This document shows, piece by piece, positions 1-33,286 of a DNA stretch of 33,286 nucleotides. This DNA is from Methanobacteriota archaeon (GTDB lineage Archaea > Thermoplasmatota > Poseidoniia > Poseidoniales > Thalassarchaeaceae), in the NCBI GenBank assembly GCA_002713585.1, contig PATD01000029.1, positions 2,932 through 36,217 on the forward strand. Direction: 5' to 3'. Within the stretch, counting starts at the first letter, position 1; each line of letters starts with the position of its first letter. Made by a program: the position numbers and the translations under genes. The notes beneath the pieces are model-generated. The model was not told where the DNA came from. It did no database searches and worked only from the letters and a program-made list of their open reading frames with translations.

Positions 1-353
1 GAACTATGTGCGGCTCTAGCAATACGTTCCTTCGAACTAGGGCTCTCTTCCAAAAGTGCGCCAATGGAAGCACATAGAGCCGCAGAAGAGCCTAGCCCAG
101 AAGCGATTGGAATCTCACTTGTGACATGGATATCTTGCGGACGACCCTCCGCTGAAGCCCAACGAATAAGGGAGGCCAGATGTGGATTCTCCGAGGGGTC
201 CAAAGGTTGCCCATTCAGCCGCCATTCATCAGAGTCATTCAAGGTCACCTTGGCGCGCAAATCCACTGCCACAGCGATTGCTGGAGCACCGTAAAGAACA
301 GCATGTTCACCAAACAAGATTGCCTTTGCCGGTGCAGTAGCGACCCTCTCCAT
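1..353 (-). CDS. mvk: Mevalonate kinase (GHMP kinase family), N-terminal part; gene continues beyond the left edge
   Basis: Manual reverse-complement translation from ATG at 353: MERVATAPAKAILFGEHAVLYGAPAIAVAVDLRAKV...IHVTSEIPIASGLGSSAALCASIGALLEE. It has the mevalonate kinase N-terminal GEHAVLYGAPAIA motif and the GHMP ATP-binding motif IPIASGLGSSAA. Missing from the ORF track because it is truncated. Confidence 0.92.
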   Translation of the reverse strand, partial: MERVATAPAKAILFGEHAVLYGAPAIAVAVDLRAKVTLNDSDEWRLNGQPLDPSENPHLASLIRWASAEGRPQDIHVTSEIPIASGLGSSAALCASIGALLEESPSSKERIARAAHS

Positions 354-476
354 CGGACCGACTTCGAAGGTAGGGGACTTATCCGTTCCTGAATTTGGAA
401 CCCAAACTTCGTTTGTTATGAGTTGCAGGGAGACATTCAAAGACAGGTTTCAGTTGGTTAGCAATGGGGGGGGCGC

Positions 477-2039
477 ATGAGCGAAGAAGCGGACTTCGAT
501 GTAATCATCATTGGATGTGGAATGGCAGGTATGGCATGCGCCGCACAACTACTCAAGGAAGGCGTGGAAGGCGACCGCATTCTGGTCGTCGATAGAGGCG
601 AACCTGTCGGAGCCAAGAATATGTCTGGAGGGATACTCTGGGGCCGTGAATTAGACGAATTAGATGACATTTTTCCAAACTGGGAGATGGATAATCCAGG
701 TATAGAACGATATATCAATAACAAGAAAATCGGTTTTCTGTCATCAGATGATGCATTCATCATGGAAGGTAAATTTGCATCTTGGGATGGAGTCGGAGAG
801 ACATCTGAACCATCGATGAGAACTGGCTGGAGCGTACTACGAGCACGAACAGATGCTTGGTTCGCTGAAAAATTGGAAGAAGCAGGCGTATTCATAATGC
901 CTGGAATCAAAATCGATCAGCTCAACATTGAGGGTTTAGATCACACCTCTTACACCGCCCGTGATTTGACTAGTCCGGCTGAAGACTCAGGACGTGGAAA
1001 AAACCAGAAATGGAGAATCTCCAATTTCGATCCCGAAATTGTGGATGCTATTAGGAATGGGAAAATTCGAGGTATCGTTCAAGATGGCGAAGTCATGACT
1101 AGCAATGTAGTAGTGATTGCAGAAGGAAGTAATTCCATTCTAACCCGGTCCTATGCGTTCGACTCGATGATTCATGCCCAAGACCGTCACGGAATTATCC
1201 TAGGTGTAAAGGAAGTCATCCACCTTGGAGAAGAGGAAATCAACAGCCGATTTGGCTGCTATTCAGGAGATGATGAACGGCCACCCAGCGGGATGGCAAT
1301 GGAGGCAGCATTGGCAATATTTGACGACATGGCAGAGAAAGCATGGGAAGAATACCCTGTCACCGCAGGATTAGTGCCAAGAGCTGGTGGATGGCTATAC
1401 ACAAACAAAGATACTCTGTCCATCGGTGTAGTCATTCAATTGGATAGTCTCCCATCGGGGATTCACACATATGACATGCTAGCTGCCTACAAGGCACACC
1501 CGGCTATTGCCCCTCTAATTAGAGGAGGTGAAACAGTCGAATACGGAGCGCATCTTGTGCCAGAGTACGGATTAGATAGGATGCCCACTCGACTTGTAAG
1601 AGATGGAGCGGTGGTAATTGGAGACGCTGCTGGACTGGTCTACTCCAATGGCGCTGTAATCCAAGGACAGAATTACTCAATTCACTCTGGGAAATTAGCC
1701 GCCAAGGTCATCGCTAATTGTATCGATTCAGGCGATTTTAGCGAAAAGGCATTGGGTCAATACAAGAAGGACTTGGATGCATCATATGTCATGCGAGATC
1801 TGAAACGTTTCAAGACCACAGCGAAATTCTTAGCAGATGATGCAAACTACACCTGGGTACCCAAATTCATGGGTACTATGTTCAATAGAGTTGTTAGAGA
1901 GATTGGTGAAGAAAAAATCACTGTCGAAAAACAGGCCATGCGACTTCGGAAGGAAATGAGGCGGAAAGACCGCAAAACAAAGAAAGGCATGGGTCTGCTA
2001 AATTTAATCAGATTAGGATTGATGGGGCGCAAATTATAA
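477..2039 (+). CDS. fixC: FixC-like FAD-dependent electron-transfer flavoprotein:quinone oxidoreductase
   Basis: Rossmann FAD motif DVIIIGCGMAGMACAAQLLKEG; VGAKNMSGGILWG typical of FixC; GDAAGLVYSNGAVIQGQNYSIHSGKLAA; followed directly by a FixX-like ferredoxin. Confidence 0.88.
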   Translation: MSEEADFDVIIIGCGMAGMACAAQLLKEGVEGDRILVVDRGEPVGAKNMSGGILWGRELDELDDIFPNWEMDNPGIERYINNKKIGFLSSDDAFIMEGKFASWDGVGETSEPSMRTGWSVLRARTDAWFAEKLEEAGVFIMPGIKIDQLNIEGLDHTSYTARDLTSPAEDSGRGKNQKWRISNFDPEIVDAIRNGKIRGIVQDGEVMTSNVVVIAEGSNSILTRSYAFDSMIHAQDRHGIILGVKEVIHLGEEEINSRFGCYSGDDERPPSGMAMEAALAIFDDMAEKAWEEYPVTAGLVPRAGGWLYTNKDTLSIGVVIQLDSLPSGIHTYDMLAAYKAHPAIAPLIRGGETVEYGAHLVPEYGLDRMPTRLVRDGAVVIGDAAGLVYSNGAVIQGQNYSIHSGKLAAKVIANCIDSGDFSEKALGQYKKDLDASYVMRDLKRFKTTAKFLADDANYTWVPKFMGTMFNRVVREIGEEKITVEKQAMRLRKEMRRKDRKTKKGMGLLNLIRLGLMGRKL

Positions 2040-2058
2040 TTCAAGGAAGGATGAGATT

Positions 2059-2376
2059 ATGACTGAGAAAGCTAAGATTGGATTGTTTGAATATGATGTG
2101 AAGAATGGCCTAGGCTTGATTGGATACAATGTTGATGAACACGAACATGCCCATATCATCGTGGATACGAAGAAATGTGGGGACTGTGATTCAATGATGT
2201 GTGTATGGGGGTGCCCTGCACAGTGCTACCAATTCCGCGATGTGGGATTGGATGAAATGAAATTCCAATACGAAGATTGTGTTGAATGTGGAACCTGCTT
2301 CCTGATGTGTACTGATGGCGCATTAAGCTGGAATCATCCACGTGGCGGATTTGGAATTACTTACACCTACGGTTGA
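2059..2376 (+). CDS. fixX: FixX-like ferredoxin
   Basis: IIVDTKKCGDCDSMMCVWGCPAQCYQ...YEDCVECGTCFLMCTDGALSWNHPRGGFGITYTYG; C-terminal PRGGFG[V/I] is characteristic of FixX; adjacent to fixC. Confidence 0.88.
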   Translation: MTEKAKIGLFEYDVKNGLGLIGYNVDEHEHAHIIVDTKKCGDCDSMMCVWGCPAQCYQFRDVGLDEMKFQYEDCVECGTCFLMCTDGALSWNHPRGGFGITYTYG

Positions 2377-2390
2377 AGGAGAGGATACAG

Positions 2391-2786
2391 ATGGCGTACA
2401 AGATGTTCGGAATAGAAATGCCACTAATGTCGATATTGGTCGGAGGGATACTCTCTGCCTGGGGAGTTGCAGCGTACGTGATCTCCGATATGGCCAGTTT
2501 CACAGCCTTGATTCCTACTATCATGGGCACACCAATCGCAGTTTGCGGGTCTGCAGCCGCACAGATGCCTTCGCGTCGTAAACTGTTCATGCACATCGCT
2601 GTAATCTTTGGACTCCTATGCGCATTAGGTGGACTACGATTGCCGATGATTCTGATGAATGGAGATTCCTCTGGTATCTTGATCATCTCTCACGCGCTAC
2701 TGCTAACCCTTGGTGGAGTTTACACATATGCATGCGTTCAATCCTTTAGATGGGCGCGCGTAAATGGATTAATTGATTCCGAATAA
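2391..2786 (+). CDS. Small integral membrane protein (about 4 TM segments), co-oriented with fixCX
   Basis: ATG at 2391, 14 nt after the fixX stop; hydrophobic segments SILVGGILSAWGVAAYVI, LIPTIMGTPIAVCGSAAA, LFMHIAVIFGLLCALGGL, ILIISHALLLTLGGVYTYA. No family recognised. Confidence 0.7.
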   Translation: MAYKMFGIEMPLMSILVGGILSAWGVAAYVISDMASFTALIPTIMGTPIAVCGSAAAQMPSRRKLFMHIAVIFGLLCALGGLRLPMILMNGDSSGILIISHALLLTLGGVYTYACVQSFRWARVNGLIDSE

Positions 2787-2793
2787 CCACAAA

Positions 2794-3789
2794 TTATCGA
2801 AGGTTCAATGATTCGACTGCAGAAATTATCATCTCTTTTTGAGATTTAGATCTCCACCCTGACTTTTGGATAGTGTTTGAACAATCATAATAGTTAGTTG
2901 TGCCAAGTCCACTTGAAACTAAACGAGCCTCTTTGATGAAAAGCGCCATGATTTTAACAACAAAATTAGGAAGAGCAAGAGTAGACACTTTCAAACCATT
3001 GGATTTGAGATGTGCTGCAATTTGAGGCATTGTGATTGGAGAAGTTGCCATAATCAATCGTTCACCATTTAGATTAGAATTCTCAATTGCTTCAGCATGC
3101 ATCCAAGCAACATCACGAACATCCACTGGAGCAAAACTGATTTTTGGAAAGCCAGGATACCAACTGTCCATTATTGATTCAATTATTCTCAATGAGGTAC
3201 CCGGTGTCCCACTATGCAAGGGCCCCAAAATCACATTTGGGTTTACAGTTGTAAGTATGGAATTAGGGTGTGATTCGATAAAATCCCATGCGGCTCGTTC
3301 AGCTAAAGTTTTACTTTTAGTGTAAGCCGAAATTTTACTATTGAGATCAGTCCAGTTTTCATGAGAATACGTCTTGTTTTTACTTGCTGGAGTAGCACCT
3401 GAAATAGCAGCAGTAGAAGAGGTAATCACAAATTTACGAATCCCTGCTTCATATCCATGAGTCAAAACACGAATTGTTCCTTCTCTGGCTGGCTTGATCA
3501 ATACTTGCTCATCCTTTGGTTCATGAGCAGAAAATGGGGAAGCAGTGTGAACGACAGCATCAATATCTTTCATCGCACTTTCCCAACCCTCATCAGAAAT
3601 CAAATCAAGACATCTGAGTTCCAATAAGGGATTACAATCAAAATCTTCCAATATATCTTGATGAGATTCCTCAGGAGTTCTAGTTGTACCTCTAACAAAA
3701 TAACCCCTAGAAAGAAACTCATGAGTAACCTGTCGACCGAGAAAACCTGTGCATCCAGTTACCAATATTCGCTTGAATTCACTGTCCAT
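2794..3789 (-). CDS. NAD(P)-dependent epimerase/reductase, dihydroflavonol-4-reductase-like SDR
   Basis: ILVTGCTGFLGRQVTHEFLSRGYFVRGTTRTPEE, VVHTASPFSAHEP, KFVITSSTAAISG, YTKSKTLAERAAW. Preferred start MDSEFKR at 3789 (ORF extends to 3840). Confidence 0.85.
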   Translation of the reverse strand: MDSEFKRILVTGCTGFLGRQVTHEFLSRGYFVRGTTRTPEESHQDILEDFDCNPLLELRCLDLISDEGWESAMKDIDAVVHTASPFSAHEPKDEQVLIKPAREGTIRVLTHGYEAGIRKFVITSSTAAISGATPASKNKTYSHENWTDLNSKISAYTKSKTLAERAAWDFIESHPNSILTTVNPNVILGPLHSGTPGTSLRIIESIMDSWYPGFPKISFAPVDVRDVAWMHAEAIENSNLNGERLIMATSPITMPQIAAHLKSNGLKVSTLALPNFVVKIMALFIKEARLVSSGLGTTNYYDCSNTIQKSGWRSKSQKEMIISAVESLNLR

Positions 3790-3894
3790 AATTGACTTAC
3801 TATTTTCTTTGGTTTGAATTTTTGTTACTGTTTTAATCAAAATTAGTTTGCACGTATTTATGTTGAAGTGTGCTACCCAAGGGACGAGGAGGAC

Positions 3895-5400
3895 ATGACC
3901 CTACACCTTTACGATACGCGCAGGAAAGAGAAGGTTGCCTTCCATCCTGCAATTCCAGGAAAGGTTCAGATGTATGTTTGTGGGATTACTCCATATTCTC
4001 CCTCCCATCTTGGACATGCTCGATGTTACATCGCTTTCGACCTTCTTCATCGATGGTTAGAGGCATCGGGGTACGATGTCGACTACGTACAAAACTTCAC
4101 CGATATCGATGACAAGATTATCCGGACAGCCAATGAGGAGGGTATCGACTTTCTTGAGGTTGCAAACCGGAACATCGCAGATTACTACGAGGTAATGGAT
4201 GCACTTGGTGTTCTTCGAGCAGACTATTACCCTCGCGTCACGGAACATCTTGAGGGCATCATCTCTATGATTGAGAAACTCATCGAAAAGGAGCATGCTT
4301 ACACCGCTTCGGATGGAGTATGGTTCTCCGTCGCTTCCGCGCCTGAGAAATTCGGAACATTGACCGGTAATACACTGGATGCAGTCCAAGCAGGAGGGTC
4401 GGGCCGACTCGTAGAATCCGGGAAAAAAGACCACCATGACTTCGCGCTCTGGAAGGCGGCAAAACCAGATGAACCGACATGGGATTCACCTTGGGGTCCA
4501 GGACGCCCTGGTTGGCACATTGAATGCAGTGCAATGAGTCTACATCATTTCGGGGAATCCTTTGACATCCACGGTGGTGGATTTGATCTCCGATTCCCTC
4601 ATCATGAGGCCGAAATTTTCCAATCCGAGTGCTGTACTGGACGGGAGCCTCTCGTCGGCGTATGGATGCACAATGGATTCGTAAGGGTCGATGGAGAGAA
4701 GATGAGTAAAAGTCTCGGCAACTTCTGGACAGTTCGAGATGCATTCAACAATTACGACCCACTAGTCCTCCGCTACGCCCTTCTAAACGCCCATTATAGA
4801 AATCCAATCGATGTAAGTGAACAATTACTAGATGATGCAAAGACGAACCAGCGACGCCTAGCAGAAGGATATGGACAGGCTCTAATCGCAAAAGAAGAAG
4901 GTGAGGCTCTTGAGCCCCTACCTCCACTTCCGACCCCAGATGCATCCTCGGATTCCTACCTCCCTAAGAGGCTGGGAATAATCGAAGCTCTTGCAGAGGA
5001 GGCGGCCCGAGCACTCGATGACGATCTCAACAGCCGAATTGCACTTGCTAAGGTTCAGGCAGGGATTAGTTCGATTGATGAAACGTTGCAATCGGATCAA
5101 ATTGACGAATACGATACTGCCTCTTTCGCCAAGTTCGCTGTCGATTGGATTGAAGAAATCGCAGGTGACATCCTAGGAGTCCTTCCTGAGCCAGCAATTG
5201 CGAAGGCTGCTCGCGATCCTAGACTAGATCCGAAGCGGATTGCCGTTAAGGAAGAAGTCGAAGCACTCCTTGCTCGACGCGGTATCGCCCGTCATGCCAA
5301 AGATTGGGCTGCTGCAGATGAGATTCGTGAACGTCTCAACGAAATGGGGATTACAGTGACGGATACTCCCGATGGAGCAAGTTGGTCCATCAAAGAATGA
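3895..5400 (+). CDS. cysS: Cysteinyl-tRNA synthetase
   Basis: MYVCGITPYSPSHLGHARCYIAFDLLHRWL, NFTDIDDKIIRTANEEG, WHIECSAMS, HHEAEIFQSE, GEKMSKSLGNFWT. ATG at 3895 preceded by purine-rich GACGAGGAGG. Confidence 0.96.
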   Translation: MTLHLYDTRRKEKVAFHPAIPGKVQMYVCGITPYSPSHLGHARCYIAFDLLHRWLEASGYDVDYVQNFTDIDDKIIRTANEEGIDFLEVANRNIADYYEVMDALGVLRADYYPRVTEHLEGIISMIEKLIEKEHAYTASDGVWFSVASAPEKFGTLTGNTLDAVQAGGSGRLVESGKKDHHDFALWKAAKPDEPTWDSPWGPGRPGWHIECSAMSLHHFGESFDIHGGGFDLRFPHHEAEIFQSECCTGREPLVGVWMHNGFVRVDGEKMSKSLGNFWTVRDAFNNYDPLVLRYALLNAHYRNPIDVSEQLLDDAKTNQRRLAEGYGQALIAKEEGEALEPLPPLPTPDASSDSYLPKRLGIIEALAEEAARALDDDLNSRIALAKVQAGISSIDETLQSDQIDEYDTASFAKFAVDWIEEIAGDILGVLPEPAIAKAARDPRLDPKRIAVKEEVEALLARRGIARHAKDWAAADEIRERLNEMGITVTDTPDGASWSIKE

Positions 5401-8298
5401 CTATTCTTGCAAAAGGCGAGTAATCGTCACGATGGAGAAGGTTAGAACCAACAGAGCAAGGATAAGAATCGCCCAGAACCAACCCTCTTCGGTCACAGAC
5501 GAGACGCTTTCCTCGATCACCTCATCTGGGTTATTATCATCCAAGATTGGTACAATCCAATTGGCGGCATCCCTGCAAGTCCATTCGCCAATCCGTGAAT
5601 CGTCCCCACGCTCCGGTGGTGTTTCGCCAAGGACAAGTGCTTGAGCAACAACTGAATCATCACATGTGCGGCCGGGGAATGTAATCGCACTCCCCAAGTC
5701 GTAACTTGGATCCAACCGACTTACAGGCCAATCGCCCTCTGCTGCTGATTCGCTAACACCTGCATGAGCCTGCATCCAAATGGAATCATCAGGACAATCA
5801 CTACTGTACTCAATCCAAGTATCAGTTGTATCTTGATCGGTTAAGTGTTCAACGAAGCATCCCTGAGATTTGGACATCAATATCACGATTGCGCCACAGC
5901 CACGGACACGACCATCATCAGCCGACGCCGGATCAGTCACACACTCTTCGAGGTGGATTCCTTTGCCCCAAGTAGTATTGGAGGGATGCTGTTCCCCACC
6001 ATAAGGGCCGAAAGTCGGTAGGAGCAGCGGAAGGTCATCCTCACTCAAGCTAGGTTCATCCGAGCCCCCATTATTCTGATTGCCTGTGTCATTCTGCCCA
6101 TTATCGACAGGAGGATTGTCGCCAGTGTCGCCCTGTCCATCATCAACAGGAGGTACGATAATGTCAACATCGGATCGGTTTCCATTCGAATCCAATGTAA
6201 TATCGTAGTAGTTAGACCACAAGTCAACACTACGGTCATGCTGGAATGTACCGGATCTATTCAGGACATCGAAGTAGCGATCATCACCATAGGTGTACCA
6301 TGGATCGAATGGACGAGGGCCGATTGAGAGGTTCTCAAGACAACTCTGAAGACGCCCTGATATCTCTGCATATGACGAAGTACCCCCTGGGACTCCTTGG
6401 AACCTAACATCAATCGTCTTCTGGAAACCTGGTGCGGATATAACCTCTGGATCATCTGACATTTGACCCATCAAATCTGCATCACCAAAAACAGCAATTC
6501 CCCCAACTGTGACCAAGCGTACATCAGGGTCAACAGCCTCAATGAGATTTCGGTATGGATTGGAGTGGAAGGAATCCACAACTAGTAAATCAGCGGCGAG
6601 ACCTGCCTTAATCCGTCCGACATAATCAGTCCAACCAACCTGATCAATTGCGTTCGTAGTAATCATCTGCGCCATTTCAAAATCAGTAAAGCGGTCACCT
6701 AGGACGTTGCTATCCCACCAATCTGCAATCTTAACCTCATGGAGGACACTCTTGGCTCCAGAGGGATTCCAATCAGGAGAGATATGGATTGAGACGCCCG
6801 CTTCGTCCGCTGCAGCGATATCCGCTGTGTCCCCATAGAGAAGTAGGTTCGACATGGGGGACCAAACTAGGCTAGCATCTACAGCCGCCATTCGCGAAAA
6901 TTCGTTTGATGTAAGCGCTGTACCATGGATGATGATTAACTCGTCAATCACAAGGTCGTTGTTGACAAGTGCATCGAATTCTGCTCGTGATGGCTCATCA
7001 ATTCCCTCTGCAAGATGAATCATCCACGCATCGAGATTACCGCTAGATTTTGCATTCTTGATGTGAGAGCCTGAGTAGTCATCAGGGAACCAAGAACCAC
7101 CTACACGGGTCTCGATGTTATCTTGTCCGAAATTCGATTTCTCAAGATTTCTCGCAAGGATAGATGTGAATGTCTCCTCACTCTCCGATGTAGACCCCTG
7201 AATCGCTGTTGTGCCACCAACTATGGATTTGACTTCAGCGTGCTTCATGGAATCTACCATGAGGCCGCAGCCGTCTGAACCACCATCGTTCAAACCATTC
7301 TCGACCTTCGTAATCGCATTCTTGTAATCATTCACGGTCCTCCACTCGTATCGATTGTTCCAACCGTTTGGATCAACCTCTCGTGCGCCTCGACCATGAT
7401 CCCAAATTGGGATGGCATTGTAGTGCGGATGGTTGTGAGCATCAATCAGTCCAGGGTAGATGACGCCACCAGTGTGTATTCGCTCAACACCTGATGCCAC
7501 ACCGGGTTCAGGCTCACCATCTCCCCATACAGCCTCAATAAGCCCGTTGACTACGAGGATATTCCCTGAAATGAGGACGCTAGATTGGGATTCCATGGTA
7601 ACGACTGAACCCGTCAGTACATACGAACCGTTGTGATCTACGCCCTCCAGAGGCTCACACTCAGCGCCTACACCTGATGAAGGCCGGGATTCGCTCGGAC
7701 CCCATCCTGGCGTAGGTGAGTTGACCTTCTGCAAGGCTTCACCCTTGACATCGCGAGTGTAGGATAAATCCCAACCGTATTCCTCCGCCGGCCAAGTTGC
7801 AGAAGATATCTCGTTGCTAGATGCATCCATGATTCTGATTGTGCCACCTTCAAAGTAAGAAAGTTCGATCATGGTGGTCGCACGGAAGAACACAAGCCTC
7901 GACTGGGCTTCTATCGTGGCGGCAGTGAATGTGTAGGATTCAGTCAATCCAGCGGTCTCGACCTCAAGGACCCAGCCTTGAACATCAATTGCAGATGAAT
8001 CGGGATTATGAATTTCCACGAACTGATCACTGGTGGAACCCGTCGAACCATCACAATTCCAGTCAACGCCATCATAGCTAGCAGTGCTAGCCGAGACAAG
8101 AAACTCCGAAATGTACGCGCCCTGAGAACCATTCGCAGTTGTCACGCCAGTCATTGGAAGAAGAAGCAATAGCAAGATGGCGAATCCAGCACGAAGGAAA
8201 CTACGGCTCGTCACATCACGATGTTCAGGCGCGAAGAACTTGAACCCTATCCCTTGACACTCATGATGACAATAGTGCTCCGACAGGGACAAAAGCAC
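5401..8298 (-). CDS. Secreted lamin-tail-domain plus amidohydrolase fusion protein with C-terminal TM anchor
   Basis: Signal-like hydrophobic segment AGFAILLLLLLPMTGVTTA; lamin-tail-like GAYISEFLVSAS...DQFVEIHNPDSSAIDVQGWVLEVE; amidohydrolase HTGGVIYPGLIDAHNHPHYN...GRIKAGLAADLLVVDS; Asn/Gly/Asp-rich linker; C-terminal WFWAILILALLVLTFSIVTI. N-terminal start uncertain. Confidence 0.85.
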   Translation of the reverse strand: MLLSLSEHYCHHECQGIGFKFFAPEHRDVTSRSFLRAGFAILLLLLLPMTGVTTANGSQGAYISEFLVSASTASYDGVDWNCDGSTGSTSDQFVEIHNPDSSAIDVQGWVLEVETAGLTESYTFTAATIEAQSRLVFFRATTMIELSYFEGGTIRIMDASSNEISSATWPAEEYGWDLSYTRDVKGEALQKVNSPTPGWGPSESRPSSGVGAECEPLEGVDHNGSYVLTGSVVTMESQSSVLISGNILVVNGLIEAVWGDGEPEPGVASGVERIHTGGVIYPGLIDAHNHPHYNAIPIWDHGRGAREVDPNGWNNRYEWRTVNDYKNAITKVENGLNDGGSDGCGLMVDSMKHAEVKSIVGGTTAIQGSTSESEETFTSILARNLEKSNFGQDNIETRVGGSWFPDDYSGSHIKNAKSSGNLDAWMIHLAEGIDEPSRAEFDALVNNDLVIDELIIIHGTALTSNEFSRMAAVDASLVWSPMSNLLLYGDTADIAAADEAGVSIHISPDWNPSGAKSVLHEVKIADWWDSNVLGDRFTDFEMAQMITTNAIDQVGWTDYVGRIKAGLAADLLVVDSFHSNPYRNLIEAVDPDVRLVTVGGIAVFGDADLMGQMSDDPEVISAPGFQKTIDVRFQGVPGGTSSYAEISGRLQSCLENLSIGPRPFDPWYTYGDDRYFDVLNRSGTFQHDRSVDLWSNYYDITLDSNGNRSDVDIIVPPVDDGQGDTGDNPPVDNGQNDTGNQNNGGSDEPSLSEDDLPLLLPTFGPYGGEQHPSNTTWGKGIHLEECVTDPASADDGRVRGCGAIVILMSKSQGCFVEHLTDQDTTDTWIEYSSDCPDDSIWMQAHAGVSESAAEGDWPVSRLDPSYDLGSAITFPGRTCDDSVVAQALVLGETPPERGDDSRIGEWTCRDAANWIVPILDDNNPDEVIEESVSSVTEEGWFWAILILALLVLTFSIVTITRLLQE

Positions 8299-8317
8299 TC
8301 ACCTCACCCACAATAGT

Positions 8318-9766
8318 ATGGGGGATGGTTCAACTGCCAAGATTGTTGCATCAGTTGCAACTGTCCTGATTCTACTCCTCCCCGGTTGCTTCGGTGAAAA
8401 CGAGGAAATCTACGAAGGGAATGATTGGGCGAAAGGCTTCGCTTACATCGAGGACCCGGCGGGATTCACTGGAGAGGATCGTATACGTCCGTTCAACGTA
8501 AGTCACCCTGATCCCTCCTTGAACGATACTTGGGGCAATTCATCTTGGGCAGTATTCGGGAATCCAGAAGGAGGAAACTGCTGTGAACACTATCTCGCGG
8601 CGACTGAATGGGGTTGGATTCTGAACTTTGGTGGAGAATATCCCACATGGTCCGAGGACCGAGGGCATACTTGGCAAGAATGGCAGCCCCCAGTTGTCCA
8701 AAATCTGAACTGCAGAACACCAAAACTGACGCTACCTGGGCAGGAAGGCCTCGGCGAAGGAAGTATCGTGCAGACAACAACTGGAGACATTATTGCGATG
8801 GGATGGTTTCCTTACCCCTCTGCCTCGGGTGGAGACCAATTCTATGCCTTCTTCTGGGATGCAGATGAGGAGGACTGGACATGGTGCTTCAACCGATTCA
8901 CTGAACCCTTCTATGATCGTTCTTGGCAGATGGAAATCGTCGGTCCGATTGACGCAAATGCACCATGGGGTTCGGGGGAATGGGCTAGCCTCGTCATCTC
9001 GAACTTCTGGCATCAATCTTCCAATCGAGGAGGGCAAATGTCAACAGACGGCCTGAACTACTACTACTTCGAATTCCCGGATCGTGATGAACAACTCGAC
9101 ACCTACGAAGTCGATCTGACCTCTGCAGACCTCCCCGCTTCATGGGATTACACCAAGCCACACAAGGAAATGCGAGGATTTCCCGTCCCCTCGGGAGGAG
9201 CGTATTTTCCTAGCTTCTTCTCTGATGGAGGAGACGCTTTTCTAGATACAAGCCTAAACTGGTGGAGGGCTACTACTCTAGGTGGAGAAAGCCTGCCGAG
9301 TGAATACTGCGCATTCGATTCGAGTTCGCACCTACACTGTGTCCTACAGACCGGTACGAATTTTCTGCATACAGTATCAGATGATGGAGGAGAAACTTGG
9401 ACAAATCAGACATACAACCTCAGTAGTGTTGCTGAAGAAATCGAGGAGTGGGAATTCCACGCTAATGGAGTCCACGACCTCTTCGTACTCAATGTCCGAT
9501 ACCAGAGTTCAGCAGGTCCAGATGTAGATGTCGCATGGCATGTACGTGATTACTCAGAGGACCTTGCTCCAGATTCTATGACATTCATTGGATTAGGTGA
9601 CCTCGATGCAACATCCGGTGCAGGTCAAGACATTCGGTTCGATTTCGCGAGCATGACAATTCTTCCAGATGGTGGATCAGTAATTGCCTATCACGACTCT
9701 TCTGATCCTGACCCATTATTCGGGCTAGAGTTATTCCTTCCACAAGAATACTCAGTCAATCAGTGA
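8318..9766 (+). CDS. Secreted lipoprotein with Asp-box/BNR (sialidase-like beta-propeller) repeats
   Basis: Signal peptide plus lipobox IVASVATVLILLLPGCFG; Asp-box-like motifs SEDRGHTWQEW and SDDGGETWTNQ. Confidence 0.72.
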   Translation: MGDGSTAKIVASVATVLILLLPGCFGENEEIYEGNDWAKGFAYIEDPAGFTGEDRIRPFNVSHPDPSLNDTWGNSSWAVFGNPEGGNCCEHYLAATEWGWILNFGGEYPTWSEDRGHTWQEWQPPVVQNLNCRTPKLTLPGQEGLGEGSIVQTTTGDIIAMGWFPYPSASGGDQFYAFFWDADEEDWTWCFNRFTEPFYDRSWQMEIVGPIDANAPWGSGEWASLVISNFWHQSSNRGGQMSTDGLNYYYFEFPDRDEQLDTYEVDLTSADLPASWDYTKPHKEMRGFPVPSGGAYFPSFFSDGGDAFLDTSLNWWRATTLGGESLPSEYCAFDSSSHLHCVLQTGTNFLHTVSDDGGETWTNQTYNLSSVAEEIEEWEFHANGVHDLFVLNVRYQSSAGPDVDVAWHVRDYSEDLAPDSMTFIGLGDLDATSGAGQDIRFDFASMTILPDGGSVIAYHDSSDPDPLFGLELFLPQEYSVNQ

Positions 9767-11780
9767 ATCGTTCAGCAAGTCGGTTAAACAAATCCGAGGC
9801 GGGACCTTCCGAACGTGCTGCCAATCTTCGAACAATTAGTTCAGGTGTTGAACGTGCTAGTAAACCGCGCTTTGGAGTACGATCTACAATCAATTCTAAA
9901 TTCTCATCCAAACCTCTCGCCTCGATACCATCAATCCTCAAATTATCACCTGAACGAGATTGAATTTGATCCCCAATGTGGGTAACGAGTACGACTGAAC
10001 TCGATGGATTGGACATTGCGGCCTCCAACAGGCCCGATAGTATTCGTGCAGCCGCACCAGGTTCGGTTATTGCCTCTAACTCATCAGCAAGAACCAACTT
10101 GACTGATGGCGATGTGAAAACATCAGCCAGACGAATCAAAGTTCGCTCAAGTGCACCTGCCGACTGGGTACCACTGACCTTCGCTAGCATGTGAAGTTCA
10201 TCCACAAGTGAAACACGGCCGTGAGCAGCGGGAATTGGCAAACCTGCATGGGCTAGAAGAACACACATCGCTATCGTCTCTAGTAGAGTTGTCTTACCAC
10301 CCGAATTTGCCCCAGTCAACAGAGCAAGACGGTCGAGATCTTCATCAGCGGCGACTGATCCCAATCCATAGGTGATAGGAGTCGGTTCGACATCGAGGAG
10401 AAGATGTCTTGCCTCGTCGAGCCGGAAACCGGAACCGTCTGGTACAATCTCCGGCATAACACATCGATGAGATATTGCCCAACGGGCAACGGCCATCCAC
10501 ATCTCCATCTCAGTCAAACCGAGAATCGCCTGACGACAACCTTCGAAGAGGCGAGACGCTTCACGTGAATTTCGAACTAGATCATCTCCTTTCGCAGTAA
10601 TGATTGCAGCGTCCAGTGCAGATTCGATATCTTCGATAGCACGGCGGTGAACAACGAAGGGGTAATCCGAATCGACCCAATCATGAGGGATTCTAATCGA
10701 GGTCCCATCGAGATAAGCGTCCAATCGGTTTCGACCATCTTGCACTGCCTGCTCGATTCCTGTAGCGACTGCTGCTTGGATACGACGATTCAATCCGTCT
10801 GTATCGGCATAGAAACTCAACACCTCTTCACCATCGAGGGAGAGATGTGCATCTGAGGTTGAGGCGATTATCGCATCGTTGACAGATCCTTCGATTGTCT
10901 TGATTTCTGTCCACAAACTATCCTTAATTGATTCAAGGGAGGTTAGATCCCCTCCTTCTGAACCAAGAGCATCAATTAGATCACCGAGTCCATTCAGAGG
11001 CTCAACCAATGTGAGAATGGAATCGGAAAGAGGATGCGCCCCCCAATCGAACGAAGATATCGATACAATGGATTCGATTGAAGAACGATTCTCATGAAAC
11101 CATTCGATGCTAATCTCTGGAACTGCTTGATCGAGTTTGATAATCGATGGCATAACAATCCAACCTGACGGTGGATCGCGTGGTCCACCATCACCAATCC
11201 AAGTTACTGTATTGAACACAACATATTCTTTCCAAGTCTCCTTTGCGCCCCTAACAATCACACGACATCTAGATTCCAAACCTTCGACGCTATTGGCCAC
11301 CTCTTGGCTTGGAACTACGACAACTCTGTCTAAGCGTCCATTCCCTCGCTGAATACGAGTCAAACCAGTAGTCAATGACTGCCAATGCTCTGATTTACTA
11401 GGATTTTTCAGGATGAAATCCATTGCCTCCTCGACTCGAGCGCGGTTGGTATCAATCTGTTTCCGCTCTGTACGGGGATGCGGCCCTAAGAGTTGTATTC
11501 GGTCTCTCGAGGCGGAATTAGATGCACCCTCTGAAATCGATTCGAGGACTCTACGATGAAGAAGCTCACCTTCTCCAGAACGACATATGTCTGGATCGGA
11601 GCCGCGAACTGCTTTGATTAGACGTATCGCACGATTCGCCGATAATCCTTCGACTGCTGTCAAACTCGCGACATCTCCCCGATCTAATGCTTCGATAACG
11701 GCACCCTCGGAACCAAGGGTTTGACTCAAACGAGTGGCCAATGAAGAACCAACACCGGGGATGTCCTGGAGCGTAAGCAT
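9756..11780 (-). CDS. MutS-family ATPase (MutS2/COG1193-like) with N-terminal helix-hairpin-helix region
   Basis: Walker A LLTGANSGGKTTLLETIAMCVLLAHAGLPIPAA; Walker B VKLVLADELEAITEPGAAARIL; SSSVVLVTHIGD; N-terminal HhH-like LTLQDIPGVGSSLATRLSQTLG...LTAVEGLSANRAIRLIKAV. Preferred start MLTLQD at 11780 (ORF to 11816). Confidence 0.85.
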   Translation of the reverse strand: MLTLQDIPGVGSSLATRLSQTLGSEGAVIEALDRGDVASLTAVEGLSANRAIRLIKAVRGSDPDICRSGEGELLHRRVLESISEGASNSASRDRIQLLGPHPRTERKQIDTNRARVEEAMDFILKNPSKSEHWQSLTTGLTRIQRGNGRLDRVVVVPSQEVANSVEGLESRCRVIVRGAKETWKEYVVFNTVTWIGDGGPRDPPSGWIVMPSIIKLDQAVPEISIEWFHENRSSIESIVSISSFDWGAHPLSDSILTLVEPLNGLGDLIDALGSEGGDLTSLESIKDSLWTEIKTIEGSVNDAIIASTSDAHLSLDGEEVLSFYADTDGLNRRIQAAVATGIEQAVQDGRNRLDAYLDGTSIRIPHDWVDSDYPFVVHRRAIEDIESALDAAIITAKGDDLVRNSREASRLFEGCRQAILGLTEMEMWMAVARWAISHRCVMPEIVPDGSGFRLDEARHLLLDVEPTPITYGLGSVAADEDLDRLALLTGANSGGKTTLLETIAMCVLLAHAGLPIPAAHGRVSLVDELHMLAKVSGTQSAGALERTLIRLADVFTSPSVKLVLADELEAITEPGAAARILSGLLEAAMSNPSSSVVLVTHIGDQIQSRSGDNLRIDGIEARGLDENLELIVDRTPKRGLLARSTPELIVRRLAARSEGPASDLFNRLAERFTD

Positions 11781-11819
11781 CGTCGAACATCGACGTGCGG
11801 GAGTTATTGAGAACATCGG

Positions 11820-14800
11820 TCACGAGGCAGACACTATGTAAGAAATCTCAAACTCACCATCAAGGGCGAATACATCTGCATCTGTACCTGCCTTCGAAAC
11901 AACAACATCTGGATCAACACGATGGAACGCTGCGGAGGAGGCACGCACTTCTGATGCAACATGGGATTGATCCTCTTCCGACATATTTGGAGCATTAGAT
12001 GGTAGCCAAACCTCTAATTCAATGGTAGCGTTGACATCGAGGTCGAGATCTTTTCTTTTCGACTGAATACGTCTGATGATGTCGCGAGCAAGTCCCTTTG
12101 ACTGCAAAGTATCCGTTAGAGCCATGTCCATCACTATACTGACACCCATCTCCCCATCAGGGCCTTCAAATTGAATTGTTGAGGCTGCAAAACCCTCCTT
12201 CTCAACACGCCTAATTTCTACATCCTCCGCCGTAATTTCATATCCAGCGAGAGCCCCAAGACCTGCTTCGATTTCAAGCAAAAACGATTCGGGGTCCACC
12301 TTACTGAGTTCATCGAGAACCGCTGGTAAATCTTGACGGCACTTGCGACCCAGTGCCTTACGATTAGGTGCAAGTTCGATACGCTGGAAGCGATCTAAAT
12401 CTCTCTCAGTAGCCAGTGATTCAACGTTCAATTCCTCTGCAAGGATGTCGTGGAATTCACTGATTTCAGGACCTCCGACAATCCAACCAGCCTGACAGGG
12501 CAGGCGCTGACGACGATTGGCATCAATCCTGATTCGACGACCGGTTTCTGCCAAAGAACGGACTAGTTCCATCTTGGCTTCAAGAACCATGTCAATTGGC
12601 GGCAATTCATCCTCGCCCTCAAGTGGCCCATCGCCACGGATTGGCCAATCAGCAAGGTGTACTGAAGTTCCACCAGTTAGGTTTCGATGTATCTCGTCAG
12701 AAATGAATGGAGCCACTGGTGCCATCAAACGGGCGACAATAGTCAGAATCTCGTGCAGTGTGTGTTCACAGGCACGTGCATCGGCGGATTTTGTATCCTC
12801 CCAAAGCCGGCGACGAGAACGACGGATATACCAATTTGAAAGATCATTCACAACAAACTCCTCAAGATCACGACATGCCTTGTGGAAGTCCCAATCCTCA
12901 AACTGGCGGTGGTAAGCATAAGCTACCTGCGAAAGACGGCTCAGTATCCAACGATCTAATGGTGATCTCTCCTCGACAGAGATGTATGTCTCAGAGTCGT
13001 CGGGATTGAAACCGTCATCCTCTGCATAATCAGCATAGAATCGGTAACAGTTCCAGAGAGTCAAGAACATCTTCGCATATGTCTCACGTACACCATTTGG
13101 ATCAAACTTCAGTGGATTCCACGGTGCACCAGCGGTAACCATGTACCAACGGGTTGCATCGGCTCCTTCCCTGTTGAAATGGTCCCATGGATCCACGATG
13201 TTTCCTCGTGACTTCGACATTTTCTTGCCCTCAGCATCGAGTATGAGGCCAAGACTGAGACACCGCTTGTAGCAGATGGAATCGAATACGGTGGTAGAAA
13301 CTGCGAGAAGGGTGTAGAACCACCCTCTAGTCTGGTCCACCCCTTCACAAATGTAGTCAATGGGGAAGTTATTCTCGAATGTCTCTGGGTTATCGAAGGG
13401 GTGATGCCACTGAGCGAAAGAAGCACAGCCTGAATCAAACCAGCAGTCCATAACGAAGGGTTCGCGATGCATTGGCTCTCCATCATCACCGAGCAGAACG
13501 AAGCTGTCAACAATCGGGCGATGGAGATCAACATCGCTAGGACAATCCGGATTCTCGATACCCGCTGCCCGTGCCTTCTCGACCTCCTGTTGTAGCTCAG
13601 CAATCGAACCAATACACTTCATCTGACCCGAATTAGAGCGCCATACTGGCAGAGGAGTGCCCCAATAACGCTCACGGCTGATGGCCCAGTCCTTTACATT
13701 GCGAAGCCATTCTCCGAAGCGACCCTCTCCGACCCAATCAGGCGCCCATTCAACCTGATTATTGAACTCAAGGAGGCGTTCCTTAACAGCAGTCATGCGC
13801 ACGAACCAGGAATCCATGGCATAGTAGAGCAGAGGGTGATCTGTCCTCCAGCAATGAGGATAATCGTGAGAGTAGGCTTTCTCACGATAGAGAAGCCCAT
13901 CATCGCTAAGAATCTCAATAATTTCTTCGTCACAGTCCTTGACATACCTTGCATCGAGTCGCGGATGTGTTCCCACGATGAATCGCCCGTCTATGTCTAC
14001 CGTATGTTGTGCAGGTAATCCCACCTCCATACCAAGATTGTAGTCATCCTCACCATACATGACCGCAGTGTGGACCACTCCTGTTCCGTCAGTGGTTGTA
14101 ACCCAATCAGCACTGAGGACCGTCCATGCGGTCTCAGATTCTCCACGATCCACTGCATCTTCGAACAACGGCACGTAGGAACGGCCAACAAGGTCTGAGC
14201 CAGGGAACTCCTCAATGACCTCAACATGATGGCGCAGGACCTCCTTCATCAGATCCTTCGCAAGAATGAGTTGTTCGCCAACATTCGCGCCGCCGGCACC
14301 ATCCCATGATGAGGCTTCTTCGGATACGCGGACGCGGACGTAAGTCACATCAGGGCCAACAGCGAGTCCTACGTTTCCGGGCAATGTCCAAGGAGTTGTA
14401 GTCCAAGCAAGGATACTTGCATCATCGTCAGCAAGACGGAACTTGACGTAAACCGAGGGTTCCTCGACCTCCTTGTATCCAAGAGCAACCTCGTGACTGG
14501 AATAGGAAGTACCAGTTTGTGGGCAATAAGGGAGAACTTTGTGGCCTCGGTAAAGCAGACCCTTGTCGAACATCTGTTTTAGTGCCCACCAACATGATTC
14601 AACGTAATCGTTGTGTAGAGTGACATAGGGGTTGTCGAGATCCACCCAGAAAGCCATACGTTCGGTCATCTCGCGCCATGCCTGTTCGTAAGTCCATACA
14701 GACTTCCTGCATTCCTCGTTGAACTCAGCGATACCAAACTCCTCGATTGCCTCGTTACTCATGAGGTCCATGCGTTTCTGTACTTCGATTTCTACGGGTA

Positions 14801-15071
14801 GACCGTGAGTATCCCAACCACCCTTGCGTTCGACGAAATGGCCCTCCATCGACTTCCAACGACAGACGAGATCCTTGTACGTCCTAGCGACTACATGATG
14901 AATTCCAGGCTTACCATTCGCAGTTGGAGGGCCTTCAAGAAAGATGAATGGAGTGCCGTCACGACGTGCTTCTACACTATTATCGAAGGTCTTCTCCTCC
15001 GACCACCGAACCATCAATGCCTCTTCAAGGGCGACAGGATTCAGTTCGCCAGCACGCTTGGGAACGGCCAT
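11820..15071 (-). CDS. ileS: Isoleucyl-tRNA synthetase (archaeal/eukaryal-like type)
   Basis: FLEGPPTANGKPGIHHVVARTYKDL, GGWDTHGLPVEIEVQKRM, SRERYWGTPLPVWRS, GKKMSKSRGNIVDPW. Preferred start MAVPKRAG at 15071. Confidence 0.95.
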   Translation of the reverse strand: MAVPKRAGELNPVALEEALMVRWSEEKTFDNSVEARRDGTPFIFLEGPPTANGKPGIHHVVARTYKDLVCRWKSMEGHFVERKGGWDTHGLPVEIEVQKRMDLMSNEAIEEFGIAEFNEECRKSVWTYEQAWREMTERMAFWVDLDNPYVTLHNDYVESCWWALKQMFDKGLLYRGHKVLPYCPQTGTSYSSHEVALGYKEVEEPSVYVKFRLADDDASILAWTTTPWTLPGNVGLAVGPDVTYVRVRVSEEASSWDGAGGANVGEQLILAKDLMKEVLRHHVEVIEEFPGSDLVGRSYVPLFEDAVDRGESETAWTVLSADWVTTTDGTGVVHTAVMYGEDDYNLGMEVGLPAQHTVDIDGRFIVGTHPRLDARYVKDCDEEIIEILSDDGLLYREKAYSHDYPHCWRTDHPLLYYAMDSWFVRMTAVKERLLEFNNQVEWAPDWVGEGRFGEWLRNVKDWAISRERYWGTPLPVWRSNSGQMKCIGSIAELQQEVEKARAAGIENPDCPSDVDLHRPIVDSFVLLGDDGEPMHREPFVMDCWFDSGCASFAQWHHPFDNPETFENNFPIDYICEGVDQTRGWFYTLLAVSTTVFDSICYKRCLSLGLILDAEGKKMSKSRGNIVDPWDHFNREGADATRWYMVTAGAPWNPLKFDPNGVRETYAKMFLTLWNCYRFYADYAEDDGFNPDDSETYISVEERSPLDRWILSRLSQVAYAYHRQFEDWDFHKACRDLEEFVVNDLSNWYIRRSRRRLWEDTKSADARACEHTLHEILTIVARLMAPVAPFISDEIHRNLTGGTSVHLADWPIRGDGPLEGEDELPPIDMVLEAKMELVRSLAETGRRIRIDANRRQRLPCQAGWIVGGPEISEFHDILAEELNVESLATERDLDRFQRIELAPNRKALGRKCRQDLPAVLDELSKVDPESFLLEIEAGLGALAGYEITAEDVEIRRVEKEGFAASTIQFEGPDGEMGVSIVMDMALTDTLQSKGLARDIIRRIQSKRKDLDLDVNATIELEVWLPSNAPNMSEEDQSHVASEVRASSAAFHRVDPDVVVSKAGTDADVFALDGEFEISYIVSAS

Positions 15072-15194
15072 CGACCTTCGGACCTGTGATGCGGTCTTCA
15101 AACTGATGGCGAAGACGGAAGAGAACGGAAGAAGCAGATGAAGATGTTAACTTAGGATACGAGCCATGAAGAACCCTTGACAGAAACCCATACC

Positions 15195-16436
15195 ATGAGA
15201 CCGGAATGTCTAGTTCTCCTTCTGCTAACAGGTTTACTTTCCGGATGCCTCTGGGAGGCACCTCCAGAAGAGAGTGATGTGATTGAAACACTCGATGGCC
15301 CCCATGCCACTACAACCGCCTTGGTGAACAACACAGACGCCGTGCCTGTCACTGCAAACATCCGCATACTGAACATCGACGGAGATGCCACATCTGAGGT
15401 CGTATTCGCTGAACCCATGGAAGGAAGGATAGCATGGATTGACTCCGAATGCATCCCAGATTGCGAGAATCTGACTACCATCGAGAACCTCGGTTCACCG
15501 GTCCGAGTTGCGGCAGCAGACCTTGATGGAGACGGAATCAATGAGATAATCGTCTCAGATATCGGACAACTGTTCCCATCTAACGATCTCGTTGGTAGAG
15601 TCCTACAGATCAACGATACGGGAGATGTAAGCGTCCTTGCGGACGGACTCGGCCGAACAGTATGTGCAGAACCAGCTGACCTTGATGCAGATGGAGACCT
15701 AGATATGACACTGTGTGAATTTGGCCACGAGGCTGGCAGCGTCGGCTGGTTAGAGCAAGCGGATAGCGGATGGACACACCATGTACTTGACCCTCGACCG
15801 GGAGCGATTCATGCAATTCCCGCAGATATCGACGGAGATGGTGACCTTGACATTGTAGCGGCTATATCTCAAACGGTAGAGCAGTTAATGTTGTACAGAA
15901 ATGATGGAAATGGAACTTTCACCAACGAGGTATTGTTCGATGCGGAGACAGAACATCATGGAACCAGTGGAATTGACCTAGTTGATGTGGATGGAGATGG
16001 GGATCTTGACATCGTAGCAACAAACGGAGATGCGATGGACTGGAATCTTCCAGATGATATCCATCCAAGTGAGATTCATGGCCTTTCCATCCTGATTAAT
16101 GATGGATACGGATCCTTCACTCGTGAACAGATTGTAGGAGTGTGGGGGGCCTACGCAAGCGCCATGCACGATGTGAATCAAGATGGTGAACTAGATATCG
16201 TTCTAGTATGCATACAAATCCCTCAACAGTTCCCAACGATTGAACGAACTCCACTCCTCATCCTTGAACGGAATGGTACAGATTGGAATCGGATTAATGT
16301 CAGCATGGATGAAATCGATCACATGATCACAATTGCATCTACCGGAGAGCATCTCCTAGTGGGGAGTCATGCTCCCAGTTCTCCCGAAGGAGGGGTGAAT
16401 CGCCTCGCCATGCTAACGATCATATCTCCCGAATGA
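15195..16436 (+). CDS. Lipoprotein with FG-GAP/VCBS-type calcium-binding beta-propeller repeats
   Basis: Signal/lipobox LVLLLLTGLLSGCLW; repeated DLDGDGINEIIVSD, DLDADGDLDMTL, DIDGDGDLDIVAA, DVDGDGDLDIVATNGD, DVNQDGELDIVLV. ATG at 15195 (the ORF-track start at 15177 is TTG). Confidence 0.87.
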   Translation: MRPECLVLLLLTGLLSGCLWEAPPEESDVIETLDGPHATTTALVNNTDAVPVTANIRILNIDGDATSEVVFAEPMEGRIAWIDSECIPDCENLTTIENLGSPVRVAAADLDGDGINEIIVSDIGQLFPSNDLVGRVLQINDTGDVSVLADGLGRTVCAEPADLDADGDLDMTLCEFGHEAGSVGWLEQADSGWTHHVLDPRPGAIHAIPADIDGDGDLDIVAAISQTVEQLMLYRNDGNGTFTNEVLFDAETEHHGTSGIDLVDVDGDGDLDIVATNGDAMDWNLPDDIHPSEIHGLSILINDGYGSFTREQIVGVWGAYASAMHDVNQDGELDIVLVCIQIPQQFPTIERTPLLILERNGTDWNRINVSMDEIDHMITIASTGEHLLVGSHAPSSPEGGVNRLAMLTIISPE

Positions 16437-16510
16437 TGGTTAAATTAAGACCGCATCTTCTTGCGGAACGTTGAATGAGGCAGACGAATAGGAGACACTG
16501 AGGACCTCAA

Positions 16511-18217
16511 ATGACGGTCATCGCGCTGCTCCAGATTGACCCCACTGTGGGAGACATCAAAGGCAATGCTGAACGCATATCATTAGCCGCATCTATTGCC
16601 CATGAACATGGTGCCACCCTTGCAGTAACACCTGAACTCGCAATGTCAGGATACCCTCCTCGTGACCTTCTAACTCATAGCGGATTCGTCAAACGATGTC
16701 TGGAAGAAGTACACGATTTAGATGTGAATCTACCTCTTATCGTAGGATGTCCGATTCCACCCGAAATGGAGCGGACTCGCCCCGGTAACGGTGCAGTTAG
16801 GGTGATTCCAGATCGACCAACTCGCGTCGTTACCCAAAAGCAACTCCTTCCAACATACGATGTCTTTGATGAGGAACGTTACTTCCACCCGGATACGAAA
16901 CCGGGAATCCTCCGAGTCGTAGACGGCCAGAGCATCGGCGTCACCATCTGTGAGGATGCATGGCAGCATACCGGTTTGGTGCCCAACGATTATCCCGTAG
17001 ACCCGATTGAACAACTTGCTTCATTCTCCATGGAAGGAGAAGCTCTGATACTCACAGTGAATCTCTCCTCCTCGCCCTATCATATCCGCAAACAGGGGAC
17101 TCGGGCAGAAGTTGCAATATCTGCTGCTCGAACACTCAATCATCCATTCCTCCTATGCAATCAGGTCGGCGGTAACGATGACCTCATCTTCGATGGCCGC
17201 AGTATTGTTGCTTGGCCGGATGGAGAAATCGTACAGGCTCCAGCTTGGACCGAGGGGGTGATGCTCATCGATACCGATGCACGAACCGCTCGATTCATCA
17301 AAATAGATGGACGGGACACCATTAAACTCCGAATTTGTACACCTCCATTGGAGTTACCAAACCGAGAGGAGGATCTCCTAGAAGCTGTAACAATCGGCCT
17401 ACGTGATTACTGCACAAAGTCCGGACTCTCTTCGGTTGTCCTTGGCATGAGCGGTGGAATTGACTCTGCGGTAACCGCTGCAATTGCCGCACGTGCGCTC
17501 GGATCAGAGAATGTCATAGGCATTTCCATGCCAAGTCGACATTCAAGTGACCACTCCATTAGTGATGCTAATATTACGGCCAAAGCATTAGGCATTGAGC
17601 TTCTGTCAATGCCAATCGAGAGCATGCATAATCCTGCTGAGAGTATTCTACTCCAGGAAATCCAAAACGGAAACCCCATCGCTGCGGAAAACCTCCAGTC
17701 GCGACTGCGAGGATTACTCGTGATGGGCGTTGCTAACGCCCGGAACGCAATGGCGATGGCAACAGGCAACAAGTCTGAACTCGCGATGGGTTACTGTACC
17801 CTTTACGGAGACATGGCAGGAGGATATGCACCTTTGGGCGATGTCTGGAAAACCGAAGTATACGCTCTTGCACGAGCTATCAATAATGAGGCATTAACAG
17901 CAGGAAGGATACCCCCAATTTCCGATTCAACTCTCAATAAACCGCCATCTGCAGAACTTGCTCCGAATCAGGTTGATGAGGATGCGCTCCCCCCATACGA
18001 GGTACTCGATGAGATTCTGCGACTACATATGGAGGAGGGATTGAGCGGAGAAGCTATCGCCGGATTCACAGGGAAAGGCGAAGCTATGGTTGCTGATTTG
18101 CTCACTAGATTCGGTCGAAACGAACACAAACGCTGGCAAATGGCACCTTCGCCCCGAGTATCTGGACGGGCTTTCGGGCAAGGCTGGAGGCAACCACTCG
18201 CAGCAAAAAAGGAATGA
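16511..18217 (+). CDS. nadE: Glutamine-dependent NAD+ synthetase (nitrilase/amidase plus synthetase domains)
   Basis: N-terminal nitrilase-like IALLQIDPTVGDIKGNAERI...TPELAMSGYPPRDLL...GVTICEDAW; C-terminal VVLGMSGGIDSAVTAAIAARALG, GVANARNAMAMATGNKSELAMGYCTLYGDMAGGYAPLGDVWKTEVY. Confidence 0.95.
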   Translation: MTVIALLQIDPTVGDIKGNAERISLAASIAHEHGATLAVTPELAMSGYPPRDLLTHSGFVKRCLEEVHDLDVNLPLIVGCPIPPEMERTRPGNGAVRVIPDRPTRVVTQKQLLPTYDVFDEERYFHPDTKPGILRVVDGQSIGVTICEDAWQHTGLVPNDYPVDPIEQLASFSMEGEALILTVNLSSSPYHIRKQGTRAEVAISAARTLNHPFLLCNQVGGNDDLIFDGRSIVAWPDGEIVQAPAWTEGVMLIDTDARTARFIKIDGRDTIKLRICTPPLELPNREEDLLEAVTIGLRDYCTKSGLSSVVLGMSGGIDSAVTAAIAARALGSENVIGISMPSRHSSDHSISDANITAKALGIELLSMPIESMHNPAESILLQEIQNGNPIAAENLQSRLRGLLVMGVANARNAMAMATGNKSELAMGYCTLYGDMAGGYAPLGDVWKTEVYALARAINNEALTAGRIPPISDSTLNKPPSAELAPNQVDEDALPPYEVLDEILRLHMEEGLSGEAIAGFTGKGEAMVADLLTRFGRNEHKRWQMAPSPRVSGRAFGQGWRQPLAAKKE

Positions 18218-18251
18218 GACAAATATCAAAATTATTAGTTCAAATTAAGTA

Positions 18252-18280
18252 TATGTGTAAAATCCTAACCTTTGCACATA
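18252..18280. promoter_or_regulatory. Near-perfect inverted repeat upstream of the CobW/COG0523 gene (candidate operator)
   Basis: TATGTGTAAA - atcctaacc - TTTGCACATA; 10-bp arms with 9/10 complementarity, 9-nt spacer, ending 13 nt before the ATG at 18294. Confidence 0.5.
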
Positions 18281-18293
18281 CAAGGTGATTTGA

Positions 18294-19469
18294 ATGAAAG
18301 ATTCGCGTGTACCAGTAACTGTTCTGACTGGCTTCCTAGGTTCAGGAAAAACAACTCTCCTCAACCATATACTGACTAGTACGGAACACAATAAAAAATT
18401 CGCAATAATTGAAAACGAATTTGGTGACATCGGTATTGATGAAAACATAATCGTAGAGAGTTCAGAAGAAACACTAATTGAGGTTATGAACGGATGCCTA
18501 TGCTGCACCGTTAGAGGAGATTTGACTGAAGTTCTTGGTAGGATGTATGACCGGATAAAGGGCTTCGATGGGGTCATCATTGAGACTACCGGACTCGCTG
18601 ACCCTGCCCCAGTAGCACAGACTTTCTTTGTTGATGACAATATAGTCGAGCACTACAAACTCGATGGGATAATCACGGTCGTTGATGCAAAACACGTCGT
18701 CCAACATATCGATGAAGAAAAACCAGAAGGAGTTGAGAACGAAGCTGTTGAACAACTCGCGTTCGCTGATCGAATTATTCTGAACAAGATTGACCTTGTC
18801 GATGATGATGAATTGATTAATGTCGAAAAGAGGATCAAATCCATCAATGGTTCAGCACCAATACATAGGACTACGAATAGTGTCATTGATGCTGGAGAAC
18901 TAATCAATATCGGAGCATTTGATCTAAGCAACACTCTAGAGATGGACCCCGAATTCTTAGACACTGATGCTGAACACGAACACGATCAACGCGTAACCTC
19001 AATGAGTTCAAGATTTGAGGGGACTCTCAATGTTAACCGGTTGAATGAATGGATTAGTGAACTTCTGCAAACTCAGGCAAATGATCTGTTTCGCTACAAA
19101 GGTGTACTAGCGGTCGAAGGAGTCGATGAGAAATTCGTTTTCCAAGGTGTTCACATGTTATTCTCTGGCGGCTTTAGTGCTGAGATTGCCCCCTGGAAGA
19201 ATGATGAGACGCGGGAATGTCGTTTCGTATTCATTGGTCGCGACCTCGATCACAAGGCTCTGGAAGAAGGATTACTCGAATGTAAGGCAGAAGAGTTGCG
19301 ATTTGAAGTGGGTGATTTGGTCTACGTCAATATCGGAAGTTTTGCGCCAGGTAGGATTCTGGAGTGCTGGGATGAAGGGAATCCATATCGGGTTGAAGTA
19401 TTGAACGAAGAGAAGTCAAATGTCTGGGTGCCAATCGATACGGATCAGTTCGTTCGCCCAATGAGATGA
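18294..19469 (+). CDS. COG0523 (CobW/ZNG1-family) GTPase, putative metallochaperone
   Basis: VTVLTGFLGSGKTTLLNHILTS (Walker A), ENEFGDIGID, GCLCCTVRGDL (CxCC metal motif), ETTGLADPAPV, LNKIDLV; C-terminal CobW_C-like region RFEGTLNVNRLNEWISELL... . Confidence 0.93.
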   Translation: MKDSRVPVTVLTGFLGSGKTTLLNHILTSTEHNKKFAIIENEFGDIGIDENIIVESSEETLIEVMNGCLCCTVRGDLTEVLGRMYDRIKGFDGVIIETTGLADPAPVAQTFFVDDNIVEHYKLDGIITVVDAKHVVQHIDEEKPEGVENEAVEQLAFADRIILNKIDLVDDDELINVEKRIKSINGSAPIHRTTNSVIDAGELINIGAFDLSNTLEMDPEFLDTDAEHEHDQRVTSMSSRFEGTLNVNRLNEWISELLQTQANDLFRYKGVLAVEGVDEKFVFQGVHMLFSGGFSAEIAPWKNDETRECRFVFIGRDLDHKALEEGLLECKAEELRFEVGDLVYVNIGSFAPGRILECWDEGNPYRVEVLNEEKSNVWVPIDTDQFVRPMR

Positions 19470-19471
19470 AG

Positions 19472-19489
19472 TATACACACTAATGTATA
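19472..19489. promoter_or_regulatory. Inverted repeat upstream of the [2Fe-2S] protein gene (candidate regulatory site)
   Basis: TATACA - cactaa - TGTATA, perfect 6-bp arms with 6-nt spacer. Confidence 0.3.
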
Positions 19490-19525
19490 GAATTCAATGG
19501 GGGCCGAGGTATTTCATCTGAGGTC

Positions 19526-19876
19526 GTGGTATGCAACGGATGTTGCTGTGGCCGAGTTGAAAAGGGTCACAATGAAGTTCCAATCCAGGCGCTAAAAACT
19601 GCTTGGGATGAATATGGCTTAGATGCGAATGTGAAACTTACGATATCCAATTGTCTTGGCCCATGTAGTATGCATAACGTTACGATCCTGAAAATAAAGG
19701 AGGATTTGACATGGTTAGGAAACCTCAATGGGGACAGGCACTACGATGCTCTAATCCAATGGGCACTTGATTACAACAGAAATGGAAAAGATGCGGTATT
19801 ACCAGAAATCTTGGTACATCAAAGATTTGAGCGAGCTCAGAAAGTAATAATTCGAGAACAGACGTTAGATGCCTGA
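19526..19876 (+). CDS. Thioredoxin-like [2Fe-2S] ferredoxin-domain protein, CobW-associated type
   Basis: VCNGCCCGRVEKGHNEVPIQALKTAWDEYG...VKLTISNCLGPCSMHNVTIL: CCCGR plus C-x3-C arrangement. Start uncertain (GTG at 19526, or upstream non-ATG). Confidence 0.78.
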   Translation: MVCNGCCCGRVEKGHNEVPIQALKTAWDEYGLDANVKLTISNCLGPCSMHNVTILKIKEDLTWLGNLNGDRHYDALIQWALDYNRNGKDAVLPEILVHQRFERAQKVIIREQTLDA

Positions 19877-19887
19877 TTATCAATTAC

Positions 19888-20859
19888 TCACTGGACTAGA
19901 GCCTCTCTCGTTTCAATTAGTTTTTTTTGGTTGATGAAACCTACAACTGTGGCCTTAATCAACCCTATAATTGCAAACTGTGATGCTGCAACAACTGCGA
20001 TCATCGAGCCAGTTCCAGTGTTCAACTCTGCTGCAAAATATATGCCAAGGAATGTTGCTGAGAAGCCAAATACTTGGGTCCACAACATACAACCTCGGAA
20101 ACTACGACTGACAATCTGAGCTGTAGCTGCAGGAGTGACCAAGAGCGCACTCACTAGAAGAGCCCCCACCAACTTAACCATACTGACCACAATAGCAGCG
20201 ACAGTAATACTGAACCAGAGACCAATGAGATTGACTGGAATACCTTGCATCCTAGCTGCAACACTATCGATAGTCATAGCAAGAAGACCACGATGAAGAA
20301 TTGCGATACTTGTGAGGGAAAATATGCTGAGCCAACCAATCATGCTCAGACTGTCTGAATCAATCATATTCAGACTACCAAATAGGTAGGCTTCGATATC
20401 AGTCGTGATTCCTTCACCATATAATCGGAGAATGACTAGACCAAAAGCGAGTGTTCCTGTCAGAAAAATTGCAATTGATGTATCTCCAGTTAGAATTTCT
20501 CTGTTTTGGAATTCATAAATCAGAATCGCGGCTATAACGCTGAATAATAATGCCAACCATAGGGGTGCGACCGATCCAAAGGCGACTCCAACTGCCATAC
20601 CTCCGAATGAAACATGTGCAAGCCCGTCCCCAATGAGTGCAAGATTTCTCAACATTAGGAACGTTCCAAAAAGTCCAGCAACAATCGAGATTAATAAGGC
20701 AGCGATTAGGGCTCGTTGAAACATCTCCCATTCAAAGTAAATTGGAAAAACGTCTCCAGGCATATATTGTCCTAGATACTCTAGCATTGGGCTGAGAACC
20801 AGAATCAACAAGTCCCCTAAACCGTCAATATCCCGATACCAAGAAAATGGTTCCATCAT
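19888..20859 (-). CDS. znuB: Metal ABC transporter permease (ZnuB/MntB family)
   Basis: MFQRALIAALLISIVAGLFGTFLMLRNLALIGDGLAHVSFGGMAVGVAFG...VKLVGALLVSALLVTPAATAQIVSRSF, typical of the ABC-3 family. Confidence 0.9.
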   Translation of the reverse strand: MMEPFSWYRDIDGLGDLLILVLSPMLEYLGQYMPGDVFPIYFEWEMFQRALIAALLISIVAGLFGTFLMLRNLALIGDGLAHVSFGGMAVGVAFGSVAPLWLALLFSVIAAILIYEFQNREILTGDTSIAIFLTGTLAFGLVILRLYGEGITTDIEAYLFGSLNMIDSDSLSMIGWLSIFSLTSIAILHRGLLAMTIDSVAARMQGIPVNLIGLWFSITVAAIVVSMVKLVGALLVSALLVTPAATAQIVSRSFRGCMLWTQVFGFSATFLGIYFAAELNTGTGSMIAVVAASQFAIIGLIKATVVGFINQKKLIETREALVQ

Positions 20860-21641
20860 TTCACCTCCTTAGACTGTTGAAGCAAATCGACTGAAAACGA
20901 TTCCTTCAAATTGATTCCGTTGCTAAAATTAGACAACATAAGGGAATTTGGAGACATCTCGATTTCCTCGTCCACATGGACATTACCATCGATACAAACT
21001 GCACAGTGAGTGCATCGGCTAATGGCAGTATGATCATGAGTAACCATCAAGAGAGTCTTACCTTCATTGCGACAAAGATTCTCTAAGAAACGAAGGAAAT
21101 CCTTCCGGGATTCTCGATCTACGCCCACTAATGGCTCATCCAAAATCAGAATCTCAGCATTTGATGCGAGTCCACGTGCAACTACTGCTCTTTGCCGTTG
21201 TCCGCCAGACATATGTCGAATATCACGATGTTCGAGGTCTTCCAAACCAACCATTCGTATTGCATCATCAATCCGTTTGTTTCGTTCTGTTCTATTTGGC
21301 CGAATCATGTTTCTCCAAGTCAATGTGCCAAGACCAACCAGTTCTCGTACCGTAATCCTGAGATTATTAGGGATATTAGATGCCGCTTGTGACACCCAAG
21401 CGAGGCGACCACGGGTCGCCATTGAGCCAGGAGTTTCACCGAAAACAGATACTGTTCCTTCTGTTGGTTGTAATTGACCAATAATTGTCAATAATAGAGT
21501 TGACTTTCCACTACCGTTTGGTCCTACAACTCCAACGAAATCCCCCTTACGGACATCGAGGTCGATGCCATCTAGAACGATGACACCGCCTCGATGGACC
21601 TTCAATCCCCGAATGGAGATAAGGATGTCAGCATCAGACAT
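20856..21641 (-). CDS. znuC: Metal ABC transporter ATP-binding protein (ZnuC/MntA family)
   Basis: VVGPNGSGKSTLLLTIIGQLQPTEG, MSGGQRQRAVVARGLASNAEILILDEPLVGVD, LLMVTHDH. Stop overlaps the permease start (ATGA overlap). Preferred start MSDADILIS at 21641 (ORF to 21665). Confidence 0.93.
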   Translation of the reverse strand: MSDADILISIRGLKVHRGGVIVLDGIDLDVRKGDFVGVVGPNGSGKSTLLLTIIGQLQPTEGTVSVFGETPGSMATRGRLAWVSQAASNIPNNLRITVRELVGLGTLTWRNMIRPNRTERNKRIDDAIRMVGLEDLEHRDIRHMSGGQRQRAVVARGLASNAEILILDEPLVGVDRESRKDFLRFLENLCRNEGKTLLMVTHDHTAISRCTHCAVCIDGNVHVDEEIEMSPNSLMLSNFSNGINLKESFSVDLLQQSKEVK

Positions 21642-21707
21642 GCTACGCCCACCGTGACCTCCCATTTCTGGGATTCGTAAGAATCACGAATTGGAGCCGA
21701 TTTTCAA

Positions 21708-24500
21708 TCAGCATTCCATGCCGGCCAGAAGGTTGTCAAGATTCTCCTTCATTAGATCAGCATATCCATCGTTTGTATCCTTAGGTGGCATCTCCATTGT
21801 GTGGAGCGTCTTCAGAATCACACCATCAGGCATAGTGCCTGATTTCGTCTGCTCGACCAGGGAATTCACTGAAGCTTCGTTAGTGTATTCTTCGACGTAG
21901 AAGATAGTGATACCTTCCTCCTCGATCTTCTCCACGACCTCTTGGATTTCCGCAGCACTAGGTTCGCCTTCGGGATCAAGTCCGTGGACTGTTACGAATT
22001 GTAGATCATAGCGCTCGGCCAGATAGGCATACGCATTGTGGTTCGCCGCAATGCTACGGGATTCACAAGCAGCAAGTCCGGACGAGAATTCCTCGTGCAA
22101 AGTTAGCAACTCAGCCATGTAGGCCTCGGCATTTGCAGTGAAATCTGCTTCGCCTTCCGGGAAGGCCTCAATCAATACATCACGGACCAATGCTGCTTGA
22201 GCACGGTAGGACAGGGGGTCGAGCCAGCTGTGTGGGTCGAAGCGGCCGAGGTCTTCTTCCTCACCATGGCCGTGGTCGTGAGCTCCAGCGCCTTCCTGGG
22301 CAATCGGTTCAATGTCCGTGCCAGCCGAGTCCTTGAGGTAGTGCTGATCGCGCTCAAACTCAGTAGGGACGTGTTGTGCATACATTGCCATGCCAGTGAA
22401 TCCAGACGTGTCAATGGTGTAAGTAGTATCATCTCCAGTGCCAACATGCAACTCAAAGCAGGTTCCACTTGCTGCGATTGAAGACATCGATTCACCGTCT
22501 TCTACAACTGTGCAATCACCATCTACCAATGCATCAACACCTGATTCAAGGGAGTGCATAGTATCCTCGGTTGGTGTATCAGTTGGGATAAGAACGAGCC
22601 ACATGCTTGGGTCGGCGTAATCGCCACCGACCTTTTGCATTGACCAAGTGTGAGTTGCATCGTTCATCTCAAAGATGCCCGCCCACTCAAAGCCATCAGC
22701 ACCATGCTCATCTCCATGATCCGAGTGATCATCGTGACCAGAATGGTCATCATGGTCATCATGGCCGCCAGGAACGATATGCATGGTCACGTCATGAGGT
22801 AGAGCGAACCCGTAGTCACCCTCTACCTCAATATGAATTGCAATAGCGCCAAACATTCCATCATGGCGCTCATGACCATCGTGAGAGTCTTCCCATGCAT
22901 GTATCGCTTCGATGAAGTGTTCCAACTCAGTCATATTGAGTAGTGAATTATTATCCATATCAGAATGGTGGAACATTGCCATTAGGTGGTTCCTCTCATC
23001 CATATCATCTTGTTGCATCCACATGAATGCATCACATGTAGCTGCAGACATATTTGGATCAGCAGCATGTGATATCGTGTTGTAACAACCAGTGAATGTC
23101 ATGTCACCCCATGACATGTTCGTCATGTATACGTAGGAACCGCAAGTTGTTTCATTGTCCATGCCTGAAATCATATTCATTTCAGAGTTGAAACAAACAC
23201 CCTCATCCTCGTGACCTGAGTGATTTGAGTGATCATCGTGGCCATGGTGGTCATCGTGGTCACCATCATGACGTTCACATTCCCAACCATCGGTGGCGCC
23301 AGTGGTTGAATTCGTAACTTCAGTGCATTCGTCTTCTTCGTATCCATCAGTCTCGTTGATGCTACCATCAGCATCCAACCATTCAGTCATCCAGCACTCG
23401 TAATAGTCATCATTAGAATCGATGGAGGTAGCGTTAACAGTACAACCGTCATAGAATTCATGATCGTCTTCAATCCATGCATGCCAGAATTCGTCCCATG
23501 AGATGCGGGTATCGTTATCCATATCATATTCTTGGAGTGCAAGTTCTGCGGTCATTCGTTCATCATCATGGTCGTCATGGCCATCAGAGTGATTATCATG
23601 ATCGCCCTCTTCATCTGAGTGATCATCATGGTCACCTTCTTCATCTGAGTGTTCATCATGATCGCCCTCTTCATCTGAGTGATCTCCATGTCCGTGATGA
23701 TCATGGTGTGCGTGACCTCCAGCCATCTTCAAGACAGACATATCGAAGGACATCATTTCCTCTGCCTCAAACTCTAGAACATAGTGACCCTCTTCCATGT
23801 GATACATCTGGATAACAGAGTCCGTAGGGCAACCTGCAGGATTATCCATTATCTCTTCAGGTGATAGGTGATCGTGTCCAGCATGCATGTCATGTTCGTC
23901 ATGGTCATCAACGCCTTCTATGTCATCACCGAGGGTTATTCCATCCCCATCATCGTCATGGTCATCGTCATGCATTGGGAAGGACAATCGATGAGCGACG
24001 TGTTCAGCATGAATCTCGTTAAGGTGGCCCTCATGACTCAAATTTGAACTCTCAAAGGGACCATCTGTGAGATGCTCACAGAGGTCTGCAACCAGCATAG
24101 CTTCGTATTCTAAGACTATGCTACCATCTGGAAGCGTATGAATGGGGACAAACTCAGGAGCGTCATCACCCATGGATTCTAGCGTTGTGTTGACCCATGT
24201 CTCAAGTCCGAGTCCATGATAAAAGAACACATCTGCGTCACGAAGATAAAGCAAATCGGTGCTAGTTGGCTCGTAATCATGCACTGGGACATTACTAGGT
24301 GCGAGCAATTCTACGTTGACACGATCGCCAGCGATATTCTCGACAAGGTCTTGAACGTGCCAAGTTGAGGTGTATACGGTGCCGAGAGTAGCTTCTGTCT
24401 CGGGTTGGTCTGCTACTTCTTCGGTAGACAGGCAGCCGGCAAGGCTGGTAGCTACAAGCAAAATTGCGATCATTACAGGACGTGCCTTAGGGTAGGTCAT
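21708..24500 (-). CDS. znuA: ZnuA-like metal-binding lipoprotein with very large His/Asp-rich, EF-hand-containing insertion
   Basis: Lipobox LLVATSLAGCLS; ZnuA N-lobe VYTSTWHVQDLVENIAGDRVNVELLAPSNVPVHDYEPTSTDLLYLRDADVFFYHGLGLETWV; C-lobe FDPHSWLDPLSYRAQAALV...SIAANHNAYAYLAERYDLQFVTVHGLDPEGEPSAAEIQEV...IFYVEEYTNEASVNSLVEQT; the intervening region is rich in HDDHDDH-type stretches. Confidence 0.9.
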   Translation of the reverse strand: MTYPKARPVMIAILLVATSLAGCLSTEEVADQPETEATLGTVYTSTWHVQDLVENIAGDRVNVELLAPSNVPVHDYEPTSTDLLYLRDADVFFYHGLGLETWVNTTLESMGDDAPEFVPIHTLPDGSIVLEYEAMLVADLCEHLTDGPFESSNLSHEGHLNEIHAEHVAHRLSFPMHDDDHDDDGDGITLGDDIEGVDDHDEHDMHAGHDHLSPEEIMDNPAGCPTDSVIQMYHMEEGHYVLEFEAEEMMSFDMSVLKMAGGHAHHDHHGHGDHSDEEGDHDEHSDEEGDHDDHSDEEGDHDNHSDGHDDHDDERMTAELALQEYDMDNDTRISWDEFWHAWIEDDHEFYDGCTVNATSIDSNDDYYECWMTEWLDADGSINETDGYEEDECTEVTNSTTGATDGWECERHDGDHDDHHGHDDHSNHSGHEDEGVCFNSEMNMISGMDNETTCGSYVYMTNMSWGDMTFTGCYNTISHAADPNMSAATCDAFMWMQQDDMDERNHLMAMFHHSDMDNNSLLNMTELEHFIEAIHAWEDSHDGHERHDGMFGAIAIHIEVEGDYGFALPHDVTMHIVPGGHDDHDDHSGHDDHSDHGDEHGADGFEWAGIFEMNDATHTWSMQKVGGDYADPSMWLVLIPTDTPTEDTMHSLESGVDALVDGDCTVVEDGESMSSIAASGTCFELHVGTGDDTTYTIDTSGFTGMAMYAQHVPTEFERDQHYLKDSAGTDIEPIAQEGAGAHDHGHGEEEDLGRFDPHSWLDPLSYRAQAALVRDVLIEAFPEGEADFTANAEAYMAELLTLHEEFSSGLAACESRSIAANHNAYAYLAERYDLQFVTVHGLDPEGEPSAAEIQEVVEKIEEEGITIFYVEEYTNEASVNSLVEQTKSGTMPDGVILKTLHTMEMPPKDTNDGYADLMKENLDNLLAGMEC
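23581..23700 (-). repeat. Tandem 30-bp repeat encoding the His/Asp/Glu-rich decapeptide HSDEEGDHD(D/E/N)
   Basis: Units at 23581, 23611, 23641 and 23671 are variants of tcatctgagtgatcatcatggtcaccttct; translated ...HSDEEGDHDEHSDEEGDHDDHSDEEGDHDNHSDGHDDHDD. Confidence 0.85.
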
Positions 24501-24517
24501 AGGCGTCCGGGGCCAAT

Positions 24518-24540
24518 ATTACATATTTAACAAATGTTAT
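24518..24540. promoter_or_regulatory. Imperfect inverted repeat in the divergent znuA / NikR-like intergenic region (candidate operator)
   Basis: ATTACAT - atttaacaa - ATGTTAT (6/7 matched arms), with an internal ATTT-aac-AAAT; lies in the 64-bp region between the two divergent start codons. Confidence 0.4.
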
Positions 24541-24564
24541 TAATTCCATTCAATACGGCATTCC

Positions 24565-24990
24565 ATGAGCAGGATCCTATCCTTCAGTGTAGACAATGCC
24601 TTCGCAGACGATTTGGAAAAGATGGTTCGGGACACAGGGTACAGAAATCGCAGTTTGTATCTCCGAGATGCGAGCATTCATTTCTCAGACTCAAAGCTCA
24701 GAGGGGAATTGAATGAGATGGATTCCGATGTTAAAATCACAGGAACACTTGTCATCTACTATCAGCATGAAGTCGAGCATCGATTATTGGATCTCAGACA
24801 CTCGAAACTCATGACGGTCCAATCCTACCATCATAATTGTCTACCTACAAGCCATATGTGTGTAGATACAATGCAAATCGATGCTAATGCAGGGGATTTG
24901 AGGACAGCCATTTCAGAACTGAGAAACATTTCTGGCGTTGATAGAGTCGGATTCACATTGGCCCCCATTCGAAATTCAGGCTGTTGCTGA
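24565..24990 (+). CDS. NikR-like ribbon-helix-helix metal-responsive regulator
   Basis: N-terminal RHH ILSFSVDNAFADDLEKMVRDTGYRNRSLYLRDA; C-terminal ACT-like region TGTLVIYYQHEVEHRLLDLRHSKLMTVQSYHHNCLPTSHMCVDTMQIDANAGDLRTAISELRNISGVDRVGFTLAP; divergent from the metal receptor gene. Confidence 0.8.
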   Translation: MSRILSFSVDNAFADDLEKMVRDTGYRNRSLYLRDASIHFSDSKLRGELNEMDSDVKITGTLVIYYQHEVEHRLLDLRHSKLMTVQSYHHNCLPTSHMCVDTMQIDANAGDLRTAISELRNISGVDRVGFTLAPIRNSGCC

Positions 24991-25048
24991 GCCTCAATGC
25001 TAACTCTATTACCCGCAGGTTGAAGGGTTCGCTCCAGAAGGCATTGTT

Positions 25049-26782
25049 ATGCGCATACCTAGTGAGTTGACCTCCATGCTCAATGGAGAGCAAGGGCCAA
25101 CCCGCCAAAAGGCTGCGAGATTAGTAGTGGATCTCGCATCAGTCGCTGGTGCTAAGCACTTCGTCCGATGCTCCGACGCACACGTAAGTGGCGTTAGTGT
25201 TCTAACAGGAGGCCATGGACTGCGGACTTTCCTTGCCGACCTCATCAAAGACCCAACAGGAACTGTCGCAATCCAGACAACTCTCAACAGTGCAGGTTGC
25301 GACCATGAGAAGATGGACGAAATGGATATCGAACATCAGGACTTTCTCGAACAGCAGTTTGAGATTATACATGCCTACATGCAACTCGGCATCAAGGCGA
25401 CACTTTCGTGCACCCCCTATGATCGTGGCATTGAAACACCAGAGGGCATTGGGTCTTGGTCTGAATCTAACGCTGTCTGCTTTTCCAACTCCTACACTTC
25501 GTTGATTACAAATCGCGAATCGGGCCTCTCAGCACTTGCAACTGCTCTCACTGGATGGGCGCCCGAATGGGGCCTTCACCTAGAGGGAAACCGTTTGCCT
25601 AATCTGTTGGTAGAAGTCGAAGTCGACCTATCCGACGCGACTGATTGGAGTGTTCTAGGTGATTGGGTAGGTACTCAAAGAGGCCCTCACTGGCTAATGC
25701 CATTCGGCCCAATGCCTGTGATTCGTACTCTTAACAAAGAACCGACTTTTGAGATGCGAAAAGCCCTCACAGCTGCAGCAGCGAACCATGGTTGCCCAAT
25801 GCTATGGCTAAACGATGAGGATGCAGATGCATCCAATATCCAAGACACCTTGATCTTCACCTCTGAACATCTTGATACTAGTTATGCTAATCTTGCACCA
25901 AAGGGTGAAGTCGATCTAGTAGTGATTGGGTGTCCGCAAGCCAGTATCGGAGAAGTTCGTGCCACTGCAGCCGCAGTGCGCACATGGATGGAACTAGGAC
26001 ACCATATCCCAGAACAACGACTCTGGGTATTCACCTCAGGACATAACCATGGAATTCTGAAATCTGATGGAACTATTGACCTCTTGGAAGAAGCCGGAGC
26101 CCTCATCCTGAAAGACACATGCCCCGAAGTCACCCCCTACAATCGGACGCGATACAATCATCTGCTCACGAATTCACTGAAAGCAGAGCATTATCTGACG
26201 AGCGGCCTCAATCGTATGCCTACAAGTGTGGCTCGAATCGAGGAATGTGTCGCCGTCGCTTTCGACCCACAACGTGTCCAAGGCGAACGCCCAAAATTGG
26301 ATGCGAAAGCACACGGATCGATGCCTAGTGCCAAAACTCACCAATCCGAACTATGCTCGATTAAGGGGGCCAGTTTACCAAGCCAAACTGAATGGATGGT
26401 TGAAGGAGAGGCGCTCGTAACCGATGTCCCGATTACCTATCTTGGCTATGTCAATCGCGACACAGGTGTAATCGAAGATCCAGGTCACCCCCTAGATGGT
26501 AATGCGATTGAAAACTCGATTCTGATTTATCCGAAGGGGTCTGGATCTACTGTGGCCCCCTATGTCCTCATGGGTTTGATCTATACTGGAAAAGGCCCGA
26601 AAGCAATTGTAAATCGTGATGTTTGTCCCCTCTCAATGCCTGCAGCAAGCCTACTCGGGATCCCTTACGCTACTGGATTCGATAACGATCCATGCATGGA
26701 AGTGAACACAGGTGACCGTGTCCGAATGAGCCTTCAAAACGGAGAAGTACATCTCGAAATACTTGAGAGGACATCGCCATAA
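25049..26782 (+). CDS. Aconitase X (AcnX) large plus small domain fusion; candidate phosphomevalonate dehydratase
   Basis: N-terminal AcnX large-domain LTGGHGLRTFLADLIKDPTGTVAIQTTLNSAGCD...ATLSCTPYDRG...GSWSESNAVCFSNSYTSLITNRESG; C-terminal swivelling (DUF126-like) domain ILIYPKGSGSTVAPYVLMGLIYTGKGPKAIVNRDVCPLSMPAASLLGIPYATGFD. Confidence 0.85.
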   Translation: MRIPSELTSMLNGEQGPTRQKAARLVVDLASVAGAKHFVRCSDAHVSGVSVLTGGHGLRTFLADLIKDPTGTVAIQTTLNSAGCDHEKMDEMDIEHQDFLEQQFEIIHAYMQLGIKATLSCTPYDRGIETPEGIGSWSESNAVCFSNSYTSLITNRESGLSALATALTGWAPEWGLHLEGNRLPNLLVEVEVDLSDATDWSVLGDWVGTQRGPHWLMPFGPMPVIRTLNKEPTFEMRKALTAAAANHGCPMLWLNDEDADASNIQDTLIFTSEHLDTSYANLAPKGEVDLVVIGCPQASIGEVRATAAAVRTWMELGHHIPEQRLWVFTSGHNHGILKSDGTIDLLEEAGALILKDTCPEVTPYNRTRYNHLLTNSLKAEHYLTSGLNRMPTSVARIEECVAVAFDPQRVQGERPKLDAKAHGSMPSAKTHQSELCSIKGASLPSQTEWMVEGEALVTDVPITYLGYVNRDTGVIEDPGHPLDGNAIENSILIYPKGSGSTVAPYVLMGLIYTGKGPKAIVNRDVCPLSMPAASLLGIPYATGFDNDPCMEVNTGDRVRMSLQNGEVHLEILERTSP

Positions 26783-26823
26783 TTTGGGGTGAAGCCCATA
26801 CGGGGAGACCCCATCTGAAGGGT

Positions 26824-27828
26824 ATGCGCGTTCTCGTCACAGGAGGAGCCGGCTTCCTTGGAAGTCACCTCTGTGAAGCACTTCTAGTCGATTTTCATGA
26901 GGTATGTGCTATCGATGACATGTTCAGAGGAAGGAAGAAAAATCTTGAGTCTTGCAAATCTTCTGCCGCAGAAATTGGAGTTCCATTCCACCTAGTAATG
27001 AAAGATGGAGCCGCACCGGAATCCTACGAAACGGCATTGAAACGATTGAATGGAAGCGTCGATCTAGTTTACCACCTCGCGGCGATTAATGGAACTCGTT
27101 GGTTCAACGAGCGCCCCGACCTCGTAGCTAGAGTCAATCTCTCAACTCTCCAGGCGGCACTCGACTTTGCTGTAACTAACGGTGCACGATTCGTATTCAC
27201 GAGTAGCCCAGAAGCGTTTGGAGACCAGTATGAAATGCCCATCGCATCTAATTCAGATTCACATTTCAAATCCTGTGCAGAGCATCAACGCCATTCCTAC
27301 GGCGCCTCAAAGTATCTTGGTGAATTATTGATTCAACACGCTGTGAGAACTCATTCACTAGATGCGCGTATCGTACGCCCGTTCAACTCCTATGGTCCAC
27401 GTCTCCCAGGGGACTCTCATGGGCAGGTTGTGTCCATGATGTTGGAACGTTGCCTCGCGGAGGAACCCATAGAAATCCATGGAACGGGGGAGCAAACACG
27501 TTGTTTCACATGGGTAGAGGATATGATTAGGGGCATCAGGTCCGCTGGAGAACTCGATCAAGGATTAGATGGTTCGAATCTCACCGGCCGAGCATTCAAT
27601 CTTGGATCCACCGAAGAAATCAGCATACGTAAACTAGCAGAGATATGTAGAACTGTCACAGGAACTGAAATTTCACCAATTGAAGTTGATGGACATCCCG
27701 GCGACTCTGAACGACGGGTACCAGATTGCACCGAGGCAAAAAACGCCCTCGGCTGGGAGAGTACCCTGCCTATCTTAGATGGGATTCAGAGGACTTGGGC
27801 TTGGATGAAAGCACGACATGAAGCATGA
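26824..27828 (+). CDS. NAD-dependent nucleotide-sugar epimerase/dehydratase (SDR family)
   Basis: MRVLVTGGAGFLGSHLCEALL, YHLAAINGTRWF, FVFTSSPEAFGD, YGASKYLGELL, ARIVRPFNSYGPR, IHGTGEQTRCFTWVEDMIRGI. Confidence 0.9.
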   Translation: MRVLVTGGAGFLGSHLCEALLVDFHEVCAIDDMFRGRKKNLESCKSSAAEIGVPFHLVMKDGAAPESYETALKRLNGSVDLVYHLAAINGTRWFNERPDLVARVNLSTLQAALDFAVTNGARFVFTSSPEAFGDQYEMPIASNSDSHFKSCAEHQRHSYGASKYLGELLIQHAVRTHSLDARIVRPFNSYGPRLPGDSHGQVVSMMLERCLAEEPIEIHGTGEQTRCFTWVEDMIRGIRSAGELDQGLDGSNLTGRAFNLGSTEEISIRKLAEICRTVTGTEISPIEVDGHPGDSERRVPDCTEAKNALGWESTLPILDGIQRTWAWMKARHEA

Positions 27829-27837
27829 GGTGATCTA

Positions 27838-28284
27838 TTGTCAGATGGTGAAGCCGCTAATCGATTGGAAGGACTCCGAACCGCACATGCTAGAGATCAG
27901 AATTCTCGAAGCGAGAGGATTAGTGCCCGAATCGAAGATTTCCTAGAAGTCATCCTCGAACTTGAGGACCGAGACGGGGCGGCTCGAGTATCAGATATTG
28001 CAAATCACCTCTCTGTATCCCGGCCAACTGTGGCGAAAATGCTCGCCAGGATGGCCGAAGATGGTTGGTTACACAGGGAACCTTACCGTGCGGTCAACCT
28101 GAGCCCTAAGGGGCGGGAACATGCATACTGGATGCGCAAGCGACATGGAGTCCTAGTGAGATTCCTGAAGCACCTTGGTACTGATGATGAAACAGCTCAT
28201 TTTGAGACTGAAGGAATCGAACATCATCTCAGTGAATCAACCGTCTCTGCAATTGCCAAACTATGTGAACGCCTTGAGAAATAA
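27838..28284 (+). CDS. DtxR/MntR-family metal-dependent transcriptional regulator
   Basis: ARIEDFLEVILELEDRDGAARVSDIANHLSVSRPTVAKMLARMAEDGWLHREPYRAVNLSPKGREHAYWMRKRHGVLVRFLKHLG...FETEGIEHHLSE; TTG start at 27838. Confidence 0.88.
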   Translation: MSDGEAANRLEGLRTAHARDQNSRSERISARIEDFLEVILELEDRDGAARVSDIANHLSVSRPTVAKMLARMAEDGWLHREPYRAVNLSPKGREHAYWMRKRHGVLVRFLKHLGTDDETAHFETEGIEHHLSESTVSAIAKLCERLEK

Positions 28285-28306
28285 TCAGCGAACAAATTGC
28301 AGTACT

Positions 28307-28957
28307 CTACGATGATGTAGAATCGTCACTCAAAATGACGTCTAGGAATTTAGTTGATTCATGTGAAAATCCGAGCACAGTGACCTCGTGCCCGGATATA
28401 ACGTGAGCATGGGCACCTGCAGGTCCTGCCAAGTCGTAAGCACCAGCCTTTCCCTTCCATGAATTCGATTCGATGAGTTCGGCAATCTCATCTTCAGAGA
28501 GTTGATTGAACTCTACCGTCGTACTCTCAATGGAACGATGGACGACTATATCGGCAGTTGAGAAATCGAGGACTGCAGTTCCCGACCACACCAAATGGCG
28601 CCTCCCGGAAAGGTTGGTGAGCATATGGAGAGCCGCGATTGTATCGCTTGGTTGGCCAAGAGAAAGGAATGAATCGTGAGGATCCTCTACCAAGGTGTCT
28701 GCAACTATCCAAAGATTCGCTGAGGCCGATGATTCAGTTGCTTCTTCTTTGGAACTGATGAGATGATGTTCAAGGCGAGCGCGTTCGATCTTCTGATTAA
28801 GGATGAAATCAACCTGATCGTGGACACTGCACCTGTTAGACGGTGGCAACTCTTCTCCGACGAGGCCACCGAAATCTAGGGTAATACCGGTGTATCTTTC
28901 CAACAATAATTGTCGCCGGCGGGAGGAGGAGGAGGCGAGCCGGACTATCTTGGCCAT
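28307..28957 (-). CDS. maf: Maf-like nucleotide pyrophosphatase
   Basis: MAKIVRLASSSSRRRQLLLERYTGITLDF; LWIVADTLVEDP; GKAGAYDLAGPAGA (Maf family signature region). Preferred start at 28957 (ORF to 28966). Confidence 0.85.
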   Translation of the reverse strand: MAKIVRLASSSSRRRQLLLERYTGITLDFGGLVGEELPPSNRCSVHDQVDFILNQKIERARLEHHLISSKEEATESSASANLWIVADTLVEDPHDSFLSLGQPSDTIAALHMLTNLSGRRHLVWSGTAVLDFSTADIVVHRSIESTTVEFNQLSEDEIAELIESNSWKGKAGAYDLAGPAGAHAHVISGHEVTVLGFSHESTKFLDVILSDDSTSS

Positions 28958-29018
28958 GAACGACAATTGTCAGTTGCGTTTATGTTGTCATCGTCCTTCC
29001 TTACCATCGGGTGCAGAG

Positions 29019-29750
29019 ATGAGTGACGCAAGTAACCGGATTCCGACTTATGTGAACGGGCTTGACCAAGGGATGCAGGGCGGCATCCCGCAAGGTCACA
29101 TTGTACTCCTTGCTGGTGCCAGTGGATCAATGAAGTCCAGCCTCGGATTCTCCTTGCTCTACAACGCTGTCCGCGAAGGACGTGCAAGTGGAATTTACGT
29201 TACTCTTGAGCAAGGGAAGAAATCGCTTGGAGGCCATATGGCCAACATGGGGATGGATGTCGACGATGCGAATGTCCGTTCATCAATCGCGATCATCGAC
29301 CTAGCTGACCTGCGTGTCCAACTCGACGCGAGAGGAATCGACAAGGAAGTGGATTGGATGGGGCAACTCATCAAACAATTGACCAACTATCGTGAATCGA
29401 TTGGATTCGATATCCTCGTTTTCGATTCTCTCGGAGCCTTCTTCACACTGACAAAAATGGATAACCCCCGCGATGAAATCTTCCGACTCTTTGAGGCAGT
29501 ACGACGTCTTGGCCTAACGGCTTTCTTCATCTGCGAAATGATGGGCGAAGGTAAGAATCAGTTCGGTGAATTCGGTATTGAGGACTATCTCTCTGATGGC
29601 GTAATTCACCTTACTATGGAACGTACGGGTGATTCAATCGAACGGAAACTAGCTGTTGTGAAGATGCGTCACACCGATCATGTGCTTGGGTATTACCCTT
29701 GGACCTGGGACTCTGGGACGCAACATTTCTCAATTGAACGTAAATTCTGA
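29019..29750 (+). CDS. KaiC/RadA-like RecA-superfamily ATPase with atypical Walker A
   Basis: IPTYVNGLDQGMQGGIPQGHIVLLAGASGSMKSSLGFSLLYNAVREGRASGIYVTLEQGKKSL...GFDILVFDSLGAFF. Preferred start MSDASNR at 29019. Confidence 0.82.
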   Translation: MSDASNRIPTYVNGLDQGMQGGIPQGHIVLLAGASGSMKSSLGFSLLYNAVREGRASGIYVTLEQGKKSLGGHMANMGMDVDDANVRSSIAIIDLADLRVQLDARGIDKEVDWMGQLIKQLTNYRESIGFDILVFDSLGAFFTLTKMDNPRDEIFRLFEAVRRLGLTAFFICEMMGEGKNQFGEFGIEDYLSDGVIHLTMERTGDSIERKLAVVKMRHTDHVLGYYPWTWDSGTQHFSIERKF

Positions 29751-29753
29751 AAT

Positions 29754-31571
29754 TCACTCAACTGTGACGGACTTTGCAAGGTTCCTTGGTCGATCGACAT
29801 CACGGTCTAGAGCTAGACCCGTATAGTAAGCCAGTAATTGGAGAGGTACGACGCTTAACATCGGACTAAGTGATTCTTCTGTAGAAGGAATTGTGAAGCA
29901 AACATCCCCGTGCTCTGCAATCACATCACCCTCAGTATGAATGAGTATGATACGAGCCCCACGCGCCTTACATTCCTCGATATTCGAAATCGTCTTGTCT
30001 CGATGGACATCATCCGGAGCGATTACGACGACTGGACTACCCTCCTCAAGGAGAGCAATTGGTCCATGCTTCATCTCGCCAGCGGGATATGCAAGACAGG
30101 GGATGTAAGCAATCTCCATCAATTTGAGAGCACCCTCACTTGCAACAGGGGCAGAGAAACCACGCCCTAGGAAAAGGACTGATTTCGCATCCTTCAGAAG
30201 TTCCACCGCTGCGGAGTAAGGTGCCTTATCCTCAATGACGGATTGCACTTGGTCGGGCAAAGCACGGAGAGCTTTCACCATCGTACGACCTGTAGTACGT
30301 GGCATGTCGCGTGCTCGGCCAATCTGGAGTGCGAATAGATTGAGGGCGGCGACCATGTTCGTGAATGCCTTGGTAGATGCCACTGCCTGCTCGGGTCCCG
30401 AATGAATGTAAACGCCCTGACCACATTGGCGTGCGATTGAGGATGCAACGACATTGATCACACCCATAACCTCAGCATCCTTGGCTTGGATGGCTTTGAC
30501 TGCAGCAAGCGTATCAGCGGTCTCTCCTGATTGACTCACAGCGAAATATACAGCCTTAGAATCGATGACAGGGTCATTGTTTCTGAACTCACTCGCTACA
30601 TGAGCAAAGGAGGGGACTCGAGCAAGATGTTCGATTGCTAATCGCCCCACTTGCGCAGCATATAGTGCGGTGCCACAACCAATTAAACGGACATGAGGAA
30701 GCAAACGTAGACGCTTTGCACTCAACGAAAGGCCACCTAGGCGTGCGTTACCCTCGCTGACTAGGGTACGTCCTGAGATACACTGGCGAATCGCTTCAGG
30801 TTGCTCATGTATTTCCTTGAGCATGAAATGAGGATAATCTCCCATATCTGAATCGCCCCATTGATCTTCGATTGTCACGATCATGTGATCTGTCGGGCCG
30901 TCGGTACGATGCGTTTCAACACCTGAACGTGAAATGACAGCTATGTCTCCGTCATCAAGAAAAATGACACGTGAGGTGTGAGAACTCAACGGATGTGGAT
31001 CACTGGAGATATACATCTCCCCCTCGCCAATACCAATGACCAGTGGAGAGCCATTTCGTGCACAGATAACCTCGTCGTATCCATGTATCATCACAGCAAC
31101 CCCCCAAGTTCCACGCAGAAGCATAAGGGTACGACGAACCGCTTCAAGTGGCGTCCTTCCTGCTTCAATCTCACGTGAAATTAGATGTACAATTACCTCT
31201 GTATCGGTCTCTGATCGGAATTCAATTCCAGTTTCAATGAGGCGTTGACGGAGGTTACCTGCATTCTCAATGATTCCATTGTGAACGACTGCAATACTCT
31301 GATCCATAGACATATGTGGATGAGCATTTTCTTCAGTAACACCTCCATGCGTTGCCCACCTAGTATGTGCAATACCCATTGTCCCAGAAGATACAGGGGG
31401 GACTACACGTTCAAGATCAGCAATACGCCCTACAGTCTTGTGAAGAGCAATTGTATCCTCCATCACTGCGACACCTGCAGAGTCATAGCCTCGGTATTCT
31501 AGACGCCTTAAACCATCAATGAGAATAGGCATGGCTGGCTTCTCACCTATGTAGCCAATGATACCACACAT
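29754..31571 (-). CDS. glmS: Glutamine--fructose-6-phosphate aminotransferase (isomerizing)
   Basis: MCGIIGYIGEKPAMPILIDGLRRLEYRGYDSAGVAV, HTRWATHGGVTEENAHPH, VHNGIIENAG, SQSGETADTLAAVKAIQAK, RNLAKSVTVE C-terminus. Start at 31571 places Cys immediately after Met. Confidence 0.97.
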   Translation of the reverse strand: MCGIIGYIGEKPAMPILIDGLRRLEYRGYDSAGVAVMEDTIALHKTVGRIADLERVVPPVSSGTMGIAHTRWATHGGVTEENAHPHMSMDQSIAVVHNGIIENAGNLRQRLIETGIEFRSETDTEVIVHLISREIEAGRTPLEAVRRTLMLLRGTWGVAVMIHGYDEVICARNGSPLVIGIGEGEMYISSDPHPLSSHTSRVIFLDDGDIAVISRSGVETHRTDGPTDHMIVTIEDQWGDSDMGDYPHFMLKEIHEQPEAIRQCISGRTLVSEGNARLGGLSLSAKRLRLLPHVRLIGCGTALYAAQVGRLAIEHLARVPSFAHVASEFRNNDPVIDSKAVYFAVSQSGETADTLAAVKAIQAKDAEVMGVINVVASSIARQCGQGVYIHSGPEQAVASTKAFTNMVAALNLFALQIGRARDMPRTTGRTMVKALRALPDQVQSVIEDKAPYSAAVELLKDAKSVLFLGRGFSAPVASEGALKLMEIAYIPCLAYPAGEMKHGPIALLEEGSPVVVIAPDDVHRDKTISNIEECKARGARIILIHTEGDVIAEHGDVCFTIPSTEESLSPMLSVVPLQLLAYYTGLALDRDVDRPRNLAKSVTVE

Positions 31572-31573
31572 GC

Positions 31574-33286
31574 TCATACCTCAAGACTCTCGTCGCATAC
31601 TGGGCAGGAGATACGCATCAAATGCGCCCCCTTGACATTGAATACAGCCCCACACGCTGAGCAAGATACTTCTCTATTGAGCACACCCATTGACGATGGA
31701 TCTGGCGGGGGTGGAAGACCGCTAATACTCGGGTCACCTGGAGGTGGAGGAAGAGGCATACTACCCGAATCAAGAGCAAGTTCACCGGGCGAAGGAGGTG
31801 GAGGAAGATCTCGAAGCAAGGAAGCCTGCTTCTCCTTCTCAGCCCTTCGACGGCGGCGTTCGGCACGCTCTGACAGCGGCTCAGATGATTCAGAATCAGT
31901 ATCTCCCTCTATATCGGGTTCAACTACATCATCCTCGATAACAACCGAAACATCACCACGTACATCCTCATCTTCCAGACGAACCGAAATCGCTTCCTCT
32001 GGGAGCACCTCTATGTCGTCCGAATCAGTACCCATAACAACACTGATTTCACTAGTGGATGACCGGCGACGAATGATGAAGAGACCAAGTAAAAGCAAGT
32101 TTGCTAAGATGCAGAGCCCCCCACCAGCCAAGCTAATCGTTCTCCATGTGGAAGCATCCACGCCAAGAGCCACCCTCAGACGATCAAAGATGTTCGAAGA
32201 CGAAGTATCAGTAGGGGAATCGTATACTAAACCACGAAGACGGTGATCGGAATCACCGCGAGTGTACAAGATAACGAGTTTGTCTGATTCCGAGGAATAA
32301 TCAGCATCGACGAGCGTCCCCAACATCAACCGAATACCAAAACCTGCTCCATCTTCTGATATCGAACCTAAACCAATCTGAGATTCACCAAGAGGATCGA
32401 GAGAATCCATCACAACGAGAATCTCATCATCTACCGTCACTAGTAACACACGGTTGATTCCAGGGGCAAGAATAGAGGTCTCATTGGTAATCTGCCACGA
32501 AGAGTCCGCCTCGGTGATGACTAGGCGGTCGAGGTCTCCTTCATCCACAATCCATGTTGTGAAAATCTCGTCCCCCTCCTCCGAGGATTGAACCGCAAGT
32601 ACTGGATGGTGCGCAGAAGGGCCAACAAATTGTGTAAACAACCAGTTCGATTGGCCTAGTTCTCCGTGAGCATACCAGATACCGGGATTATCCACATGAT
32701 TTCGTGTGTAAAGCAGATGGATGAAATCCTCACCAATCTCGACATCTAAGGGATGAATAGTTCCGGGAAGTGTTGGTACATCTGCAATTACAGGCTTCGT
32801 TACAGTCCAGTTATCTTCATCGTAGGCAGTATCTGAATGAGCCAAGAAGATATCTGTGCTCTGCTGATAGGCACCTCCTGCGAAGATATCACGGTGATAC
32901 CCTGCGACAACAACGGTGCCGTCCTCAACCTCGAGGTCGATACCGAAATAGGACCCTTCCGAAGCAAGGAGAGGAGGCATCAAGTCGATGGACGGGGGTG
33001 ATTGACAGGATTCATCGATAGTGGTGTACCTGAGATGTGTTCGGAAGAAACCAAACTCATCCACTACACGGCCAGTCCACACGATATGACTCAAACCATC
33101 GTTTGAGGTAGCTGTGGCCAATGAACCGCCCCAGCGACCCTCTAGATCAGTTCGGCAGGTCTGGACATCCAGTAGGTCATTCACACGATGTACGCTGAGT
33201 TGATTTGCATCGACGCTAATCATGTGCCCCTCAGAGCCAGAAATGGTGTGAGATAACGGGACGCCATCGGAACCAAGGACTCCGAT
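31574..33286 (-). CDS. Membrane-anchored protein: extracytoplasmic propeller-like region, one TM, charged/proline-rich segment and C-terminal zinc ribbon; 5' end beyond the window
   Basis: TM LAGGGLCILANLLLLGLFIIRRR; PPPPSPGELALDSGSMPLPPPPGDPSISGLPPPPDPSS; VSCSACGAVFNVKGAHLMRISCPVCDESLEV. The frame stays open from the ATG at 33223 to the window edge (IGVLGSDGVPLSHTISGSEGHMISVDANQ), so the gene probably starts outside. Confidence 0.8.
   Translation of the reverse strand: MGVLGSDGVPLSHTISGSEGHMISVDANQLSVHRVNDLLDVQTCRTDLEGRWGGSLATATSNDGLSHIVWTGRVVDEFGFFRTHLRYTTIDESCQSPPSIDLMPPLLASEGSYFGIDLEVEDGTVVVAGYHRDIFAGGAYQQSTDIFLAHSDTAYDEDNWTVTKPVIADVPTLPGTIHPLDVEIGEDFIHLLYTRNHVDNPGIWYAHGELGQSNWLFTQFVGPSAHHPVLAVQSSEEGDEIFTTWIVDEGDLDRLVITEADSSWQITNETSILAPGINRVLLVTVDDEILVVMDSLDPLGESQIGLGSISEDGAGFGIRLMLGTLVDADYSSESDKLVILYTRGDSDHRLRGLVYDSPTDTSSSNIFDRLRVALGVDASTWRTISLAGGGLCILANLLLLGLFIIRRRSSTSEISVVMGTDSDDIEVLPEEAISVRLEDEDVRGDVSVVIEDDVVEPDIEGDTDSESSEPLSERAERRRRRAEKEKQASLLRDLPPPPSPGELALDSGSMPLPPPPGDPSISGLPPPPDPSSMGVLNREVSCSACGAVFNVKGAHLMRISCPVCDESLEV

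Follow-up and report, generated by a model that had tools for sequence, protein, structure and literature searches.

The window, the whole stretch of 33,286 nucleotides analysed here, contains a znuA-like gene accompanied by genes for an ABC ATPase and an ABC-3 permease, with a divergently transcribed NikR-like regulator on one side and, 2.2 kb beyond the znuA-like gene on the other, a CobW-type GTPase (Table 1). Judged from its sequence, the 930-residue product is a cluster A-I (ZnuA-type) lipoprotein receptor that is split at its flexible His loop. The family profile PF01297 matches it with a total E=6e-59 and 200 bits against a cut-off of 29, in two stretches that correspond to profile positions 1-73 (N-terminal lobe) and 82-261 (residues 729-925), and the break between profile positions 73 and 82 is where ordinary zinc receptors carry their flexible His loop. 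H74, H757, H821 and E870/E871 align with the ligand positions of AdcA, and none of H74, H757, H821 and E870 varies among 22 homologues. This bears out the original prediction of a ZnuA-like receptor that is interrupted by a large insertion and retains its ligand positions. The best NCBIfam match is AztC, below its cut-off. Almost every homologue read has a LAGC-type lipobox, a lipoprotein signal from which the mature receptor should be membrane-anchored on the outside of the cell.

Table 1. Positions in the window, and residues of the 930-aa receptor where applicable, of the genes and protein features discussed in the text
Feature	Residues	Positions	Strand	Basis or remark
CobW/COG0523 GTPase without D2		18294-19469	(+)	PF02492, PF07683; near znuA in many relatives
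Small Cys protein, weakly DUF1636/2Fe-2S ferredoxin-like		19526-19876	(+)	Adjoins CobW in several relatives
ABC-3 permease (ZnuB/AztB type)		19888-20859	(-)	PF00950, E=8e-53; best NCBIfam AztB, below cut-off
ABC ATPase (ZnuC/AztA type)		20856-21665	(-)	PF00005; best NCBIfam AztA, E=1e-50, below cut-off
znuA-like gene		21708-24500	(-)	930 aa, one open frame; homologues likewise single frames
Signal peptide, lipobox SLAGC (Cys23)	1-35	24396-24500	(-)	Sequence
ZnuA N-terminal lobe, ligand H74	36-130	24111-24395	(-)	PF01297 1-73; alignment to AdcA 7jj8; pLDDT about 80-95
Whole insert	131-752	22245-24110	(-)	Pfam break and sequence
D1a, motif EIHAE..SFP	131-175	23976-24110	(-)	Conserved in Poseidoniia homologues read
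His/Asp tract 1	176-212	23865-23975	(-)	Sequence
D1b, beta strands	213-262	23715-23864	(-)	Conserved in homologues; weak model, pLDDT 50-79
His/Asp tract 2	263-318	23547-23714	(-)	Sequence
EF-hand-like loop 1 DMDNDTRISWDE	326-337	23490-23525	(-)	Relaxed pattern; Pfam EF-hand_7 E=0.0047, below cut-off
His/Asp tract 3	415-433	23202-23258	(-)	Sequence
Cys-rich surface module	433-496	23013-23204	(-)	Resembles modules in further ORFs of relatives
EF-hand-like loop 2 DMDNNSLLNMTE	514-525	22926-22961	(-)	Relaxed pattern
D3 (VEGDYGFALPHDV)	551-575	22776-22850	(-)	Conserved in homologues; low-confidence strands
His/Asp tract 4	576-603	22692-22775	(-)	Sequence
D2, FEWAG...D630...H710xPxEFE...H720	604-738	22287-22691	(-)	Common to ZnuA/CobW of other marine lineages; pLDDT 88
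Short residual His loop AHDHGHGEEED	739-752	22245-22286	(-)	Sequence; aligns with AdcA His loop
ZnuA C-terminal lobe, ligands H757, H821, E870/871	753-930	21711-22244	(-)	PF01297, AdcA alignment, homologues
NikR-like regulator, divergent		24565-24990	(+)	PF08753; metal site H-H-C-C, not H-H-H-C; kept beside znuA in relatives

A model of the whole receptor shows both lobes and one domain of the insert, D2, well folded, with a pTM of 0.45 at which the relative placement of the lobes is not fixed. Foldseek matched this model to many receptor structures (best E=9e-14), over about 175-190 residues, the size of one lobe, so that these matches say nothing about packing. The original prediction had named as a possible refutation that the two lobes might not form one cluster A-I fold; profile and model both leave the lobes recognisable.

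Homologues are present in 32 of 59 related genomes, and the position of the insert is the same in every intact homologue read from Poseidoniia (667-1154 aa). These receptors have a median length of 888 aa (n=18, 667-1154), against 328 aa for those of other Thermoplasmatota families (n=81), only 8 of which exceed 400 aa, a contrast that marks the long insert as a trait of the class Poseidoniia. Because the source genome is a fragmented metagenome-assembled genome of 48 contigs, the long frame could in principle stem from misassembly or from a frameshifted fusion of several genes, as the original prediction had warned. The one-frame architecture recurs, however, in many independent assemblies, including a homologue (L041) in the single-contig genome G036, which refutes this explanation and leaves it with next to no probability. 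A characterised homologue with the same insert, likewise anticipated as a possible objection, was not found in the open literature; a description of the cyanobacterial domain may exist in closed papers. The passages on the zinc transporter in Rinke et al. (PMC6461757) do not describe the insert.

The insertion, which had been put at roughly 600 His/Asp-rich residues, counts 622 residues (about 131-752), with 67 His, 98 Asp, 66 Glu, 12 Cys and only 10 Lys and Arg together, and all four of the His-rich clusters quoted earlier are found in it (residues 176-187, 263-292, 415-433 and 580-599). Set side by side, the homologues share an order of modules, beginning with D1a (EIHAE...SFP), a His/Asp tract, D1b (E-G-x-Y-x-L-E-F...GGHAHH) and an optional D2, and continuing with short Cys units (CH...H.N......CEAAGH.W), EF-hand units, more His/Asp tracts, D3 (E-G-D-Y-G-F-A) and again an optional D2. 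In the receptor itself the short residual His loop then precedes DPHSWLDP. The proposal of one large metal-capturing antenna thus holds in that the insert is rich in His and Asp, probably captures metal and sits in the canonical loop; it fails in that the insert is a chain of several modules, not a single antenna. Neither this modular make-up nor D2 had been noticed in the original prediction. Some homologues' inserts also carry a unit of about 110 aa with the motif YSWYWQLMLW, and L135 has an insert of about 370 aa; no identity was found for either.

Two canonical EF-hand loops had also been reported, together with the idea that calcium in seawater gates the insert. Two loops are indeed present, and both fit a relaxed pattern (12 residues, D or N at positions 1, 3 and 5, E at 12) that occurred once in 0.45% of 2000 shuffles of the insert and twice in none, far beyond chance. 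Neither matches the strict PROSITE pattern, and the Pfam EF-hand score of the 930-aa receptor is 17.7 bits against a curated cut-off of 30. Equivalent loops are present in most homologues, and Pfam EF-hand matches with E<=0.001 occur in 6 of the 22 aligned. Across homologues such matches reach E=1.4e-12, and a homologue with 48.2 bits exceeds the cut-off; some inserts further contain LDL-receptor-A-like units (E=2.8e-7), which are of a calcium-binding type.

Such features would suit EF-hands that sense Ca2+ and thereby open or close the insert as a calcium-gated metal antenna. At the nearly constant Ca2+ concentration of seawater, about 10 mM, however, such sites should stay filled and could hardly act as a switch. 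At least five homologues (L034, L042, L043, L048 and L052) have the insert in unchanged position and no EF loop. A structural role outside the cell accounts for the EF-hands equally well. On the strength of the saturated sites and the homologues without EF-hands, we have discarded gating as the main idea and consider it very unlikely. The EF-hand and Cys units, found in only part of the homologues, would instead probably stiffen or anchor the insert on meeting Ca2+ outside the cell.

Within the insert, D2 alone is predicted to fold, with weaker predictions for D1 and D3. AlphaFold2 gives this domain of about 135 residues a confident fold (mean pLDDT 88) of beta strands and one long helix. No Pfam family matches D2 above cut-off, a Foldseek search of its model against solved structures returned nothing at E<=0.001, and its profile retrieved no chain at E<=10 from the PDB sequences. 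With no profile or fold match at these thresholds, the reading of D2 as ZinT or another solved fold was rejected. D1b and D3 had seemed by eye to be two halves of a degenerate D2, and profile comparisons gave no support to this (probabilities below 1% for D1b-D2 and D3-D2, and 8% for D1b-D3); a receptor of another family, L137, reached 5.5 bits only.

D2 is mostly 65-78% identical across genera, exceeding the lobes. Within the insert it follows either D1b or D3, and some inserts have a copy at each of these places. It is absent from many Poseidoniia inserts and is therefore not essential there. E605, D630, H710, E714 and H720 are candidate ligands in D2, a putative metal-binding domain; Tyr takes the place of H710 in L066, and the CobW-type copies described below lack H720. 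The regular expression used to collect D2 demanded FEW.G and H.P..E, so that the 100% conservation of those residues is partly by construction.

A scan of 84,980 species' genomes, followed by phylum and class samples, placed D2 well beyond Poseidoniia. Without the other modules, it occupies the ZnuA His loop of Nitrosopumilus (L089, 467 aa), of two gammaproteobacterial groups (L076/L078 and L116-L118) and of cyanobacteria with small genomes that we take to be picocyanobacteria. It also lies between the GTPase and CobW_C domains of the COG0523 proteins L091, L098, L099 and L119-L121, the cyanobacterial znuA and CobW-type copies being within about 2 kb of each other, and in the exported His/Asp-rich proteins L077 and L081, the latter near a CobW gene. 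ZnuA-type receptors, CobW/COG0523 GTPases and exported His/Asp-rich proteins were the only hosts among those read. This recurrence in other marine zinc proteins presents the Poseidoniia insert as a lineage-specific build-out of a wider theme.

In a tree of D2, CobW-type and ZnuA-type copies are separated with a support of 0.99, and L076/L078 and the exported proteins have a D2 that is nested in the Poseidoniia clade (support 0.93-0.96). The L076 receptor is itself bacterial, its C-terminal lobe being 25% identical to that of the 930-aa receptor while its D2 is about 65% identical. A Poseidoniia-type D2 in a bacterial receptor shows that the module moves between bacteria and archaea separately from the protein that carries it. 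Two copies of D2 are identical over 405 nt within L034 and 99.5% identical within L080, so that copying or conversion of the module inside genes must still be going on.

The insert could also be read as a surface spacer or adhesin that grew from low-complexity His/Asp DNA repeats and has no part in metal delivery. Residues 260-561, where the alignment is shallow, are modelled at very low confidence or predicted to be disordered, His/Asp tract 2 contains a 30-bp tandem repeat (positions 23582-23684), and three fasciclin/cupredoxin-type surface proteins from relatives also contain the Cys-rich module of residues 433-496; the identical intragenic copies in L034 would fit such growth as well. The conservation across genera of D1a, D1b, D3 and above all D2, together with the retention of D2 in unrelated zinc-type proteins, speaks against a mere spacer, and we judge this explanation improbable.

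Which metal is carried was weighed from gene neighbourhood and gene content. Relatives share the arrangement of NikR-like regulator, znuA, ABC ATPase and permease, often with CobW in addition, and a regulator of the NikR family stands beside the operon in nearly all of them. Since His-rich tracts also bind nickel, and many Poseidoniales have a nickel superoxide dismutase (PMC10783094), the system might import nickel (or cobalt), with the NikR-like protein as its nickel sensor. That protein scores 29.6 bits for NikR_C (cut-off 22) and below cut-off for the RHH domain, and its alignments give H, H, C and C at the metal site, an alteration from H3C to H2C2 in which the canonical nickel site is not found. 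The receptor and the dismutase are moreover unassociated across genomes (both in 21, receptor only in 11, dismutase only in 14, neither in 13; Fisher p=0.30), and the dismutase was not found in the source genome (77% complete) or in three close relatives, all of which encode the receptor. With the partners of D2 elsewhere being zinc-type systems, and on account of the absent association, we hold nickel import to be unlikely. Specificity for zinc is suggested instead by the AztC match (albeit below cut-off), by the partners of D2 and by the lack of association with the nickel enzyme.

Published data can be set beside this assignment. ZNG1-like proteins of Poseidoniales were placed in one group with zinc-deficiency proteins of algae (PMC10642216), and in Synechococcus WH8102 znuA is divergent from znuC, repressed by Zur and up at low zinc (PMC9337993). 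The cyanobacterial D2 loci, with znuA divergent from the ATPase gene, match the WH8102 locus in a comparison of gene layout only.

The receptor itself belongs to a known family; the insert is the new part, and its D2 domain has no name as yet and merits one. With ZnuA and AztC (PF01297) it shares both lobes, the H/H/H/E ligands, the lipoprotein signal, the adjoining ABC ATPase and ABC-3 permease, and the location of the insert at the flexible His loop, the 'D-loop' of AztC. It differs in that this loop has about 620 residues rather than some tens and contains folded and calcium-type modules, and in that the regulator is NikR-like instead of Zur. Zinc transfer from AztD to AztC requires the flexible D-loop, which precedes the DPH motif, and its three His (PMC7463823). 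The AztABCD system of Paracoccus (PMC7463823) would thus resemble ours in having a zinc-holding partner at the flexible His loop of the receptor, but AztD is a separate beta-propeller protein whereas the presumed donor here forms part of the receptor chain. Nor did the D2 profile match the solved AztD among the PDB sequences. By its position and company, D2 may nonetheless play an AztD-like donor role.

Fusion of a receptor with an accessory zinc domain is also known from AdcA of Streptococcus (7jj9), in which ZnuA is joined to ZinT, albeit at the C-terminus and not in the loop, and D2 has neither sequence nor fold match to solved ZinT. In COG0523 proteins (PMC2770081, PMC10642216), His stretches are common between the GTPase domain and CobW_C, the place at which some marine members of these zinc-linked GTPases have D2; they are GTPases rather than receptors, and the CobW neighbour here lacks the domain. 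The diatom protein ZCRP-B (PMC9010474) has likewise been proposed as a membrane-tethered zinc concentrator for low-zinc seawater, but is a NikA-related receptor of another family that gives no evidence of D2. The Anabaena exoprotein ZepA (PMC10957091) is an extracellular zinc supply protein whose genomic neighbours include COG0523 and znuA genes, and is reported to be absent from Archaea (PMC10957091).

Taken together, we think it probable that the locus encodes a membrane-tethered zinc receptor of the ZnuA/AztC type whose flexible His loop contains built-in parts for scavenging zinc. The His/Asp tracts and D2 would bind Zn2+ at the cell surface, at the mouth of the receptor, and the captured ion would pass through the short residual His loop to the site formed by H74, H757, H821 and E870. 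Such a hand-over within one chain would mirror the loading of AztC by the separate chaperone AztD through the corresponding loop. The NikR-like regulator may turn the operon on under zinc shortage. More tentatively, as a possibility that we would not yet lean on, D2 could be an undescribed zinc-handling domain that is passed among marine archaea and bacteria and makes zinc receptors and GTPases self-loading, outside the membrane in ZnuA and inside the cell in CobW.

Poseidoniales rank among the most abundant archaea of the surface ocean, where zinc is scarce. In the relevant passages of Rinke et al. (PMC6461757), the zinc transporter is found in most Poseidoniales and is absent from deep-water genera, as surface zinc scarcity predicts. 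The receptor with its modular insert is real, conserved and under-described, and provides a testable candidate for zinc acquisition at very low concentrations in Poseidoniales, Nitrosopumilus, picocyanobacteria and marine gammaproteobacteria, lineages in which the sharing of D2 may point to a common way of scavenging scarce zinc. For annotators, the unclassified D2 domain can serve to flag zinc systems, and culturable hosts make it possible to test whether zinc is handed over directly within a single polypeptide.

The folded domain D2 (residues 604-738 of the window protein, inside its insert) occurs twice within one gene at L034:4235-5530, a locus from a related genome, where the two copies share 405 identical nucleotides, and the copies at locus L080 are 99.5% identical. 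Such near-identity, judged from the sequences, indicates recent intragenic duplication or conversion at both loci. D2 was also found in exported His/Asp-rich proteins at loci L077 and L081, whose records are labelled Euryarchaeota and Verrucomicrobiales; because the two D2 proteins are alike, a binning error may explain one of these labels. One related genome, G019, holds two full receptor loci (L042 and L052), with D2 present in one and absent from the other.

The Cys module (residues 433-496 of the window protein) is common to the fasciclin-repeat surface proteins of L126, L127 and L128, which by eye end in a C-terminal cupredoxin-like domain. LDL-receptor-A-like Ca-binding units (CGDGSDE) are contained in the archaeal receptor inserts of L035, L037 and L051, and a unit of about 110 amino acids, YSWYWQLMLWN...GWEVSNVGIDSV, lies within those of L044, L049 and L051.

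The same His loop carries different inserts in ZnuA proteins from other families of Thermoplasmatota. A 697-residue ZnuA (L135:1-3301) has one of about 370 residues, beta-propeller-like by eye, for which a comparison with PDB sequences gave no significant match. In a 464-residue ZnuA from another family (L137:1-2501), the loop insert includes FEWHG as well as an EEGEFAIFLEH stretch, and there is a weak resemblance to D2 with its halves exchanged. A third type, of about 150 residues and without long His tracts, occupies the loop in the ZnuA proteins of L136 and L138 (about 447 residues).

Genes near znuA and CobW in the window
Feature	Coordinates	Strand	Basis or remark
Small Cys-rich protein	19526-19876	+	Weak DUF1636/2Fe-2S-like resemblance
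NikR-like regulator	24565-24990	+	Alignments
MntR/DtxR-type regulator	27838-28284	+	PF01325, PF02742; 3.3 kb from znuA

In the window, as in several relatives, the CobW GTPase gene adjoins that of the small Cys-rich protein. At the four nickel-site positions, the NikR-like regulator has H, H, C and C, as against H, H, H and C, and its C-terminal CC is conserved; this regulator is possibly a zinc sensor.
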